Assembly (NCBI GenBank): GCA_015071005.1
Contig: SVIG01000003.1
Span: 1-64,000 of the forward strand
Origin: Clostridiales bacterium
Lineage (GTDB): Bacteria > Bacillota > Clostridia > Christensenellales > Borkfalkiaceae
Direction: 5' to 3'
DNA: 64,000 nt
Shown here: one piece after another, positions 1 through 64,000 of the stretch
How the letters are laid out: every line of letters starts with the position of its first letter
Position numbering within the stretch: the stretch's first letter is position 1
Notes under the pieces: model-generated
What the model was told of the DNA's origin: nothing
The model's input: only the letters and a program-made list of their open reading frames with translations
The model's database searches: none
Translations under genes and position numbers: made by a program

Positions 1-28
1 GAGAGTTAACGAATGTAGCAGGTCCCAC

Positions 29-577
29 ATGATAGAAAAAATATTAGCAGAGGCAGTTTCTTATGAAACGCCTGTAATTCGTGCTAATAATTTATTTGAT
101 GAAATAGAAAGATTGATTGGAGAAGGCAATATGATGAGATTTTTAGAAGAGCCTTCACGCTATATGGCTTCGATTTTATCGGCGTTACCTTATCGATATA
201 ATCCTGCGATTAAATATAATGTAGAACTTTTCCCTCATTCCAACTATTTAGGACAATTAAAAATAACCCTGCGAACACAAAATCCCACTTTAACCAGTTT
301 GGTAAATGCTTTTTATCAATTATTTACGATACTTGAAAAAAGATATTATAATCCTAACGCACAATATGAATTCAACGGTATTAAGTTTATTAGGGTATTA
401 GATTTCCCGAATGTAGAACTTACAACGCAACAATTAGCCGAATTAATAACTGAGTATGTAAAAAACTTTAATGAACTCTTAAATATTTTCTTGTCTAATC
501 AAGAGGATGAGAAGGTAGCCTTTACCTTGGTAGAAAAGAGGTTTAATGAATTGTTTGATAGAGAAATAATAATATAA
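29..577 (+). CDS. Hypothetical protein, possibly 5'-truncated by the window edge
   Basis: I do not recognise this 182-residue protein. It is soluble and rich in Asn, Leu and Glu, has no membrane segment or signal peptide, and reads as mostly helical with a charged C-terminus. The frame is open leftwards from the ATG at 29 to the window edge without a stop, and no convincing ribosome binding site precedes this ATG, so the true start may lie outside the window. Twenty bases separate its stop from the next gene, which has its own strong Shine-Dalgarno site. It sits beside heat-shock genes and an integrase relic, but nothing in it supports a specific function. Confidence 0.6.
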   Translation: MIEKILAEAVSYETPVIRANNLFDEIERLIGEGNMMRFLEEPSRYMASILSALPYRYNPAIKYNVELFPHSNYLGQLKITLRTQNPTLTSLVNAFYQLFTILEKRYYNPNAQYEFNGIKFIRVLDFPNVELTTQQLAELITEYVKNFNELLNIFLSNQEDEKVAFTLVEKRFNELFDREIII

Positions 578-596
578 ACTAAAGGAGGTATAGTTT

Positions 597-1079
597 ATGA
601 ATGCTGAAAAATTTACACAAAAATCAATTGAAGCGTTAAATGCTGCAACTGCGTTGGCAAATGAAAATGGAAACCAACAAATTACTTCGCTTCACCTTTT
701 GCACGCCCTTTTAACGGACGAAGAAGGCGTATGCGCAAGAGTAATTGAGAAAATGGGTATTTCCTCCAAGAAAGTTGTAGGAGAGCTTGAATCTTCAATT
801 AATAAGCTCGTCAAAGTAGAAGGGAAAGGCGGAGAATATATAGCCCAGGATTTATCCGAAGTATTGACGCTTGCTGAGAAAAAAGCAAAGGAAATGCAAG
901 ATGATTTTATATCTGTTGAACATCTACTGTATGGGATAATAGAAAAACCGTCAAAAGAAGTTTCTGTTATTTTAAAAAATAACGGGATAACAAAAGAGAA
1001 TTTTTTATCGGCTCTTATGCAAATACGTGGTAATGTTAGAGTAGTAAAACGCGCAACGTTGTGCGGAAGGGATAATTGA
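597..1079 (+). CDS. Stand-alone ClpB N-terminal domain (truncated clpB)
   Basis: The 160 residues match the N-terminal double-repeat domain of the disaggregase ClpB: it opens MNAEKFTQKSIEAL, has the LHLLHALL segment of repeat 1 and VEHLLYGII of repeat 2, and reaches the QIRGN segment that in ClpB leads into the first AAA+ module. It then stops after an unrelated tail (residues about 150-160), so both ATPase modules and the coiled coil, roughly 700 residues of the usual 860, are absent. A strong AAAGGAGG site precedes the ATG. The adjacent convergent gene is hsp20, so this was probably a heat-shock locus. It may be a deletion remnant or a retained substrate-binding domain; without the ATPase it cannot disaggregate by itself. 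Confidence 0.8.
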   Translation: MNAEKFTQKSIEALNAATALANENGNQQITSLHLLHALLTDEEGVCARVIEKMGISSKKVVGELESSINKLVKVEGKGGEYIAQDLSEVLTLAEKKAKEMQDDFISVEHLLYGIIEKPSKEVSVILKNNGITKENFLSALMQIRGNVRVVKRATLCGRDN

Positions 1080-1084
1080 AAACA

Positions 1085-1113
1085 AGCCCTCGTTCCGTGG
1101 TGGAGCGAGGGCT
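1085..1113. terminator. Bidirectional hairpin between clpB remnant and hsp20
   Basis: AGCCCTCG at 1085-1092 pairs with CGAGGGCT at 1106-1113. The hairpin sits between two convergent stop codons. On the minus strand it is followed by a short T-rich stretch, so it can serve both genes. Confidence 0.7.
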
Positions 1114-1127
1114 GTATGTTTTAAGAA

Positions 1128-1550
1128 TTATTCAATTGCGATATAACTTTTTTCAGGAAGCTTAGGTTGCGCTTTAGGAATCGTCAAGCAAAGTATACCG
1201 TTCTCGTATTTTGCTTTGATATCTTCTTGTTTTATGCTGTCGCCAACGTGGAATCTTCTGGAGCTGTACTCCGAAATTTCTTTTCTTCGATAGGAAACAG
1301 TTCCTTCTTTGCCAGACTCTTCTTGCTCGTTCTTGGAACAAACAATGTCCAAATATCCGTTTTCCAAAGAGATCTTGATTTGGTCTTTAGAAAAACCGGG
1401 AACTGCTACGTCAATCTGATAATCGTTATCCGTTTCACGAACGTTCGCTTTCAGATAATCGTTTTCCGAAGCAAACACCGGGCGAAAGAATTCGTCGAAG
1501 GCGTCGAAAAAGCTGATAGGGTTACTTTGTCTTTGTAAATAGTTTTTCAT
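1128..1550 (-). CDS. Small heat-shock protein Hsp20 (alpha-crystallin family)
   Basis: This 140-residue protein is an ATP-independent holdase that binds unfolding proteins in the cytoplasm. The alpha-crystallin domain covers about residues 35-128, with VAVPGFSKDQIKISLENGYL as the recognisable core. The C-terminus ends in an I-A-I motif, the short I-x-I/V tail used for oligomer assembly. The length is normal for the family. The ATG at 1550 has a good AAAGGAG site. A TATACT-like -10 lies at 1612-1617 on the minus strand with no clear -35. I looked for a CIRCE operator upstream and did not see one. It converges on the truncated clpB gene. Confidence 0.93.
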   Translation of the reverse strand: MKNYLQRQSNPISFFDAFDEFFRPVFASENDYLKANVRETDNDYQIDVAVPGFSKDQIKISLENGYLDIVCSKNEQEESGKEGTVSYRRKEISEYSSRRFHVGDSIKQEDIKAKYENGILCLTIPKAQPKLPEKSYIAIE

Positions 1551-1758
1551 AATAAAAACTCCTTTAAAAATTTTTTTTGATTGGTTACTTCGTTCGCCTT
1601 TCTACACTTATAGTATAAATCACTTTTAAACAAATTAAACACACATTTTTACAAAATTTTTCAAATAGAAAATTTCACAAAAAACGCGCTTATTTTCACA
1701 AAAAAAGGGGTATATATAATTGGTATAACCATTAAAAATAAGCAGCATTATATACTAA

Positions 1759-2433
1759 TCTTTTTTAACTCTCGTTCTAAGTAATCGAGAGTTTTCTTTA
1801 TATAATCTTAATACTACCGATAAAAAACATAAACTGATTTTTACGAGTTTATATTTAACAGGTATGAGAAAAGGTGAAGCATTAGCATTAACCTGGGGCG
1901 ACATCGATTTTCAACGTAAAGAGATTAAAGTCGCAAAATCGTTAAATAGGAAACGCCCTAAAAAGGGTGAGGATGTCATTTTAACATCTCGTCCAGAAAC
2001 TCCATCAAGTTTTGGGTGGCATGTATCTAAAACTCGTAGTTATGAAATTACAACACCTAAAAATCGTGCGTCTTATCGACAAATATTAATGCCGAACAAT
2101 TTATATGATATGACCTATGAACATTACGTTCAAGTTAAACAGGACTATGGTTTTTCGAATAACATTTTTGTATTTGGCGGACAAGTTCCAGTTTCGGATC
2201 AAACTTTAAGAAGGAGATTCGACTCTTATGCTCAAAAAGCTGGCGTAAAAAAGATTCGTATCCACGACCTTAGACATTCACATGCTTCGTTATTAATCAA
2301 TAAGGGGCAAAATATTCTTATTGTATCAAAACGTTTGGGGCACAGTAATATTACTCAAACATTAAATACATACAGCCACTTGATGCCTAATATGCAGTTA
2401 GAGATTGTTGGCGCTTTAAATATCGACATTTAA
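1759..2433 (+). pseudogene. Tyrosine integrase remnant (catalytic domain only)
   Basis: From the ATG at 1864 the frame encodes the C-terminal catalytic domain of a phage/ICE-type integrase. TGMRKGEALALTW carries the first catalytic Arg, HDLRHSHASLL carries the H-x-x-R box, LGHSNITQTLNTYSH carries the third His and the nucleophilic Tyr. The frame stays open and homologous upstream of that ATG (KLIFTSLYLTG) back to about 1759, where a TAA at 1756 closes it. The arm-binding and core-binding domains, about half of a normal 370-400 residue integrase, are missing and there is no ribosome binding site. A perfect inverted repeat at 1767-1793 lies inside the relic near the break point. The tRNA-Trp gene at 2965, with its 3' end facing this relic, is the likely former attachment site. 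Confidence 0.85.
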
Positions 2434-2440
2434 TAAAGAA

Positions 2441-2476
2441 AAAAGTGAACTACGGGCATGTAGTTCACTTTTTTTG
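2441..2476 (+). terminator. Intrinsic terminator of the integrase relic
   Basis: AAAAGTGAACTAC at 2441-2453 pairs perfectly with the complement at 2460-2472 and a run of T follows. It lies seven bases after the integrase stop. Confidence 0.85.
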
Positions 2477-2487
2477 TTTTAATTAGT

Positions 2488-2581
2488 TTGACAAAAGAAA
2501 AGATTTTAGATAGAATAGTAATAGATAATTAAGAGGAAAATATTGAATAATTTGAGCAATGGTAGGGATATTAGTGATTGA
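2488..2581 (+). promoter_or_regulatory. Orphan sigma-A promoter with a 12-codon mini-ORF
   Basis: TTGACA at 2488-2493, a 17-base spacer and TAGAAT at 2511-2516 form a near-consensus promoter. AAGAGG then precedes a TTG at 2543 that opens a 12-codon frame (MNNLSNGRDISD) ending at 2581. No longer gene follows. The likeliest reading is the truncated front end of a gene from the lost mobile element; a leader peptide is possible but unsupported. Confidence 0.45.
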
Positions 2582-2701
2582 ACACACCTTGTCTAATTCA
2601 ATAAATATCTTAAAAATGGCAATATAATAGGGTATTTTACTCAAAAATCAAGTATTTTGCATCTTAAACGAGTATCTTTTAATTTTTTTGAAAATTTTTT
2701 C

Positions 2702-2883
2702 TTGGAACTTTTTTTGGAAAGTAGATACGTAAACCTCTTGATCTGTTTGTGGGAATGTATGTGTGGCTTATTCCCTGCGAAAAAGAAGTTTTTTGAGTCA
2801 AACTTTTTATAAAAAAACGAACCCGATTTTTGTTGTTTTTTGGACGTCTTATTGGAACTTTTGTTGGAACTTTATTGGAACTC
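2702..2883. repeat. Short direct repeats TTGGAACT between integrase relic and tRNA-Trp
   Basis: TTGGAACT occurs at 2702-2709 and then three times at 2853-2860, 2865-2872 and 2876-2883, spaced 11-12 bases. Short phased direct repeats between an integrase gene and a tRNA attachment site are what arm-type integrase binding sites look like, so these may be left over from the element. The rest of 2582-2921 is AT-rich; I see no credible gene in it. Confidence 0.4.
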
Positions 2884-2921
2884 CAAAAAAAGTCCAATGA
2901 GGGAACGCAATATATTGTGGT

Positions 2922-2960
2922 AAAAAATAGCGTCCACCACAAGATACTGTGATGGACGTC
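2922..2960 (-). terminator. Terminator of tRNA-Trp
   Basis: The arms at 2930-2940 and 2949-2960 form a GTCCA-cored hairpin just after the tRNA 3' end on the minus strand, followed by a T-rich run. Confidence 0.75.
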
Positions 2961-2964
2961 ATTT

Positions 2965-3038
2965 TGGCAGGGGCTATAAGAATTGAACTCATCTCATTGG
3001 TTTTGGAGACCAAGGCACAACCACTATACCAAACCCCT
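2965..3038 (-). tRNA. tRNA-Trp (anticodon CCA)
   Basis: The minus strand folds as a tRNA. The acceptor arm pairs AGGGGTT with AGCCCCT. The anticodon stem TTGGT/ACCAA holds the loop CTCCAAA, giving anticodon CCA. The T arm contains GTTCAATTC, and the 3' CCA is encoded at 2965-2967. Its 3' end points towards the integrase relic, as expected of an integration target. AGGGG at the 5' end and CCCCTG at the 3' end are typical of bacterial tRNA-Trp. Confidence 0.93.
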
Positions 3039-3145
3039 AGACAACGAAGCTATTATATAACAAAATGGGGCGTTTGTCAAACGTTTTTACGGCGAAACCC
3101 AACGAAAAATTTTGAAAAGCATAAAAAACTTGTAAAAGGATAATT

Positions 3146-3652
3146 ATGGACGAAAAAAAGACGGTTATTTTATATACGGACGGTGCATGCTCGGGAAATC
3201 CTGGCCTTGGCGGCTACGGCGGTATTTTAATTTATAAGGACGTGGAGCGCGAATTCAGCGGCGCGGAAGTGGAAACGACGAACAATCGTATGGAAGTATT
3301 GGCGGTAATCGAGGGATTGAAGCGCTTAAAATATCCGTGTAAAGTGGAGATTTATAGCGATTCCGCTTATACGGTCAATGCGTTTACAGAAGGCTGGATA
3401 TACGGTTGGAAAAAAAAGAATTGGAAAAAGGCGGACGGTAAACCCGTACAAAACGTTGACTTGTGGGAAGAACTTTATTCCCTTACGCAAAAACACGAGG
3501 TTGTTTTCCATAAGGTAGCGGGGCACGCGGACGATGCAAGAAATAATCGTTGCGACGAATTGGCGAGGGGGGCGATTGTGGAATTGCGCAAGACGTTGCC
3601 CGTGGATTTTGATGAAACGTCCGAAGCGGTGCAGGATTCCGAAAACGAATAA
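3146..3652 (+). CDS. rnhA: Ribonuclease HI
   Basis: It cleaves the RNA strand of RNA-DNA hybrids, removing primers and R-loops. The 168-residue protein carries all the active-site residues: Asp12 in YTDGACSGNPG, Glu50 in NNRMEV, Asp72 in YSDSAY, and the His127/Asp137 pair in VAGHADDARNNRCDELA. The WKKKNWKKADGKPV segment is the basic handle seen in the E. coli-type enzyme. An acidic tail of about 20 residues extends the usual 150-155 residue fold. The ATG follows an AAAAGG site. It stands alone between the tRNA-Trp and a membrane protein gene. Confidence 0.97.
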   Translation: MDEKKTVILYTDGACSGNPGLGGYGGILIYKDVEREFSGAEVETTNNRMEVLAVIEGLKRLKYPCKVEIYSDSAYTVNAFTEGWIYGWKKKNWKKADGKPVQNVDLWEELYSLTQKHEVVFHKVAGHADDARNNRCDELARGAIVELRKTLPVDFDETSEAVQDSENE

Positions 3653-3716
3653 TCGAGTTATATTTTTATTTAACTTTCTCTATACTATATAAAGAAGGGT
3701 GAATAAAGGTGTGGCT

Positions 3717-4631
3717 ATGAAGAATAAAACAAATTTATATGAGAAGAAAAAGACGGCAGTTTTTCTTCTCATATTTTTTTTATTTTCAATATTTACAATT
3801 ATTTTAGGTATACTATGTTTGCATGGTGCGTTTGAAAAACTTGCGAGTAAAACGTTTTTTCAAATTTCGATGCTTATACTACTTGGCGTATCTATATTTT
3901 GTGGGATTAGCGTATGGTGCGTACTTTCAGGGAAAGATAGGAGTGTAAAAATTCTTCTATGCGCATACGTGCTTGTGAGTTTTTTCTTGCTTGTTTTATT
4001 TATGCTGCAACGGACGGGCTTTTTCCAAGTAATAAAATCCTCGGAAGCTTTGCAGGAGTATTTGACGCGGTCGGGCGCTTGGATGCCGACGCTCTATATA
4101 GCCTTACAGTTTTTGCAAGTAGTAATTTTGCCTATTCCAAGTGTGGTGAGTACGCTTGCGGGAGTGGCGCTTTTCGGTGCGCTTTGGGCGACTATATATA
4201 GTTTAATTGGGATTCTGCTCGGCTCATTCGTCGCTTTTTTTATTGGTCGAAAACTGGGAAATAAAGCGGTTTCTTGGATGGTTGGGGAAGAAGCGTTAAA
4301 GAAATGGCAAAAGAAGTTAAAAGGAAAGGATAATTTTATCCTTACGCTTGCTTTTGCTTTGCCAGTATTTCCCGACGATATTTTATGTTTTTTAGCTGGC
4401 TTATCGACAATGACTACGAAATACTTTTTGATTATGGTGACGTTGTGTAGGGCGGTTGGAATAGCAGGAACGTGTTATTCCGTCGATTTAATTCCGTTTA
4501 ATACATGGTGGGGAATTAGCATTTGGATAGCATTAGCATTGATTGCTATCTTTGCCTTTGCAATTATATATAAAAATTTGGATAAAATCCAAACAAGATT
4601 TCGCGCAAAAAAGGGAGGAAAATCCTCTTGA
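3717..4631 (+). CDS. TVP38/TMEM64-family (DedA-like, VTT domain) membrane protein
   Basis: This integral membrane protein has about six hydrophobic segments, two in the first 75 residues and the rest after residue 125. The VTT-domain signature is clear: VILPIPSVVSTLAGVALFG, then GSFVAFFIGRKLG, and later ALPVFPDDILCFLAGLS. Relatives are linked to lipid scrambling or transport and to membrane-potential homeostasis; the substrate here is unknown. A GTG at 3699 would add six residues, but the ATG at 3717 has the better-placed AAAGGTG site. It seems monocistronic, with an A/T-stemmed hairpin downstream. Confidence 0.85.
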   Translation: MKNKTNLYEKKKTAVFLLIFFLFSIFTIILGILCLHGAFEKLASKTFFQISMLILLGVSIFCGISVWCVLSGKDRSVKILLCAYVLVSFFLLVLFMLQRTGFFQVIKSSEALQEYLTRSGAWMPTLYIALQFLQVVILPIPSVVSTLAGVALFGALWATIYSLIGILLGSFVAFFIGRKLGNKAVSWMVGEEALKKWQKKLKGKDNFILTLAFALPVFPDDILCFLAGLSTMTTKYFLIMVTLCRAVGIAGTCYSVDLIPFNTWWGISIWIALALIAIFAFAIIYKNLDKIQTRFRAKKGGKSS

Positions 4632-4650
4632 AATATATGTCAAATCATAA

Positions 4651-4689
4651 TTGCAAAAAAAATGTATTTTTAAGAATTTTTTTTTGCAA
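4651..4689 (+). terminator. Possible A/T-stem hairpin after the TVP38 gene
   Basis: TTGCAAAAAAAAT at 4651-4663 pairs with its complement ending at 4689. The stem is mostly A-T and no separate T-run follows, so this is a weak terminator call. Confidence 0.35.
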
Positions 4690-4694
4690 GATAC

Positions 4695-4723
4695 TTGAAA
4701 AATGGAAAAATTTGTAGTATAAT
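4695..4723 (+). promoter_or_regulatory. Sigma-A promoter of the carboxyltransferase/Na+ pump cluster
   Basis: TTGAAA at 4695-4700, 17 bases, TATAAT at 4718-4723. The 75-base leader contains an imperfect TAGGG...CCCTA hairpin (about 4732-4760) ahead of the AGGAG site at 4793. Confidence 0.75.
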
Positions 4724-4804
4724 TGTATTTGGTAGGGATTTGGCATTTTTATAAACCCCTAACAGTAAGATTTTTATTATAACCGAGTTTTTAGGAGAAA
4801 AATT

Positions 4805-6172
4805 ATGGAGAAAATTCAGTTATTGCAAGACCGAAAGGCAAAGATTGCGAGTGCGGCGAAGGAGATTCGCGACGACGTGAACGCAATCATTGATGAAGGC
4901 AGTTTTGTAGAGCTTTCGGCGTTCAGCTTTTCGAAAAACGATTTCTATAACGAAGATGTGACTGGCGAAGGCGTCGTTACAGGTTTTGCAACCGTAGACG
5001 GTTATCCGTTCTATATTGTTGCGCAAAATTATAAGGTTTGCGACGGCGGTATGTCTAAGGCTAATTGCGATAAAATCGTAAAATGTTTAGATCTCGCGGA
5101 TAAGAATCGTACGCCCGTGATTTACCTTTTGAATACGCATGGGGTACAAGTTGGTGAAGGCGTGACCGTCTTAGAGGGGTTGGGCAAGCTTTTGTTAAGA
5201 TGCGCACAAGCCAAGAAATTTGCGCCGCAATACGTGATTGTAAACGGCGACGTGTACGGCTCGGCTGCAATGCTTGCGTCGATTGCTAATTTCTCGTTCT
5301 TTGTTGAAAGCAAGAGCGTTTTGGCGGTAAATAGTCCATTCGTTTTATCGGCAAAAGCAGGAAAAAACGTTGCCAAGGAAGAAGTGGGTAGTGCAAAAGC
5401 ATTAAAAAATAGCGGAATCCCGTCTTTTGAAGTGAAAGATTTATCCGAGGCGCGTGAAAAGATTCTTGCCTTGACCAATCTTCGCGTAGAACCCGTGATT
5501 GATGCGGAATTAAACGAGTCGATTCCTGCATTGAACGAATCGGTTACCGTTGATGGGATCTTATCTATTTTTGAGTCGTATATGGAAGTCAACGCTTCGT
5601 ATGAGCCTGAAATCAAGACGATTCTCGGTAGAGTGGGCGGTATTTCCGTTGCAGCAATCGTATTTGACGGTGGGGATGACGGCGTGGAATTGAACGCGGC
5701 AAAATTCGCAAAGTTGAAGAACTTTGTCGACGTAGCCTTTTATCGTCAGCTTCCATTGATTACGTTTGCAAACGTCAAAGGGATTTGTCCTTGTTTGGAA
5801 GTAAATAATAGCCGTGCCCTTAAAGAAGCTGCGGAATATTTAGAACTTTTCGAGATGTTGGATACGCCGAAGATTTCGGTTGTCTATAAGAAGGCAATTG
5901 GGTTAGGGTATTCGTTGTTTGCGTCGAAATCGATTAGGTTTGATTATTCTTGTGCCTTTGCGAATGCGAAGATTGCGCTCTTTGATAACGTACAAGGCGC
6001 GCAAATTGAAATGAACGATGCAGGCGTTGACCAAGCCGTTTTAGCGCAAAGATACGCCGACGAAAATTCTGATCCCGTGAATGCGGCAAAGGACGGATAT
6101 ATTGATGCGATTATCGAGCCGCAGTTTGTAAAACAATATTTAATTTCTGCGCTTCAAATGCTTGCGGAATAA
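4805..6172 (+). CDS. Divergent CoA-type carboxyltransferase (MmdA/PccB/12S-like)
   Basis: The 455 residues carry two crotonase-like halves, as in the carboxyltransferase subunits of methylmalonyl-CoA decarboxylase, propionyl-CoA carboxylase and the 12S transcarboxylase subunit, which move a carboxyl group between biotin and an acyl-CoA. It is shorter than the usual about 510 and divergent at landmark sites. The oxyanion segment normally DSGGARIQEG reads NTHGVQVGEG, the GPCAGG segment reads GDVYGS, and GGAY reads GLGY. The C-terminal LPLITFANVKGICP still aligns with the family's IPL-x-x-F-x-D-x-PGF-x-P. It leads an operon with a gamma-like subunit, biotin carrier, OadB and an OadA-type transferase. 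The acyl-CoA substrate cannot be read from sequence, and reduced or altered activity is possible. Confidence 0.78.
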   Translation: MEKIQLLQDRKAKIASAAKEIRDDVNAIIDEGSFVELSAFSFSKNDFYNEDVTGEGVVTGFATVDGYPFYIVAQNYKVCDGGMSKANCDKIVKCLDLADKNRTPVIYLLNTHGVQVGEGVTVLEGLGKLLLRCAQAKKFAPQYVIVNGDVYGSAAMLASIANFSFFVESKSVLAVNSPFVLSAKAGKNVAKEEVGSAKALKNSGIPSFEVKDLSEAREKILALTNLRVEPVIDAELNESIPALNESVTVDGILSIFESYMEVNASYEPEIKTILGRVGGISVAAIVFDGGDDGVELNAAKFAKLKNFVDVAFYRQLPLITFANVKGICPCLEVNNSRALKEAAEYLELFEMLDTPKISVVYKKAIGLGYSLFASKSIRFDYSCAFANAKIALFDNVQGAQIEMNDAGVDQAVLAQRYADENSDPVNAAKDGYIDAIIEPQFVKQYLISALQMLAE

Positions 6173-6182
6173 GGAGAGCGCA

Positions 6183-6548
6183 ATGTTGAAAAATATTTTA
6201 GCAATGGATTCTGCGGAACTTGCAGAGAAATCGCGCGATATTCCAATTTCGGAAGCAGCGCTGTATGCGTTATTGGGATTTTTAATCGTTGTTGTAGGAA
6301 TTGCTTTTCTAATTTTTATCGTATGGCTAGTCGGTAAAATTATGAGCAAATCAAGCGTAAAAGCGACGAAAGAGCCCGTAAAGAGCGAAAAACCTGTGCA
6401 TGTTCCCGTTCTTAAAGAGCAAACAGCCCAAGATATCAATGCGGTTGATGATGAAACGGTTGCCGTGATTATGGCGGCACTTATGGCGTATTATCAAAAG
6501 AGTAATCCTAAATGTGAATTTACGGTAAAGAGAATCAAGAGAGTTTAA
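6183..6548 (+). CDS. OadG-like gamma subunit of a Na+-pumping decarboxylase
   Basis: This is a 121-residue protein with one membrane span at about residues 22-48 (LYALLGFLIVVVGIAFLIF) followed by a basic, then acidic cytoplasmic tail. Small one-span OadG/MmdD-type subunits anchor the carboxyltransferase and biotin carrier to the beta-subunit pump; sequence conservation among them is low, so the call rests on topology and position. An earlier in-frame ATG at 6162 overlaps the upstream gene, while the ATG at 6183 is preceded by AAGGAG and is preferred. It lies between the carboxyltransferase and biotin carrier genes with short spacers. Confidence 0.72.
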   Translation: MLKNILAMDSAELAEKSRDIPISEAALYALLGFLIVVVGIAFLIFIVWLVGKIMSKSSVKATKEPVKSEKPVHVPVLKEQTAQDINAVDDETVAVIMAALMAYYQKSNPKCEFTVKRIKRV

Positions 6549-6560
6549 GGAGAAAATATT

Positions 6561-6947
6561 ATGCGTAATTTTGTAATCACTGTAAACGGTAAAACGTATG
6601 AAGTTGGCGTAGAAGAAGTCGGTGCAAGTGCATCCGCGCCCGTAGCTGTATCCGCACCTGTTGCGGCGCCTGTTGCAGCGGCGGCTCCCACGCCCGTTGC
6701 GGCGCCCGCGCCTGTAAAAGCGGCAACTAGCGCACAAGGCGAAAAAGTGCTTTCACCTTTCCCTGGTTTGATTAAGAATTTGCTTGTTGCAGAAGGTGCA
6801 GCAGTGAAAAAGGATCAGCCTATCCTCGTTTTGGAAGCGATGAAAATGGACAACGATATTACCGCGCCCTGCGACGGCGTAGTTAGCTTTAACGTTGCGA
6901 AAGGCGCAAACGTTGAATCGGATGCAGTTCTTGCTGTAATCGGCTAA
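6561..6947 (+). CDS. Biotin carrier protein (biotinyl domain, 1.3S/BCCP-like)
   Basis: This 128-residue mobile arm carries carboxybiotin between the active sites of the complex. Residues 1-20 resemble the small N-terminal strand region of MmdC and 1.3S proteins. Residues 22-60 form a flexible Ala/Pro linker. The biotinyl domain runs from about 62 to the end, with the hallmark EAMKM and biotinylated Lys95. FPGLIKNLLVAEGAAVKKDQ and the closing GANVESDAVLAVIG are the symmetrical hammerhead strands. AAGGAG precedes the ATG. It is the only biotin carrier in the cluster, so it presumably serves both carboxyltransferases. Confidence 0.93.
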   Translation: MRNFVITVNGKTYEVGVEEVGASASAPVAVSAPVAAPVAAAAPTPVAAPAPVKAATSAQGEKVLSPFPGLIKNLLVAEGAAVKKDQPILVLEAMKMDNDITAPCDGVVSFNVAKGANVESDAVLAVIG

Positions 6948-6962
6948 TAAGGAGTTCTTACA

Positions 6963-8171
6963 ATGCTCAATAATTTACTTGTAAATATGGGCGAGATGTT
7001 CAAGGAGCTTTGGGGGTCGTTGGGCTTGAATAGCGGTAGCTGGCAAAACTACGTAATGCTTTTAGTATCGTTTGTTTTGATGTATCTTGCAATCGTGAAG
7101 AAGTTTGAGCCGTTATTATTGCTCCCCATAGCTTTTGGTATGTTCTTGATCAACCTGCCCGGTGCGTATAGCGTTGTTTGGGGCAAATATCCTGCTGGCG
7201 CAGAGCATACTTATGGGAACGTGCAAGAGCGCGGGCTTTTGTGGTATCTATTCTATGGTGTAGAGAACGTTATTTATCCGCCGTTGATTTTCTTGGGGAT
7301 CGGTGCAATGACGGACTTTGGTCCGCTTATTTCCAACCCGAAGAGTATGCTTATCGGTGCAGCGGCGCAGCTCGGCGTATTTTTGACGTTGATTGCGAGC
7401 GTTGCAATCGGTTTCAACCTTGCAGCGGCGTGTTCGATTGCGATTATCGGTGGGGCGGATGGTCCTACGGCGATTTACGTCACGCAAAAGCTCTCGGATT
7501 TCTCATACTTTAACGGTACGCATAAGGAATTGCTTTCAGCGATTGCCGTTGCGGCGTATTCGTATATGGCGTTGATTCCCATTATTCAAAAACCCTTGAT
7601 GAAATTGATCGTTCCCAAGAAAGAACGTGCAATCAAAATGAAACCCCTTCGTACGGTCAGCAAAGTGGAAAAAATCATTTTCCCGGTTGTTGTTACGCTC
7701 GTTGTTGGTTTACTTTTGCCGGACGCAGTACCTCTTTTGGGTATGCTGATGCTCGGTAATTTGTTGAAAGAATCTGGTGTTTGCGATAGACTTTCGTCGC
7801 AAGCGCAAAACGGTTTGATGAATACGGTCACGATATTCCTTGGTGTTTCAGTTGGTTGTAAGGCATACGGCTCGACCTTCCTTACGGGCACGACGCTCGG
7901 CATTATCGGACTTGGTCTTGTAGCGTTTAGCTGCGGTACGATCGGCGGGCTTTTGATGGGTAGACTTATGTGCAAGCTTTCGGGCGGTAAAATCAACCCG
8001 TTGATTGGTAGTGCAGGCGTATCCGCTGTGCCTATGGCGGCGCGCATTTCCGAGGATGTTGGTAGAGAATCAGATCCTAGCAATCACTTGCTCATGCACG
8101 CAATGGGACCCAACGTGGCAGGGGTTATCGGTTCAGCAATCGCAGCAGGTTTCCTGCTTGTAATCGTATAG
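6963..8171 (+). CDS. Na+-translocating decarboxylase beta subunit (OadB/MmdB/GcdB family)
   Basis: This 402-residue polytopic membrane protein decarboxylates carboxybiotin and couples the energy to Na+ export. Family signatures are [17 protein letters not shown], the [10 protein letters not shown] loop with its buried Asp, and [16 protein letters not shown] followed by [15 protein letters not shown]. About nine to eleven hydrophobic helices are visible and the length fits the family (375-435). It follows the biotin carrier by 15 bases with a GGAG site. The sequence does not tell oxaloacetate, methylmalonyl-CoA and glutaconyl-CoA systems apart, because this subunit is shared among them. Confidence 0.95.
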
Positions 8172-8189
8172 TAAAAAGGGAAATATATT

Positions 8190-9623
8190 ATGGAACTTAA
8201 TTTTGAAAATAGAAAAATAATGCTCACCGAAACAATTTTGCGTGACGCGCATCAATCGCAAGCAGCGACGAGAATGCGTATAGACGAAATGCTTCCGATG
8301 CTTGAGCAATTAGACGAGATTGGTTATTATTCCATTGAAGCTTGGGGCGGCGCGACGTTTGATTCTTGTCTGCGTTTCTTGAACGAAGATCCTTGGGAAA
8401 GACTCCGCACCTTGAAAGCGCACTTAAAAACGCCCATTCAAATGCTTTTGCGCGGTCAAAACTTGCTTGGTTATCGCCATTATGCGGATGACGTTGTAGA
8501 AAAATTCGTAGCGAAATCTATCGAAAACGGCGTGGGTGTTATTCGTGTATTCGACTGTATCAACGACCCGAGAAACTTGGAAGTTTCTATGAAAGCTATT
8601 AAAAAATACGGCGGCGTATGCGAAGCTACGATTTGCTACACAAGTGCAGTTGTTGACGGAAAGGAAATCTTCACGGACGAATATTTTGTAAAGCTTGCAA
8701 AAGAATTGGAAGACCGCGGTGCGGATAACATTTGCTTGAAGGATATGGCAAACTTGCTTCTTCCTTTCCGTGCGTATACGCTTGTAAGCGCGCTTAAAAA
8801 GGCGTTGAAGCCTACCACGAAATTGCATTTGCACACGCACAACACGACGGGTACGGGCGATATGATGTACCTGATGGCAATTTTAGCTGGGGTTGACATT
8901 GTTGATACGGCGCTTTCGCCGCTTGGTAACGGTACTTCGCAACCCGCAACCGAACCATTGGTAGCGACCTTAAAAGGTACGCCGTATGATACGGGTATTG
9001 ATATTAATAAATTGCTTCCAATAGTAAAACATTTCAAGACGGTCGAAAAGAGATTAAAAGACGATAAGATTCTCAATGAAAAATCAAAGGGAATCGACGT
9101 AAATACGCTTTTGTATCAAGTTCCTGGCGGTATGCTTTCCAACCTTATCAATCAGCTTGAAAAGGCGGGCAAAGCGGATAAATTGATGGAATGTCTTGCG
9201 GAAGTTCCAAACGTTCGTAAAGATTGCGGTTATCCGCCGCTTGTTACGCCCTCGTCGCAAATTGTCGGTACGCAAGCCGTTATGAATATCGTAATGGGTG
9301 AACGTTATAAAATGGTTACGAAAGAAACGCGTGACTTGTTTGCGGGCAAATACGGTACGTTGCCGATGCCTTTGAACGAAGAAATCGCGGAAAAAGTATT
9401 GAAAGGTGCGGAAAGAATTACTTGCCGTCCTGCAGACTTGTTGAGCCCCGAATACGAAGATATTAAAAAGAAGGTCATCGAGCTTGGTTATTACGAAAAG
9501 GAAGAAGACGTGCTTTCCTATGCAGTCTTTGAACAAGTAGCGGAAAACTTCTTCAAATGGCGCGAAGCACAAAAGAAGGGTGTGGATCGTGACCTTGCGA
9601 AAACGGGCGTCTATCCTGTATAA
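8190..9623 (+). CDS. OadA/PycB-type carboxyltransferase without biotin domain (5S-like)
   Basis: This 477-residue TIM-barrel enzyme exchanges a carboxyl group between biotin and pyruvate/oxaloacetate. The metal and substrate site is intact: ETILRDAHQS at 14-23, the carbamylated-lysine segment CLKDMANLL, and the H-x-H metal ligands in LHLHTHNTTG (His215, His217). The C-terminal conserved domain is present (QVPGGMLSNL, PPLVTPSSQIVG). Unlike OadA or pyruvate carboxylase it ends without a biotinyl domain, like the 5S subunit of transcarboxylase or archaeal-type PycB, so it must use the separate carrier encoded upstream. It is the last gene of the operon and a 15-bp hairpin follows. Confidence 0.93.
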   Translation: MELNFENRKIMLTETILRDAHQSQAATRMRIDEMLPMLEQLDEIGYYSIEAWGGATFDSCLRFLNEDPWERLRTLKAHLKTPIQMLLRGQNLLGYRHYADDVVEKFVAKSIENGVGVIRVFDCINDPRNLEVSMKAIKKYGGVCEATICYTSAVVDGKEIFTDEYFVKLAKELEDRGADNICLKDMANLLLPFRAYTLVSALKKALKPTTKLHLHTHNTTGTGDMMYLMAILAGVDIVDTALSPLGNGTSQPATEPLVATLKGTPYDTGIDINKLLPIVKHFKTVEKRLKDDKILNEKSKGIDVNTLLYQVPGGMLSNLINQLEKAGKADKLMECLAEVPNVRKDCGYPPLVTPSSQIVGTQAVMNIVMGERYKMVTKETRDLFAGKYGTLPMPLNEEIAEKVLKGAERITCRPADLLSPEYEDIKKKVIELGYYEKEEDVLSYAVFEQVAENFFKWREAQKKGVDRDLAKTGVYPV

Positions 9624-9634
9624 GGCAAGCAAAA

Positions 9635-9657
9635 TATGAAACATTAAACGTGAAACA
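9635..9657 (+). repeat. Repeat family A, copy 1 (paired GTGAAAC motif)
   Basis: This 23-base unit has the form TGAAAC, seven bases, GTGAAACA. It starts 12 bases after the carboxyltransferase stop and abuts the hairpin at 9657-9690. Four more copies with the same spacing occur in this window. Confidence 0.6.
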
Positions 9658-9690
9658 TTTTGCGCAATCGGTTTTCCGATTGCGCAAAAT
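9657..9690 (+). terminator. 15-bp hairpin terminator after the decarboxylase cluster
   Basis: The arms at 9657-9671 and 9676-9690 are perfect complements (core GCGCAATCGG) around a TTTT loop, and the arms end in A- and T-rich flanks, so it could act in both directions. It is flanked by two family A repeats. Confidence 0.75.
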
Positions 9691-9733
9691 TTACGCATTT
9701 TACAAACACCGAAAATTTGTAAAGCTTATCCAA

Positions 9734-9756
9734 TGTGAAACTATAATCGTGAAACA
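9734..9756 (+). repeat. Repeat family A, copy 2
   Basis: This 23-base unit matches the minus-strand copy at 54025-54047 in 22 of 23 positions, although the two loci are 44 kb apart. It lies 46 bases upstream of the BaiN-like gene. Confidence 0.7.
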
Positions 9757-9801
9757 TTATAATTTAGTGGAATATGCGGGGGATAAATCAAGGGTAAAAA
9801 A

Positions 9802-11085
9802 ATGAAAAAAGTATGTGTAATCGGCGGTGGAGCGGCTGGATTGATGGCTGCGTATGCCGCAGCGCAAAAAGGACATCAAGTCACTCTTTTTGAGCAAAAT
9901 GAAAAATTGGGGAAGAAAATTTATATTACGGGAAAGGGGCGTTGTAATTTTACCAATGACGTTTCCGCGGAAGAATTCTTACCGAACGTTGTGCGCGGAA
10001 GGAAGTTCTTGACTGGTGCAATTTGGTCATTTCCTCCACAAAAAACGATAGAATTCTTTGAAAATAATGATTTATCTATTAAAATTGAGCGTGGAAATAG
10101 GGCTTTTCCTGCATCCGATCATGCAAGCGACGTCACAAAAACCCTTGAAAAAGCATGCAAAAATGCAAACGTTTCAATTAAATTATCAGAAAAAGTAGTT
10201 AAAATACACACTACTATGCCAGATATAATACCTATGTCTGACATAGCTTATAGTCCTTCGCCTGACATAGGTATTATGCCACGCGTAGTAAAAATTTCTA
10301 CGCTAAAAGATACTTATGAATGTGATGAAATTATTGTTGCAACGGGAGGAATTAGTTATCCATCTACGGGCGCAACGGGGGATGGATACGTGTTTGCACA
10401 AGACGTAGGGCATTCGGTCACGGACTTAAAATGTGGGCTTTGCGGCTTGAATTTGGATGGAAATTGGTTTGCTGATTTGCAGGGTTTAACCTTGAAAAAC
10501 GTCACTTTTACGGTTAAAAATGGCAAAAAAGTAGTGGTAAATGAGTTTGGCGAGATGCTTTTTACTCATTTTGGCGTATCAGGCCCGATTGTTTTATCGG
10601 CATCCTCGCTGATTAACCGCCTGCCGTTGGGAGCTTTAGACGTTTCCTTGGATTTGAAACCTGCTTTGGATGAGCAAACCTTGGATAAACGTTTGTTGCG
10701 TGATTTTGAAAAGTATAAAAATAAGCAAATTGTGAACGCATTAGGGGAGCTTTTGCCGCAAAAATTGATTCCCATCGTATTAAATAGGGCGCAAATTTCT
10801 TTGACGAAGAACGTAAACGTTGTCACAAAAGAAGAACGCGCAAAGTTGGTAAGTGTCTTAAAAGCATTGCCTATGAAAATACGTAGTTTGCGCGGCTTTA
10901 CCGAAGCGATTATTACGAGCGGCGGGGTAGAATTGTCGGAGATTAACCCGAAAACCATGGAAAGTAAGAAGATAAAAGGTTTACGTTTTTGTGGGGAAGT
11001 TTTAGATGTGGACGCTTTTACAGGCGGTTTTAATATGCAAATTGCCTTTGCGACGGGCTATGCGGCGGGAAATAGTATTGAATAA
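9802..11085 (+). CDS. BaiN/HI0933-family FAD-dependent oxidoreductase with an in-frame insertion
   Basis: This flavoprotein is of the HI0933/BaiN family (aminoacetone oxidase and bile-acid dehydrogenase-like enzymes; the substrate here is unknown). The dinucleotide-binding fold opens with VIGGGAAGLMAAYAA at residues 6-20. The family motif KLGKKIYITGKGRCNFTN spans 35-52. IIVATGGISYPSTGATGDGY is at 177-196, and the C-terminal FCGEVLDVDAFTGGFNMQIA closes the FAD site. Length is normal at 427. Residues about 136-161 (TTMPDIIPMSDIAYSPSPDI core) interrupt a region where relatives have a short beta-hairpin. The underlying DNA is a palindromic repeat with intergenic relatives elsewhere in the window. 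The frame survives, so the protein is probably still made. Confidence 0.9.
   Translation: MKKVCVIGGGAAGLMAAYAAAQKGHQVTLFEQNEKLGKKIYITGKGRCNFTNDVSAEEFLPNVVRGRKFLTGAIWSFPPQKTIEFFENNDLSIKIERGNRAFPASDHASDVTKTLEKACKNANVSIKLSEKVVKIHTTMPDIIPMSDIAYSPSPDIGIMPRVVKISTLKDTYECDEIIVATGGISYPSTGATGDGYVFAQDVGHSVTDLKCGLCGLNLDGNWFADLQGLTLKNVTFTVKNGKKVVVNEFGEMLFTHFGVSGPIVLSASSLINRLPLGALDVSLDLKPALDEQTLDKRLLRDFEKYKNKQIVNALGELLPQKLIPIVLNRAQISLTKNVNVVTKEERAKLVSVLKALPMKIRSLRGFTEAIITSGGVELSEINPKTMESKKIKGLRFCGEVLDVDAFTGGFNMQIAFATGYAAGNSIE
10212..10280. repeat. Repeat family B palindromic element inside the BaiN-like coding sequence
   Basis: ATAATACCTATGTC at 10225-10238 recurs in reverse complement at 10263-10276, giving an inverted repeat with an internal GACATAG. 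The outer flanks CTACTATGCC and GCGTAGTA echo the same theme. A 22-base stretch from 10225 matches 53265-53286 at 20 positions. It encodes about 25 extra residues without breaking the frame. Confidence 0.65.
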
Positions 11086-11121
11086 TTTTTGCGGGTAAAT
11101 GGTTCTTTGAAGTTAAAAGGC

Positions 11122-11150
11122 TTGACGAAACCTAAAAAAACAGTTATAAT
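11122..11150 (+). promoter_or_regulatory. Sigma-A promoter of the aroH-cmk operon
   Basis: TTGACG at 11122-11127, 17 bases, TATAAT at 11145-11150. A small hairpin ACAACC/GGTTGT (11162-11177) lies in the leader just before the AGAGGTG ribosome site. Confidence 0.85.
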
Positions 11151-11190
11151 AAATAGAAAGTACAACCTTTAGGTTGTTAGAGGTGCTATT

Positions 11191-12204
11191 ATGAAAGTAA
11201 TTCGCGGCGCGACTACGATTGAAAAGGACTCAAAAGAAGAGATTTCAAGTGCGGTAAAAGACTTGTTAGACGAAGTATTTGCCGCAAACAACTTGCAAAA
11301 GGAAGACGTGACGGCGTTTGTGTTTTCTTTGACTGCGGATATTCATTCTTATCACCCTGCGAAAGCGGCGAGAGAAGCGGGCTATGATTTTGCCCCCTTA
11401 TTTGCAGCGATTGAGCCGCTGATCGACGGGGGATTACCCCGTTGTATTCGCTTGATGTTATTGACGGACTTAGATAAAAAACAAACGGTAAAACATATTT
11501 ATCAAAAAGGAGCGAAGATTTTGAGAAAGGATATTTCGGAAATTATCAATATTGCATTGGACGGTCCCGCCGGTAGCGGTAAAAGCACGATTGCAAAGAT
11601 TTTAGCGCAGGATTACAATATTTTGTATTTGGATACGGGCGCTATGTACCGTGCTTGCGCATTGAAAGCTTTGAAGAGCGGGGTAGACCCCAAGGATGGC
11701 GAGGCGGTAGCAAAACTCTTGCCCACGCTTGATTTGAAAGTGGAATATCGCGACGGCAAACAATATACGATATTGGATGGGGAAGACGTTTCTTTGGCGA
11801 TTCGTGAAAACGTGGTTTCTATGGCATCTTCCAACGTTTCTGTACATAACGCCGTTCGAATGAAAATGGTGGAAATGCAACGTGAAATTGCAAAGAGTAT
11901 GTCCTGCGTTATCGACGGTAGAGATATTGGCTCGGTTGTTTTGCCGAACGCGAAGTATAAATTTTTCATTACGGCGGACAGTAAGGTTCGTGCGATGCGT
12001 CGTTATAAGGAATTGGAATCTCGTGGTGAAATAGTAGATTTCGATAAACTGCATGCGGAAATTGTTGCTCGCGATAAGCAAGATTCTGAGCGCGAATTTG
12101 CACCGCTTGTTTGTGCAGAAGACGCGATTGTAATTGATACGTCCAACTTGGATATTAACGGGGTTGTGGCGGCAATTAAACGCGAAATTCAAGCAAAAAT
12201 TTAA
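11191..12204 (+). CDS. Fused chorismate mutase (AroH) - cytidylate kinase (Cmk)
   Basis: This is one uninterrupted 337-residue frame with two enzymes. Residues 1-115 are an AroH-class chorismate mutase: MKVIRGATTIEKD with Arg5, Glu75, GGLPRCIRLM with Arg87, and Tyr104. These correspond to Arg7, Glu78, Arg90 and Tyr108 of the B. subtilis enzyme; its Cys75 is Ala here. Residues 118-337 are a full (d)CMP kinase with P-loop GPAGSGKST at 125-133, YLDTGAMYRA, and IDGRDIGSVV. The junction ILRKD-ISEIINIALDG joins AroH's natural C-terminus to Cmk's natural N-terminus. The first domain makes prephenate from chorismate, the second phosphorylates CMP. It leads an operon with plsC and ispH-rpsA. Confidence 0.93.
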   Translation: MKVIRGATTIEKDSKEEISSAVKDLLDEVFAANNLQKEDVTAFVFSLTADIHSYHPAKAAREAGYDFAPLFAAIEPLIDGGLPRCIRLMLLTDLDKKQTVKHIYQKGAKILRKDISEIINIALDGPAGSGKSTIAKILAQDYNILYLDTGAMYRACALKALKSGVDPKDGEAVAKLLPTLDLKVEYRDGKQYTILDGEDVSLAIRENVVSMASSNVSVHNAVRMKMVEMQREIAKSMSCVIDGRDIGSVVLPNAKYKFFITADSKVRAMRRYKELESRGEIVDFDKLHAEIVARDKQDSEREFAPLVCAEDAIVIDTSNLDINGVVAAIKREIQAKI

Positions 12205-12211
12205 TCGGGTA

Positions 12212-12955
12212 ATGGTTATGGAAGAGAAGGAAACGATACAAGAAAAAACGAAAAAGCCCGAAAAAAAGATGAAAAAGAAGAAAAAAGCGGAAATTACTGT
12301 CAAGGCGAACAAAAAAGGTCGTCACGTAATGCCACTTTTGAATTTTATTAAAGCGATTGTCGTTCCGTTCTATTGGCTTGTAAAGCCTTTTAAGCTGTAT
12401 GGAAACAAAAAAGTGCAGGATGGTCCGTTGATTTACGTATGTAATCACTATACTTTAATGGACGCTGTTTATCCCGCGGTTACAACGTCGGAAGGGATTC
12501 ACTATTTGGCAAAAAAAGAGAATTTTGAGACGCCTGGCTTGGGCTTTTTGATTCGCAAGGTAAAGGGGATTGCAGCAAATCGCGACGGCAACGACGTTCG
12601 CGCGATTTTAGATTGTTTTAAGTGCTTGAAAAACGGTGAAAAACTGTGTATTTTCCCTGAGGGAACGCGCAATAAAACAGGCGAAGAAATGTTGCCCTTC
12701 CATCACGGCGCGGCGGCGATTGCGATTAAATGCAAAGTTCCGATTGTATTTGTGCTAATTTATAAAAAACCTCGCTATTTCCGTAAAACACACATTATTG
12801 TTAGTGAACCGATTGAATTGACGGAATATTACGGCAAAAAACTCACGGATGAGGAATTGACGACCGTGGATGAGCGTTTGCGTTTGCGTATGATTGAAAT
12901 GCGCCGTGAACATACGGAATTTTTGCAAAGTAAGAAGAAAAAGAAGACGAAGTAA
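12212..12955 (+). CDS. plsC: 1-acyl-sn-glycerol-3-phosphate acyltransferase (PlsC family)
   Basis: It transfers an acyl chain to lysophosphatidic acid at the membrane to make phosphatidic acid. The H-x4-D motif is NHYTLMD (His79, Asp84) and the substrate motif FPEGTRN is near residue 150; both are complete. The first 35 residues are an unusual Lys/Glu-rich stretch and the tail is also lysine-rich. Hydrophobicity near residues 40-60 would hold it at the membrane. An in-frame ATG at 12134 lies inside the previous gene, so I chose 12212; 12218 is equally possible. The stop overlaps the next start by one base (TAATG), indicating translational coupling. Confidence 0.92.
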   Translation: MVMEEKETIQEKTKKPEKKMKKKKKAEITVKANKKGRHVMPLLNFIKAIVVPFYWLVKPFKLYGNKKVQDGPLIYVCNHYTLMDAVYPAVTTSEGIHYLAKKENFETPGLGFLIRKVKGIAANRDGNDVRAILDCFKCLKNGEKLCIFPEGTRNKTGEEMLPFHHGAAAIAIKCKVPIVFVLIYKKPRYFRKTHIIVSEPIELTEYYGKKLTDEELTTVDERLRLRMIEMRREHTEFLQSKKKKKTK

Positions 12956-15036
12956 TGGAGTTTGTAATAGCAAAAAGCGGCGGTTTTTGCCGCGGTGTTA
13001 AAAAGGCGGTGGATACCGCCTTGACAATTGATCCAACGAATACTTATATTTACGGCGAGATTATCCATAATCCCGACGTTGTGCAATCGATTACTGAACG
13101 CGGAATCGTGATGGTGGAGGATTTGGATTTAGTACCGAGCGGCGCGACGTTGATTATCCGTTCGCACGGCGTTGGAAAAGCGGTATACGAATACTGTGAA
13201 AAGAAAAATATCCAAGTGGTGGATTGCACTTGTGAATTTGTGCGTCGAACGCAAAAGATTGTTGACGAGCAGTATCAAGCAGGGAAAACGATCATAATCG
13301 TCGGGGAAAAGACGCACCCAGAAGTTGTTGGTCTGAACGGTTGGTGCGAGGGAAAAGCGTTTGTTTTTTCTTCTGAGGATGATGATTTTTCGATTTTGCC
13401 CGAAAAAGAGTGCTGTATAGTCGCTCAAACGACCTATTCCGCGGAAAAATTTGAAAAAATTATTAAAAATATTACGAATATTTACCAAAAAACAGTTGCG
13501 ATTTTTAAGACGATTTGCTATACTACTATAGGACGGCAAAATGAGGCGGAAGAATTATCGAAGCAATGCGACGCAGTATTGGTTATCGGTGGGCTGAATA
13601 GTAGCAATACCAACAAGCTCTACGATATTTGTGCAAAGAATTGTCCGAACGTATTTCGGCTGTCGAAGGCTGCTGATCTCGAATATAAAAAAATCAAAAG
13701 ATTTAAAAAGGTAGGTATTGTTACGGGTGCTAGCACCCCTAACGCGCAAACTCAGGAGGTTCTATTAAAGATGGAAATGGAAACAGAAGCAAAAGTAACG
13801 AGCATGGAAGAAGTCGTTGCTAACATGGACAATCAACCCAAGTTCAAAAAAGGACAGTTGATTACGGCTACGATTTCGTCGGCGGACGATTCGGGTGTGG
13901 CAGTTTTGTTGCCCTTGGCAAAAAAGGAAATCATCCTTGACAAGGACGAAGTTGACTGCGAAGTTTACAACAAAGACGATTTCAACGCAAAAACGGGTGA
14001 AGAAATCGAGCTTATGGTTGTTGGCATCAACCCCGTTAAGCTTTCCCAAAAGCAAATCAAGCAGATCAAAGAAGAGGAAGCTGCGATCGCTGAAATCCAA
14101 GCTGGTAAAGAATTCGAAGTCGTATGCACCGGCTTTAACAAAGGCGGTTTGACGGCGGAATTCGGTTCTTATACGGTATTCGTTCCCGCACGTGAAATTC
14201 GTTCGGGCTACGTTAAAGAGCTTGATAAGTACGTTGGCAAAAAATTGCGTCTTAGACTTATCGAACTTAAGACCGAAAGAAGAAAAGAAATCATTGCTTC
14301 TCAACGCGTAATCATTGAAGAAGAAAAGGCAGCGAAAGAAGCTGCTAAGGCAGCAAAAGAAGCTGAATTCTTCGCTTCTATCCACGTTGACGACGTAGTA
14401 GAAGGTAAGGTAGAAAGAGTAACGTCTTTCGGCGCATTCGTATCCGTAAATGGTTTCGATTGCCTTGCGCACATTTCCGATCTTTCTTGGACGGGCGTTA
14501 AAGCGGTTACCGACGTTCTTGAAATCGGTAAGAAGTACGAATTCAAGGTACTTAAGATTGACGAAGAAGCTAAAAAAGTTTCCATCGGTTATAAGCAACT
14601 CCAAGCTCAACCTTGGGATTTGGCTGCTGAAAAATATGCAGAAGGCGACGTGATTCACGGTAAAGTTGTAAGAATCGTACCTTTCGGTGCGTTTGTTGAA
14701 GTTGAAAAAGGCATCGACGGTCTTGTTCACGTATCGCAAATTTCTTACGAATTCCTTGAAAATCCCACGACGGCTCTCACGATCGGTCAAGAAATCGACG
14801 CGAAGATCTTGAAGCTTGACTGTGTGGAAAAGAAGATGACGCTTTCCATTAAAGCGCTTGAACCGAAGCCCGAAAACCTTGAAAGAAAGCCTAGAGCTCC
14901 CAAGGCTGAAGACGGCGAAGTAAAAGAAAAGGTTAGAAAGCCTAGAGCTCAAAAACCTGCTGATGAAGTTACCGAATGGAACGAAGGCGGTTTGGGTGGC
15001 GTATCTATCGCGGATCTTTTGAACAAGAATTCCTGA
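12955..15036 (+). CDS. Fused IspH (HMBPP reductase) - ribosomal protein S1
   Basis: Residues 1-272 are IspH, the [4Fe-4S] enzyme that makes IPP and DMAPP in the last MEP-pathway step. Visible are the cluster cysteines (Cys12 in GGFCRGVKKA, Cys93 in DCTCEFV, and the Cys of KTICYTT), THPEVVG, AQTT, NSSNTNKL and GASTP. Residues 298-635 hold four S1 RNA-binding domains starting near 298, 383, 478 and 563; the last two show the classical F-G-A-F-V core. A basic tail follows. This fusion is well known in Clostridia. The S1 part has fewer domains than the six of E. coli S1. It is the third gene of the aroH-cmk operon and a terminator follows. Confidence 0.96.
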   Translation: MEFVIAKSGGFCRGVKKAVDTALTIDPTNTYIYGEIIHNPDVVQSITERGIVMVEDLDLVPSGATLIIRSHGVGKAVYEYCEKKNIQVVDCTCEFVRRTQKIVDEQYQAGKTIIIVGEKTHPEVVGLNGWCEGKAFVFSSEDDDFSILPEKECCIVAQTTYSAEKFEKIIKNITNIYQKTVAIFKTICYTTIGRQNEAEELSKQCDAVLVIGGLNSSNTNKLYDICAKNCPNVFRLSKAADLEYKKIKRFKKVGIVTGASTPNAQTQEVLLKMEMETEAKVTSMEEVVANMDNQPKFKKGQLITATISSADDSGVAVLLPLAKKEIILDKDEVDCEVYNKDDFNAKTGEEIELMVVGINPVKLSQKQIKQIKEEEAAIAEIQAGKEFEVVCTGFNKGGLTAEFGSYTVFVPAREIRSGYVKELDKYVGKKLRLRLIELKTERRKEIIASQRVIIEEEKAAKEAAKAAKEAEFFASIHVDDVVEGKVERVTSFGAFVSVNGFDCLAHISDLSWTGVKAVTDVLEIGKKYEFKVLKIDEEAKKVSIGYKQLQAQPWDLAAEKYAEGDVIHGKVVRIVPFGAFVEVEKGIDGLVHVSQISYEFLENPTTALTIGQEIDAKILKLDCVEKKMTLSIKALEPKPENLERKPRAPKAEDGEVKEKVRKPRAQKPADEVTEWNEGGLGGVSIADLLNKNS

Positions 15037-15067
15037 GCTGAGTAAAATATCATAAAATAAATAAAAG

Positions 15068-15101
15068 TCTGCTTTCAAGTTGATTGAAGGCAGATTTTTT
15101 T
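15068..15101 (+). terminator. Terminator of the aroH-cmk/plsC/ispH-rpsA operon
   Basis: TCTGCTTTCAA at 15068-15078 pairs with 15084-15094 (one G-T wobble), followed by seven T. Confidence 0.9.
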
Positions 15102-15142
15102 GTTTATAAATAAGTGTTAAAATTTTAATGAGGTGATAGAGA

Positions 15143-16969
15143 ATGGCTAAAACAGGTAAAATTAAAATTTCTAGCGAAAACATGATGCCAATCATTAAAA
15201 AATGGTTGTATTCGGACAAGGATATATTCCTTCGTGAAATCGTTGCAAACGGCGTCGATGCAATTACCAAGCATAAGAAGTTAGTCGATATGGGCGAGGC
15301 TGTGAGCATGGGGAAAGAGTACCGCATCAATGTCTACGTGGACGAGAAAGCAAAGACCTTGACCGTAGAAGATAACGGACTTGGCATGACGGCGGAAGAA
15401 GTGGAAAAATACATTACGCAAATTGCGTTCTCGGGTGCGGAAGACTTCTTGCAAAAGTATGAAAAGGCGTCGGGCGACGGGATTATCGGGCATTTTGGTC
15501 TTGGTTTCTATTCCGCGTATATGGTATCCGAAAACGTAGAAATTTTTACCAAGAGTTATAAAGACGAAGCTGCTGTGCATTGGGAATCGGATGGGAACTC
15601 TACGTATAAAATTTCCGAAACGGAAAAGGCGGAAAACGGTACGAAAATCGTGATGCATATCGCAAAAGGCGAAGAAGAATTCTTAAAAGAGTTTAGAATT
15701 CGCGAGCTTTTGAAAAAATACTGTTCGTTTATGCCGTTCCCGATCTATTTGAATCCCAAAGGTGACGATTCGGATAAGGCGTTAAATAACACCGCGCCGT
15801 TATATTTGAAAGACCCCAAGGAATGCACGGACGAAGAATATAAATCCTTCTATCGCGAAACCTTTATGGATTTCAATGAGCCGTTATTTTGGATTCATTT
15901 GAATATGGACTATCCCTTTAGATTAAAGGGAATCCTTTATTTCCCGCAAGTGAAAAAAGATTTGGTGCAGTTAGAAAAGGGACAAGTAAAGCTCTATTGC
16001 AATCAAGTTTTTATCGCAGACAATATCAAAGAAGTAATCCCTGAATTTTTAATGCTTTTGAACGGTGTGATCGATTGTCCCGACATTCCGTTGAACGTGT
16101 CTAGAAGTTTCCTTCAAAACGATAAGCAGGTACAAAAGATTTCTAAGCATATTACTAAAAAAGTTGCTGATAAACTGACGTCCTTGTATAATAATGATAT
16201 TGAGCGCTATAAGGAATGCTGGAAGGATGTTTCTACGTTCGTTAAATTTGGCTGCTTAAAAGACGAAGACTTCTATGATAAGGTGCAAAAGATTCTCATT
16301 TATAAGACAATAAATGGTGAATATAAGCCCATTGCGGACTTGTTTGGGGAAGAAATCAGTGATCAAGACGTTGAAAAGGGTATGCAGCCAACGGCAATTT
16401 ATTACGTTTCTGATGAAGCACAACAAGCGCAATACGTTGCAATGTTTAAGGATGCAGGCTTGGACGCAATTCTTTGCGATACCTTGATCGATCCGCATTT
16501 TGTAAGCTTTATCGAGTATAAAAACCCGAAGAAGTGCCGTTTTGTACGCATTGACGCGGATATTGACGGCGCCCTGAAAGGCGCGGAGGTTGCGAGTGAA
16601 GATTCGCAAGCGTTGATCGACGTATTCAAAAAACATCTTATAAATAAAGAGATTGCGGTAAAAGTGGAGCGCTTCAAGAGCGGTAAAGTACCTGCGGTTG
16701 TAAACGTGGACGAATTTATGCGCAGAATGTCGGAAATGGGCGGTATGTACGGTATGGGTGAAATGGATCCCATAAAGAATGCAACGCTTGTTCTTAACCT
16801 TACGAATCCCGTAATTTCGGGGATTTTGAGTCAATCCGAAGAGAAACAAAGTCTTGTAGTTAATCAAATCTATTATTTAGCGATGCTCTCTTATAAGAAG
16901 CTTGATCCCGAAGAGCTCTCAAATTTTGTTGAAAATAGCGCGGAATTGCTTTATAATTACTGTAAATAA
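15143..16969 (+). CDS. htpG: Chaperone HtpG (Hsp90)
   Basis: This 608-residue bacterial Hsp90 is an ATP-dependent dimeric chaperone of the cytoplasm. The GHKL ATPase domain shows FLREIVANGVDAITKHKK (usually ELVSNASDA), VEDNGLGMT, and GIIGHFGLGFYSAYMV. The middle domain contains PLFWIHLNMDYPFRLKGILYFP and the catalytic-Arg segment PLNVSRSFLQND. The C-terminal dimerisation domain is complete. The N-terminal helix departs from the usual Asn-Ala-Ser-Asp wording, but the ATP-contacting Asn/Asp pattern is only slightly shifted. Ribosome site GAGGTG precedes the ATG. It appears monocistronic between two terminators. Confidence 0.95.
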   Translation: MAKTGKIKISSENMMPIIKKWLYSDKDIFLREIVANGVDAITKHKKLVDMGEAVSMGKEYRINVYVDEKAKTLTVEDNGLGMTAEEVEKYITQIAFSGAEDFLQKYEKASGDGIIGHFGLGFYSAYMVSENVEIFTKSYKDEAAVHWESDGNSTYKISETEKAENGTKIVMHIAKGEEEFLKEFRIRELLKKYCSFMPFPIYLNPKGDDSDKALNNTAPLYLKDPKECTDEEYKSFYRETFMDFNEPLFWIHLNMDYPFRLKGILYFPQVKKDLVQLEKGQVKLYCNQVFIADNIKEVIPEFLMLLNGVIDCPDIPLNVSRSFLQNDKQVQKISKHITKKVADKLTSLYNNDIERYKECWKDVSTFVKFGCLKDEDFYDKVQKILIYKTINGEYKPIADLFGEEISDQDVEKGMQPTAIYYVSDEAQQAQYVAMFKDAGLDAILCDTLIDPHFVSFIEYKNPKKCRFVRIDADIDGALKGAEVASEDSQALIDVFKKHLINKEIAVKVERFKSGKVPAVVNVDEFMRRMSEMGGMYGMGEMDPIKNATLVLNLTNPVISGILSQSEEKQSLVVNQIYYLAMLSYKKLDPEELSNFVENSAELLYNYCK

Positions 16970-16987
16970 ACAATGATGGATATTTGA

Positions 16988-17021
16988 ACGCCCCTGAATG
17001 TATTCAGGGGCGTTATTTTTT
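16988..17021 (+). terminator. Terminator of htpG
   Basis: The perfect 11-bp stem ACGCCCCTGAA / TTCAGGGGCGT (16988-16998, 17003-17013) is followed by a T-rich tail. Confidence 0.92.
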
Positions 17022-17034
17022 ATAAAAAAGCTTG

Positions 17035-17063
17035 TTCTATTTGGACGAGCTGTTACATATAGT
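17035..17063 (+). promoter_or_regulatory. Candidate sigma-E-like promoter of spoIIIA
   Basis: CATATAGT at 17056-17063 is two mismatches from the sigma-E -10 consensus CATACAAT. A weak -35 (TTCTATT, 17035-17041) lies 14 bases upstream. The -10 ends only seven bases before the spoIIIAA ATG, so the transcript would start at or next to the start codon. The call also rests on knowledge that spoIIIA is a sigma-E operon. Confidence 0.45.
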
Positions 17064-17070
17064 ATAACAA

Positions 17071-17922
17071 ATGTTTTCTTTTTTACCGCAAAATATACAA
17101 GATGCCATCAAGCATCTAAATTCTCAGTACTTATATGAAATTCGTTTGCGTGCGAATAGTCCTGTCTGCGTCAATTATAACGGAGTCTACCATTTTTTAA
17201 GCTTTTATGGTTTAACAGATAAAGCAGATAAGGCATTAACGTGCGATACGGTGGAAATTGAGGATAGCGTATATCGCGCAGGGAAATATTCCGTTTATTC
17301 CGTTGAAGAACAAATCAAACAAGGCTTTATAACGGCGGAAAAGGGCGTAAGAATCGGTTTGGCAGGGGAATACGTGTACAACAATGGAAAACCGCTTACA
17401 ATCCGCAATTTTACGTCACTATGCGTGCGAATACCGCATGAAATTATTGGAAGCGGCGAGGAAATTTATCGGCGTTGTATGTCAGACAAAGTACACAACC
17501 TATTAATCGCATCGTCACCAGGGCAGGGTAAAACGACGATTTTGCGGGATTTGGCTAGAATTTTGAGTGAAAAAACGAAAAAAAACGTCTTAATTTGCGA
17601 TGAACGCGGGGAAATATGCCCTCACGGAGCGCCTGTGACGTGTGACGTAATCAAATATGCCGATAAAGCAACGGCGTTTGAGGCAGGGATACGCGCTATG
17701 CGCCCTGATATTATGATAACGGACGAGCTTTCGACGGAAGATTGCAAGGCGGTGCAACGTGCAAAAAATGCTGGAATTATTGTGCTTGCAAGCGCACACT
17801 TGACGAGAGTGGATAAAATTCCCGATCCGTATCTCGGTTTGTTTGATTTTTACGTTATATTAGACGAAGATGAAATAGGAAAAATAAAAGGGATATTTGA
17901 CGTTTTTGGTAGAGCAATATGA
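17071..17922 (+). CDS. spoIIIAA: Stage III sporulation ATPase SpoIIIAA
   Basis: This secretion-type (GspE/VirB11-like) ATPase belongs to the SpoIIIA-SpoIIQ channel that links mother cell and engulfed forespore. The Walker A motif SSPGQGKTTIL is at about residues 147-157, ICDERGEI follows, and DIMITDELSTEDC is the Walker B region. The length, 283, is slightly under the B. subtilis protein (307). No Shine-Dalgarno site is visible before the ATG at 17071, which fits a leaderless transcript from the promoter just upstream. It is the first gene of the eight-gene operon and its stop overlaps spoIIIAB. Confidence 0.95.
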   Translation: MFSFLPQNIQDAIKHLNSQYLYEIRLRANSPVCVNYNGVYHFLSFYGLTDKADKALTCDTVEIEDSVYRAGKYSVYSVEEQIKQGFITAEKGVRIGLAGEYVYNNGKPLTIRNFTSLCVRIPHEIIGSGEEIYRRCMSDKVHNLLIASSPGQGKTTILRDLARILSEKTKKNVLICDERGEICPHGAPVTCDVIKYADKATAFEAGIRAMRPDIMITDELSTEDCKAVQRAKNAGIIVLASAHLTRVDKIPDPYLGLFDFYVILDEDEIGKIKGIFDVFGRAI

Positions 17923-18410
17923 TGACGAAATTTCTATTTGGTGTTGCTTTGGTTGCGTTTGGAAGCTTTTGCGGATACTTTTTAGCAAAAAAATATCGCC
18001 AACGAAAGAGTTTTTTTGCGCAGTTACATCTATTTAACGAGCGTTTTATTAGTGAAGTATCATACTATCGACGTCCAATTCGTGAATTTGCAAATTCCTA
18101 TGCATTTCAAGGGGAATTTCGTTCTTTGCTGATGTCTTTTTTGCAAAATATAGAGCAAAATTGGGGGGGATTGGAGATTGATTGGAAAGAGTATTCCTTT
18201 TTAAGAAAGGATGAACAATCAGCCGTGCAAGATTATTTTTTAATGCTTGGACGAGGGGATAGTTCTTCGCAAAAAGCATATTTTTCATCGGTGAGTAGCG
18301 CGGTTTCAAAATGGGATTCCGAGGCGAATATAGCCGCGAAAAAGTATGGGGATTTATACATTAAACTTGGATTTTTATGCGGGCTATTCGTTTTAATTTT
18401 AATCTTATAA
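17919..18410 (+). CDS. spoIIIAB: Stage III sporulation protein SpoIIIAB
   Basis: This 163-residue membrane protein has hydrophobic segments at both ends (about 4-22 and 145-163) and a helical middle, resembling the GspF/T4CP-type scaffold described for SpoIIIAB. Family features include the RRPIREFANSY-like segment near residue 45 and the closing LYIKLGFLCGLFVLIL. The size agrees with B. subtilis (171). Its ATG overlaps the spoIIIAA stop by four bases. It is identified mainly by position between spoIIIAA and spoIIIAC and by topology. Confidence 0.9.
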   Translation: MMTKFLFGVALVAFGSFCGYFLAKKYRQRKSFFAQLHLFNERFISEVSYYRRPIREFANSYAFQGEFRSLLMSFLQNIEQNWGGLEIDWKEYSFLRKDEQSAVQDYFLMLGRGDSSSQKAYFSSVSSAVSKWDSEANIAAKKYGDLYIKLGFLCGLFVLILIL

Positions 18411-18419
18411 AGAGGTAGT

Positions 18420-18617
18420 ATGGATATAGGGATTCTTTTCAAAATGGCTGCGATTGGGATTATTATTACGGTAATTTGTCAGATATTAAAAAAGTCCGAT
18501 CGCGACGATATCGCAACCTTAGTTGGGATTGTAGGGCTAGTAATCGTATTGACGCTCGTGGTTGGAAAGATTGGCGATTTATTTACCCAAATAAAGACGA
18601 TTTTTGATTTGACGTAG
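18420..18617 (+). CDS. spoIIIAC: Stage III sporulation protein SpoIIIAC
   Basis: This is a 65-residue protein of two transmembrane helices joined by the conserved loop KKSDRDDIATLVG, typical of SpoIIIAC (68 residues in B. subtilis). It forms part of the inner-membrane platform of the mother cell-forespore channel. AGAGG lies seven bases before the ATG. Genes on both sides are spoIIIAB and spoIIIAD. Confidence 0.95.
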   Translation: MDIGILFKMAAIGIIITVICQILKKSDRDDIATLVGIVGLVIVLTLVVGKIGDLFTQIKTIFDLT

Positions 18618-18625
18618 GCGGTATT

Positions 18626-19021
18626 ATGGCGGAAATAATAAAAATTATCGGGGTGGCTTTCGTTACGGCACTTACGGCGCTTTTATTGCGGAGTACAAAG
18701 CCTGAATTATCTTTTGCCGTAACGGTTACAGGGGTTATCGTCATTTTGCTATTTATCGTTGATTATATGAAAGCAACGCTTGGTTTTCTTACAGAAATTT
18801 CTGGAATGACAGGGCTAGATAACGGGTTAATTAAAATCCTTTTGAAGATTGTCGGAATTGGGTATTTAACGGAGTTTAGCGCTGGAATTTTGAATGATTT
18901 TGGTAGCAACGCTGTAGCGGATAAAGTGATTTTAGGCGGAAAATTGACTATGCTTTTTTTAGCGATTCCCGTGATAAAAACGTTGTTACAACTCATGAAG
19001 GGATTTTTAGGGCTCGTATGA
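18626..19021 (+). CDS. spoIIIAD: Stage III sporulation protein SpoIIIAD
   Basis: This 131-residue protein has four membrane helices, related to SpoIIIAC. The motif LIKILLKIVGIGYLTEFSAG in the middle and GLVLGGK-like KVILGGKLTMLFLAIPV towards the end match the family. Its length is essentially the B. subtilis length (133). The last codon overlaps the spoIIIAE start by four bases, so translation is coupled within the operon. Confidence 0.95.
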   Translation: MAEIIKIIGVAFVTALTALLLRSTKPELSFAVTVTGVIVILLFIVDYMKATLGFLTEISGMTGLDNGLIKILLKIVGIGYLTEFSAGILNDFGSNAVADKVILGGKLTMLFLAIPVIKTLLQLMKGFLGLV

Positions 19022-20229
19022 GAAATATTCTTTTTCACTATAAAAAGAGGATTTGGATAATATACATATTTTTTATAATTTTATCCATATCGTTTATTTT
19101 TGCGGATTTTGAACGTAAGCCGATATCAGCTAAGGCGGAAATGGATAAAGCGACGGAAGCGGAGTTGGAAGAAAATATCCGCGAGCAGCTTGGTCAGTTG
19201 GAACTAGAAGAATTGGAAAAATACGTTGAATCCATTTCATCCTTTTCAAATAAAGGGGTAATGGAGCGCATTATCGATTACATAAAAGGAGAAAAATTCG
19301 ATTACGATGGGTTTGGTAAACAAATTTTAGGCGTGTTCTTTTCAAAAGTAGAGGAAATTTTGCCTGCCTTTCTTTGTATCGCCGCTATTGCGGTGCTTTC
19401 AGGGCTGATTTCCTCTATCAAAAGCCAAGCGTTGTTTAATACTTCGACAGATTTAATATCTTTAATCACGTATACGGCAACGCTAATACCGCTCATCGCT
19501 GTTCTAATTGAATGCTTTTCGCAAACCAAGGGTAGTATTTTAGAAATGGAAAAACAAATTAAAATTGTCTTCCCGTTGCTTTTAACTCTTATGGCGGCGA
19601 GCGGAAGTACTGCAACGGCAGCAATTTGCCGTCCGGCGGTAGCATTTTTTGGTTCCACGATTGTGTCTATTATTGTGACAATTGTACTTCCAATCACCGT
19701 GACGATCATTGTCTTTTCCATGGCGAGTCATTTGACAAAAGAATTGAAAATCGGCAAGTTTACCGCCTTTTTTAAGAGTATCAATAAGTGGATTATTGGT
19801 ATTAGCATTACCGTGTTTGGATTATTTTTTACGTTGCAGGGTTTGACGGCGGCGCATAGCGATGGTATTGTGCGCAGGGCGGTGAAATATGCGATAGGGA
19901 ACGGCATTCCCATCGTGGGTGGTTTTTTGTCGGGTGGGTTTGATTTGGCGGTGGCAGGTAGCGTTTTAATTAAAAATGCGCTTGGCAGTATGAGCATTTT
20001 TTTAATGATTTCAGTAGCTTTTGAACCGCTTATATTATTGATAGCGGTGAACGTGCTTTTGCGCCTAACAGCGGCGATTTCGCAGCCGTTGGGAGATGGA
20101 AAAGTGGCGGACTTTCTCTCGGAAACGGCGGAGAATTTGAATTACTGTACGGCGTCGCTGCTTTTTACGGCTTTTTTGTATTTTTTAACGATTGTATTGA
20201 TGATTACTGCTTCGGAGGCGCTCTTTTGA
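19018..20229 (+). CDS. spoIIIAE: Stage III sporulation protein SpoIIIAE
   Basis: This 403-residue polytopic membrane protein is the largest membrane component of the SpoIIIA channel. An N-terminal hydrophobic signal segment (about 10-28) is followed by a charged Glu-rich extracytoplasmic stretch and then seven or more helices with conserved small-residue runs such as RPAVAFFGSTIVSII and AIGNGIPIVGGFLSGGFDL. The length matches B. subtilis (399). The start overlaps spoIIIAD and the stop overlaps the TTG start of spoIIIAF. Confidence 0.96.
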   Translation: MRNILFHYKKRIWIIYIFFIILSISFIFADFERKPISAKAEMDKATEAELEENIREQLGQLELEELEKYVESISSFSNKGVMERIIDYIKGEKFDYDGFGKQILGVFFSKVEEILPAFLCIAAIAVLSGLISSIKSQALFNTSTDLISLITYTATLIPLIAVLIECFSQTKGSILEMEKQIKIVFPLLLTLMAASGSTATAAICRPAVAFFGSTIVSIIVTIVLPITVTIIVFSMASHLTKELKIGKFTAFFKSINKWIIGISITVFGLFFTLQGLTAAHSDGIVRRAVKYAIGNGIPIVGGFLSGGFDLAVAGSVLIKNALGSMSIFLMISVAFEPLILLIAVNVLLRLTAAISQPLGDGKVADFLSETAENLNYCTASLLFTAFLYFLTIVLMITASEALF

Positions 20230-20723
20230 ACGGGTATTTATTATCTATTATCGGCACGGTTTTGCTGTGCTCCATTATCACGGTTATCATTCCAAACGGA
20301 AAAACGGCGGGTACGGTAAAAGGGATAGCCAAGCTTGTTTGCGTACTGGCAATTATCGCGCCGATATTGCGTTTTTTTAAGACGGGTGAGCTGGATTGGA
20401 CAACGTCGAAAATTGATGAAAACAATTTTTCAAAAAGTGTCATAGAAATCGATCAAGATTTCATACAGTATTACAGCGAAAGCCGAGTACGTGAAACGGA
20501 AAGACAAATGGAAACTCTTCTAAAAGAAGAGTTCAATATAGAAACAGCGGTTTCTTTGCGTTGGGAATTTGAAAGTGAAACGGTGGCAAGCCGATATGAA
20601 TGGGAACGGATACGAATCAAGCAAATTTACGTAAAAATGCCTGAAAATTTATCGGCGAATGCTTGGAATGACGTGCAAGAATATTTGAAGAAAAACTATT
20701 GTAGCGAGGTGGTTCTTGAATAA
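20226..20723 (+). CDS. spoIIIAF: Stage III sporulation protein SpoIIIAF
   Basis: This 165-residue protein has two N-terminal helices (about 5-22 and 33-48) and a soluble extracytoplasmic domain. In B. subtilis this domain has an EscJ/PrgK-like ring-building fold, as in SpoIIIAG and SpoIIIAH. The start is TTG at 20226, overlapping the spoIIIAE stop, with GGAGG at 20214-20218. The size is close to the family norm (about 200). Confidence 0.9.
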   Translation: MNGYLLSIIGTVLLCSIITVIIPNGKTAGTVKGIAKLVCVLAIIAPILRFFKTGELDWTTSKIDENNFSKSVIEIDQDFIQYYSESRVRETERQMETLLKEEFNIETAVSLRWEFESETVASRYEWERIRIKQIYVKMPENLSANAWNDVQEYLKKNYCSEVVLE

Positions 20724-21102
20724 TTGGAGCAATCAACCGACGGAAAAGAAGAAAAATCGATTATCCATAGGCAAGGCAAAGGATTTGCTCATACTTGCAG
20801 GACTTGGTTTGGCGCTGATATTTGCTTCGTGGAAAATCTTTCAAGGGGATACGAAGACATCGGATAAAACGGTGATTTCTATGACGGCAACCGAGCAAAA
20901 GATCGCGCGGTTATTAGAGGAAATCGACGGGGTCGGCGATGCAAGCGTGATTGTGTGTGAAACGGAAGAGGAAGTCAAAAGCGTGGTTGTCGTATGTGAA
21001 GGTGCGGACAATTTACGTGTAATGCTAAACGTTCGCGAGGCGGTAAGCGCCGCGCTTGGGACGGAACAAAACGTGATAAAAATTTATTTGAAAAAAGAAT
21101 AA
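20716..21102 (+). CDS. spoIIIAG: Stage III sporulation protein SpoIIIAG (short form)
   Basis: This one-span membrane protein forms a large ring in the intermembrane space. There is a membrane helix at about residues 27-42, a short linker, then the ring-building motif domain with LEEIDGVGDASVIVC and the closing VREAVSAALGTEQNVIKIYL. At 128 residues it is far shorter than the B. subtilis protein (229): the long insertion that forms the beta-ring in B. subtilis is absent. The TTG start has GCGAGGTGG upstream and overlaps the spoIIIAF end by eight bases. Confidence 0.92.
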   Translation: MNNWSNQPTEKKKNRLSIGKAKDLLILAGLGLALIFASWKIFQGDTKTSDKTVISMTATEQKIARLLEEIDGVGDASVIVCETEEEVKSVVVVCEGADNLRVMLNVREAVSAALGTEQNVIKIYLKKE

Positions 21103-21114
21103 GGAGAAAAAACT

Positions 21115-21603
21115 ATGTCAAACAAAAAGAAAATCATCTTAATGTCCTCGCTTGTATTATTGCTTGCTATCACGGCAATCTTTAATTTCATTTTTGCGAA
21201 CAAGACGACGGCGACGAGTGCGGACGGTGGCGTGACGACGGCAAACTACTTCACGACCTATCGTGCGGAACGTACGGCAACGCGGAATCAAGAGCTTGTG
21301 CAGCTTGACAGCGTGATTGCGCTTTACGAAGAGGGGGAAGAAAAATATGAAGAAGCGACGGGCATGAAGATGGAAATCGTTGCGGCGATGGAACAAGAAC
21401 TCGTATTGGAAAATATGGTGAAATCGCTTGGTTTTTCTGACGCGGTTGTGTCTGTTTCGACGGAATCGGATAACGTAAACGTGTTTATCAATTCTGCGGA
21501 ATTGAATTACGATACGGCACTTTCGATTTACAATATGCTCAAAAATGAGACGGGTGTTGTTGCAGGAAACGTTATTATCATGCCTGTCTATTCAGAAAGC
21601 TGA
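21115..21603 (+). CDS. spoIIIAH: Stage III sporulation protein SpoIIIAH
   Basis: This 162-residue mother-cell membrane protein has an extracytoplasmic domain that in B. subtilis binds forespore SpoIIQ across the septum. A membrane helix covers about residues 7-28. The YscJ/FliF-like domain runs from about 70 to 162, with EQELVLENMVKSLGFSDAVV and VNVFINSAELNYDTALSI. It is shorter than B. subtilis SpoIIIAH (218), mostly in the linker. AAGGAG precedes the ATG. It is the last gene of the operon; no obvious terminator follows before the next promoter. Confidence 0.93.
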   Translation: MSNKKKIILMSSLVLLLAITAIFNFIFANKTTATSADGGVTTANYFTTYRAERTATRNQELVQLDSVIALYEEGEEKYEEATGMKMEIVAAMEQELVLENMVKSLGFSDAVVSVSTESDNVNVFINSAELNYDTALSIYNMLKNETGVVAGNVIIMPVYSES

Positions 21604-21652
21604 AAAAAAACGAGAAAATATTCGTAAAATAGTAGAAATATTCAAAAAGATA

Positions 21653-21661
21653 TGTTATAAT
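21653..21661 (+). promoter_or_regulatory. Extended -10 promoter for the Asp23-like/nusB genes
   Basis: TGTTATAAT at 21653-21661 is an extended -10 (TGnTATAAT) without a good -35, 34 bases before the ATG at 21695. It separates the vegetative genes from the sporulation operon. Confidence 0.55.
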
Positions 21662-21694
21662 GTAGGTGATAACATAATAAGGAGTGCTTTTTGA

Positions 21695-22075
21695 ATGACG
21701 AATTTTAAAACAACTTCTCATGATAAGCAAAACGGAAAAACCGTATATAGCGCGGACATCGTACAAAATATCGTAGCGCTTGCCGTTGCGGAAGTGGAAG
21801 GCGCGTTGCCTACGCAAGGCAAAAAGAAGGGGATTACCCTTCGTCTTGAAAGGGAGAGTATTTATGCGGACGTTTCCGTTGCCGTAAAATACGGTCAAAA
21901 CGTTCCCGAGCTTGCGTATAGGATTCAACAGTCCGTCAAGCAAAGCGTGGAAAACATGACCCGTTATAAGGTTGCGGAAGTAAATGTTCATATTGAGGAC
22001 GTTGTATTTTGTCTAGTTGAACCCGTAGTAGCGGTGGAAAAGGAAGATGCTCCTGAAGAGAGCGAAGAAAAATAA
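21695..22075 (+). CDS. Asp23/Gls24 family protein (YqhY-like)
   Basis: This 126-residue cytoplasmic protein is of the alkaline-shock Asp23/Gls24 (DUF322) family. The domain runs from about residue 15 to 108: IVQNIVALAVAEVEGA, then DVSVAVKYGQNVPELAYRIQ and VENMTRYKVAEVNVHIEDV. The tail is acidic. In B. subtilis yqhY lies between accC and nusB and is linked to control of acetyl-CoA carboxylase; here accB and accC are missing from the position, but the neighbour nusB is kept. AAGGAG precedes the ATG. Confidence 0.93.
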   Translation: MTNFKTTSHDKQNGKTVYSADIVQNIVALAVAEVEGALPTQGKKKGITLRLERESIYADVSVAVKYGQNVPELAYRIQQSVKQSVENMTRYKVAEVNVHIEDVVFCLVEPVVAVEKEDAPEESEEK

Positions 22076-22084
22076 AAAGCAAAA

Positions 22085-22113
22085 CGAAGCCCTTCTATCG
22101 AGAAGGGTTTTCG
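22085..22113 (+). terminator. Hairpin between the Asp23-like gene and nusB
   Basis: AAGCCCTTCT (22087-22096) pairs with 22101-22110 through an ATCG loop, with a short T-run and then mixed bases. It may be a partial terminator that tunes nusB expression. Confidence 0.6.
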
Positions 22114-22137
22114 CGCGTTATATACACGGAGAGATTT

Positions 22138-22533
22138 ATGAGAACAGCAGCAAGAGAAGCGGCACTTAACGTCGTTTTTGCACAACAATTTAATACTGAT
22201 TGCATGGAAACCTTGGTAAAAAAGGTGTTCAAGCAATTTGAACTCAAAAACCAAGAGGATGTTCGTTTTGCGACGGCTTTGATTAACGCGGTGGACAAGA
22301 ACCGTGCGGAGCTTATTGCGGGCATTGAAAAAGCGTGTCATCATTATCTTGAAAACCGTATCAATCCAATGGATAAGAGCATTTTATTGATTGCTATGGC
22401 GGAAATTTTCTATTTTGATGAAATACCGCCCGTGGTTTCCGTTTCGGAAGCAACGGGACTTGCGAGAAAGTATTCCACGGAAACGAGTGCAGATTTTGTG
22501 AACGGCGTACTTGCTGGCGTTATCAATAAATAA
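22138..22533 (+). CDS. nusB: Transcription antitermination factor NusB
   Basis: This small all-helical RNA-binding protein works with NusE/S10 at boxA in rRNA antitermination. The 131 residues show the family opening RTAAREAALNVVFAQQF, the middle KSILLIAMAEIFYFDEIPP, and the closing ARKYSTETSADFVNGVLAGV. Length is normal. GGAGAG lies before the ATG. Its place between the Asp23-like gene and folD is the conserved Firmicutes order. Confidence 0.96.
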   Translation: MRTAAREAALNVVFAQQFNTDCMETLVKKVFKQFELKNQEDVRFATALINAVDKNRAELIAGIEKACHHYLENRINPMDKSILLIAMAEIFYFDEIPPVVSVSEATGLARKYSTETSADFVNGVLAGVINK

Positions 22534-22544
22534 CGGGGAAAACT

Positions 22545-23375
22545 ATGAAAATTATCGACGGAAAAGCGATTGCGAGCGAGCTTCGTTTGGAGTTAAAGGA
22601 AAAAATTGAAAAAATGGAGAGAAAACCGGGGTTGGCCGTTGTCATTGTAGGCGAAGACCCCGCTTCTCGTATTTACGTGCGTAATAAAATCAAAGCTTGC
22701 GCGGAGCTTGGCGTTCGTTCCTATTCCTACGAGCTCCCTACTAACGCAACGCAGGGGGCCGTGGAAGGATTATTGGACGAGCTTGCATGTGATTCGAACG
22801 TAGACGGTATTTTGTTGCAGTTGCCTTTGCCTAAACATTTGGATTCGGAAGCGGCGGTTTCGCATATTCCTTTTGAAAAGGACGTAGACGGTTTTTCGGC
22901 AAAAAATCTTGGGCTTTTAATGCAGCATAAAGAAAAAATTGTGGCTTGTACGCCGCTTGGCGTCATGAAACTTTTGGAACGCGAAGGCATTGAGTTGCAA
23001 GGTAAAAACGCTGTTGTTTTGGGTAGAAGCGAAACGGTTGGTAAGCCCATGGCAATGCTGTTATTGAACGCGAACGCCACGGTGACCGTTTGTCATAGTA
23101 AAACACAAAACTTGAAAGAAATTTGCCGTAATGCGGATATACTTGTTTCCGCAATCGGGAAAGCCAAGTTTGTCACGGAGGATATGGTAAAGCAAGGTGC
23201 GGTAGTCATCGACGTTGGTATCAATCGCGACGAGGTGGGCAAGCTTTGCGGCGACGTGGATTTTGAAAACGTAAAAGACAAGACTTCGTTTATTACCCCC
23301 GTACCCGGTGGTGTTGGGCCTATGACAATTACGATGTTGATGTATAATACGTATATCACGGCTTGTAAGGAGTGA
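22545..23375 (+). CDS. folD: Methylenetetrahydrofolate dehydrogenase/cyclohydrolase FolD
   Basis: This bifunctional enzyme interconverts 5,10-methylene-, methenyl- and 10-formyl-THF using NADP. Key sites are YVRNKIKACAELG with the catalytic Lys of Y-x3-K, VDGILLQLPLPKHLD, DVDGFSAKNLG, ACTPLGVMKLL, and the Rossmann segment VVLGRSETVGKPMAMLL. PVPGGVGPMTITMLM closes the fold. At 276 residues the length is standard. It follows nusB by 11 bases; the stop overlaps a candidate GTG start of the prenyltransferase gene. Confidence 0.97.
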   Translation: MKIIDGKAIASELRLELKEKIEKMERKPGLAVVIVGEDPASRIYVRNKIKACAELGVRSYSYELPTNATQGAVEGLLDELACDSNVDGILLQLPLPKHLDSEAAVSHIPFEKDVDGFSAKNLGLLMQHKEKIVACTPLGVMKLLEREGIELQGKNAVVLGRSETVGKPMAMLLLNANATVTVCHSKTQNLKEICRNADILVSAIGKAKFVTEDMVKQGAVVIDVGINRDEVGKLCGDVDFENVKDKTSFITPVPGGVGPMTITMLMYNTYITACKE

Positions 23376-23380
23376 GTAAG

Positions 23381-24262
23381 TTGAACGAATTTCAGATTCG
23401 ATACAATGAATATTTAGCGGAATTTGAAAAATATTTGCAAGAATATGCGGCGAAAATGGTTACAAGCCCTACGATTTTAGGGGATAGTATGCGTTACAGT
23501 CTTTTGTGTGGCGGTAAACGCGTGCGCCCTGTGTTAGCGCTTGCGTGTGCGGACGCGCTCGGCTTGGATAAACAAGAAATTTTGCCCTTTGCCTTGGCGT
23601 TGGAGATGATTCATACCTATTCGCTGATCCACGACGATCTTCCGGCGATGGACAACGACGATTTCCGACGTGGAAAACCCTCGAATCATAAACAGTTTGG
23701 GGAGGCAAATGCGATTTTGGCGGGGGACGCGTTACTCAACGAAGCGTACTCGATTTGTTTCCGCGAATGCGCAAAAGGGGAAAAATATGCCGTTGTTTCG
23801 GCGTTCTTAAACGAATGTGCAGGGATTTACGGTATGATTGCAGGGCAGTCTGCGGATATGCAATTTTCCGAAGAAAATCGGGAATTGACGGAAGAAGATC
23901 TTTTCTACGTTTATGAGCACAAAACGGGTAAACTTTTGCTTGCACCTGTGGCGATGGCTAGTATTTTAAGCGGCAATAAATCCTATCTTGCATTGGAACA
24001 GTTTGGCAAGCTTTTGGGCAAACTTTTCCAAATGACGGACGATATTTTGGACGTGACTGGGGATTTCAAAGCGCTTGGCAAATCAATAGGAAAGGACGAA
24101 ACGGAAAACAAGTGGACGTGTGTACGCTTGTACGGCTTGGAAGGCGCGAAAATCCGCGCGGCGGAGTGCGCGATGGACGCGCTTGCGATTTTAGAGGGCG
24201 TAGAAGGCGACGTTTCTTTCTTGCGCGACCTTGTAGATTACGTCTTGAAAAGAAGTAACTGA
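23381..24262 (+). CDS. ispA: Polyprenyl (geranyl/farnesyl) diphosphate synthase
   Basis: It condenses IPP with allylic diphosphates to make the C15 precursor of undecaprenyl and quinone chains. The first Asp-rich motif DDLPAMDNDDFRRGKP is at about residues 85-100 and the second is DDILDVTGD; GGKRVRPVL binds IPP. I preferred the TTG at 23381, eight bases after AAGGAG, over the GTG at 23372, which would overlap both the ribosome site and the folD stop. xseA/xseB, normally between folD and ispA, and dxs, normally after ispA, are absent here. Confidence 0.94.
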   Translation: MNEFQIRYNEYLAEFEKYLQEYAAKMVTSPTILGDSMRYSLLCGGKRVRPVLALACADALGLDKQEILPFALALEMIHTYSLIHDDLPAMDNDDFRRGKPSNHKQFGEANAILAGDALLNEAYSICFRECAKGEKYAVVSAFLNECAGIYGMIAGQSADMQFSEENRELTEEDLFYVYEHKTGKLLLAPVAMASILSGNKSYLALEQFGKLLGKLFQMTDDILDVTGDFKALGKSIGKDETENKWTCVRLYGLEGAKIRAAECAMDALAILEGVEGDVSFLRDLVDYVLKRSN

Positions 24263-24277
24263 TTATTGGGGAAAACC

Positions 24278-25069
24278 ATGAGAGCGGATAAGTATTTCGC
24301 CGAAAAATTCGGTTCGAGAACAAAATCGGCGGAAGCAATCGAAAAAGGGCTTGTTTTGGTCAACGGGAAACCGATTAAATCAAAGTCCGAAATTAAGGAA
24401 ACGGATGTTATCACCTTCCTTGAAGCGGAAGCGTCCTTCGTTTCAAACGGCGGTTACAAATTGGAGCGCGCCTTTAAGAGTTTTGGTTGCGATTGCAAGG
24501 GAATGATTGTTGCGGATATCGGTGCGAGCACGGGCGGTTTTACCGATTGCGCTTTGCAATACGGTGCGAAAAAGGTGTATGCAATCGACGTGGGCGAGAG
24601 CCTTTTAGACGAGCGTTTGAACGGCGATGAAAGAATTGTTTGTATGGACAATACGAATGCGAGATACCTTACTAAAAAGGATTTCCCTGAGTCCCTTGAC
24701 TGTGTAGTCACTGATGTAAGTTTTATCTCGTTGCGGCTGATTTTACCTGTAATTTCCGAGATTTTGCAGGAAAACGGCGTGGCGTTTGTGTTGATAAAAC
24801 CGCAGTTTGAGTGTGAGAAAAAGCATATCGGCAAGAGCGGGATTGTTGCGCCCGTCGCGCACGTAGAAATCGTGAAAAAAGTGCTCGGCTATGCGAAAGA
24901 AAGTCAATTATATTCACTTGGGATTGTCAATGCGCCTGTGCGGAAGGGGAAAAATATCGAATACGTTTTGTATTGCGCGAAAAGAGCGTATAATGCAAAA
25001 AAGGACGAGGAAATACTCAATACGGTTCGCGAAATTGTAAAGAAAAATTCCTTGGGGGAACTGGAATAA
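24278..25069 (+). CDS. tlyA: TlyA-family rRNA 2'-O-methyltransferase (S4 domain)
   Basis: The N-terminal S4 RNA-binding domain (about residues 1-60, RADKYFAEKFGSRTKS...GLVLVNGKPI) is followed by an FtsJ-like SAM methyltransferase domain. That domain shows ADIGASTGGFTDCALQYGAKKVYAID as the SAM loop and VTDVSFISLR, VLIKPQFE later. The family methylates cytidine 2'-O positions in 16S/23S rRNA; B. subtilis YqxC is the syntenic member. The ATG at 24278 has GGGG upstream; the TTG at 24266 is unlikely. Length (263) is normal. Confidence 0.94.
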   Translation: MRADKYFAEKFGSRTKSAEAIEKGLVLVNGKPIKSKSEIKETDVITFLEAEASFVSNGGYKLERAFKSFGCDCKGMIVADIGASTGGFTDCALQYGAKKVYAIDVGESLLDERLNGDERIVCMDNTNARYLTKKDFPESLDCVVTDVSFISLRLILPVISEILQENGVAFVLIKPQFECEKKHIGKSGIVAPVAHVEIVKKVLGYAKESQLYSLGIVNAPVRKGKNIEYVLYCAKRAYNAKKDEEILNTVREIVKKNSLGELE

Positions 25070-25087
25070 AAACGTTAGGAGAAAACG

Positions 25088-25894
25088 ATGAAAGTCGGGG
25101 TTTTAGGCAACGTTAATAAGGTTAAAAACGTAGAAACGGTCGAATCTATTGCGAATTATTTGCGTGAAAGCGGTCATGAAACCGTGCGTTTTAACGCGCA
25201 TACGGAAATCGACGGCGTGGACGTTGTCGTTGTGCTTGGTGGCGACGGCGCAATTTTACACGCAGCGTTGGTTGCGGCAAAGAAAAACATTAAAATTGTC
25301 GGCATCAATTACGGTACGCTTGGATTTTTAACGGAGTACGAAAAAGCGGAGTGGGAAAGCGTAAAAGACTTGCTTTCCTCGTTAGATAAAGGGGTTTGTC
25401 CGATTGTAAAACGGAGTTTGCTCGAGCTTACGATTGGCGATAAAACCTATCATGCGCTTAACGAGATTGCCATTCAAAGGGATTATGGGCTTATTTCCAC
25501 GAACTCAACGCAAATATTGAAGGTGGAAGTGGAAACGAAAGAAGGAAAGGACGCAATCGCGGGTGACGGTTTGTTATTTTGCACGCCGACCGGCTCGACG
25601 GCGTATTCTCTTTCGGCAGGTGGCGCGATATTGACGCCCGAAGTACCCGTGTTTATGATGACGCCTATTTGCGCATTTTCTATGCGTTCAAGACCGATTG
25701 TTTTTTCGGATGAAGATGAGTTTAGCGTGCGGATTTTGAAGGGGAAAGCGATTATTCAAGCGGACGGAAGAACGGTTGCCGCATTGCCCGAGGGCACGGG
25801 ATTGCGTATTAAAAAAGCGCCGTTTACGGCGGATTTCCCTGCAAAGGAAAATTCTGACTTTTTTGCGAGAATTAGAAATAAATTAAACGGTTAA
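25088..25894 (+). CDS. nadK: NAD kinase
   Basis: It phosphorylates NAD to NADP. The GGDG motif is VVVVLGGDGAILHAA at about residues 50-64, followed by IVGINYGTLGFLTE. The second conserved segment is FCTPTGSTAYSLSAGG, and the C-terminal beta-sandwich includes RSRPIVFSDEDEFSV. The length of 268 is typical of Gram-positive NadK. The TTAGGAG site precedes the ATG. It lies in the conserved tlyA-nadK-argR-recN order. Confidence 0.96.
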   Translation: MKVGVLGNVNKVKNVETVESIANYLRESGHETVRFNAHTEIDGVDVVVVLGGDGAILHAALVAAKKNIKIVGINYGTLGFLTEYEKAEWESVKDLLSSLDKGVCPIVKRSLLELTIGDKTYHALNEIAIQRDYGLISTNSTQILKVEVETKEGKDAIAGDGLLFCTPTGSTAYSLSAGGAILTPEVPVFMMTPICAFSMRSRPIVFSDEDEFSVRILKGKAIIQADGRTVAALPEGTGLRIKKAPFTADFPAKENSDFFARIRNKLNG

Positions 25895-25918
25895 TCAAAG
25901 GATAAGGGAGAAAATTGT

Positions 25919-26371
25919 ATGTTGAGATCGGCGCGCCATGCGAAAATTTTGGAAATTATTTCGCGCAAGGAAATTGAAACGCAGGAAGAGCTTTGTGCGG
26001 AATTAAACGCATTGAATTACGTGGTCACGCAAGCCACGATTTCGCGTGATATTCGCGATTTACACCTTTTTAAGGTGGCTGGTATTGAAAAGAAATACCG
26101 TTATGCGTATATCAACGATAGTGAAAGTGAAATTTCGCCGAAAATGAAGAGCTTGTTCCGTGATTGCGTCATTTCCGTAAAAGCGGCGCAAAACTTGGTC
26201 GTTGTAAAAACGTTGAGCGGCAACGGTGCGAATGCTGGTGCGGTGGTTGATAAACTCAACCATGACGAAATCGTTGGTTCCGTGGCTGGTGACGATACCT
26301 TGTTGGTGGTTTGCACGGACAATGCGGGCGCGGAAACGGTTGTCAATAAAATCATGGATTTCATGAAATAA
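25919..26371 (+). CDS. argR: Arginine repressor ArgR/AhrC
   Basis: This 150-residue hexameric regulator binds ARG boxes with arginine as co-repressor. The N-terminal winged helix (1-70) reads RHAKILEIISRKEIETQEELCAEL...VTQATISRDIRDLHLFKV. The C-terminal domain (80-150) holds the arginine-binding segment GNGANAGAVVDKLNHDEIVGSVAGDDTLLVV around residues 100-130. GGGAGAAAA precedes the ATG. No arg biosynthetic genes are nearby; the position between nadK and recN is conserved. Confidence 0.96.
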   Translation: MLRSARHAKILEIISRKEIETQEELCAELNALNYVVTQATISRDIRDLHLFKVAGIEKKYRYAYINDSESEISPKMKSLFRDCVISVKAAQNLVVVKTLSGNGANAGAVVDKLNHDEIVGSVAGDDTLLVVCTDNAGAETVVNKIMDFMK

Positions 26372-26388
26372 ATGGGTGAAATAGCTGT

Positions 26389-28089
26389 ATGTTAAGCAGA
26401 CTTTGCATTAAAAACGTGGCGCTTATTGAAAGCGCGGATATAACTTTTTCCGAAGGCTTAAACGTACTTTCGGGGGAAACGGGGGCGGGAAAATCGGTTA
26501 TACTCGATTCCGTCAATTTTGTTTTGGGTGCAAAAGCCGATCGTACGATGATTCGTTATGGGGAAACGGAATGCTTGGTGAAAGCTGAGTTTGAAGTATC
26601 CGAAGATTCGCAAGCCGTTCAAGCAATGCGCGAGATGGATATTGAAACGGACGGTGAAATCGTTATTTCTCGAAAATTTACCGATGCGGGCAAAAATACC
26701 ATTAAAATTAACGGTAATGCAGTTACGGCGGCGATGCTGCGAAAGGTGACGGATTCTTTGGTGGACGTTCACGGTCAAAGCGAGCATTTCTTCTTGCTCA
26801 AAGAAAGCAATCAATTAAAGACGTTGGATAGCGTTGTTGGGAAGGATTTAAGTCAGCCCAAGGCGCGTTTAACGGAATTATTACAGGAAAAACGTTCGAT
26901 TGAAGAGCAAATAGAGCTTTTGGGTGGCGACGAACAAGAGCGCGGTAGAAGGCTGGATATTTTGCGTTTTCAAATCGACGAAATTGAAGGGGTTTCCTTG
27001 CAGGATGGTGAAGAGGAGGAATTGCAGACAAAGCGCAATAAAATCCTCAATTTAGAAAAAATCATTTCCGCGTTACAAACCGCCTTGTCTGCATTGGACG
27101 AAGAAAATGGGGTTTCCGACGGGTTGAGATACGCGACGCGCGCGATGAACGGCATTGCGAAAATAGACGATTCATACGTAGCGGTATGCGATAAGCTTGA
27201 AAATATTGCGGCGGACGTAGACGACGTGGTTGGGCTTGTCAACGATATGGCTGAAGAGCTATATTTCGATGAAAATGAAGCGGCGGAAATAGAGTCGCGC
27301 TTGGATGCAATTCGCGCGTTAAAGCGCAAATACGGTGCGTCAAAAAAGGAAATAGACGAATATTTAACGAAAATCACGGAAGAATATGAACTTCTGTCCG
27401 ATTGTGAAGGGCAATACGCGATTTTAACGGATAGATTGATGAAAGTGCGTAAAGAAATTTATTCCGTATGTGGTCAAATTTCTTCGCTACGTAAAAAACA
27501 CGGCAAAGCCTTTTGCGAGCGAGTGACAAACGAACTAAAAACCTTGAATATTGCAAGCGCGCAGTTTGATATTCAGTTTGAAGAGTTTACGGAAACGGAC
27601 GTGGAAAGAGCGAATACGAACGGTATGGACTCAATTTGTTTCCTTTTTTCCGCGAATGCAGGCGAACCAATGAAACCGCTTGGAAAAATCATCAGTGGCG
27701 GTGAAATGAGCCGTTTTATGCTTGCGATCAAGACGCAGCTTTCAAGCATTAACGAGATTTCTACCTATATTTTCGATGAAATTGACGCAGGTATCAGCGG
27801 AAAAACGGCGAAAGTCGTTGGGGAAAAGCTTGCAAAAATCGCGAAAAATACGCAAATTATCGCAGTGTCGCACTTGGCACAAATTGCGGTAATGAGCGAC
27901 GTGGAATATTTGATTGAAAAACGTGAAGAGGCTGGCAAGACCTTGACAAACGTATGCGAGCTTGATTCCGAGCAAAAAACGCGTGAAATCGTCCGCTTGC
28001 TTGGCGGTGGTGAACAAGACGAATTTGCGTTAAAACACGCGGAAGAATTGCTTAAACAAGCCCAAAGCTATAAAGAATCGCTCGTTTAA
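26389..28089 (+). CDS. recN: DNA repair protein RecN
   Basis: This SMC-like ATPase acts early in double-strand-break repair. The Walker A motif GETGAGKS occupies residues 29-36. Long coiled-coil arms cover roughly 150-380. The signature ISGGEMSRFMLAIK and Walker B TYIFDEIDAGISG lie near 430-470, followed by IIAVSHLAQIAVMSD. The length of 566 is usual. The ribosome site GGGTGAAA is modest. I saw no clear LexA box directly upstream. Confidence 0.97.
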   Translation: MLSRLCIKNVALIESADITFSEGLNVLSGETGAGKSVILDSVNFVLGAKADRTMIRYGETECLVKAEFEVSEDSQAVQAMREMDIETDGEIVISRKFTDAGKNTIKINGNAVTAAMLRKVTDSLVDVHGQSEHFFLLKESNQLKTLDSVVGKDLSQPKARLTELLQEKRSIEEQIELLGGDEQERGRRLDILRFQIDEIEGVSLQDGEEEELQTKRNKILNLEKIISALQTALSALDEENGVSDGLRYATRAMNGIAKIDDSYVAVCDKLENIAADVDDVVGLVNDMAEELYFDENEAAEIESRLDAIRALKRKYGASKKEIDEYLTKITEEYELLSDCEGQYAILTDRLMKVRKEIYSVCGQISSLRKKHGKAFCERVTNELKTLNIASAQFDIQFEEFTETDVERANTNGMDSICFLFSANAGEPMKPLGKIISGGEMSRFMLAIKTQLSSINEISTYIFDEIDAGISGKTAKVVGEKLAKIAKNTQIIAVSHLAQIAVMSDVEYLIEKREEAGKTLTNVCELDSEQKTREIVRLLGGGEQDEFALKHAEELLKQAQSYKESLV

Positions 28090-28108
28090 GTAAAAATTTT
28101 ATAAATTT

Positions 28109-28139
28109 TGAATAGAAAATACTCAATTTACGCAAAGTA
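28109..28139 (+). promoter_or_regulatory. Candidate sigma-F/sigma-G promoter of spoIVB
   Basis: TGAATA at 28109-28114, 18 bases, CAAAGTA at 28133-28139. This fits the forespore consensus TGMATA...CATNNTA with one mismatch, and spoIVB is a forespore gene in B. subtilis. Confidence 0.55.
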
Positions 28140-28160
28140 GATAGGAACGGAGGAAACACT

Positions 28161-29180
28161 ATGCGTAAGTTGGGTATTTTTATTTTTGCTCTTTCGACGC
28201 TGTTTGTGGGAGTGATTGGCGGTCGGTCTACGATCCACGCAAGCGCGGATGCAAATAAACAAGAAAAAATCGTATACGTAGGCGGTATGTCGGCGGGTTT
28301 TACGTTAAAAACGGAAGGTGCGCAAGTAATCGGCACTTGTGAAGTGACAACGGACGACGGTACGTGCAGACCTGCTAGAGACGCAGGCGTGCGCGCAAAC
28401 GATACGATTATGAAAGTAAACAATATTAAAATCGAATCTATTACACAATTAAATGAAATTATCAATAAAAGCAAGGGAAATCCGCTACATTTTGAGATTT
28501 TGCGAAAAAACAACCTAATAAATCTTGAAATCACACCGCAAAAGGAAGCGCAAACCGATCGGTATAAAATCGGTGTGCTAATTCGTGACTTTGTTTCAGG
28601 GATTGGTACGGTCACGTATATAGATAGAGAAAACGGTCGTTTTGGCGCGTTAGGGCACGCCGTTATGGCGGAAAATCGCAAGGAAATGCAAATTTCGGAC
28701 GGAAACGTATACGCTTGTAGTATAATTGGCGTAAATAAAGGGGTTCGAGGACGAGCGGGTGAGCTTCGAGGCGCGTTTTTGAACGATAAACCGCTTGGAA
28801 AGGCGGAAAAACTGTGTGATTGCGGTATTTTTGGGGAAATATCCGTCGATTTCAAAACGGACGAGCTGATGAGCGTTGTTGCAAGCTCGAACGGCGCAAG
28901 CCCTGGAAATGCCTGCATTTACACCACAATCGACGGCGTTTCCCCTAAAAAGTACGATATAGAAATCGTTAAAGTCGATAAATCGAACAAGGAAAACAAA
29001 AATTACGTGATAAAAATCAAAGATGAGGCGCTCATTGATGAAACGGGCGGTATCGTACAAGGTATGAGCGGCAGTCCAATTCTACAAAACGGCAAAATGA
29101 TAGGGGCAGTAACGCATGTTTTCTTAAATGATCCTACGCGTGGCTATGGAATTGACGTGGAAACGATGCTTCGAGAATAA
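28161..29180 (+). CDS. spoIVB: SpoIVB signalling serine peptidase (S55)
   Basis: This forespore-secreted protease triggers pro-sigma-K processing by cleaving SpoIVFA. There is an N-terminal signal/anchor at 1-24, a PDZ-like domain at about 80-140 (VRANDTIMKVNNIKI), then the S55 peptidase domain. In it His166 lies in GALGHAVM and the nucleophile is probably Ser303 in QGMSGSPI. The closing GAVTHVFLNDPTRGYGI is a family hallmark. At 339 residues it is shorter than the B. subtilis protein (425). A GGAGG site precedes the ATG. spo0A, its neighbour in B. subtilis, is not next here. Confidence 0.95.
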   Translation: MRKLGIFIFALSTLFVGVIGGRSTIHASADANKQEKIVYVGGMSAGFTLKTEGAQVIGTCEVTTDDGTCRPARDAGVRANDTIMKVNNIKIESITQLNEIINKSKGNPLHFEILRKNNLINLEITPQKEAQTDRYKIGVLIRDFVSGIGTVTYIDRENGRFGALGHAVMAENRKEMQISDGNVYACSIIGVNKGVRGRAGELRGAFLNDKPLGKAEKLCDCGIFGEISVDFKTDELMSVVASSNGASPGNACIYTTIDGVSPKKYDIEIVKVDKSNKENKNYVIKIKDEALIDETGGIVQGMSGSPILQNGKMIGAVTHVFLNDPTRGYGIDVETMLRE

Positions 29181-29190
29181 ATAAATTAGA

Positions 29191-29219
29191 ATGTCACACA
29201 TAATAATTATGCGTGACAT
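29191..29219. repeat. Repeat family B palindrome between spoIVB and dacF-like
   Basis: Arms of 14 bases (29191-29204 and 29206-29219, core ATGTCAC/GTGACAT) pair with one mismatch around a single A. ACATAATAATTATGC at 29198-29212 is repeated exactly at 53240-53254. It may double as a terminator for spoIVB, although no T-run follows. Confidence 0.6.
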
Positions 29220-29253
29220 AGTAGTTTTGGCTTGTCAGATAAAGAGGTGAAAA

Positions 29254-30468
29254 ATGAAAAAAATTGCAAGTATAGTTTTGGGTGTTGCATCGTTTGGTTT
29301 TGTAGCGACAGGTGCGCAATTTTATGCCAAAAACAGCTTAAAAATAGCGCAAGCAGTAGCGGAAGCGGTGACGATGGATGAAAAACCGGCAAAGGACGTA
29401 TTGGATATTTCTGCGAAATCCGCATATTTGATGGATAATTATTCAAAAACGGCGATTTACGCGCACAAGGAAGAAGAGAGGTTGCCGATTGCGAGTATGT
29501 GCAAGATTATGACGCTTTTGCTGTCCTTTGACGCGATTCGCGCTGGAAATTTGTCTTTTGAGGAAGAGATTTCCGTTAGTGAAAGAGCGGCTTCTATGGG
29601 CGGTTCGCAGGTTTTTTTAGAGGCAAACGCCAAATATTCGGTAAAGAATCTTATTAAAAGCGTGGTAATTTGTTCTGCTAACGATAGCTGTGTGGCGCTT
29701 GCGGAGAGAATTGCGGGAAGCGAACAGGTATTTGTCGATCGAATGAATGCAAAAGCCAAGGAAATCGGTGCGAATAATACCCTTTTTGCGAATTGCACGG
29801 GTTTGCCGAAAGAACCGCAGTATTCTTGCGCCAAAGACGTAGCTTTGATGTTGAGCAAACTCTTGGAAAACGAGGAATATTATGAGTTTGGGAAGGTTTG
29901 GATGGATAAATTTGAGCATCCCGAAGGTCGATATACGGAAATCACAAATACGAATAAGCTGATTCGTTTTTATGACGGTTGTGACGGCGGTAAAACGGGC
30001 TTTACAAACGAAGCGGGTTTTTGCCTTGCCGCTACTGCAAAACGTGATAATACTCGTATCATTTCCGTTGTAATTGGGGAAAAAGACAGCAAACAACGCT
30101 TTAATGACGTAAGAACGATGTTCGATTATGCGTTTGCAAATTATACAACGAAAAAGATTGTGCAAGCAGACGTGCCTTTGGAAGAACGTGCAACGGTTGA
30201 CGGTGGAAAATCAAAGAGTATTGCGGTTGCACCGCAACGCGATGCGTATTTTTTCTTGCGTCGTGGCGAGCAAGGGGATATTACTTCGGAAATATCCTTA
30301 AAGACGGTAAAAGCGCCTTGTAAAAAAGGTGACGTTGTAGGGGTGCTGCGGATATATCAAGCAGGCGTAGAAATGGACAGCGTACCGCTTGTCGCTTATG
30401 AAAACGTCAAGGAAGCGAACTTTTTCGATTGCTTGCAAGAAGTCGCGGAAGAATGGAACAAGCGTTAA
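29254..30468 (+). CDS. D-alanyl-D-alanine carboxypeptidase (DacF/PBP5-type)
   Basis: This 404-residue penicillin-binding protein trims the terminal D-Ala from peptidoglycan stems. It has an N-terminal signal segment (1-24), Ser81-x-x-Lys84 (SMCK) as the active site, Ser141-Ala-Asn143, and Lys247-Thr-Gly249 in GGKTGFTNEAG. The C-terminal beta domain (about 300-390) is the PBP5 type. No strong C-terminal amphipathic anchor is obvious. In spore formers a dacF paralogue acts on the forespore; its position behind spoIVB is consistent but not proof. GAGGTG precedes the ATG. Confidence 0.92.
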   Translation: MKKIASIVLGVASFGFVATGAQFYAKNSLKIAQAVAEAVTMDEKPAKDVLDISAKSAYLMDNYSKTAIYAHKEEERLPIASMCKIMTLLLSFDAIRAGNLSFEEEISVSERAASMGGSQVFLEANAKYSVKNLIKSVVICSANDSCVALAERIAGSEQVFVDRMNAKAKEIGANNTLFANCTGLPKEPQYSCAKDVALMLSKLLENEEYYEFGKVWMDKFEHPEGRYTEITNTNKLIRFYDGCDGGKTGFTNEAGFCLAATAKRDNTRIISVVIGEKDSKQRFNDVRTMFDYAFANYTTKKIVQADVPLEERATVDGGKSKSIAVAPQRDAYFFLRRGEQGDITSEISLKTVKAPCKKGDVVGVLRIYQAGVEMDSVPLVAYENVKEANFFDCLQEVAEEWNKR

Positions 30469-30493
30469 AAAATTGAAAAGATAGAAAAAATAG

Positions 30494-30531
30494 TCCGTTT
30501 TTGCGAAAAAAAATAGCAAAGGCGGATTTTT
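30494..30531 (+). terminator. Terminator of the dacF-like gene
   Basis: TCCGTTTTTGC (30494-30504) pairs with GCAAAGGCGGA (30516-30526), using two G-T pairs, followed by five T. Confidence 0.75.
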
Positions 30532-30556
30532 CTATGAAAAATTAGCTTTCAGCCGT

Positions 30557-30584
30557 TGCATTTTTAACAAATATTTGTTAAAAT
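30557..30584 (+). promoter_or_regulatory. lysA promoter with an 18-bp palindromic operator candidate
   Basis: TTGCAT at 30557-30562 and TAAAAT at 30579-30584 are 16 bases apart. A perfect 18-bp palindrome, TTAACAAAT and its complement (30564-30581), fills the spacer and touches the -10, an ideal place for a repressor. No lysine riboswitch is visible in the short leader. Confidence 0.6.
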
Positions 30585-30619
30585 ATTTGTAATGCGAATT
30601 TCCAAAAGAGGAAAGTCTT

Positions 30620-31957
30620 ATGAATGAAAGAGATACTTTGAAAGTAAACGAGAAGGGACATTTAGAGCTTGGCGGCGCGGACTGCGTGGAGCTTGCCAAA
30701 AAGTTTGGTACACCGCTGTACCTTTTCGATGAAACATATATTCGTAAAATGATGGGTGTATATCGCGACACCCTGAAAAAGCATTATGGAGATAACGGAC
30801 TCGTTTTATATGCGTCCAAGGCGTTTTCTTGCCAAGCCATTTACCGCATTGCGGATGAAGAAAATATCGGCATTGACGTCGTTTCGGGCGGGGAATTGTA
30901 TACCGCACTTCAAGCAGGTTTTCCCGCGGAAAGAATCTATATGCACGGCAACAATAAGCTCGATTACGAAATCGGGGAAGCATTAGACGCGGGGATAGGC
31001 TGTATCGTTGCGGACGCTTATTCTGAAATTGACAAAATCGACGCCGAAGCGAAAAAGCGCGGGATGGTGCAAAGAATTTTGCTTCGTATCAATCCAGGGG
31101 TGGAAGCGCACACGCATGCGTTTGTGCAAACGGCAACGACGGATAGCAAGTTCGGGTTTTCGATTGCCGACGGTACGGCGGAAAAGGCGACTGCATATGC
31201 AATGACGAAGAAAAACGTTAAGCTGGACGGTTATCATTGTCATATTGGTTCGCAAATCTTTGAAAAACAGTCGTTTGTACTTGGCGTGGAAAAGGTGATG
31301 GATTTCGCCGTTTCTATGAAAGATAAGTTGAATTTCACCCTTGAAACGTTAAACATGGGCGGTGGCTTTGGTATTTGGTACACGGACGAAGACCGCAAAA
31401 TTTTGGCGGAAGGGTATGCGGAATATTTAGAAGCCTTAATTCAAACTGTTAAGGAAAAAGTTGCACAGCACGGCTTAAAAGCTCCGTATTTGCTTTTAGA
31501 ACCCGGTCGTTCGATTGTGGGCGAAGCAGGGGTAACCTTGTACACGGTCGGCGCGATTAAAGATATCCCTGGTGTGAAGAAATACGTGGCGGTAGACGGC
31601 GGTATGTTCGATAATCCGCGTTATGCACTTTATCAATCCAAGTACACGCCCATTCTTGCAAACCGCGCGAACGAGCCTTGCACGGAAATTGTTTCCATCG
31701 CAGGTAAGTGCTGTGAAAGCGGGGACTTGATTGCGGTAAACGTATCTTTACCCAAAGCGGAAACGGGGGACATCTTGGCGGTTTTATCGACGGGGGCGTA
31801 TAATTATTCTATGGCGATGAATTACAACCGTAATATGATTCCGCCTTGCGTACTTGTACGCGATGGTGAAGCGGAATATATCGTAAAGCCGCAATCGTAT
31901 GCGGATATTGTTCGCAACGACGTGATTCCTTCGCGACTTTTGAAAAAGACCAAATAA
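30620..31957 (+). CDS. lysA: Diaminopimelate decarboxylase
   Basis: This PLP enzyme converts meso-diaminopimelate to lysine. The cofactor lysine is Lys67 in LYASKAFSC. HCHIGSQI, NMGGGFGI and EPGRSIVGEAG are the phosphate-binding and alpha/beta-barrel signatures; CCESGD provides the catalytic Cys/Glu region and AYNYSMAMNYN the C-terminal substrate Tyr. The length is 445, near the family norm (420-440). It has an AGAGG site and its own promoter, and no other lysine genes are adjacent. Confidence 0.97.
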   Translation: MNERDTLKVNEKGHLELGGADCVELAKKFGTPLYLFDETYIRKMMGVYRDTLKKHYGDNGLVLYASKAFSCQAIYRIADEENIGIDVVSGGELYTALQAGFPAERIYMHGNNKLDYEIGEALDAGIGCIVADAYSEIDKIDAEAKKRGMVQRILLRINPGVEAHTHAFVQTATTDSKFGFSIADGTAEKATAYAMTKKNVKLDGYHCHIGSQIFEKQSFVLGVEKVMDFAVSMKDKLNFTLETLNMGGGFGIWYTDEDRKILAEGYAEYLEALIQTVKEKVAQHGLKAPYLLLEPGRSIVGEAGVTLYTVGAIKDIPGVKKYVAVDGGMFDNPRYALYQSKYTPILANRANEPCTEIVSIAGKCCESGDLIAVNVSLPKAETGDILAVLSTGAYNYSMAMNYNRNMIPPCVLVRDGEAEYIVKPQSYADIVRNDVIPSRLLKKTK

Positions 31958-31967
31958 AACGACACAC

Positions 31968-31996
31968 TTGCATTTCTAATGCAAAAGTGCTATAAT
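31968..31996 (+). promoter_or_regulatory. Promoter of the site-2 protease gene (near-leaderless)
   Basis: TTGCAT at 31968-31973, 17 bases, TATAAT at 31991-31996. The ATG at 32006 starts only nine bases after the -10, so the mRNA would have a leader of zero to three bases. No Shine-Dalgarno site is present. Confidence 0.75.
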
Positions 31997-32005
31997 CGAG
32001 TAGTT

Positions 32006-32713
32006 ATGAGTGAAATTATTGAACTTTTAGCCCAATTTTTTGCGGTGATGATTATCATTACCCTTCACGAGTACGCACATGCGCGCGTTGCGTGTTGGTG
32101 CGGTGATCCAACGGCGAAATATGCAGGACGAATGACCTTAAATCCAATCAAGCATTTCGATCCGATCGGCGCGCTTATGTTTGCGGTCGCAGGATTTGGT
32201 TGGGCAAAGCCCGTACCGGTCAATCCAAATAATTTTCGCAAATATAAAAGCGGCTCGTTTTGGACTTCGGCGGCTGGGATTATCATGAACTATCTGACGG
32301 CGTTTCTTTTCTTTGGAATTGCGGCGCTTGGATATATGTACGTGATCCCGGAATTTTACGGCACGTATATGGAAATTTTCTTGATGGCTTTCCTTGGGAG
32401 TATGGTAATATACTCGTTGAGCTTTTGCGTATTCAACCTTTTGCCCGTGTACCCGTTGGACGGTTTCCGCATGGTGGATGTGCTCACGAAAAAACGCGGC
32501 AAAACGTACTGGTTTTTAAGACAAAATGGCTATTACGTGTTGCTCGGCTTGATTTTACTGCACTTTTTGGCAGGATACGTACCAGTGCTTGGATATATCG
32601 ACGTACTCGGTTACGTTTTGAACTTTGTTCGGAATATTTTCGGTTATCCAATCGAAGCGTTTTGGAAATGGATTTTTAAGTTATGCGGCAAAGTGTTGCC
32701 CATTACGATGTAA
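32006..32713 (+). CDS. Site-2 protease family (M50) membrane metalloprotease, YwhC-like
   Basis: This 235-residue polytopic membrane protein carries the zinc motif H21-E-x-x-H25 (LHEYAH) in the first helix and the third-ligand segment NLLPVYPLDGFR near residue 150. FDPIGALMFAVAGFGWAKPVPVNP is the conserved loop of this bacterial S2P subgroup. The physiological substrate is unknown. An in-frame ATG at 31979 lies between the -35 and -10 elements of the promoter and cannot be used from that transcript, so I start at 32006. It precedes scpAB by nine bases and may be cotranscribed with them. Confidence 0.92.
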   Translation: MSEIIELLAQFFAVMIIITLHEYAHARVACWCGDPTAKYAGRMTLNPIKHFDPIGALMFAVAGFGWAKPVPVNPNNFRKYKSGSFWTSAAGIIMNYLTAFLFFGIAALGYMYVIPEFYGTYMEIFLMAFLGSMVIYSLSFCVFNLLPVYPLDGFRMVDVLTKKRGKTYWFLRQNGYYVLLGLILLHFLAGYVPVLGYIDVLGYVLNFVRNIFGYPIEAFWKWIFKLCGKVLPITM

Positions 32714-32722
32714 GGAGTAAGG

Positions 32723-33541
32723 ATGGAAAAGGAAAAATTAACAATTGACTCCGTCAAAAACTTCGAAACGGAAGTGGAATACGACACCGTTTTGGAAAAT
32801 TTTGAAGGTCCGCTCGATTTGTTGTTGCATTTGATAGAGCAGGAGCGCATTGAAATCAAGGATATCTTCGTATCGCAAGTTACGGAGCAGTTCTTGGCGT
32901 ACATGAAAGCGTTGCCGAGTCTTGATTTGGAAAAGGCGAGCGAATACCTTGATATCGCGGCGACGATTATCAATATCAAGGCAAGACGTCTTATGCCTTC
33001 CTTTGACGAGGATATCGTAGACGATTGGGATCCCGAAAGCGAGCTTATCGGCGCGTTGGAAGAGTACCGTGAGTTGAAGATCATGATAAAGGAAAAGGAA
33101 GAAAAGCTGAAAGAACGCGAAACGGTCGGTTATTTCTTCAAAAAGCCTGATGCGGACTTGAAAGGGGTAAAAGTACAGTATAAGGACTTCACCTTGGATG
33201 GGCTGATCGAAGCTTTTCAAAAGATGATGATTCGTGTGGAAAACCAGCGAAAAGCTGCACCGCCTGCACGTGAGATTCCGAAAGATATTTATACGGTACG
33301 CGATAAAGTAAAGCATATTCGTGCGAAAGTGGAAACGGCGGAAAAGATTCAGTTCGAGCAGCTTTTTGACGAAGATTCGTCCACGCCTGAAATCGTGACG
33401 ACCTTCCAAGCCCTTTTGGAACTTTTGAAACATCAATTTATTTTAGTTGAGCAGGAAGAACTCTTTTCTTCCATCATCATAAAGAAAAATCCGAACAGAA
33501 GAGAGGACGAAGAAATTGGAGAAATTGACGAATATAATTGA
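32723..33541 (+). CDS. scpA: Segregation and condensation protein ScpA
   Basis: This kleisin subunit bridges the SMC heads in the condensin complex. The N-terminal helix bundle holds LENFEGPLDLLLHLIEQERIEI at about residues 27-48, a family hallmark. The middle linker is acidic/basic, and the C-terminal winged helix includes TFQALLELLKHQFILVEQEELF. The length of 272 is slightly above B. subtilis ScpA (251). AAGGAG lies before the ATG; the 3' end overlaps scpB by 26 bases. Confidence 0.96.
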   Translation: MEKEKLTIDSVKNFETEVEYDTVLENFEGPLDLLLHLIEQERIEIKDIFVSQVTEQFLAYMKALPSLDLEKASEYLDIAATIINIKARRLMPSFDEDIVDDWDPESELIGALEEYRELKIMIKEKEEKLKERETVGYFFKKPDADLKGVKVQYKDFTLDGLIEAFQKMMIRVENQRKAAPPAREIPKDIYTVRDKVKHIRAKVETAEKIQFEQLFDEDSSTPEIVTTFQALLELLKHQFILVEQEELFSSIIIKKNPNRREDEEIGEIDEYN

Positions 33542-34214
33542 GGCGATTTTATTTGCGGCGGGGGATGCTGTTCCTATCGATTTATTGCGCGAAAAATTGG
33601 ATATTACTAAGCGCGAAGTAGATGAATCGATTCGTAAGTTAGAAAAGAAATATACGGGCGATTGCGGTATTCGTTTGTTGCACTTTAATCATAAATTGCA
33701 GCTTGCGACGAACCCTGAATACAAAGAACTTGTAGCGGCGGCAATCATGCCCATTCGCGAAAAGGAATTCACGAAAACCATTTTGGAATGCGCGGCGATT
33801 ATTGCGTATAAACAACCGATTACGAGAAGAGAGCTTGAAAATATCCGCGGTACTAGCAGCGATTACGCGATTACGACCCTTTTGAGTTTGGAAATGATTG
33901 AGCCGTGCGGTAGAAAGGATACCCCTGGTAATCCTATTCAATTCGCGACCACGGATAACTTTTTGAAACGCTTTAAGCTGAAATCGCTTACGGAACTTCC
34001 GGATTACGACGAGCTTATGAAGAAGATTGCGGAAATCACGTCCATTGAAGAGGCGACGAGCAATTATCTCTACGAAAAAGACGTTTACGATCCCGACGCA
34101 GATCCCGAATTGCAAGAAACACCCGAAAACGAGGAACTTCAAAAAGCAGAAGAGGAAGGTTTTGCAATTCCCGACTATTTGAAGGATGCGGAAGACGTTT
34201 TCAAAATCGAATAA
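33516..34214 (+). CDS. scpB: Segregation and condensation protein ScpB
   Basis: This dimeric double winged-helix protein binds the ScpA linker. Recognisable are IIEAILFAAGDAVP at the start, then AIIAYKQPITRRELENIRGTSSDYAI, and the C-terminal part GRKDTPGNPIQFATTDNFLKRF. An acidic tail of about 40 residues follows. The TTG start at 33516 has AGAGGA eight bases upstream and overlaps scpA, which implies coupled translation. Length is normal plus the tail (232). Confidence 0.95.
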   Translation: MEKLTNIIEAILFAAGDAVPIDLLREKLDITKREVDESIRKLEKKYTGDCGIRLLHFNHKLQLATNPEYKELVAAAIMPIREKEFTKTILECAAIIAYKQPITRRELENIRGTSSDYAITTLLSLEMIEPCGRKDTPGNPIQFATTDNFLKRFKLKSLTELPDYDELMKKIAEITSIEEATSNYLYEKDVYDPDADPELQETPENEELQKAEEEGFAIPDYLKDAEDVFKIE

Positions 34215-34239
34215 CGCAAGAAAAATACATATTTTTACG

Positions 34240-34280
34240 CAACTTGCCCATATTGAGTGTATGGGCAAGTTGTTTTTTTT
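34240..34280 (+). terminator. Intrinsic terminator after scpB overlapping the next gene's start
   Basis: A perfect 12-bp stem (34240-34251 with 34261-34272, core AACTTGCCCAT) has a nine-base loop and is followed by eight T. The ATG at 34261 of the YtfI-like gene is the first base triplet of the right arm, and the T-run encodes the first phenylalanines. Confidence 0.9.
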
Positions 34281-34812
34281 CGTCCTGATTATAGTGATTG
34301 TATGCGCGATTTTGTTTTTTCCGATTTATATCGAAACAAATGCGCATTACGATATGAATCGACGGAAATTTACACTTGGTATATACCTATATAAGATTTT
34401 ACGGATTTTTGGCGGTTATTTAGCGACTTACAACGGTGGATTGGCATTTCACGTCAGCGAGAAAAAGGCGATCATTATTCCATATACGCAGGTTAATAAG
34501 GAGCGAAAACGTTTTTCCATTTTTCGTGCGTTTCGATTAAAGTCTTTGTATTTAACGGTTGAAACTGGGGCGGAATACCTTGTGACAATGGCAACGATGC
34601 AAAAAATTTTGGAAACGTATTTCACTTTGAAAAGCGGTCATTCATGTCTATATCAAGGCGTTTTATGGCTTAATAATGGGGATATACTGCGAATATCCTT
34701 ACAATTTACAGCATATTTCAATCTTTTTATTATACTGCGGTTTGCGTACAAGGTTTTGAAGGAGAAAATCAAACGGTCATGTCGGAAAAAAATGAAAAAC
34801 TCAACAACTTAA
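34261..34812 (+). CDS. YtfI-like (DUF2953) membrane-anchored protein
   Basis: This is a protein of about 183 residues with one N-terminal membrane helix (KLFFFVLIIVIVCAILFFP) and a second hydrophobic stretch near the C-terminus. It has no known activity. It precedes a clear ytfJ/gerW homologue, with which its end overlaps, and ytfI-ytfJ is the B. subtilis pair, so I assign it mainly by synteny and topology. The start is uncertain: the ATG at 34261 lies inside a terminator hairpin and lacks a ribosome site, while the frame is open back to 34186. Confidence 0.65.
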   Translation: MGKLFFFVLIIVIVCAILFFPIYIETNAHYDMNRRKFTLGIYLYKILRIFGGYLATYNGGLAFHVSEKKAIIIPYTQVNKERKRFSIFRAFRLKSLYLTVETGAEYLVTMATMQKILETYFTLKSGHSCLYQGVLWLNNGDILRISLQFTAYFNLFIILRFAYKVLKEKIKRSCRKKMKNSTT

Positions 34813-35156
34813 TCGAACTTTCTACGGAAAAGATGGGTTTAATGGCGGATGCGGATATTGTCGTGGGAAAACCGATTACGACGGCAAGCGGTTTCCAAGT
34901 GATTCCCTTTTCAAAGGTGACGTTAGGCAACGTGACGGGGGGCGGCGAATACGGAAAAACAAAACAAATAAAGCAAATGGGCGAAATACCGTTTGCGGGC
35001 GGTAGCAGTGCGGCAATCAGCATGAAACCGATGGGGTTTATTATTGACGATGGTACTTCGTGTCGCATACTACGTATTGCAAACGCGCCGATAGATAATT
35101 TAATTGAGCGGCTTAGCGAAATTTTGCAGGACGCTTTCCCCAAAAAAGATGAATAA
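34779..35156 (+). CDS. ytfJ: GerW family sporulation protein YtfJ
   Basis: This 125-residue protein is of the GerW/YtfJ family, needed in B. subtilis for normal germination of spores and made in the forespore. The signature covers GKPITTASGFQVIPFSKVTLG, the glycine-rich VTGGGEYG, FAGGSSAAISMKPMGFI, and the C-terminal AFP. Length matches the family. The ATG lies inside the end of the YtfI-like gene, so translation is probably coupled. The stop overlaps the start of the next Dac gene. Confidence 0.95.
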   Translation: MSEKNEKLNNLIELSTEKMGLMADADIVVGKPITTASGFQVIPFSKVTLGNVTGGGEYGKTKQIKQMGEIPFAGGSSAAISMKPMGFIIDDGTSCRILRIANAPIDNLIERLSEILQDAFPKKDE

Positions 35157-36156
35157 ACGTATTTTAATATGGATTTTTCTTTTTACGGCATTGTTTTTTC
35201 CATTAAAAGTGCGAATTAAGGCAAAAGCGGAAAAAGCGGTTGTATCGGCTGCGGAATGCGTGATGGAAAGAAAAAGTCGGCGTATTTTATATGAATGGCA
35301 CGGCGATATGCGATTACCGATGGCAAGCACGACCAAAATAGCAACGGCAATCACTGCGTTAGAGGGATGTCCCAACGTCAAGGAAAGTTTTGAAATTCCA
35401 TACGAAGCGGTAGGAGTTGAAGGCTCGTCTATATATTTGAAGGTTGGGGAAACGTATTCGACAGAAGACCTGTTGTACGGGCTTATGTTGCGCTCGGGAA
35501 ATGATGCAGCGGAAGCTTTAGCTTACCGATTTGGCGGAAATATTGACGGTTTTGCACTTAAAATGAATCAAACGGCACAAAAGGCAGGCGCGTTGCATAC
35601 GAATTTTCGCAATCCGCACGGTTTACCGTGCGACGGACATTATACTACGGCACGAGATTTATCCTTGATTACGGCGTATGCATTGGAAAATCCAATCTTT
35701 CGTGAGATTGTTGGGACAAAATATTACGAACCGAGGCATTGGAAAAATAAAAATAAAATGCTTTTTCAGTATGACGGCGCAATCGGCGTAAAGACGGGTT
35801 ATACCAAGGAAGCAGGGCGTTGTTTGGTTTCCGCCGCAACAAAGAATGGCATGGAGCTTGTTTGTACGGTGTTAAATAGTCCGCAAATGTATGAAAGGTC
35901 TACGGAATTATTAGACGATGAGTTTAAGGCCTTTTCCTATGAAAAAATTGTAGACAAGAAAGAAATATTTACGGTTGATGGACAAGCATGCTGTCTTCGA
36001 GAAAACGTTTATTATCCGTTGATGCAAGGGGAAATAGATGCCATAGAAATTTTGATTACGCCTATAAAGCATTCAAAAAAGGCAGAAATTATCGGTCAAA
36101 TTGAAATAAGCCTTGCGAAACGGTTGATTTTTTCGGGGAATTTATATAAACTATAA
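35149..36156 (+). CDS. D-alanyl-D-alanine carboxypeptidase (DacB/DacF type)
   Basis: This is a second penicillin-binding carboxypeptidase in the window. A signal segment at 4-19 is followed by Ser60-x-x-Lys63 (STTK), Ser116-Gly-Asn118 and Lys215-Thr-Gly217 in VKTGYTKEAGRC. The C-terminal extension is short, so the protein (335 residues) lacks most of the PBP5 beta domain. I chose the ATG at 35149, which overlaps the ytfJ stop by eight bases, over the ATG at 35104. In B. subtilis dacB sits downstream of scpAB and shapes cortex cross-linking; the synteny with scpB and rluB suggests the same role. Confidence 0.9.
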   Translation: MNKRILIWIFLFTALFFPLKVRIKAKAEKAVVSAAECVMERKSRRILYEWHGDMRLPMASTTKIATAITALEGCPNVKESFEIPYEAVGVEGSSIYLKVGETYSTEDLLYGLMLRSGNDAAEALAYRFGGNIDGFALKMNQTAQKAGALHTNFRNPHGLPCDGHYTTARDLSLITAYALENPIFREIVGTKYYEPRHWKNKNKMLFQYDGAIGVKTGYTKEAGRCLVSAATKNGMELVCTVLNSPQMYERSTELLDDEFKAFSYEKIVDKKEIFTVDGQACCLRENVYYPLMQGEIDAIEILITPIKHSKKAEIIGQIEISLAKRLIFSGNLYKL

Positions 36157-36183
36157 AGGAAAACGTACAAAAGAAGGGCATTT

Positions 36184-36888
36184 ATGAGAATCAATAAGTT
36201 TTTGGCAGATAAAGGCGTAGCAAGTAGACGTCACGCTGATTCGATAATCGAAGCTGGTCGAGTGACAATTAACGGCGTTGTCGCAACGCTTGGGGTAAGC
36301 GTGGAAGAAGGCGACGTTGTGGCGGTTGACGGACAAGTTTTATCGGCTGCGGAAAAAAAAGAAGAATATTATATTATGAACAAGCCCAAAGGGGTTGTTT
36401 GTACCGTTTCGGACGATCGCGGAAGAAAGACGGTTATGGATCTTTTGCCCGAAGGGGTTGGTAGAGTATTTCCCGTTGGTAGACTTGACTATGCGACGGA
36501 AGGCTTACTGATTTTGACCAATGACGGCGATTTGGCATTCCGCTTGACTCACCCTACGACGGAAATTCCGAAAACGTATATGGCGAGAATTGAAGGTACG
36601 TTGACGGAAAAGGACTTAAATCCCATTCGTTCGGGGGTAGAGCTGGACGGCATTTTGACGAAAAAATGCAAAGCGCATATCGTTGAAACGAACAAAGCCT
36701 ACACGAAGGTGCATATCACCATTACCGAAGGACGAAACCGTCAAGTGCGCCGTATGTTTGAATCGATTGGCAAGAACGTGGAGTTTTTGAAGCGCGTGAG
36801 CATCGGTCAATTAAAGCTTACGGGCCTGGATAGAGGTCAAATGCGACCGCTGACCGAGCAAGAAATTGCCTACTTAAAAGGACTTTAA
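36184..36888 (+). CDS. rluB: rRNA pseudouridine synthase RluB family
   Basis: It isomerises a uridine in 23S rRNA (RluB/RsuA family). The S4 domain covers residues 1-60 (MRINKFLADKGVASRRHADS). The catalytic aspartate is Asp102 in VGRLDYATEGLLI. KTYMARIEGTL and the closing RQVRRMFESIG complete the family pattern. The length of 234 is standard. AGAAGGG precedes the ATG. The gene ends the scpA-scpB-ytfIJ-dac-rluB block and is followed by a terminator. Confidence 0.96.
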   Translation: MRINKFLADKGVASRRHADSIIEAGRVTINGVVATLGVSVEEGDVVAVDGQVLSAAEKKEEYYIMNKPKGVVCTVSDDRGRKTVMDLLPEGVGRVFPVGRLDYATEGLLILTNDGDLAFRLTHPTTEIPKTYMARIEGTLTEKDLNPIRSGVELDGILTKKCKAHIVETNKAYTKVHITITEGRNRQVRRMFESIGKNVEFLKRVSIGQLKLTGLDRGQMRPLTEQEIAYLKGL

Positions 36889-36896
36889 TAATAAAA

Positions 36897-36930
36897 AACG
36901 CTCAAAAGTTTTTCACTTTTGAGCGTTTTT
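36897..36930 (+). terminator. Terminator of rluB
   Basis: A 13-bp stem (36897-36909 with 36915-36927, core CGCTCAAAAGT) with a TTTTC loop, followed by T. Confidence 0.92.
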
Positions 36931-36961
36931 CATATTCTACACATAAATTTTTCAAAAACCC

Positions 36962-36990
36962 TTGAAAAAAACGAAGGTACATATTATAAT
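36962..36990 (+). promoter_or_regulatory. Promoter ahead of the RHS remnant
   Basis: TTGAAA at 36962-36967, 17 bases, TATAAT at 36985-36990. It now reads into the RHS tail fragment and the small genes behind it. Confidence 0.7.
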
Positions 36991-37001
36991 ATAGATAGTA
37001 A

Positions 37002-37199
37002 GCAGAAACGAAGCTTTATTTCCTGAATACGAGATATTACGATCCAGAAACGGGCAGATTTATGACGATTGACGGAATTGAATATCTCAACCCTGAAACA
37101 ATCAATGGTTTGAATCTTATGCAAGGGACGGATATAGAATTCTTCTATGATCATACGGGCGTAGCGGGATTTTATTGCAACGGATTAAGATTTCTTTAA
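37002..37199 (+). pseudogene. RHS-repeat core tail fragment
   Basis: The frame between the stop at 36999 and the stop at 37197 encodes LNTRYYDPETGRF followed by IEYLNPETINGLNL. This is the end of the conserved core of RHS/YD-repeat polymorphic toxins, just before the variable toxin tip. The next residues, EFFYDHTGVAGF, normally belong to an earlier part of the core, so the fragment is rearranged. It has no start codon or ribosome site and is some 65 codons of a protein that is usually well over a thousand residues. The region 37200-37300 holds further short open frames that I cannot assign. Confidence 0.75.
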
Positions 37200-37304
37200 A
37201 ATAATTAATTTAAATTTCGGGAATGGCTTTTATAAGGATTGGATTATGGTGATTCTTCAATCAATTTTTTCAAATGCCTTTGCAAAGGGGGTAAATAGAT
37301 TGTA

Positions 37305-37949
37305 ATGTTAAAAAAGAAAATTTGGGGACATTATGAAACTCTCAGATGTATTATTGGTTTTTATATCGGTGCATTGGTTTGCGGATTGCCTCTTGCGTTA
37401 GCTTTTAGTTATCTTGTGCATGGCTCCAAGATTGAAAAGGGGTTGCAAAGCAATTTGAAAGCAACCATGTTAAGCGGATTGATGTGGTTTGGAATTGTAA
37501 TGCTGGTAATTACGCTTTATTATACTTTACGTTTTCTTTATTATTGTGACACAATAACTTTTACCGAAAAGGGCATACGGCATTCTTCAGCGGGATTTTC
37601 AAAAAAGGTGCGTATGATTGTATATGAGGAAATTACGCGAGTTGTTATTAGTGATGGATTATGGTGGCGCAAGGGAAAATATTGTAGGGGAAGAAAAATC
37701 TTTTTTTATAATAAAGACAATCTAATTTTTGCCCCCGAGATGTATCCTGAATTGTGTTTATCGATTATGTTGATTTTGCCTGAAAAAGTATGGCTTGTAA
37801 ATGATAAGTGTAATCTTAGCAGGGTTGGCAATTATTTCAAAATTGATTTTATGGGGCTCTCTCGAAACCAACAACTTGCAATATTAAAACATTATTGGAA
37901 AGGAAAAAAATATAAAACGGGAGATGAAATAATAAAAAAAGCAATTTAG
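37305..37949 (+). CDS. Unknown two-span membrane protein behind RHS remnant
   Basis: I do not recognise this 214-residue protein. It has two membrane helices (about residues 15-35 and 54-79, including LSGLMWFGIVMLVITLYYTL) followed by a cytoplasmic domain with a beta-rich pattern, TITFTEKGIRHSS...EITRVVISDG...KIFFYNKDN. This looks like a bacterial PH-like fold (membrane-anchored PH proteins have this layout), but I cannot prove it. A GGGGG run lies 13 bases before the ATG. Its place right after an RHS tail and before a DUF4279 gene makes an immunity function possible, as immunity proteins often sit there. Confidence 0.6.
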   Translation: MLKKKIWGHYETLRCIIGFYIGALVCGLPLALAFSYLVHGSKIEKGLQSNLKATMLSGLMWFGIVMLVITLYYTLRFLYYCDTITFTEKGIRHSSAGFSKKVRMIVYEEITRVVISDGLWWRKGKYCRGRKIFFYNKDNLIFAPEMYPELCLSIMLILPEKVWLVNDKCNLSRVGNYFKIDFMGLSRNQQLAILKHYWKGKKYKTGDEIIKKAI

Positions 37950-37991
37950 TAGATTCATTAAGCAGTTTTTTAAATAAATAGGAGGAGGCGA

Positions 37992-38386
37992 ATGAGAACG
38001 TCAAAATTTTTTCGATTTACTATCTCTGGAGATGAATTGAACGTTGCTGAATTAAAAGAGTTAATTTCGCTAGAGGCTAATGTATATCACAAAGATATAC
38101 CTGTGGAAAAAAACATGGGTAATAAAAAAAATTGATTGCTCAAAATACAAACAGGTGGGTATATTCTAATGAGGTGTTTGATTTTTCGAAGCCAGAGACG
38201 TTCTTAACCAAAAATCTTCTAACACTAAAAAAATATTTGCCGATCCTTAGAACGATTATTCCCAATTATGAATGTCGAATAGATTTAATTTTGTATTCTG
38301 GTAATAAAACTGATATGTGTTTGAATATAAAGCAAATGGAAATTTTAAATGATTTAAAAGTTAATCTTTATATTTCATTTTGCTAA
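37992..38386 (+). pseudogene. DUF4279-type immunity-like gene with a poly-A frameshift
   Basis: The ATG at 37992, behind a strong GGAGGAGG site, opens SKFFRFTISGDELNVAELKEL, the hallmark start of DUF4279 proteins. That frame ends at a TGA at 38133 just after an A8 run (38124-38131). The frame starting at 38132 (TNRWVYSNEVFDFSKPETFL onwards) continues the same domain to 38386. One extra A would join them into a protein of about 131 residues. DUF4279 proteins are common as immunity partners of polymorphic toxins. It may be a pseudogene, a slippage-switched gene, or a sequencing error in a homopolymer. Confidence 0.75.
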
Positions 38387-38428
38387 TGGTAATATCGTTA
38401 AGAGAAGAGAGTTTGCGTTCACATTAAA

Positions 38429-38456
38429 AAAGAGTTCTACGTTTGTAGAACTCTTT
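38429..38456. terminator. Bidirectional terminator between DUF4279 and lexA
   Basis: A 12-bp stem AAAGAGTTCTAC / GTAGAACTCTTT (38429-38440, 38445-38456) with flanking A and T runs lies between convergent genes. Confidence 0.85.
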
Positions 38457-38479
38457 CAATTTCTTAAATTAATATGAGA

Positions 38480-39076
38480 TTATGATCTATAATTTCGCAT
38501 CAAGCCAACGACTTTCCCAAGAATGGAAACTTGTCCGTCTTCATAAATCATATCGGATAAGGATTCGTTTTCAGGGTGCAAAATCACTTGTCCGTTGCGG
38601 CGATAAAAGCGTTTCACGGTCGCGGAATCTTCTACCAAAGCTACGACAATTTCACCGTTTTCCGCGGTTTCTTGGCGGCGCACGATGATTTTATCGCCGT
38701 TCATAATGCCAGCGTCAATCATGGACGTACCGTCAACGCGAAGCATAAATAAGTCTTCGCCCTTAAATTCACCCATAGGGAAAGTATAGTAATCTTCGTA
38801 ATTTTCATAAGCAAAGACGGGTTGACCTGCGGTAACCGTACCAATCAAAGGAATGGAGATGCCAGAGCTTTTGCCGATGGTCACCGAACGTTTTTTATTT
38901 GTTGCTTTATTCAAGAATCCGCGTGTTTGCAATTTTTCCAAATAGCTATGCACGGTTGCGGTGGATTTAATGCCACATTCCTTGCCAATTTCGCGCACGG
39001 AAGGGGTGTACCCGTTTTCTTCCGAGAACTTACGAATATAATCCATCACTCGAATCAATTTCTCTTCGCTGACCAT
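38480..39076 (-). CDS. lexA: SOS repressor LexA
   Basis: This repressor of DNA-damage genes undergoes RecA-stimulated self-cleavage. The N-terminal winged helix covers 1-65 (PSVREIGKECGIKSTATVHSYLEKL). The scissile bond is Ala83-Gly84 in GTVTAGQP. The catalytic dyad is Ser118 (DGTSM) and Lys155 (TVKRF). With the ATG at 39076, just after GGGGG, the protein has 198 residues, as usual; a TTG at 39088 is less likely. A LexA-like box overlaps its own -35 region. Confidence 0.96.
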   Translation of the reverse strand: MVSEEKLIRVMDYIRKFSEENGYTPSVREIGKECGIKSTATVHSYLEKLQTRGFLNKATNKKRSVTIGKSSGISIPLIGTVTAGQPVFAYENYEDYYTFPMGEFKGEDLFMLRVDGTSMIDAGIMNGDKIIVRRQETAENGEIVVALVEDSATVKRFYRRNGQVILHPENESLSDMIYEDGQVSILGKVVGLMRNYRS

Positions 39077-39092
39077 AATAGCCCCCAAATAC

Positions 39093-39147
39093 AGATTAAT
39101 CTATGTACATTATACCACATCTTTCTACAAAAAGCAAACAAATGTTT
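39093..39147 (-). promoter_or_regulatory. lexA promoter with a putative LexA box
   Basis: On the minus strand TTGCTT (39132-39137) and TATAAT (39109-39114) are 17 bases apart. AAACAAATGTTT at 39136-39147 overlaps the -35 and resembles the GAAC-N4-GTTC box of Gram-positive LexA with the outer bases changed. A second perfect palindrome, AGATTAATCT, lies at 39093-39102 in the leader. Confidence 0.55.
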
Positions 39148-39188
39148 AATATTTTTCCAATATTTTTTATAAAAAGCAAAAATTTATC

Positions 39189-39216
39189 TTGATTTTTATA
39201 GAAAAACTGCTATAAT
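39189..39216 (+). promoter_or_regulatory. Promoter of the cysteine-rich mini-protein
   Basis: TTGATT at 39189-39194, 16 bases, TATAAT at 39211-39216. It is divergent from the lexA promoter. Confidence 0.7.
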
Positions 39217-39245
39217 AGTATTATAAAGAAAGGAGAAATTTGATT

Positions 39246-39434
39246 ATGGAGAGAAAAATCGGTATGCCGTGCGTTTTATACGACCGCGAATGCGTTGGGT
39301 GTTTGGAGTGTGAAACGTGTGACCTCGATCCCAACAAAGTTTGCGATAACTGCGGTAAATGTATCGAAATGGACGACGTAGCTTCGATCAAAATCGATAA
39401 AATTTACACTAATCCCGACGAATACAAGGATTAA
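39246..39434 (+). CDS. 62-residue eight-cysteine protein, probably metal-binding
   Basis: I do not recognise the family, but the cysteine pattern is striking. There is Cys9, then a C-x2-C-x2-C-x2-C run (16, 19, 22, 25) and a C-x2-C-x2-C run (33, 36, 39), then an acidic tail without cysteine. This resembles small zinc ribbons or iron-sulfur proteins. The ATG at 39246 is ten bases after AGGAG; a TTG at 39240 would be too close. It has its own promoter, is divergent from lexA, and is followed five bases later by the 2H phosphoesterase gene, so the two are probably one unit. Confidence 0.75.
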   Translation: MERKIGMPCVLYDRECVGCLECETCDLDPNKVCDNCGKCIEMDDVASIKIDKIYTNPDEYKD

Positions 39435-39439
39435 CAAAA

Positions 39440-39973
39440 ATGTATATTTGGATAGGGATAGACGTTGAAAAGCAGTTATTAGACGTAAAGGAGAAGGCAA
39501 TCGACGTAGATAAAGCTTTGGCATTCAAAAACTCATGTTTTACGTTGCCTATGCATATATCCTTAAAAATGTCTTTTCCAATAAGGATAAGCGAAAAAGA
39601 AGAGATTATTAAAACGATAAGCGATTATTACGCAACGATCAAGCCGTTTGAAATAGAAATTAATAAAATAGAAAAATACGAGCATATTGTTTGGATTCGA
39701 ATGAAGGAAAACGAATATTTGAATAAGATTTCTTTCGATTTGAACGATATTTTATTAAAAAAATACAAAATAAGCTTGCACGAATATGATTTAGACTATC
39801 AATTCCACACAACTTTATTTATGGATGATGATAGTGATAAGGTTAATCGCGCTTTTGCTGAAATTCAATCGGTTGTATTGCCTAAAACTATTTCCGCAAA
39901 TACCTTTTTGATTGGAATATCGGAAACAGGAAATTTAGGAACTTTTTCCATTTATAGATCAATAATGAAATAA
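39440..39973 (+). CDS. 2H phosphoesterase (2'-5' RNA ligase-like)
   Basis: This 177-residue protein has the two H-x-[ST]-h motifs of the 2H superfamily: His39-Ile-Ser41 in MHISLKM and His123-Thr-Thr125 in FHTTLFM, about 84 residues apart as expected. Members hydrolyse 2',3'-cyclic phosphates or 2'-5' linkages in RNA; the substrate here is unknown. No clear ribosome site is visible, and it starts right after the cysteine-rich gene, suggesting coupling. A terminator follows. Confidence 0.85.
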   Translation: MYIWIGIDVEKQLLDVKEKAIDVDKALAFKNSCFTLPMHISLKMSFPIRISEKEEIIKTISDYYATIKPFEIEINKIEKYEHIVWIRMKENEYLNKISFDLNDILLKKYKISLHEYDLDYQFHTTLFMDDDSDKVNRAFAEIQSVVLPKTISANTFLIGISETGNLGTFSIYRSIMK

Positions 39974-40003
39974 AAAAGACGGGCATTTGTCCGTCTTTTT
40001 TCG
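39972..40003. terminator. Bidirectional terminator, 2H gene / hflX
   Basis: AAAAAGACGG and CCGTCTTTTT arms around GCATTTGT, with A and T runs on both sides, lie between convergent stop codons. Confidence 0.88.
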
Positions 40004-40012
40004 CATTATTCG

Positions 40013-41266
40013 TTAAAAATCCAATTTTTGCACAATAAACTCGGTGAATTTTTCCGCATAACGCGCGGGAATGACCGCATTGACGGTTAAACCATCGTCC
40101 GTGTAATGCATGGAGCGCTCCGTGAGTAGATTTTTAAGCGCATTATACCGATGAACGCTTGCATAGGGAACAAACAATTCGCAAAAGATTAACTCTTCAC
40201 GAAACTGTTCCAAAATACTGCGTTTTAATTCGTCAATTCCCAAGTTTTCCTTTGCGGAAATAGCGATACTGCCATACGGGAAAGCAGATTGTTCGAGAAT
40301 ATTCTCGCTTTTATTCATTACAACGAGATAAGGGGAGTTGAAACTCATTTCTTCAAGCGTTTCCAGCGTTGTTTTGAGTTGCATATCATATTCGCCCGTA
40401 GAATCGCATACAATTAACGCTAAATCGCAGTTTAATGCGCTTTCCAAAGTAGATTTGAAGGCTTCAATGAGATTGTGAGGCAAGTCCTGCAAAAAACCTA
40501 CGGTGTCAACCAGTAAAAACTCTACGCCATCAATTTTGAAGCTTCTTGCTGTTGGGTCAAGTGTTGCAAAAAGCTCGTTTTTGACGTATACGTTCGATTC
40601 GGTCAAAAGATTCATCAAGGTGGACTTGCCCGTATTCGTATAACCGACGAGCGCAATCGTTTTTACGTCCGTTTTCTTGCGTCGAATCGTTTGCAAAGCA
40701 CGTCGTTTTTCCATTTCTTTTAGGCGTTTTTCGAGATAATTCAGTCGTCCGCGGATATATCTTCGGTCGGTTTCCAGCTGCGTTTCACCAGGTCCGCGCG
40801 TACCGACGCCACCGCCCAAGCGCGACAGCGCGCCGCCTTTGCCTTTCAAGCGGGGATAAAGGTATTTTAATTGCGCCAATTCTACTTGAAGCTTGCCTTC
40901 GCTCGACTGCGCGTTTTTCGCGAAAATATCCAAAATCAAGGTGGTGCGGTCAATCACTTTGCGATCGTCCAACGCTGCGGAAATATTGAGAGTTTGCGAA
41001 GGGGAAAGCTCACCGTTAAAAAGGACGGTCACGTCTTCTAAACCGCTTAAAAGTTCGCGAATTTCCAATAGTTTACCTGAACCGAAAAAGGTTGCGGCGT
41101 TGATTTCACGGATATTTTGATAGGTTGTGCCGCAATAGAGTGCGCCTGCACTTTCGATAAGGGAAACGGCTTCTTCCTGTAAAACCTTATATTTATCCGC
41201 ATTTTCACGCGTTATCGGTTGCAAAATATAGATTTTTTCAATAGTTGTATCGATAGTTTCGTGCAT
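40013..41266 (-). CDS. hflX: Ribosome-associated GTPase HflX
   Basis: This 417-residue GTPase splits stalled or heat-damaged 70S ribosomes. The N-terminal HflX domain includes FFGSGKLLEI and the glycine-rich GKGGALSRLGGGVGTRGPGE (about 142-161). The G domain has G1 GYTNTGKST at 208-216, G3 DTVGF, and NKSE. The ATG overlaps the stop of the upstream recombinase gene (TAATG) and lacks its own ribosome site, so translation is coupled to that gene. Confidence 0.96.
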   Translation of the reverse strand: MHETIDTTIEKIYILQPITRENADKYKVLQEEAVSLIESAGALYCGTTYQNIREINAATFFGSGKLLEIRELLSGLEDVTVLFNGELSPSQTLNISAALDDRKVIDRTTLILDIFAKNAQSSEGKLQVELAQLKYLYPRLKGKGGALSRLGGGVGTRGPGETQLETDRRYIRGRLNYLEKRLKEMEKRRALQTIRRKKTDVKTIALVGYTNTGKSTLMNLLTESNVYVKNELFATLDPTARSFKIDGVEFLLVDTVGFLQDLPHNLIEAFKSTLESALNCDLALIVCDSTGEYDMQLKTTLETLEEMSFNSPYLVVMNKSENILEQSAFPYGSIAISAKENLGIDELKRSILEQFREELIFCELFVPYASVHRYNALKNLLTERSMHYTDDGLTVNAVIPARYAEKFTEFIVQKLDF

Positions 41267-42339
41267 TATTCGTTATTATCTTCGTTTTGGTTGTCGTTTT
41301 CTTGGCGTAATTTGACCGCGCTTGCGACTCGTCTGCGGTTTTCCTGCGTAATAGCGGCGTAGTGTTTTTTAGTGGTGTTTACGTCGCGATGACCTAAAAC
41401 GTCCGCAACGATATAAATATCGCCCGTGGAATTGTACAAACGTGTACCGTACGTACTACGGAGCTTGTGCGGTGTAATTTTCTTCAAAGGGGATACAAGT
41501 TTGCTGTACTTTTTCACCAAAATTTCGACGGTGCGCACGTTAATACGCTTGTATTGCATCGACAAAAAGAAGGCTTCTTCCGTTTCAGGGACTTTTGGAT
41601 CGTTCCGTTTTTCCGCGATATATTCCTGCAAAGCGTACTTTACTTCATCAGAAAAGAACAAAATCGCTTGATTCCCGCCTTTTCGGGTGACTAGGAAGGA
41701 GTTTTCTTCGAAATCGAAGCTGTTATTATCCAAACCTACAAGCTCGCTAATACGAATACCTGTGCCAAGAAATAAGGTAAGAATTGCCGTATCGCGAACC
41801 TTCGTCTTATTGTGATAACCTTCCGCATGAGGGGAAAGACCTTTGCCACTCTCCGCAACATGAATCAAATCGGAAACTTCATCTGCGTCCAAGCGTATAA
41901 TTTCCTTTTCATGGAGCTTGGGCGTGGGGACTTTGGCTGCATTATCGACTTGAATCAAGCCTTTATTAAAGAAATACTTAAAAATTGCTCGAATAGCAGA
42001 CAATTTCCGTGCTTTTGCGCGTTCATCACAGGATAAATGCTTGTCGCGGAAACGATAGTGGGATAAATAACTCAAAAAGAACTCGATATCGTTATGCGAA
42101 ACCGCTTCCAAATGCTGTAAGGTTAAATCAAGCACGTCTAAATTCTTATACTTGCGTTGACACAAGAAATTGAAAAAAATACGCAAATCGTAGGCGTATT
42201 TTAATCGGGTTTGCGAGCTCGTGCGCGTTTCAATCCCCAAAAAATAATCTTCGCAAAAAGAGGGGAGCTCGTTCAAAAGCTCGGCAATCTTGTCTAAATC
42301 CGATATATTACGTTTGACATAGTAGTTTTCGTTTTTCAT
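41266..42339 (-). CDS. Xer-type tyrosine recombinase
   Basis: This is a complete 357-residue recombinase. The SAM-like core-binding domain (about 25-125, LKYAYDLRIFFNFLCQRKYK) precedes the catalytic domain, which shows GTGIRISELVGL (Arg I), TPHKLRSTYGT (H-x-x-R), DVLGHRDVNTTKKHYA (third His and Tyr nucleophile). It is longer than XerC/XerD (about 300), with an N-terminal extension and an Asn/Glu-rich tail. The ATG at 42339 lies exactly seven bases after a TACAAT -10, which implies a leaderless mRNA; an ATG at 42357 would be upstream of that transcript start. It could be the chromosomal dimer-resolution recombinase, but a dif site is not visible here. Confidence 0.88.
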   Translation of the reverse strand: MKNENYYVKRNISDLDKIAELLNELPSFCEDYFLGIETRTSSQTRLKYAYDLRIFFNFLCQRKYKNLDVLDLTLQHLEAVSHNDIEFFLSYLSHYRFRDKHLSCDERAKARKLSAIRAIFKYFFNKGLIQVDNAAKVPTPKLHEKEIIRLDADEVSDLIHVAESGKGLSPHAEGYHNKTKVRDTAILTLFLGTGIRISELVGLDNNSFDFEENSFLVTRKGGNQAILFFSDEVKYALQEYIAEKRNDPKVPETEEAFFLSMQYKRINVRTVEILVKKYSKLVSPLKKITPHKLRSTYGTRLYNSTGDIYIVADVLGHRDVNTTKKHYAAITQENRRRVASAVKLRQENDNQNEDNNE

Positions 42340-42345
42340 ACTTAT

Positions 42346-42374
42346 ATTGTACCGCATGAATAGGGAAAAGTCAA
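42346..42374 (-). promoter_or_regulatory. Leaderless promoter of the recombinase-hflX operon
   Basis: On the minus strand TTGACT (42369-42374), 17 bases, TACAAT (42346-42351), six bases, then the ATG. Transcription would begin at the A of the start codon. Confidence 0.8.
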
Positions 42375-42704
42375 TAGTTTAGTAAGATTTTCCGAAAAGT
42401 TAAGGCAAAAAATTCCTTAAAATTAGGGGAAACAGTAAAGCGCTCGCAAAATGCGAGCGCTTTTGATGAAAACAAGGGGAATTGTTCGGGAAATTTTCCC
42501 TAAAAGGTTGATTTACAGTCTTAATTCGATGAATAGAAAATGTTAAAAGCCTTGAAATAAAAGGGATTGCGCCTTATCCTCACACAGGAATCTCTTCGGT
42601 AGGGAATAAATCAAACTATTCGTAAAATGCAGGTTTTACGAAAACATAGGGCTATTTTTCAAATAATAAAGGAGCTTTTAACTTTTTTTTGATAATTTCT
42701 TCGT
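42375..42704. other. Gene-free interval with two hairpins
   Basis: I see no gene in these 330 bases. A strong 12-bp stem AAAGCGCTCGCA / TGCGAGCGCTTT lies at 42437-42463 with TTTT on the plus side. A second perfect stem TTCGTAAAA / TTTTACGAA lies at 42619-42642. Either could end the minus-strand glg transcript, but neither has a full T-run in that direction. Confidence 0.6.
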
Positions 42705-44597
42705 TTATTTATTTACGAAGATTTTATAAGAATACGGTTTTACTTCCAAGAAATCTTGATAATTTTCATTCGTTAAACAATCAACGTATTTTTCCGATAA
42801 TTTCAATAAATGTGTTTTTGAAGAATTATTCGCAAACACGTAGATACTTTGATTGTTTTTTGTACGTTTGTAAAAAATCAAACCGTTTTGACATTCTAAG
42901 TCGATAAAATCGCCGTCATTAAATATATCACGGTATTTTTCACGGATTTCGCCGAGTTTAGAATAAAATCCAATCAAATCTTCATTCAAATGCTCCCAAT
43001 CGAAGCATCTTCTACAAAACGGATCGATATGACCTTCCATTCCGTTTTCATCGCCGTAATATAAACACGGAACGCCAGGCAAGGTATATTGCAAAACAGC
43101 CGCCATTTTTAGCTTTTCAATCGCACTTTTCTTCGCATTTTCGGACATATAAGCCTGCGGCGAAGCCATTTCGTCCTTATTGTGACAGTAAATTCCGCCT
43201 AAAACTGTTAAAATACGCGCCGTATCGTGCGTTCCGAGAATATTCATCAAACAATCAACCGTTTGTTTGGGATAATGATTGATTAAAACGCGAATATTAT
43301 GCAGTAAATCCGTTGCATTACCCGTTTGAATATAATGAATTATGCTGTCTTTCAACGGATAATTCATAACGCTGTCAAGCTCGTAGCCCTGTAAATACTC
43401 GCGGCGTTCGGAATATGCAATTTTGTTGGACGCGTCTTCCCAAACTTCACCGATAATAATCGCATTTTCGTCTTCTTCTTTCACGGATTTTCGAAGTTTT
43501 TTCAAGAAAAAGTCGGGAAGTTCGTCCGCAACGTCCAGTCGGTAGCCGCCAATACCAAAGCCAAGCCATTTTTTCAAGACACCGCCCTTTCCAAAAATAA
43601 AATTTTGATATTCTTCGGAGTGTTCGTTGACTTCGGGTAAAATGTCGATTCCCCACCAACTACTGTATTTATCGGGAAATTCTTGGAACGAATACCAGGA
43701 ATAATAAGGCGAATCTTTAGATTGATATGCACCCACGGACGGATATTCGCCGTATTTATTAAAATACACACTATTATCGCCCGTATGATTGAATACGCCG
43801 TCTAAAATCACGCGAATTCCAAGCTTTTTCCCTTCTTCAATCAATTCCTTGAAATCCTTTTCCTCGCCCAAAAATGGGTCGATTTTCATATAATCGGACG
43901 TATCGTAGCGATGATTAGACGCTGCTTCAAAAATTGGATTACAATAAATCACTGTCACGCCAAGACTCTTCAAATACGGCAGTTTTTCGATAATACCTTG
44001 AATATTTCCGCCGAAAAAGTCGTTATTTAATACTTTTCCGTGCTCATTCGGTCGATAAGACGGCAAACCTCCCCAATCTTTGCGTTGCACCCTTCCTTTT
44101 ATGTCAGGCATACTACCTTTTTTATAAAAACGGTCAGGGAAGATTTGATACATTACGCCGCCCTTAAACCATTCGGGCGTTTTATAATCGGAAGAATGCA
44201 CGGTCAGCAAGAAGCCGTGTGCGTGCTCGGTTAGAACGCCAAGCTCCATATAACCGCAGGAAATATTTCCTACGCCTTCGATATAAAAGCTATAGAAATA
44301 TAAGCCGATTTCTTTAATAGAAATAGAAATCGTCCAGCCGAAGTCTGTCTTATTCATCGGGAATAATTCGGCTTCTTCTCCGTCTTTATTCAAGCGCAAA
44401 AAGGCGTTGTTGCACGGCTCAAAACAATCGCTTATATTGGGTGTTTTTGTGCAAAAATCCTGATTTTGCGCGCAATAACAGCTCGTATTCGGTGTTTCCT
44501 TTACGTGATAAATATTCAGTTGTAATTTTTCGTCCGTAGAAATCGCGCCAATTGTACTTTTGCACGCGGTATCCAATGGATTAAAATAAATTCGCAT
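42705..44597 (-). CDS. GH13 alpha-amylase / neopullulanase-like glucosidase
   Basis: This 630-residue cytoplasmic glycosidase acts on alpha-1,4-glucans or maltodextrins. An N-terminal beta domain (1-135) is followed by the GH13 barrel. Visible motifs are DGVFNHTGD (266-274), GYRLDVADEL with nucleophile Asp355, IIGEVWED with acid/base Glu384, and LGTHDTAR with Asp458. No signal peptide is present, so it works on internal glycogen or imported dextrins. It is the last gene of the glg operon, separated from glgP by a 109-base spacer that holds a stable hairpin. The segment KKGSMPDIKG (159-168) weakly resembles the repeat-encoded peptide in the BaiN-like protein. Confidence 0.93.
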   Translation of the reverse strand: MRIYFNPLDTACKSTIGAISTDEKLQLNIYHVKETPNTSCYCAQNQDFCTKTPNISDCFEPCNNAFLRLNKDGEEAELFPMNKTDFGWTISISIKEIGLYFYSFYIEGVGNISCGYMELGVLTEHAHGFLLTVHSSDYKTPEWFKGGVMYQIFPDRFYKKGSMPDIKGRVQRKDWGGLPSYRPNEHGKVLNNDFFGGNIQGIIEKLPYLKSLGVTVIYCNPIFEAASNHRYDTSDYMKIDPFLGEEKDFKELIEEGKKLGIRVILDGVFNHTGDNSVYFNKYGEYPSVGAYQSKDSPYYSWYSFQEFPDKYSSWWGIDILPEVNEHSEEYQNFIFGKGGVLKKWLGFGIGGYRLDVADELPDFFLKKLRKSVKEEDENAIIIGEVWEDASNKIAYSERREYLQGYELDSVMNYPLKDSIIHYIQTGNATDLLHNIRVLINHYPKQTVDCLMNILGTHDTARILTVLGGIYCHNKDEMASPQAYMSENAKKSAIEKLKMAAVLQYTLPGVPCLYYGDENGMEGHIDPFCRRCFDWEHLNEDLIGFYSKLGEIREKYRDIFNDGDFIDLECQNGLIFYKRTKNNQSIYVFANNSSKTHLLKLSEKYVDCLTNENYQDFLEVKPYSYKIFVNK

Positions 44598-44620
44598 AAG
44601 ATAATTGTTCCTTTACTCAA

Positions 44621-44653
44621 CGAAAAGCCGTAAAATGACTTTACAGCTTTTCG
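44621..44653 (-). other. Intercistronic stem-loop between glgP and the amylase gene
   Basis: The 14-base arms at 44621-44634 and 44640-44653 (CGAAAAGC core) pair completely in minus-strand RNA, counting one G-U, but carry a mismatch in plus-strand RNA. This supports a role in the glg transcript. No T-run follows, so it is more likely a processing or stability element than a terminator. Confidence 0.6.
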
Positions 44654-44706
44654 TCCGTTTATAATAAGTTGTGGAAATAGGAAAAAATAATGCGTTTTTC
44701 GAAAAA

Positions 44707-47139
44707 TTATTCGTGCAAAGGTTTTAAGTTCCAAATATTTTGCGCGTATTCCGCAATACTTCTATCCGCCGCAAAATACCCTGCAGCCGCGATATTACGC
44801 AAGGATTTTTGATTCCAAAGACGTTTGTCGGTCGCATAAAGGTTAGACATTTCGTTTTGCGTTATCAAATAGGATTGGAAATCCGCCATACACATATACG
44901 GATCTGCAATCGGGCTGCCCGTCAAAAGGTAGTTTGCAATATCCGCAAACGATTCACCGTTAAAGCCTACGATCAACGCTTCTACAATACGACGAAGCAT
45001 AGGATCGTTGTTATAATAAACGCTTGCGGAGTAGCCGTTGCGCCAAATTTCCGAAACTTCATCTGCTTTCAAGCCGAAGATATAGATATTGTCTTTGCCA
45101 ACCTTCTCGCTCATTTCAACGTTTGCACCGTCGAGCGTACCGATTGTCAAAGCGCCGTTTATCATGAACTTCATATTACCCGTACCGCTCGCTTCTTTAC
45201 CGGCAAGCGAGATTTGCTCGGAAATTTCCGACGCAGGCATCAAGGATTCGGACATAGTTACGTTGTAGTCTTCCATATAGACAACATTCAATTTTTCCGC
45301 GATTCTCGGATTTTTACGGATATCTTCCGCAAGGAAGCAAATCAACTTAATGATTTTCTTCGCCATATAGTACCCTGCCGCCGCTTTTGCTGCGAAAATA
45401 TACGTTTTCGGCTGCATAGGCGCGTCGGGATTTTCCTTCAAAATCAGGTAATCGTGGATAACGTGCAAGACATTCAAAAGCTGACGTTTGTATTCGTGCA
45501 AACGTTTTGCTTGGACGTCGAAAAGGGTGTTGGGATTGATCAAAGTCCCCTGTTTTTTGAATGCAAAATCTGCAAATTGCTTTTTCTTGATTGCCTTGAT
45601 TTCTGCCAAACGCTTCAAAACGCTGTCATCGTTTTCAAATTTCTTGAATTCGGCAAGCTTCGCCGCGTTTTTCGCGTATCCTTCGCCGATGCAGTCGTTC
45701 AAAAGCGAGCAAAGCTCGGGGTTCGATTGATTTAACCAACGTCTATGTGCAATACCGTTCGTTACGTTGGTAAACTTTTCAGGCGTATAATCGTAGAAAT
45801 CCTTAAAAATGCTTTGTTTAATAATGTCGCTGTGCAAACCGGATACACCGTTTACTTTATGCGAACCGTGCACGGAAAGATTTGCCATTTTTACAACGTT
45901 ATAGGACATAATCGCCATACGGGAAATCTTATCCCAATCCCCTGCATAACGTTGCCAAAGGTCTTCGCATTGACGGCGGTTGATTTCCTTCAAAATGCTA
46001 TAAATTCTCGGCAATCTGCGAGCAATCAAGTCTTCGGGCCACGTTTCGAGTGCTTCGGCAAGTACCGTGTGGTTCGTGTACGCGCAAACGGAAGTCGTAA
46101 TCGACCACGCTTCGTCCCAATTCATACCGTTTTCGTCGATCAAAAGTCGCATCAACTCGGGAATTGCGAGCGCAGGGTGAGTATCGTTCAAGTGAATTGC
46201 CGCCATTTTCGGCAAAAGCTTGAGCGAGCCGTATCTTCTCTTGTGATCCGCGAGAATGTTTTGCAAGGACGCGGAAACAAGGAAATATTGCTGTTTCAAA
46301 CGCAAGGACTTCCCTTCCGCATGGTTATCAGCGGGATAAAGAACCTTGGAAATAAGCTCGGCTTCGTTGTCTTCGCGCATAACCGACGAATAATCGCCTT
46401 GCGAAAAAAGCTTCATATCGAAGTTTTGTACGCTTCTTGCTTTCCAAAGACGAAGAACGGAAACGGCTTTGCTGTCGTAGCCCGACACCATCATATCGTA
46501 TGCAACCGCTTGAATTTCCTTCGCATCGCGGTAAATATTTTCCAAACCGTGCTCTGTCCACTTTTCTTCGACGTAACCGTCGAATTTTACCGTGAAAATC
46601 TTATCGCTTCTTTGGGTGAGCCATACTTCACCGCCAGGAAGCCAAACGTCAGGCAATTCCGTTTGCCAGCCATCTACGATTTTTTGCTTGAACAAACCGT
46701 AATCGTAGCGAATAGAATACCCCATTGCAGGATAGTCGCCCGTTGCGAGCGCGTCCATAAAACAAGCCGCCAAGCGTCCCAAACCGCCGTTGCCCAAGCC
46801 TGCGTCAGGTTCAAGCTCGTAAAGTTCTTCAAGGGTAACGTCGTATTCCTTCAAGGCTTCAGCGAACGTATCGTAGACGCCGAGATTGAAGATGCTGTTT
46901 TTCAAGGAACGCCCCATCAAGAATTCCATGCAAAGATAGTAAACGCGTTTTGCCTTATTTGCCTTGGTTGTAAGGTGAAAATTATGTCTTTTTTCGAGCA
47001 TAATATCGCGAATACTCATAACGACCGCTTTATAAAGCTGTTCCTTTCTCGCTTCCGAGGGCGCAACCCCGAAATAGCGCGAAAGCTTACCCTTTATAAG
47101 CTCTTTTGCTTCCAATTCCGTAATGTTTTCTTTTTTCAT
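44707..47139 (-). CDS. glgP: Glycogen/maltodextrin phosphorylase
   Basis: This PLP-dependent enzyme releases glucose-1-phosphate from glycogen ends. The 810 residues show DAGLGNGGLGRLAACFMDA near the N-terminus, HLNDTHPALAIPELMR in the middle, VFGLQVKRLHEYKRQ-like FDVQAKRLHEYKRQ, and the PLP segment EASGTGNMKFMINGALTIGT, whose Lys holds the cofactor. Length is normal. It is placed after glgA; the spacer is about 50 bases and carries a modest ribosome site. Confidence 0.97.
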   Translation of the reverse strand: MKKENITELEAKELIKGKLSRYFGVAPSEARKEQLYKAVVMSIRDIMLEKRHNFHLTTKANKAKRVYYLCMEFLMGRSLKNSIFNLGVYDTFAEALKEYDVTLEELYELEPDAGLGNGGLGRLAACFMDALATGDYPAMGYSIRYDYGLFKQKIVDGWQTELPDVWLPGGEVWLTQRSDKIFTVKFDGYVEEKWTEHGLENIYRDAKEIQAVAYDMMVSGYDSKAVSVLRLWKARSVQNFDMKLFSQGDYSSVMREDNEAELISKVLYPADNHAEGKSLRLKQQYFLVSASLQNILADHKRRYGSLKLLPKMAAIHLNDTHPALAIPELMRLLIDENGMNWDEAWSITTSVCAYTNHTVLAEALETWPEDLIARRLPRIYSILKEINRRQCEDLWQRYAGDWDKISRMAIMSYNVVKMANLSVHGSHKVNGVSGLHSDIIKQSIFKDFYDYTPEKFTNVTNGIAHRRWLNQSNPELCSLLNDCIGEGYAKNAAKLAEFKKFENDDSVLKRLAEIKAIKKKQFADFAFKKQGTLINPNTLFDVQAKRLHEYKRQLLNVLHVIHDYLILKENPDAPMQPKTYIFAAKAAAGYYMAKKIIKLICFLAEDIRKNPRIAEKLNVVYMEDYNVTMSESLMPASEISEQISLAGKEASGTGNMKFMINGALTIGTLDGANVEMSEKVGKDNIYIFGLKADEVSEIWRNGYSASVYYNNDPMLRRIVEALIVGFNGESFADIANYLLTGSPIADPYMCMADFQSYLITQNEMSNLYATDKRLWNQKSLRNIAAAGYFAADRSIAEYAQNIWNLKPLHE

Positions 47140-47188
47140 ATTCTCAAATTTCTCCTAAAAAAATTTTTATCCTTGAGTAATGGGCTCA

Positions 47189-48709
47189 TTATCTTGCAAA
47201 GGTAAGATCATAGAGCTTTTTATATTCATCTGCGGATTTCAGCCACGAGAAATCCGTCATAATCGCCTTTTTCATCAATTCTTCCCAAACCGCCGTATTC
47301 TTATACGCGTCGAGAGCTTCGTGAATAACGTAAAGCATATCGTAAGGATTGCAAGAAGCGAACGTAAAACCGTTGCCACCTGCACCAAACGGCTTAATGC
47401 TATCGTAAAGACCGCCCGTTTCACGTACCAAAGGCACGGTCGCATAGCGCGAAGCGATCATTTGCGAAAGTCCGCAAGGCTCGCTAATAGAAGGCATCAA
47501 GAAGATATCCGCACCCGAATAAATTTTTCTCGACAAATCGCCGTTGAACGCGATATTCGCGGAGCATTTCCCTTCGTATCTTTCACCGAGATTACGGAAA
47601 TAGTCTTCGTATTTCGTGTCCCCTGTGCCAAGAAGTACAAACTGCAAATCTTCGTGCAAAATATCTTCCGCAACCGCTTTCACCAAGTCCACGCCCTTAT
47701 GGGAAACCAAACGAGTGATCATTGCGATGATAGGCACGTCTTTTACGGGCAAACCAAGCATTTTTTGCAGCTCGGCTTTACAAACCTTCTTTCCGCTAAA
47801 ATCGTTTTCATCATAGTTTGCGAACAACGCTTTGTCGGTTTTACTATTATAGGAAAGAACGTCGATACCGTTCAAAATCCCCGTCAATTTTTGTTCGTTG
47901 CGGCAAATAATGTCTTGTAAGCCGTGTGCGTATTGTGCCGTCTTGATTTCTTGCGCATACGTCGGGCTTACGGTCGAGAAACGTTCACAACATTCAATCG
48001 CACCCTTCATAAGATTGATGCAGCCGTCGTATTCGACCAAAGAACGGTATTCATCGGACAATCCGAATAAGTCCCCGAGAATATCCAAGGAATACTTGCC
48101 TTGATATTCGATGTTATGAATGGTAAACAACGCGCGAATTGCTTGATATTCGGGGCGATTGTCGTAAATTGTTTTTAAGTAAATAGCGGAAGCTGCAGCC
48201 TGCCAATCGTGACAATGTAAAATATGCGGCCAGAAATTAACAAACGGCAACATTTCCAAAACGGCAAGTGAGAAAAACGCAAAACGTTCCCCATCGTCGT
48301 AATGCCCGTAGCAGCCTTTGCGCTTGAAATACTGTTCATTGTCAATAAAATAGAAGGTCACGCCGTCCTGTTCGCAAGTGAACACGCCGCAATACTGATT
48401 ACGCCAAGCAAGCTGTACGTAGATATTCCCTAAAAAGGACATCTTTCTACGCATTTCCGGTTTAATATCCGAATACAAAGGCAAAACCACGCGAATATCG
48501 TATTTTGGATCTGCTGCAAGCGCTTGCGGCAACGAGCCGACAACGTCGGCAAGCCCACCCGTTGCAATAAACGGCCGCGCTTCGGATGCAACGAATAAAA
48601 TCTTTTGTTTTTCCGTTAAAACGGGATCGTTCGTTTCTTTTTTCGCGCAAGTTCTTTTCGTGTTCGTTTGAAGTACTTTTACCTTTGTCGATGTTTTACG
48701 TTCCGCCAT
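47189..48709 (-). CDS. glgA: Glycogen synthase (ADP-glucose)
   Basis: This GT5 glycosyltransferase extends alpha-1,4-glucan from ADP-glucose. KILFVASEARPFIATGGLADVVGSLP contains the family's K-x-GGL loop in the form ATGGL. The C-terminal nucleotide site includes RLVSHKGVDLV and PSISEPCGLSQMIASRYATVPLVRETGGL. I start at the ATG at 48709, behind AGGAGC; the upstream ATG at 48742 lies inside a hairpin spacer. The first 35 residues are a basic extension unusual for GlgA, giving 506 residues. Confidence 0.95.
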   Translation of the reverse strand: MAERKTSTKVKVLQTNTKRTCAKKETNDPVLTEKQKILFVASEARPFIATGGLADVVGSLPQALAADPKYDIRVVLPLYSDIKPEMRRKMSFLGNIYVQLAWRNQYCGVFTCEQDGVTFYFIDNEQYFKRKGCYGHYDDGERFAFFSLAVLEMLPFVNFWPHILHCHDWQAAASAIYLKTIYDNRPEYQAIRALFTIHNIEYQGKYSLDILGDLFGLSDEYRSLVEYDGCINLMKGAIECCERFSTVSPTYAQEIKTAQYAHGLQDIICRNEQKLTGILNGIDVLSYNSKTDKALFANYDENDFSGKKVCKAELQKMLGLPVKDVPIIAMITRLVSHKGVDLVKAVAEDILHEDLQFVLLGTGDTKYEDYFRNLGERYEGKCSANIAFNGDLSRKIYSGADIFLMPSISEPCGLSQMIASRYATVPLVRETGGLYDSIKPFGAGGNGFTFASCNPYDMLYVIHEALDAYKNTAVWEELMKKAIMTDFSWLKSADEYKKLYDLTFAR

Positions 48710-48745
48710 AAAATCGCTCCTAAAAAAATATAAAAATAGCATGAT

Positions 48746-48777
48746 ACGCGTAAGACCTCCGCGAAGGTCTTACGCGT
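48746..48777 (-). other. Intercistronic stem-loop between glgD and glgA
   Basis: A perfect 13-bp stem ACGCGTAAGACCT and complement (48746-48758, 48765-48777) with a six-base loop. It is followed on the minus strand by mixed then T-rich sequence. It may partially attenuate transcription or protect the upstream glgBCD message. Confidence 0.7.
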
Positions 48778-48788
48778 TTCGTTTACAA

Positions 48789-49904
48789 TTAAAGTCTCGT
48801 ACCCTTTTGAATAAAGTACGGCAATTCCGCACAACCAGCAAGCGTCTTTCTATCGCTAATTACAACGTTTTTATCGGTAATTACGCAATCGAGCGACGTG
48901 TTTGCGCCTATGTAATTATCTTGCATAATGATGGAGTTTCTAACAACCGCACCCTTGCCAACTTTTACGCCGCGGAAGAGAATGGAGTTTTCCACTACCC
49001 CTTCAATTACGCAGCCGTCGGAAATCAAGGAATTCTTCACGATTGCGTCTTCGCCGTATTTAGAAGGCGCGCTATCGCGTACTTTCGTATAAATGTCACG
49101 ATCGCCAAACAACTCATCGCGCACCTCTTTGTCAAGCAATTCCATGTTGTGCTTGTAGTAAGCTTCCATGGAGTCGATACCTGCGTAATAGCCCTTGAAA
49201 TCGTATTGATAAATCTTCAAGCTATTGAGCTGTTTCACAAGGATTTCGTTTTCGAAGCTCGTGAAACCGTGCGTGACGGTATCTTCTACCGCATTCAATA
49301 AGAATTGACGGTTGATAATCATAATATTGACGAAAATATCCGCTTTCGTACCTTCGCTCATGTGCGGCGAAAGCTTGATTTCGTTTACACGACCGTCTTT
49401 ATCCGCATTGATAAGCATGAAATCGGAACGATGCCCTACTTTCCCGTGCTTGGTTACGAGCGTTATATCCGCATTCTTGCTTTCGTGATAATTGATAATA
49501 TCTGAAATATCAAACTTTGCAACGCCGTCGCAGTCGGCGAGGACTACGTATTTTTCTTTTCTGCGGCTCAAAAATCCCGTAATCGAACGGAGCGCTTCCA
49601 AGCGCGTACTATACAGTTTATCATGCTTTTCAGAGAAGGGAGGAAGAAGAATCAAACCACCGTCCTTTCTTGCCAAATCCCAATCCTTACCGCTACCGAT
49701 ATGGTCAATCAAGGAACGGTAATTGTTGTTTGTCATAAGTCCTACCGTCGTAATACCGGAATTAACCATGTTGGAAAGCGCAAAGTCGATCAAACGATAT
49801 CTACCGCCGAATGGAATGGAAGCCATCGTTCTGATGCGAACGAGTTCGGGAACGTTTTCTTCGTGCATATTAGAAAAAATAACGCCAATTGCAGATGCTG
49901 CCAT
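48789..49904 (-). CDS. glgD: ADP-glucose pyrophosphorylase-like subunit GlgD
   Basis: This is the regulatory/non-catalytic partner of GlgC in Firmicutes ADP-glucose pyrophosphorylase. The opening SAIGVIFSNMHEENVPELVRI replaces the GGQGSRL catalytic loop of GlgC, the usual mark of GlgD. The nucleotidyltransferase fold continues with IPFGGRYRLIDFALSNMVNSGI, and the C-terminal half is a left-handed beta-helix (SILFRGVKVGKGAVVRNSII). The length of 371 is normal. It lies 14 bases downstream of glgC with an AGGAGG site. Confidence 0.96.
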   Translation of the reverse strand: MAASAIGVIFSNMHEENVPELVRIRTMASIPFGGRYRLIDFALSNMVNSGITTVGLMTNNNYRSLIDHIGSGKDWDLARKDGGLILLPPFSEKHDKLYSTRLEALRSITGFLSRRKEKYVVLADCDGVAKFDISDIINYHESKNADITLVTKHGKVGHRSDFMLINADKDGRVNEIKLSPHMSEGTKADIFVNIMIINRQFLLNAVEDTVTHGFTSFENEILVKQLNSLKIYQYDFKGYYAGIDSMEAYYKHNMELLDKEVRDELFGDRDIYTKVRDSAPSKYGEDAIVKNSLISDGCVIEGVVENSILFRGVKVGKGAVVRNSIIMQDNYIGANTSLDCVITDKNVVISDRKTLAGCAELPYFIQKGTRL

Positions 49905-49918
49905 AATCTTATCCTCCT

Positions 49919-51112
49919 TTACGCCAAAATATCCGTTTCGTGTTTTTGACCTTCGGAAACGACTACGCCGTCGCCAACGGTAATGTCACGACCCAACACC
50001 ACGATTTCCGCCGTAGGATCTTTTTCTACGCCGATTTTCGCGTTCTTGCCAACCGTTACCCCTTCGTCAATAATCGAATAGGAAACGACTGCGTTTGCCT
50101 TAATTACGCTGTTTGCCAAAACAACCGCGTCTTTGACGATAGCGCCTTCTTCTACGATAACGTTGCTGCCGAGAATACAGTTTTCAACCGTGCCGTTGAT
50201 TTCGCAACCAAGCGCAATCATAGAGTTTTTAACAACGCCGTTTTTACCGATATGTTCGGGAGGCGCAAGCGGGTTTCTCGAATGGATTTTCCAAGCCTTA
50301 TCCCCTACGTCGAACTCGGGGCTTTCGCCGAGCAAGTCCATATTCGCTTGCCAAAGAGAAGCAACCGTACCAACGTCCTTCCAGTACCCGTCGAATTCAT
50401 AAGCAAACATCTTTTCGCCTGAATTAAGCATCGTGGGAAGAACATCTTTACCAAAGTCTTTGGAGGAATTCGGGTTTGCGTCATCCGCTTCCAAATAACT
50501 GAAAAGCTTTTTCGCGTTGAAGATATAAATACCCATAGAAGCAAGCGTGCTCTTCGGCTGCTTGGGTTTTTCTTCAAACTGATAAATCGAACCGTCGGGG
50601 TTCGTATTGAGGATACCGAATCTCGAAGCTTCGCTTAACGGCACGTTGATCGCCGCAATCGTACAATCTGCGCCCGTTTTCTTATGCGCGTTAAGCATCG
50701 CGGCATAGTCCATTTTATAGATGTGGTCACCCGAAAGTACGAGCACGTATTCGGGATTGTACATCTTCATAAAATGAAGGTTTTGATAAATCGCGTTTGC
50801 CGTACCTTCGTACCACGAGGAACGAGTTTTCGCCTGATACGGCGAAAGAATATGTACGCCGCCGTAAGTTCTGTCAAGATCCCACGGCTGACCGTTTCCG
50901 ATGTATTCGTTAAGAATCAACGGTTGGTACTGCGTCAGCACGCCGACAGTATCGATGCCCGAATTGATACAATTCGACAACGGGAAGTCGATAATACGGT
51001 ACTTTGCGCCAAACGCAACGGCAGGTTTTGCAATATTCGTAGTCAAGGCGTAGAGTCTGCTACCCTGTCCGCCCGCCAAGAGCATTGCAACGCATTCTTT
51101 CTTTCTTTGCAT
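49919..51112 (-). CDS. glgC: Glucose-1-phosphate adenylyltransferase
   Basis: It makes ADP-glucose from ATP and glucose-1-phosphate. The catalytic loop is [16 protein letters not shown] near the N-terminus, followed by [34 protein letters not shown], and FEEKPKQP. The C-terminal beta-helix includes [19 protein letters not shown] chose the ATG at 51112 behind AAGGGGGC; an upstream frame start at 51157 overlaps glgB. Length 397. It is second in the operon. Confidence 0.97.
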
Positions 51113-51129
51113 AATATGCCCCCTTTCGG

Positions 51130-53022
51130 TTAATTTATTTTTTCTAAATAAACGCAAGTCAGTTTCGGAATATCGAAAAGAATCGAATTTTCCCGTCCGT
51201 GACTATACGCTTTTTTCGTGTAATAAATGCGCTTTTTCATGGTTCCGCCCCCACCGAAGCGCACGGCGTCGGAATTATACAGTACTTTGTATTTTCCAGC
51301 AGGCAAGCCAAGGCGATAGTTCTTATGTTCCATACCTGAAAGATTGAGCATAACAACAATCGTTTTCCCCGATTTGTCTTTGCGTTGGTATGCGTAGAAA
51401 TTGTGACTTGAATCGTCCGCAGCCAACCATTCAAAGCCTTCCCACGAATCTTCAATTTCGTAGAGTGCAGGCGTTGTTTTATAAAGGTCGTTCAGCTCTT
51501 TGACGGCTAGCTGAAGCTTTTTATGCAAGGGATATTGCAACAAGAAATATTCAATCCCTTCTTTATAATTCCATTCCTTAAACTGCCCGATTTCCGAGCC
51601 CATGAAATGCAATTTTTTGCCCGGATGGGACATCATATAGCCAAGGAATGCACGCATTCCTGCAAACTTTTCCCAATAATCCCCTGGCATTTTACCGATT
51701 AACGACGCCTTTCCGTGTACTACTTCATCGTGAGAAATAGGCAACACGTAGTTTTCTGAAAACGCGTACATCATCGAGAATGTCAATTTATTGTGTACGT
51801 AGCTTCTATGAACGGGATCTTTTGCGATATACGATAAAACGTCGTTCATCCAGCCCATATTCCATTTGAAATTAAAACCGAGCCCACCAATATTCGTCGG
51901 ACGGGTGACCATCGGCCAAGCCGTCGATTCTTCCGCAATCATCAACGCGTTGGGGAAGTACGCGAAAACAGCTTCATTCAAACGGCGTAAAAAGGCAACC
52001 GCTTCCAAATTCTTATTTTCACCGTAAATATTCGGTACCCATTCCCCAGGCTCTTTATCGTAATCCAAATAAAGCATAGAAGCAACGGCGTCCACGCGCA
52101 GTCCATCCACGTGGAAATATTCCAAAAGGAATACTGCACTCGAAATCAAGAAGGACAGCACCTCATTCCTACCGTAATCGAACTTTCTCGTGCCCCAACC
52201 CCTATTTTCCATTCGATCCCATTGCGAAGCCTCATACAAAGGCTCGCCGTCGAATTCATATAAGCCGAACGCATCTTTAGGAAAATGCGCGGGTACCCAG
52301 TCCAAAATTACGCCGATCCCCGCTTTATGAAAGGAATCCACGAGATACATAAAATCGTGTGGCGTACCCAATCTTGACGTAATAGCAAAATACCCCGTCA
52401 CTTGATACCCCCACGATCCATCGAAAGGATGCTCAGTGACAGGCATAAATTCAACGTGCGTAAAGCCCATTTCTTTAACGTAAGCAACCAACTCTTTTGC
52501 AAGCTCACGATAGGTATAATAAGAGCCATCCTCGTGCAGCTTCCAAGAAAGTAAATTTACTTCGTAAACGTTCATTGGCGAGGCATAAATATTAGTACGC
52601 TTTTGCTTGTCCAAATATGCCTTATCCGACCATTTATAGCCGTTTATATTATATAATTTTGATGCATTCGAAGCCGTAGCGTCAGGCGTTTCCGCATGGT
52701 AAGCGTAAGGGTCAGCCTTATAAAGCATTCTGCCGTCCCTTGTCAAAACGCAATACTTATACGTATCAAACTGCTTCAAACCAGGAATAAACAGCTCGAA
52801 AGTTTCCCCGTCAATCATGCGTTGCATGATATGGGATTCCGTATTCCAACTGTTAAAATCCCCAATAACGGAAACTCTTTCCGCTCTCGGTGCCCAAACG
52901 CGGAAAACGTACCCTTTTTTCTTATTAACAACAGCAGGATGCGCGCCTAAAAGCTGGTGCGCCTTAAAGTTTTCACCGTGATGGAATAAATGCAAAGGTA
53001 AATCCGTTTCAAATACGCTCAT
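51130..53022 (-). CDS. glgB: 1,4-alpha-glucan branching enzyme
   Basis: This GH13 enzyme introduces alpha-1,6 branches into glycogen. An N-terminal CBM48 domain ([20 protein letters not shown]) precedes the catalytic barrel with [29 protein letters not shown] (nucleophile Asp), [10 protein letters not shown] (acid/base Glu) and [12 protein letters not shown] (Asp). The all-beta C-terminal domain is complete. Length 630 is standard. AGGAGG lies before the ATG. It is the first gene of the operon, behind a consensus promoter. Confidence 0.97.
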
Positions 53023-53051
53023 CTCAAACCTCCTACCGTTTTAACGTAGAC

Positions 53052-53108
53052 AAAATATATTTTGCTTCACTTACGCAATATTATACTACATTCTTTTGAT
53101 TTTTTCAA
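53052..53108 (-). promoter_or_regulatory. Promoter of the glg operon
   Basis: On the minus strand TTGAAA (53103-53108), 17 bases, TATAAT (53080-53085). The leader contains the palindrome AAAATATATTTT at 53052-53063, a possible operator. Confidence 0.8.
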
Positions 53109-53231
53109 TAGTATTTTTCACTTTTTTTCAACTTTTTTATTATAAATAAAAGTTTTTTACTTCGATCGTTGATTTTTTCTTAAATCATTTTAAAAAAAAA
53201 TTACTGCAATCTTATTAAATCACGTTGGTTC

Positions 53232-53290
53232 TATGCCTAACATAATAATTATGCCTCGCGCAACATAATACCTATGTTTGACGTAGTACA
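53232..53290. repeat. Repeat family B, degenerate composite copy
   Basis: ACATAATAATTATGC at 53240-53254 repeats 29198-29212 exactly. The stretch 53265-53286 (ATAATACCTATGT core) matches 10225-10246 in the BaiN-like gene at 20 of 22 positions and ends in the GACGTAGTA flank seen in the other copies. The rest of 53109-53231 is AT-rich and I see nothing in it. Confidence 0.6.
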
Positions 53291-53311
53291 TAAAACTAAA
53301 TCCTCTTTTTT

Positions 53312-53344
53312 ATAATAAAAATCCCCGAATTTTACACTCGGGGA
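53312..53344 (-). terminator. Terminator of the polA-coaE operon
   Basis: TCCCCGA (53322-53328) pairs with TCGGGGA (53338-53344). On the minus strand the stem is followed by ATTTTTATT. Confidence 0.75.
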
Positions 53345-53372
53345 AATGGCTGTTATTTTAATCATTTTTTAC

Positions 53373-53395
53373 TGTTTCACGGACAATGTTTCACG
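53373..53395 (-). repeat. Repeat family A, copy 3
   Basis: On the minus strand this reads CGTGAAAC, seven bases, GTGAAACA, the same 23-base layout as the copies near 9.7 kb. It lies five bases after the coaE stop. Confidence 0.6.
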
Positions 53396-53399
53396 TAAA

Positions 53400-53993
53400 C
53401 TAAATAAGCGTATTCAAAAATTCATTGATTTTTGCTTTTAAGCAATCAGTCGTGTCGTTATTGAAAATTTGATATGCGTGGATTTTTTTGATATGATTTT
53501 CCCCTTCTTCGGTATCGTAGGGAAATTGCGCATCCATTCGAGCAAGAATGTCCGCTTTAGAAAGTGCGTCTCTTGCCGCAATGGCTTTTACTCGATCTTC
53601 CTTCCGTCTTTGTACGACAAGGATTTTTTCGAATAGATGCTCATATCCACACTCAAACAAAAGCGGCACTTCAGCAAAGACGATAGAATCGTTGCTATTA
53701 TCCATATACGCATTCAGCTTTTCCATAATAAGCGGATGGGCAATTTGATTTAATCGATTCAATTTTTGGGAGTTGTTAAAAACGATGGCTGCAAGTAATT
53801 TGCGATTGATTTCACCTTTTTCAATGCAAGAAGGAAACTCTTTTCCAACTTGCTGAATATATGTGGGCGAACTAATTACTTCCTTATAGATTTCATCGCA
53901 AGAATATACGGTATAGCCTTTTTCACGTAGGATTTTTGCGACAATCGACTTTCCGCTGCCAATCCCCCCTGTTATTGCTATTTTTTGTTTCAT
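53400..53993 (-). CDS. coaE: Dephospho-CoA kinase
   Basis: It adds the 3'-phosphate in the last step of coenzyme A synthesis. The P-loop is TGGIGSGKS at residues 8-16, followed by the CoA-binding SCDEIYKEVI and QIAHPLI, and the lid-region VVQRRKEDRVKAIAARD. The length of 197 is normal. It is downstream of polA, the usual Firmicutes order, with a spacer occupied by two family A repeats. The ribosome site is not strong. Confidence 0.96.
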   Translation of the reverse strand: MKQKIAITGGIGSGKSIVAKILREKGYTVYSCDEIYKEVISSPTYIQQVGKEFPSCIEKGEINRKLLAAIVFNNSQKLNRLNQIAHPLIMEKLNAYMDNSNDSIVFAEVPLLFECGYEHLFEKILVVQRRKEDRVKAIAARDALSKADILARMDAQFPYDTEEGENHIKKIHAYQIFNNDTTDCLKAKINEFLNTLI

Positions 53994-54024
53994 TATAGTC
54001 TTTCCTTATTCCAAAAATAAGTCT

Positions 54025-54079
54025 TGTTTCACAATTATAGTTTCACAAATGCTGTGTATGAAACGGCATTTGTGAAACG
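54025..54079. repeat. Repeat family A, copies 4 and 5 forming an inverted pair
   Basis: Copy 4 (54025-54047, minus orientation) matches 9734-9756 at 22 of 23 positions. Copy 5 (54057-54079, plus orientation) has the same TGAAAC, seven bases, GTGAAAC layout. GTTTCACAAATGC (54040-54052) and GCATTTGTGAAAC (54066-54078) form a perfect 13-bp inverted repeat between polA and coaE. Confidence 0.7.
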
Positions 54080-54084
54080 TTATA

Positions 54085-56664
54085 TTATTTTGTGTCGTAC
54101 CAACTTCTACCAACGTTGACTTCGACGGTCAAAGGAATGCGCAATTTTACGGCGTTTTCCATTTCCTCTTTTAGAATTTTGGATACTTCGTCCGCTTCTT
54201 CTATCGGGCAATCGATTACAAGCTCGTCGTGCACCTGCAAAACGAGTTTTGCTTTATAATTCCCCTGTTTCAAGGCTTTGTCAACGCCGATCATTGCAAG
54301 CTTTATAATGTCAGCACTTGATCCTTGTAAAGGCATATTCATTGCGGCGCGTTCGCCAAATGATCGCACGTTAAAATTGGAAGAACGAAGTTCGTTAATT
54401 ACGCGGCGTCTACCCAACAGAGTTTCAATATAGCCGTCGTTTTTTGCATTTTCGACGTTCTTTTGCATATATTCCTTTACGTCGGAATAGGTTTCAAAGT
54501 ATTTATCGATATATTCCTTGGCTTTTTTCGCGCTAATCCCTAAGTCTTGCGATAAACCAAACGCGCTGATGCCGTAAATAATACCGAAATTAACGGCTTT
54601 TGCGCTACGGCGCATATCCGAAGTAACTTCTTCAAGCGGCACGTCAAACACCTGCGACGCCGTCAAAGCGTGAATGTCGCGCCCTGCGCAATAAGCTTCT
54701 ACAAGCTCTTTACAAGCGGAAAAATGCGCTAAAAGTCGGAGTTCGATTTGAGAATAGTCCGCGTCGATTAAAACGTTTTGAGGACTTGCGGTAAAGAGTT
54801 TGCGAAGCTCGCGTCCTTCCGGCGTTCGAATGGGAATATTTTGAAGGTTGGGATTTGCGCTGGAAAGGCGTCCCGTTTGCGTGTTGCATTGATTATAGGT
54901 CGTGTGTACTTTTCCATTGACAAGCAATGGCTTAAACCCTTCAATATAGGTCGAATTGATCTTTTGAATCTTTCTATATCGAAGAATATGACGCACTATT
55001 TCATGTTCGTCGGCGTACTTTTCCAGTTCTTCCGCCGTGGTTTTGTAGTTTTTACTTTCCTTGGTTTTCTTTGTTCCCAAGCCGATTGCAAGCTTTTCAA
55101 ACAAGATTTTTCCCAACTGTTGCGTCGAGTTTACGTTAAATTCCTCCCCTGCAAGCTCGTAAATTTTTTGTACGGTAGCCTTTAATTCGGCGTTATATTG
55201 CTCGGAAAAGATTTTCAAAGCACGCTCGTCAACACATACACCCTGCCGTTCCATGTCAAAAAGGATGCGCACAAGCGGCAATTCTACGTCGTTATAAAGG
55301 GTCTTTTCTTGTTCGCGCAATTTTGCGTAGTAGCTATCGTAGAGATAGGTCAAGCCCCACGCCGTATTTTTTTCGGGTAAACCATGATATTGTAAGCAAA
55401 AAGCTAAACTGTCGGAATTGCTCAAACCGTCCGCCAAGCATTTCAAAATTGAAACGTCGTCAAAGTCCGCTAAAAACTCGATATTCAGATCGTTTAAGCG
55501 ATGCATCAAATCCTTTGTGTTGTAAGCTATAAGGCTATTTTTCTCTTCAAAAATGGCTTTCAAAAGTGGTTCGAGCTGATAATCGTAATAGCCAACGTCC
55601 AAAAGCCCCGTCTTAAGCGGGAAAACATATTCCTTTGCCGTATTATCCTTAGAAAAAGCAAAGCGCAGACTATCGTTTTCCCAAACAACGGCAATTTTTT
55701 CTTTATTATTGCGTATATATTCGATTGCCGAAGTAATATTTTCGGGCAAAACTTCTTCAATTTTATTGGGAATTGCAATCGTTTCGTTTGTATCGTTTGT
55801 TTCTTCGGTCGCTTCTTCAAAAATGTTTTGCGAAAGCAAGCTCTTGAATTCCAATGCAGTAAAACGTTCTTTTACCTTATAAGGGAATGGCATTTTGAAT
55901 ACGCATTCAGAAAGCGTAAGCTCAATCGGCGAATGGATATTGATCGTTGCGAGTTCTTTTGAGAAATACGCGTCTTGTTTGCCTTCGGAAAGCTTCTTAT
56001 TCATTGCGCCGGTAATCTCGTCGATATGCGCATAAATACCGTCCAAATCGCCGTATTTTTCCAAAAGCGTATAAGCGGATTTTTCCCCTACGCCCGCAAC
56101 GCCAGGGATATTATCCGATTTATCCCCCATAAGCGCTTTGAGTTCAATAACCTGCGCAGGCGTAATACCGAGTTCATCGTGGAAATTCTCGGCAGAAAGC
56201 TCTAAAAGATCGCTCACGCCTTTTCGCGTAAAGCATACGTTCGTGCTCTCATCGATAAGTTGATATGCGTCGCGATCCCCCGTATAAATATACGTTTGCA
56301 AACTAAAACGTTTTGCGAGAGTGCCGATAATATCGTCCGCTTCATACCCCGCCTTTTCACATATACAAACGTTCATGGCAGACAACACGTCTTTCAAAAT
56401 AGGAAACTGTTTGCAAAGATCTTCGGGCATAGGTTTGCGCCCTGCCTTATAGGAATCGTACAATTCATGACGAAAAGTCGGCGCATGTACGTCGAAAGCG
56501 ACAACGATATGAGTCGGCTTTTTATCCGAAACAATTTTCAAGAGTAGCTTTACAAAACCAAAAACGGCATTCGTTGGAAGCCCGTCTTTCGTTGTAAACA
56601 CGGGCGTTGCATAAAATGCGCGGTTTAATAAGCTATTGCCGTCGATTAACACCAATTTTTCCAT
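54085..56664 (-). CDS. polA: DNA polymerase I
   Basis: This enzyme handles repair and Okazaki-fragment maturation. The 859 residues hold a 5' nuclease domain (1-290: LVIDGNS-like LVLIDGNSLLNRAFYA, GYEADDIIGTLAK, GDRDAYQL, GDKSDNIPGV). A degenerate 3'-5' exonuclease domain (about 305-460) lacks the DxE motif, so proofreading is presumably lost as in other Gram-positives. The polymerase domain shows DADYSQIELRLLAH (motif A), RRSAKAVNFGIIYG (motif B) and QVHDELVID (motif C). AAGGAA lies before the ATG. Confidence 0.97.
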   Translation of the reverse strand: MEKLVLIDGNSLLNRAFYATPVFTTKDGLPTNAVFGFVKLLLKIVSDKKPTHIVVAFDVHAPTFRHELYDSYKAGRKPMPEDLCKQFPILKDVLSAMNVCICEKAGYEADDIIGTLAKRFSLQTYIYTGDRDAYQLIDESTNVCFTRKGVSDLLELSAENFHDELGITPAQVIELKALMGDKSDNIPGVAGVGEKSAYTLLEKYGDLDGIYAHIDEITGAMNKKLSEGKQDAYFSKELATINIHSPIELTLSECVFKMPFPYKVKERFTALEFKSLLSQNIFEEATEETNDTNETIAIPNKIEEVLPENITSAIEYIRNNKEKIAVVWENDSLRFAFSKDNTAKEYVFPLKTGLLDVGYYDYQLEPLLKAIFEEKNSLIAYNTKDLMHRLNDLNIEFLADFDDVSILKCLADGLSNSDSLAFCLQYHGLPEKNTAWGLTYLYDSYYAKLREQEKTLYNDVELPLVRILFDMERQGVCVDERALKIFSEQYNAELKATVQKIYELAGEEFNVNSTQQLGKILFEKLAIGLGTKKTKESKNYKTTAEELEKYADEHEIVRHILRYRKIQKINSTYIEGFKPLLVNGKVHTTYNQCNTQTGRLSSANPNLQNIPIRTPEGRELRKLFTASPQNVLIDADYSQIELRLLAHFSACKELVEAYCAGRDIHALTASQVFDVPLEEVTSDMRRSAKAVNFGIIYGISAFGLSQDLGISAKKAKEYIDKYFETYSDVKEYMQKNVENAKNDGYIETLLGRRRVINELRSSNFNVRSFGERAAMNMPLQGSSADIIKLAMIGVDKALKQGNYKAKLVLQVHDELVIDCPIEEADEVSKILKEEMENAVKLRIPLTVEVNVGRSWYDTK

Positions 56665-56695
56665 AAATCCAATTCCTTAAATTCAGTATATCTAT

Positions 56696-56724
56696 ATTTT
56701 ACCACGAAAAAACGAAAATCGCAA
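56696..56724 (-). promoter_or_regulatory. Promoter of polA-coaE
   Basis: On the minus strand TTGCGA (56719-56724), 17 bases, TAAAAT (56696-56701). Confidence 0.65.
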
Positions 56725-56784
56725 GAGTTTATAAAAATCTTTGAAAAAAGATTTGAAATTTTCTAAAAACCCCCTGATAAACGC

Positions 56785-56813
56785 TTGATTTTTTTCAAAC
56801 AATCCATTATAAT
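56785..56813 (+). promoter_or_regulatory. Promoter of tRNA-Leu
   Basis: TTGATT at 56785-56790, 17 bases, TATAAT at 56808-56813, 21 bases ahead of the mature tRNA. Confidence 0.8.
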
Positions 56814-56834
56814 AAAAAAGCTTTCATAAGAAAC

Positions 56835-56921
56835 GCCGCTGTGGTGGAATTGGCAGACGCGTCGGACTCAAAATCCGATGGTAGCGATACCGTGTCGGTT
56901 CGACTCCGACCAGCGGCACCA
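56835..56921 (+). tRNA. tRNA-Leu (anticodon CAA)
   Basis: The sequence folds as a class II tRNA of 87 bases. The acceptor GCCGCTG pairs with CAGCGGC. The anticodon stem CGGA/TCCG holds CTCAAAA with anticodon CAA. A variable arm follows, and the T arm contains GTTCGACTC. The 3' CCA is encoded. GTGGTGGAATTGGCAGACGC is the typical tRNA-Leu D-arm region. Confidence 0.97.
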
Positions 56922-56960
56922 AAATAAAGTCAAATCGTTTGATTTGACTTTATTTTTTTA
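56922..56960 (+). terminator. Terminator of tRNA-Leu
   Basis: A perfect 15-bp stem (56922-56936 with 56941-56955) and a GTTT loop, followed by T. Confidence 0.92.
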
Positions 56961-57002
56961 TTAAAATGAAGACGAAATTTTTGCGATATCCTTCCTATTA
57001 AA

Positions 57003-57035
57003 CGATAAAAAACCACCCGCTAAAAACGGGTGGTT
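57003..57035 (-). terminator. Terminator of the phosphotransferase gene
   Basis: AACCACCCG (57011-57019) pairs with CGGGTGGTT (57027-57035). A run of T follows on the minus strand. Confidence 0.88.
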
Positions 57036-57042
57036 ATTAAAT

Positions 57043-58137
<1,095 letters not shown>

Positions 58138-58244
58138 TCATTATACTATGTTTTTTGAAAAATTCAATAGAAATTATTTCATGGTTATTTGGGATTCTTT
58201 CGCAGCTAAAGGCTTTGAAATATTCAAACATTACCTTAAATTGT

Positions 58245-58273
58245 TTTACAAACTCAAATTTATTTGTTATAAT
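58245..58273 (+). promoter_or_regulatory. Leaderless promoter of the AraC-type regulator
   Basis: TTTACA at 58245-58250, 17 bases, TATAAT at 58268-58273, six bases, then ATG at 58280. Transcription would begin at the start codon, and no ribosome site is present. Confidence 0.78.
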
Positions 58274-58279
58274 GTAATT

Positions 58280-59161
58280 ATGAATAAGTCAACCAAGAAA
58301 TTTTATATGCATAAAATATCCAATCTTTTGAACGTGCAAAAGATCGTCACGATCCATTATCAAACGCTTGGAAAAAACTACGTTTTCCCCGAAGAGGAGC
58401 ACGATTTTTGGGAAATCAACTATGCGGACAAGGGCAACGTTTTTGTTGGACTTGACGGGGAAAAAGTCGAGCTGAAACAAGGCGAAATGCTTTTTATTAA
58501 GCCTAATCAACCGCATTTTATGGAAAGCGGAAACAAAGAGCCGCACGTATTCATTATTTCCTTTGCTTGCCGTTCGGAATCTATGAATTTTTTCTCGGAA
58601 AAGAAATATGCCGTGCCTGAAAATTACCGATATTTACTGCAAAATATAATGTCGGAAGCGGAAGATACGTTTGATTTACCCGAGTTTGATCCAAACTTAA
58701 ACGCCTTAAAATTACGCGAAAATCCCAATCTTGGCGGCGAACAAATCATTAAAAATTCCCTTGAAACCCTACTTATTTATTTACTGCGCGCTGCGCAAAA
58801 CCGCGCGCACACGCAAGAATTCTTCGTTTCTAAAATCGCGGACTCTTCCGAGCTTGAAGATGAAATCGTGCGTATACTTAATTCGAAAATATACGGCAAA
58901 TTCACACTTGCGGATTTAAGCAATGAGCTCCACTACGGTACGACAAGACTTTGCACCTTTTTCAAAGAAAAAACAGGAAAGAGTATTTATCAAACTTATT
59001 TGAAATTAAAAATTGACGAGGCAAAGCGCCTTATTCGTAAGCATAAGAATTTCTCGGAGATTGCGGATATGCTTTGTTTTGACTCTATTTCCACCTTTGC
59101 CTTCGTATTCAAAAAATACGTGGGTATGACGCCGAGTGAATATCGAAACAGTATTAAATAA
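58280..59161 (+). CDS. AraC-family transcriptional regulator with cupin domain
   Basis: This 293-residue regulator has an N-terminal AraC-type cupin (about 20-110, HDFWEINYADKGNVFVGLDG...LFIKPNQPHFMES), probably the effector domain. The C-terminal double helix-turn-helix (about 195-293) includes FTLADLSNELHYGTTRLCTFFK and FSEIADMLCFDSISTFAFVFKK, closing on YVGMTPSEYRNS. The frame is open back to 58040, but the promoter at 58245-58273 fixes the start at 58280. It is transcribed away from the NahK-like kinase and may sense a sugar, which is inferred from context only. Confidence 0.92.
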   Translation: MNKSTKKFYMHKISNLLNVQKIVTIHYQTLGKNYVFPEEEHDFWEINYADKGNVFVGLDGEKVELKQGEMLFIKPNQPHFMESGNKEPHVFIISFACRSESMNFFSEKKYAVPENYRYLLQNIMSEAEDTFDLPEFDPNLNALKLRENPNLGGEQIIKNSLETLLIYLLRAAQNRAHTQEFFVSKIADSSELEDEIVRILNSKIYGKFTLADLSNELHYGTTRLCTFFKEKTGKSIYQTYLKLKIDEAKRLIRKHKNFSEIADMLCFDSISTFAFVFKKYVGMTPSEYRNSIK

Positions 59162-59193
59162 AAAGAAGCAAACCGATTTCGGTTTGCTTCTTT
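59162..59193. terminator. Bidirectional terminator, AraC gene / ABC exporter
   Basis: A 14-bp stem AAAGAAGCAAACCG and complement (59162-59175, 59180-59193), with A and T runs on either side, separates convergent genes. Confidence 0.9.
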
Positions 59194-60864
59194 TTATTTT
59201 ACTTGTATAATCGTGCCTTTTTCAATATTCAAAATGTTATCGGCAATTTCTAATGCCGCAGGTCTATGGGTAACGATAAGACACGTTCTATCGTTGAGCG
59301 CTCTCAAATTTTCAAGCAAAGCGCTTTCCGTTTCGGTATCCAACGCACTCGTTGCTTCGTCCAAGAGTAAAATCGGACGATTGGATAATATCGCTCTTGC
59401 CACCGCCAAGCGTTGTCTTTGTCCTTCGGACAAACCGCTGCCAGCTTCTAATAACACCGTATTTAATCCGTCAGGCAAATCATATACGAAATCCGCGCAA
59501 GCGACGCGCAGGGCTGATTTTATTTTTTCTTCGTCAAGCGTTTCCTTGTTAAAGAAAACTAAATTCTCACGAATCGTACCCGAGAACAAGAAATTTCCTT
59601 GCGGAACGTAAGCAAAAAGCCCTCTATACGCTTCCGTGAGTTCTCTTTCGCCGTCTTGATAAACAAGCGAAATTTTGCCTAAATTTTGACGGAAAACACG
59701 TAATAAAAGTTTGAATAAGGTACTTTTACCCGCTCCCGACGCGCCTGTCAGGCAAACAATCTTTCCCTTTTCAATCGTAGCGGAGGCATTCTCTAAAACG
59801 GTTTCTCTGCCGTAGGTAAAACCGACGTTTTCAAAGCGAATTGCGGACAAGTTATCGTACTGTGCGTCCACTTGTTCGGCATTTACGTTTTCTTTATCAA
59901 GCTCGCTAATTTCTAACAATCGTTCGCTGCTTGCAAGTCGTGCATAATAGGCAGGTGCGAGCGAAGAAAAACCCGAAAGCGGCTGCTGAAATTGCATTAA
60001 AAGAAGAATGACGGAAAGTATCGCGCCGTAATCGTCCATTTTGCCGTTCAAAACGCTTACTCCGCACCAAACAACGGCAAAAATCAAACCGAAATTGCTT
60101 AAAAAATTGAAAAATCCGTTCATGCACGAGCGCAAAACGTTTCGTTTCATTCGTTTATCATAATAAACGTTCGTTAAAGCTTGCGCTTTGTCGGTATATT
60201 TTCCTTCGGCGCTATACGCCTTGACTGTCATAATCGAGCCTAAACCTTCTTGCATAAACGAACGGACCTGCCCGTCGCTTTCCATGACTTCTTTATGCTT
60301 TTGCTTAAGCTGTTTTCTAAAAAGCGCAAACAAACCGCAGAAGATACCGCCGCAAACAATATAAATAAGCGTAAACCAAGGATCGATCGTAAGCAATGCG
60401 ACGATTGCGCCGACTGTTTGTGCGACCATACCTGCGATTGCAGGCATCAGCCCTGCTGTCGTTGCGCTGACTTCGGAAATATCGGACGTGAGTCGATTCA
60501 TTAGCTCCCCGCTATGATATTCGTTGATTTTTGCATAATCCGAACGTAAAATCGCGGAAAAGGTTTTTACGCGCAACGTCGAGAAAATCATCGTGCGAAG
60601 TTTTTCACTCAAATACCCCGTCCAAGTCTTTAATGCGATTCTAAAGAGTAAAAGCCCGAGCAAACAGCCCGCAAAAATCCAAAGCCGTGTGGCTTGTTGA
60701 TTGGTCGCGCTGTTGATAAGATAACGCACCATATACGCAAACGCCAAAGAAAAAACGGTAGAAAGCACCGTTAAAACGGTCAAAAAGACGATAAATGCAC
60801 TATACGGGCGTATTTCGTTTTTTAACCATATTTTCCCTGAATTCATTTGCGTGGATTTCTTCAT
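59194..60864 (-). CDS. ABC exporter (fused permease and ATPase)
   Basis: This 556-residue half-transporter has a six-helix type IV exporter domain (about 20-310) and a nucleotide-binding domain with Walker A LTGASGAGKST near 372-382, signature GLSEGQRQR near 475, Walker B PILLLDEATSALD, and H-loop VTHRP. There is no N-terminal C39 peptidase domain. It belongs to the lipid/peptide exporter class. It is the last gene of a tight minus-strand cassette behind purB (lipoprotein-like peptide, HprK-like, PqqD, S26-type peptidase), so export of a modified peptide is a reasonable inference. Confidence 0.93.
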   Translation of the reverse strand: MKKSTQMNSGKIWLKNEIRPYSAFIVFLTVLTVLSTVFSLAFAYMVRYLINSATNQQATRLWIFAGCLLGLLLFRIALKTWTGYLSEKLRTMIFSTLRVKTFSAILRSDYAKINEYHSGELMNRLTSDISEVSATTAGLMPAIAGMVAQTVGAIVALLTIDPWFTLIYIVCGGIFCGLFALFRKQLKQKHKEVMESDGQVRSFMQEGLGSIMTVKAYSAEGKYTDKAQALTNVYYDKRMKRNVLRSCMNGFFNFLSNFGLIFAVVWCGVSVLNGKMDDYGAILSVILLLMQFQQPLSGFSSLAPAYYARLASSERLLEISELDKENVNAEQVDAQYDNLSAIRFENVGFTYGRETVLENASATIEKGKIVCLTGASGAGKSTLFKLLLRVFRQNLGKISLVYQDGERELTEAYRGLFAYVPQGNFLFSGTIRENLVFFNKETLDEEKIKSALRVACADFVYDLPDGLNTVLLEAGSGLSEGQRQRLAVARAILSNRPILLLDEATSALDTETESALLENLRALNDRTCLIVTHRPAALEIADNILNIEKGTIIQVK

Positions 60865-60879
60865 AATTTTACCCTATCG

Positions 60880-61347
60880 TTATTTTTGTTTGCGCGGAAA
60901 GAAGAATCGAAAGATCTTTGCGCAAAAACGTCGAATCTTATATTTTATAAGAACAAAAAAACGGCGCGTTTTATAAGTTTTTAAGCGCTTATTGGCATAA
61001 GCGACGTATTTTTCGTCCGTACAAAAAATATGCTTTCCTTTGCGAAAAAACTCCGTCAAAACGCCGATTACTGCCTCTTCGGGGACGTTCTCGTCGGAAT
61101 AACAGTTGTCGCCGCGAATGATATAACCCGTATCCGTTGGTGCTAAAACGCGATGCAAAATGTATGCGTCGCCTCGTTTATAAAGCGCGACGTCCAAACG
61201 TTTTAATTTTTCCGTTTTGGGGCGTACGACAATGGTATCTCGCCTATTTTTGAGCATAGGCAACATACTTACGCCGACCGTCGGGCCGATATACACGCCT
61301 TTTTCTAAAAGCGCGTCTTCAATTTTGAGCTTTTCAACTTCACTCAT
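60880..61347 (-). CDS. S24/S26-family peptidase (signal-peptidase-like)
   Basis: This 155-residue protein has the serine-protease box GVSMLPML with Ser27, and LDVALYKRGDAYILHRVL, where His65 sits where signal peptidases of the SipW/ER type use His in place of Lys. YIIRGDNC is the usual third box. No N-terminal membrane span is present; the C-terminus is very basic and aromatic (RRFFVLIKYKIRRF), perhaps peripheral to the membrane. Its ATG overlaps the pqqD stop (ATGA). Such proteins accompany PqqD and HprK-like genes in RiPP-type cassettes and may process the peptide. Confidence 0.8.
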   Translation of the reverse strand: MSEVEKLKIEDALLEKGVYIGPTVGVSMLPMLKNRRDTIVVRPKTEKLKRLDVALYKRGDAYILHRVLAPTDTGYIIRGDNCYSDENVPEEAVIGVLTEFFRKGKHIFCTDEKYVAYANKRLKTYKTRRFFVLIKYKIRRFCAKIFRFFFPRKQK

Positions 61348-61607
61348 TCGGCAAACCCGTTTCTCGTCAATATTTCAACGAATCTTTCTACGTCAGCGCA
61401 TGCTTTTTCTTCTTCGACGTCGTATTCCGCACAAAGCGCATTTACGCCGTCTTCAACGGAATGTTCTTCCGTGTAAAAGCGCCATAAAAACGCGCCCGTC
61501 GAATTCAAATTGATCATTCCGTGGAATTCTTTGCTCATTTTTCCTACGGGCACTACTACCGTTTCCCCGCCGACTTCTCTTAAAACAAAACCTTTTTTAA
61601 TTTGCAT
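61344..61607 (-). CDS. PqqD-family peptide-recognition protein
   Basis: This 87-residue winged-helix protein is of the PqqD/RRE family, which binds leader peptides of RiPP precursors and presents them to modifying enzymes. The hallmark is present: MINLNSTGAFLWRFY at about 31-45, then SVEDGVNALCAEYDVEEEKA and DVERFVEILTRNGF. GGAGA precedes the ATG. It sits between the HprK-like gene (overlapping spacing) and the peptidase gene (four-base overlap), so the three are translated together. Confidence 0.9.
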   Translation of the reverse strand: MQIKKGFVLREVGGETVVVPVGKMSKEFHGMINLNSTGAFLWRFYTEEHSVEDGVNALCAEYDVEEEKACADVERFVEILTRNGFAE

Positions 61608-61609
61608 AA

Positions 61610-62326
61610 TTATTTCTCCGCATAATTTTTCCCTGTCAAGGCTTCAAAGGATTTTTGCACCGCTTCTTCCGAGATATCGCACTTCAATAAGTAAGCGGGC
61701 GTTTTTTGAATCAGCTTATCGGCAAGCTCTAACGTTGCCAACGCGCCTTCTTCCGTTTCAGGGATTAAAAGCTGCGTAAATAAGCGGCTCGTTACTTCCT
61801 TATTTGTTAATTGATCTATGGAATTTTCTTTTGCTTGCTCCAAAAAGCAAAGGCCGCAAAGGGGTGCGCTTGTTTTTTCGCCCCAACCTTCTTTGCCCTG
61901 CCAAGGCGTACCAAAGGCAATAAATTGGTCTTCGGTACAAGCCAAAATCGGTTTATCCCCGTTGACAATTTTCGTGTTTGGAACGTTTTTCAGCCAAAGC
62001 TTGGTATGGGTAGACTTCCCCGTACCGCTACGCCCCAAAAAAGCATACGCCTTACCTTCGTATTCTAAAATGGACGAATGCATTAAAATACGTCCAAATA
62101 AAGGCATTTGCATACAAATACTACGATAAAGACAAATATTTTCAATATATCCGTCCGAAAAATTGGGGGAAAGTTTTTTTTCTTCCTCAAATTCTTCTTT
62201 CGTCACTTCTGCCGTAATATCTACGGGCGAAGCCTGATCGTCGGAAAGATACTTAAAACAAAATTTATCCGTGTATGCGTATTGATTTTTGATTAGAACA
62301 CGAAGTCCTGCAAGCTCATATACCAT
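61610..62326 (-). CDS. HPr-kinase/PEPCK-like P-loop protein
   Basis: This 238-residue protein has the HprK/PEPCK-type P-loop FLGRSGTGKST at residues 97-106, LMHSS just before it, VNGDKPIL at 121-128, and AFGTPWQGKEGW at 138-148, which is typical of the HprK-like proteins found with PqqD. It lacks the N-terminal domain and the C-terminal HPr-binding helices of real HPr kinase. Relatives in lasso-peptide clusters phosphorylate a residue of the precursor; whether this one does is untested. The ribosome site is weak; the gene follows the small lipoprotein-like ORF by 15 bases. Confidence 0.82.
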   Translation of the reverse strand: MVYELAGLRVLIKNQYAYTDKFCFKYLSDDQASPVDITAEVTKEEFEEEKKLSPNFSDGYIENICLYRSICMQMPLFGRILMHSSILEYEGKAYAFLGRSGTGKSTHTKLWLKNVPNTKIVNGDKPILACTEDQFIAFGTPWQGKEGWGEKTSAPLCGLCFLEQAKENSIDQLTNKEVTSRLFTQLLIPETEEGALATLELADKLIQKTPAYLLKCDISEEAVQKSFEALTGKNYAEK

Positions 62327-62341
62327 AAAATTTTCTAAATT

Positions 62342-62515
62342 TTAATAATTATCAGTCCAGCCTTCACTATCAGTCTCGCCTGGAACGTTAGGGCGAGTGG
62401 GCTTTGCCGGTTCTTTGATGGTTTCCGTCACGCAATCCGAACACCCTGCAAATGCAAACGCGACGACAAAGGTTAACGCCATGCAAAGGGATAAAAGCGC
62501 TCTTTTCAATTTCAT
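62342..62515 (-). CDS. Small lipoprotein-like peptide, candidate cassette substrate
   Basis: This is a 57-residue product: a basic N-region, a hydrophobic segment (LLSLCMALTFVVAFAFAG) and Cys25 in the lipobox-like FAGC. It continues with 33 residues holding a second Cys (Cys28), a Pro-rich spacer (KEPAKPTRPNVPGE) and an acidic, aromatic end (GWTDNY). The ATG at 62515 follows AAGGAG that overlaps the purB stop, so it is cotranscribed with purB and leads the HprK/PqqD/S26/ABC cassette. It may be a small lipoprotein, or the precursor acted on by the cassette. I know of no family match. Confidence 0.65.
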   Translation of the reverse strand: MKLKRALLSLCMALTFVVAFAFAGCSDCVTETIKEPAKPTRPNVPGETDSEGWTDNY

Positions 62516-62525
62516 ATCTAGCTCC

Positions 62526-63962
62526 TTACACGCGCACGTCGCCCTTTTCCCCAAGGAGCGTAGCGTGTTTTTCTAAAATGGGATCGATTTCGTTGGCGAT
62601 AAATTCAACCGTTTGCGAAGGCGCTCTGCCGATGAACTTACTCGCGTCCAAAATTTCGTCGATTTTATCCCATACGGGGCGGAACATTTCGTCCGCTTTG
62701 ATTAAATCAATCAGATTATTTTCTTTCCCTTCCACTTTCACGTTTTTACCTGCTTCCATGGAAAGCTGACGGATTCTTTCGTGGAGTTCTTGTCTATCTC
62801 CACCTGCTTTTACGCAACCCATCATAATATTTTCCGTCGCCATAAACGGCAATTCCGCGCGAATATGCTTTGCAATAACCTTTTCATACACAACAAGGTT
62901 TTCCGCAACGTTCATATAAATATTCAAAATCGCGTCCACCGACAAAAACGCTTGCGCGTTTACGATGCGGCGATTTGCGGAATCATCCAACGTTCTTTCA
63001 AACCATTGCGTAGACGCGGTCAACGCGCTATTCATCGGCAAGGAAATTACGTATCTTGCCAATGCGCCGATACGTTCGGATCGCATAGGATTGCGTTTGT
63101 ACGCCATTGCGGACGAACCGATTTGGTTCTTTTCGAAGGGTTCTTCTATTTCCTTCATGTTTTGCAAAATACGGATATCGTTCGAGAACTTATATGCACT
63201 TTGCGCGATTTGCGAGAGTACGCAAAGAATATTGTAGTCAAGTTTACGAGGATACGTTTGACCGGTCACGCCGTATACTTTATCATAGCCAAGCTTGGAA
63301 ACAACTTTCTTTTCAAGCGCCTTAATCTTTTCTTCGTCGCCGTTGAAAAGCTCCATAAAGCTTGCTTGCGTACCCGTTGTACCCTTTACGCCGCGAAGCT
63401 TAATATTTTCCTTCGCGTTCATAAGGTTTACGTAGTCCATTTCCAAATCCTGCAACCAAAGAGTCGCGCGTTTGCCGACTGTCGTAAGCTGTGCAGGCTG
63501 CAAATGGGTAAAGCCGAGCGTGGGGACGTCTTTATATTTAAGAGCAAACTTTTTCAGCTTGTCCATAACGTTGACAAGTTTTTTCAAGATAATATCCAAG
63601 GCTTCGTCAAGCATAATTGCTTCGGCGTTGCAGTTTACAAAGCAGCTCGTTGCGCCAAGATGGATAATGGGTTTCCCCTTTTGCGCGTACTCGCCGTAAG
63701 CCTTTACGTGCGCCATAACGTCGTGACGGACTTCTCTTTCAAACTTCGCCGCCAATTCGTAATCAATCTCGTCGGCGTACTTTTTCAAATCGTCCACTTG
63801 TTCTTGCGTGACGTTCAAGCCAAGCTCCATTTCCGATTCCGCAAGCGCGATCCAAAGCTTTCTCCAAAGCTTAAAGCGCTTTTCATCGGAAAATGCGTGC
63901 TGCATATCCTTGCTTGCATAACGGGTAATAAGCGGATTCGTATAAATGCTGTTATCTACCAT
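62526..63962 (-). CDS. purB: Adenylosuccinate lyase
   Basis: It acts twice in purine synthesis (SAICAR to AICAR, adenylosuccinate to AMP). The 478-residue protein carries HLGATSCFVNCNAEA, HLQPAQLTTVGKRA with the catalytic His, KGTTGTQASF, and the fumarase-superfamily signature GSSAMAYKRNPMRSER. Length is normal for this subgroup. The ATG at 63962 follows GGTGAG; a TTG at 63974 is at the predicted transcript start. The gene leads the minus-strand transcript that continues into the small lipoprotein cassette. Confidence 0.96.
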   Translation of the reverse strand: MVDNSIYTNPLITRYASKDMQHAFSDEKRFKLWRKLWIALAESEMELGLNVTQEQVDDLKKYADEIDYELAAKFEREVRHDVMAHVKAYGEYAQKGKPIIHLGATSCFVNCNAEAIMLDEALDIILKKLVNVMDKLKKFALKYKDVPTLGFTHLQPAQLTTVGKRATLWLQDLEMDYVNLMNAKENIKLRGVKGTTGTQASFMELFNGDEEKIKALEKKVVSKLGYDKVYGVTGQTYPRKLDYNILCVLSQIAQSAYKFSNDIRILQNMKEIEEPFEKNQIGSSAMAYKRNPMRSERIGALARYVISLPMNSALTASTQWFERTLDDSANRRIVNAQAFLSVDAILNIYMNVAENLVVYEKVIAKHIRAELPFMATENIMMGCVKAGGDRQELHERIRQLSMEAGKNVKVEGKENNLIDLIKADEMFRPVWDKIDEILDASKFIGRAPSQTVEFIANEIDPILEKHATLLGEKGDVRV

Positions 63963-63976
63963 AATTCTCACCAATG

Positions 63977-63982
63977 ATTATA
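63977..63982 (-). promoter_or_regulatory. -10 element of the purB transcript
   Basis: TATAAT on the minus strand, 14 bases before the ATG. The -35 would fall at the window edge, so the promoter cannot be confirmed. Confidence 0.5.
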
Positions 63983-64000
63983 CTTTTTCGGGCTCGGGAT

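Follow-up and report, generated by a model that had tools for sequence, protein, structure and literature searches.

Among the systems described so far, the closest to the locus analysed here are the RiPP clusters of the linear polyphosphorylated peptides (LPPs), published in 2026, whose genes follow the order lppA-K-B-S-D-N (PMC13381572). According to the main text of that paper, a Ser to Thr exchange at the phosphosite abolished phosphorylation by LppK. A second point of comparison is provided by paeninodin-type lasso peptide clusters, which also include PqqD and HprK-like kinases; the first aromatic residue of paeninodin leaders is Trp, whereas Tyr-first leaders occur in non-paeninodin lasso precursors, as stated in the same text (PMC13381572). 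In rumen bacteria, lasso clusters with an HPr kinase, PqqD and a nucleotidyltransferase have been reported in a further study (PMC7533575). For precursors encoded in trans or as orphans, there was nothing closer than PMC13381572 among the literature matches listed, with partial coverage of subscription papers and preprints, and the main text of PMC13381572 does not contain the terms clostrid, orphan, distant, unlinked, surface or secreted.

The window, i.e. the whole 64 kb stretch of DNA that we analysed, harbors five open minus-strand genes that run head to tail where the original prediction had placed them (Table 1). It had the middle genes overlapping or nearly touching; the intergenic gaps measure 15, 2, -4 and 15 nt from the lipoprotein gene through K, B and S to D. 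The K-B-S-D order is kept in 11 of the 11 loci examined in relatives of the same genus, bearing out the view of a compact peptide-maturation cassette, and K is split into two ORFs in two relatives (L036, L044). As had also been noted, radical SAM, YcaO, cyclase and transglutaminase families are absent from the seven locus proteins in a Pfam scan; the cluster in the window has no NTP transferase either. The link to purB, by contrast, had been called odd. The TAAGGAG ribosome site of the lipoprotein gene does overlap the purB stop codon, but PqqD is present in 33 of the 57 genomes of the genus, and by hand count the first large gene encountered upstream is purB in 23 of these 33, and the interval between purB and K is free of a small lipoprotein-type gene in 14 of the 23. 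The link is ordinary synteny.

Table 1. Features of the probable maturation locus and its neighbor, with positions in the window
Feature	Position	Strand	Basis or remark
Small lipoprotein-like ORF, 57 aa	62342..62515	-	lipobox read by eye
Tail codons WTDNY + stop, conserved element of the small lipoprotein	62342..62359	-	pattern search
K, HprK/PEPCK-fold P-loop kinase, LppK-like	61610..62326	-	
B, discrete PqqD-type RRE	61344..61607	-	PF05402, E 2.2e-17
S, SipW/archaeal-type signal-peptidase-like leader peptidase (S24/S26-like)	60880..61347	-	
D, MsbA-like ABC exporter	59194..60864	-	PF00664 + PF00005
purB, adenylosuccinate lyase	62526..63962	-	syntenic neighbor, outside the system

At E<=0.001, PF05402 matches no protein of the genome other than B. 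A profile of B matches lasso B1 structures and 9x90/9x8z, and B itself weakly matches the lasso PqqD models of NCBIfam. Sequence searches of solved structures yielded mainly P-loop matches for K, one of them PEPCK, and only matches taken as unrelated for S; because these searches gave little, the folds of both proteins were predicted. In S, the residues Ser27, His65 and Asp80 are invariant across 18 sequences. The best NCBIfam model for D is MsbA, with an E-value of 2e-85 and a score below that model's own cut-off. K and B also have distant NCBIfam matches to the SynChlorMet (ScmC/ScmD) and HPr-rel-A models, all scoring far below the curated cut-offs (26.8 of 125, 29 of 100 and 12.1 of 200 bits); assignments to lasso, SynChlorMet and HPr-rel-A systems were ruled out by scores and missing genes. 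An LppN-type gene (PF14907) is found elsewhere in the genome, at C6:293076-293789. PF14907 occurs in 26 of the 33 PqqD-bearing genomes of the genus vs 6 of the 24 PqqD-lacking ones (Fisher p 1e-4, although such p-values overstate independence because genomes within the family are related), and in four relatives this gene adjoins D in the same operon.

We consider it likely that K-B-S-D is the maturation and export core of an LPP-like RiPP system that acts in trans, with its precursors encoded elsewhere and the lipoprotein probably an accessory. The same genome contains at least seven precursor genes, among them those at C1:89459 and C2:316432, that are unlinked to the cassette and share the leader Tyr...D[VI][VI]TxS; a pattern search across the whole window returned no leader-type ORF. 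We translated 70 unlinked leader peptides, 69 of which (all except L274) fit the end motif, which is partly what the profile selected for. Tyr precedes Ser by exactly 19 residues in 58 of the 69, Pro follows three residues after the Tyr position in 40, and the first aromatic residue is Tyr in nearly all. Set against the LPP leader YxxPxVLxHQxIxFETxxS, the Tyr and the conserved Ser are present and Pro occurs in 40 of the 69; HQ and FET are absent. The precursors that were scanned are not named by any Pfam or NCBIfam model; the one NCBIfam match is at chance level. An ORF of at least 150 aa lies nearby downstream in 50 of 63 precursor rows. Three of the 63 rows probably fit the loose search pattern by chance, and a few precursors recur almost unchanged in different genomes (L292, L312, L332). 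A hydrophobic N-terminus was seen in 44 of these 50 ORFs vs 16 of 51 window ORFs, in a crude test that counts membrane proteins too and takes all window ORFs, not the neighbors of small genes, as its control. In the genome of this gut bacterium, the four-gene kit stands alone, and its most likely substrates are scattered, mostly beside genes for large secreted proteins.

The original prediction had seen a possible substrate in the 57-residue lipoprotein. As the dedicated substrate, this protein would be phosphorylated by K, perhaps on the Thr within WTDNY, trimmed either by S or by signal peptidase, and exported by D as a 33-residue product. In line with this, the ORF lies directly upstream of K, its W[ST] supplies a hydroxyl residue, and a small anchored protein with such a tail, once two in tandem, occupies this place in 11 of the 30 readable cassettes of the genus (the 33 PqqD-bearing genomes minus three broken by a contig end). 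However, the small ORF is missing in 19 of the 30, it has no YxxP leader of the RRE-binding type, and its N-terminal lipoprotein or membrane-anchor signal, a signal peptide and a lipobox ending in FAGC that precede a variable linker and the tail SEGWTDNY, would route the protein by Sec. Moreover, the same tail is found on proteins of 300-680 aa, unlikely cargo for D; it varies at sister loci (YTDNY, WTNNH, WSDFY, EEWN); and Thr could not stand in for Ser at the LppK phosphosite (PMC13381572). With better substrates elsewhere in the genome, we regard this assignment as unlikely and probably wrong, and the lipoprotein is probably an accessory surface protein rather than a leader-bearing substrate. 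Absence or poor conservation of the small ORF beside homologous cassettes had been named as evidence against it; this is largely what we observed for the ORF as a whole, the C-terminal tail being the exception.

This tail, approximately W[ST]xNY, is the only conserved part of the small ORF. With the full-length protein as query, 39 of the 57 genomes of the genus had matches at E<=1, mostly to signal-peptide regions of other proteins, and the tail alone was informative. The tail pattern itself matched 45 times in the 57 genomes vs 6 times for a reversed control pattern, although four of the 45 matches end in TGG and hence not in stops. It also terminates large surface lipoproteins and some precursor cores; the leader profile A1 was built with two tail-bearing peptides included and therefore favors finding tails. 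Precursor and lipoprotein share identical ends, encoded by different codons, in L222 (WTSNY) and L299 (WTAFY). When tails were permuted across 11 loci, the summed identity within loci was reached by 24 of 20000 shuffles and the two exact matches by 190 of 20000, which is only indicative because the locus pairs were hand-picked. We rejected the tail as a marker that tracks PqqD within the genus, as the association is unclear by hand count (16 of 33 PqqD-bearing vs 9 of 24 PqqD-lacking genomes, leaving out G002 with a 22-residue ORF and G147 with a match ending in TGG). Among the matches translated, convincing tails across genera occur only in g1, g2 and g5, all PqqD-bearing, while g6, g8, g14 and g16 have PqqD and no clear tail; matches in other genera are nearly all tiny or chance ORFs, with the exception of a 193-aa lipoprotein (L246) and two ABC ATPases (L258, L259). 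A second class of lipoprotein tails, [IVF][ED]LPEDxF, gave 25 pattern matches vs 3 for the control. Ten of the 25 have TGG in place of a stop codon; 11 of the remaining 15 terminate lipoproteins adjoining precursors, in six genomes, and the other four are ORFs that are either tiny or unrelated (G102, G122, G088, G036). Because tail-bearing lipoproteins have no leader, the tails are tied to the cassette by adjacency and tail sharing only.

Alternatively, the leader peptides could be substrates of some other, as yet unrecognised modification system, with the cassette serving something else. In this genus the precursors indeed lie apart from the cassette, and ten PqqD-lacking genomes carry leaders: three from genera whose other members have PqqD, and seven from the genus itself, whose completeness ranges from 71 to 92% (92% for G136, which has 6% contamination). 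Also at odds with the trans reading, a leader match at E<=0.01 is lacking in 41 of 98 PqqD-bearing genomes in the family. Of these 41, 26 belong to g5 and g6, where most loci read show K and B with no match for S or D; yet 16 g6 genomes carry leader matches at the same threshold. The leaders consequently track PqqD better than they track S and D, and the latter two may not be needed everywhere. Against separate systems, the genome has a single PqqD, and leaders and PqqD strongly co-occur by genome and genus: at E<=0.01, leader matches are present in 57 of the 98 PqqD-bearing vs 10 of the 153 PqqD-lacking family genomes (n=251), or in 33 of 70 vs 3 of 142 outside this genus, and in none of the genomes of eight PqqD-less genera. 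In three genomes from g14 and g11 (L066, L077, L058), a leader peptide is encoded directly upstream of K-B-S or PqqD. We therefore judge this alternative to be quite improbable. A decayed or partial paeninodin-type lasso cluster without its cyclase is hardly credible: the kinase and PqqD types, the weak lasso matches of B and the Tyr-first leaders of other lasso precursors would fit, but the seven locus proteins, the scope of the Pfam scan, include neither cyclase nor B2 peptidase, S is of the signal-peptidase type, the invariant gene order is not expected of decay, and the leader aromatic is nearly always Tyr, vs Trp in paeninodin (PMC13381572).

What the analysis shows for the LPP-like core acting in trans is its gene content and folds, the leader motif, the co-occurrence, the adjacency and the tail sharing; every biochemical step, the sites of phosphate and cleavage and the role at the surface are inferred. 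B would bind the leader of tiny precursors encoded elsewhere, which consists of Tyr, often xxP, and a subsequent beta-strand. K is predicted to phosphorylate the conserved Ser in the motif D[VI][VI]TxS, usually 19 residues past the leader Tyr; S would then cut off the leader close to this putative phospho-Ser, and D would export the acidic, aromatic-rich core. The original proposal, in which a short acidic peptide may be phosphorylated, proteolytically cleaved and exported, comes close to the published LPP pathway with the same gene set, as its main text describes it (PMC13381572).

A surface role and a function of the tail can be proposed as well. Since the gene of a large secreted protein adjoins most precursor genes, the exported peptide most likely acts on the cell surface together with this neighbor. 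The carriers of the tail would leave by two routes, the ABC exporter and Sec, so the tail most probably functions extracellularly, e.g. as a docking peptide. More tentatively, we can imagine a two-route code of surface tags, possible but rather doubtful at present, in which W[ST]xNY-type tails on peptides matured and exported by K-B-S-D and on lipoproteins or large repeat proteins exported by Sec would provide docking or attachment peptides for assembling the large secreted proteins whose genes adjoin those of the precursors; the second tail class beside precursors in six genomes fits this idea. If it were true, the phosphopeptide kit would be a surface-assembly system and not an antibiotic pathway.

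Here the enzyme core is set apart from its likely precursors, of which a genome encodes several, mostly beside genes for large secreted proteins. This arrangement points to cell surface assembly as a setting in which the biology of LPPs can be tested. Substrate searches restricted to gene clusters would miss such precursors; the leader motif with its predicted phosphosite is usable for genome mining, and exported peptides and lipoproteins have a family of C-terminal tails in common.

With paeninodin-type lasso clusters, the system shares a PqqD-type B1, an HprK-like kinase, an ABC exporter and an NTP transferase, while its locus has no cyclase or B2 peptidase and its leaders carry Tyr, not Trp. 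Its likeness to the LPP clusters, as portrayed in the main text of PMC13381572, extends to K, a discrete RRE, a SipW-like Ser/His/Asp peptidase and an MsbA-like exporter in the same order, to a Tyr-first leader with a conserved Ser near its end, and to an NTP transferase, here encoded in the same genome and, in four relatives, in the operon. As an LPP-like trans system, it differs from the published clusters in that neither the precursor nor the NTP transferase is linked, whereas those clusters contain both. The leader ends in D[VI][VI]TxS instead of HQxIxFETxxS, with a distance from Tyr to Ser of mostly 19 rather than 18 residues, and, unlike in the LPP clusters, the precursors lie mostly beside genes for secreted proteins and are accompanied by tail-bearing lipoproteins (PMC13381572).

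Re-reading of the window places five minus-strand genes in a head-to-tail row after purB, just where the original prediction had put them: a 57-residue lipoprotein-like ORF, followed by K (HprK-like kinase), B (PqqD-type RRE), S (SipW/S24/S26-like peptidase) and D (MsbA-like ABC exporter), spaced by 15, 2, -4 and 15 nt. This gene set is shown here together with the predicted folds and conserved residues of its products, as are the leader motif, the co-occurrence, the adjacency and the tail sharing described below. The ribosome site that overlaps the purB stop, described as odd by the same prediction, is indeed present, but the position of purB is ordinary synteny for the genus: by hand count, purB is the next large gene upstream in 23 of the 33 PqqD-bearing genus genomes, and 14 of these 23 cassettes have no small lipoprotein-type gene between purB and K. 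In the relatives L036 (and L202) and L044, K is split in two ORFs, which may reflect mutation or an assembly error. A gene of the AraC type, which also neighbors the exporter in the window (see table), is found at the exporter's 3' side in locus L033, and L032 has the 3' part of one, further downstream. The 20 relatives of S that were retrieved by name all belong to Clostridia or Clostridiales records from metagenome-assembled genomes, 15 of them with deer, goat, sheep or reindeer as the stated source; the host taxon of the window thus lies within Clostridia known from such assemblies.

Coordinates of individual features in the window, its own genome and one related locus
Feature	Sequence	Positions	Strand
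AraC-family regulator gene, convergent on the exporter gene 3' end	window	58058-59158	+
PF14907 gene, on a contig other than that of the cassette	own genome (G000), C6	293076-293789	
640-residue, apparently membrane-spanning protein with the tail EIWTDNY	L211	3710-5632	

In the whole 64 kb window, no leader-type peptide was found. Across the genus, a profile (A1) built from four peptides, two from the genus and two that immediately precede K-B-S in genus g14, matched many small ORFs. The 70 listed matches that were translated are 35-56 residues long, and almost all of them have a good ribosome site. They combine an N-terminal leader approximating KxYxxPx[L/I]x[I/V]...D[VI][VI][TR]xS with a C-terminal part that varies and is mostly acidic and rich in aromatic residues. 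Among the 69 precursors that fit the end motif, the Tyr-to-Ser distance is exactly 19 residues in 58, and 40 have a Pro three residues past the Tyr position. The window's own genome encodes at least seven precursors, on contigs C1, C2 (two), C6, C7 (two) and C10, the last being 120 kb from the cassette.

One set of 251 family genomes was searched with both a leader-only profile (A5) and a profile for PqqD (A2). At E<=0.01, leaders appeared in 57 of 98 PqqD-bearing versus 10 of 153 PqqD-lacking genomes and, outside the own genus, in 33/70 versus 3/142; given the relatedness of the genomes, these counts do not represent independent events. The latter three genomes come from genera whose other members have PqqD. 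No leader match at this threshold was obtained in 41 PqqD-bearing genomes, 26 of them from g5 and g6, where most loci read contain K and B without S and D; leader matches in 16 g6 genomes count against a simple link of leaders to S and D. In L047-L065, mostly from these two genera, S and D are absent from most loci, and a conserved ~495-aa ORF, presumably DUF1846-like, often comes after K-B, with a divergent ~360-aa lipoprotein upstream; in these loci the K-B pair has another use.

Linked precursors exist elsewhere in the family. In two g14 genomes (G031 and G014; L066, L077), K-B-S is immediately preceded by an acidic leader peptide, and in G011 (g11; L058) an acidic leader-type peptide immediately precedes PqqD. 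Contig C40 of G238 may hold a further one, given a weak leader match ~450 nt from a second PqqD. A conserved 51-residue ORF, which we take to be YjzC-like, precedes the K-B-S genes in the g2 loci L040 and L045.

Precursors in the retrieved loci are often direct neighbors of genes whose large protein products have a signal-like N-terminus. Within 63 precursor rows, three of them probably chance pattern matches, an ORF of 150 residues or more begins no further than ~140 nt downstream in 50, and a crude test detected a hydrophobic N-terminus in 44 of these 50, versus 16 of 51 window ORFs; in the own genome, 7/7 precursors lie within ~100 nt of a large gene. This adjacency hints at joint action of each peptide with a secreted protein made alongside it. 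A domain scan of nine large partners returned weak matches to Flg_new (Listeria-Bacteroides repeat) for three, Big-type domains for one, an M26-type region for another, and no domain match for four. A loose GAS[VIL]R-like motif occurs close to the N-terminus of 17 large partner ORFs, of which those scanned received no Pfam name; the partner ORFs of L352, L370, L376 and L382 are mutually homologous.

The 57-residue lipoprotein had been proposed as the substrate, which is probably wrong: of the 30 readable genus cassettes, only 11 have a small anchored protein upstream of K. Most of these 11 have a lipobox and two a membrane anchor, as judged by eye, and their linkers differ; their conserved part is the C-terminus, the very 'Trp/Tyr-ending' tail to which the original prediction had pointed. 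Upstream of K, it reads WTDNY (twice), WTGNY, WSKNY and WTKNY in tandem, WTKNY and WTNNY (twice), with the variants YTDNY, WTNNH, WSDFY and EEWN. The pattern W[ST]xNY-stop has 45 matches in the 57 genus genomes, four of which end in TGG and hence not in a stop, versus 6 for a reversed control. Most translated matches form the C-terminus of a lipoprotein or a membrane-anchored surface protein, with lengths of about 50 to 680 residues, and many of these proteins contain repeats resembling Flg_new by eye. Family-wide, the tail is convincing in genera g1, g2 and g5 only; within the genus, it does not closely track PqqD (16/33 with versus 9/24 without, counted by hand). The most fitting interpretation of the lipoprotein is an accessory surface protein that displays the tail. 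In several genus genomes (L204, L207, L213, L215, L218, L220, L243, L299), a gene that we assume to encode a ZIP-like metal transporter immediately precedes repeat lipoproteins bearing the tail; the same place in L299 (G140) is occupied by a precursor plus three small lipoproteins, whose tails are WTAFY, WIGPF and WTDFH.

Some peptides and lipoproteins have the same tail. In L222, a leader-type peptide ends in NWTSNY and the adjoining lipoprotein gene in HWTSNY; in L299, the precursor ends in NWTAFY and the next lipoprotein in DWTAFY; and in G120, WTGIY ends both a precursor and a lipoprotein not linked to it. As different codons are used, the tails cannot be exact copies at the DNA level. Six genomes (G000, G108, G114, G126, G158 and G161) have a second class, [IVF][ED]LPEDxF, at the end of one or two lipoproteins adjacent to a precursor, the precursors themselves ending without it, and for most other precursor cores no lipoprotein with the same tail was found. 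Since the ABC exporter would carry the peptides and Sec the lipoproteins, the common tail would most simply act outside the cell.

By analogy with the linear polyphosphorylated peptide (LPP) clusters (PMC13381572), B, as an RRE, would bind the Tyr leader, the conserved Ser would be (poly)phosphorylated, S would remove the leader and D would export the product. We further infer that the cassette acts in trans on unlinked precursors, and that the peptide may have a surface role together with the neighboring secreted protein.

The LPP clusters (lppA-K-B-S-D-N) were published in May 2026; there, LppK adds several phosphates to core Ser3, LppS cleaves the leader aided by LppB, and the remaining members are an MsbA-like pump and an NTP transferase (PMC13381572). 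The window cassette matches this K-B-S-D core in gene set and order. The enzymology originally proposed was a good guess. Two LPP features, a linked precursor and a linked NTP transferase, were tested at the cassette and are absent. The transferase family, PF14907, occurs in 32 of the 57 genus genomes (26/33 with PqqD versus 6/24 without) and adjoins D in four relatives (G060, G095, G102 and G147). Because of these two absences, we do not file the cassette as a full LPP member; it is a real LPP-like maturation core, and what is new is an LPP-like variant in which an enzyme hub is combined with scattered precursors.
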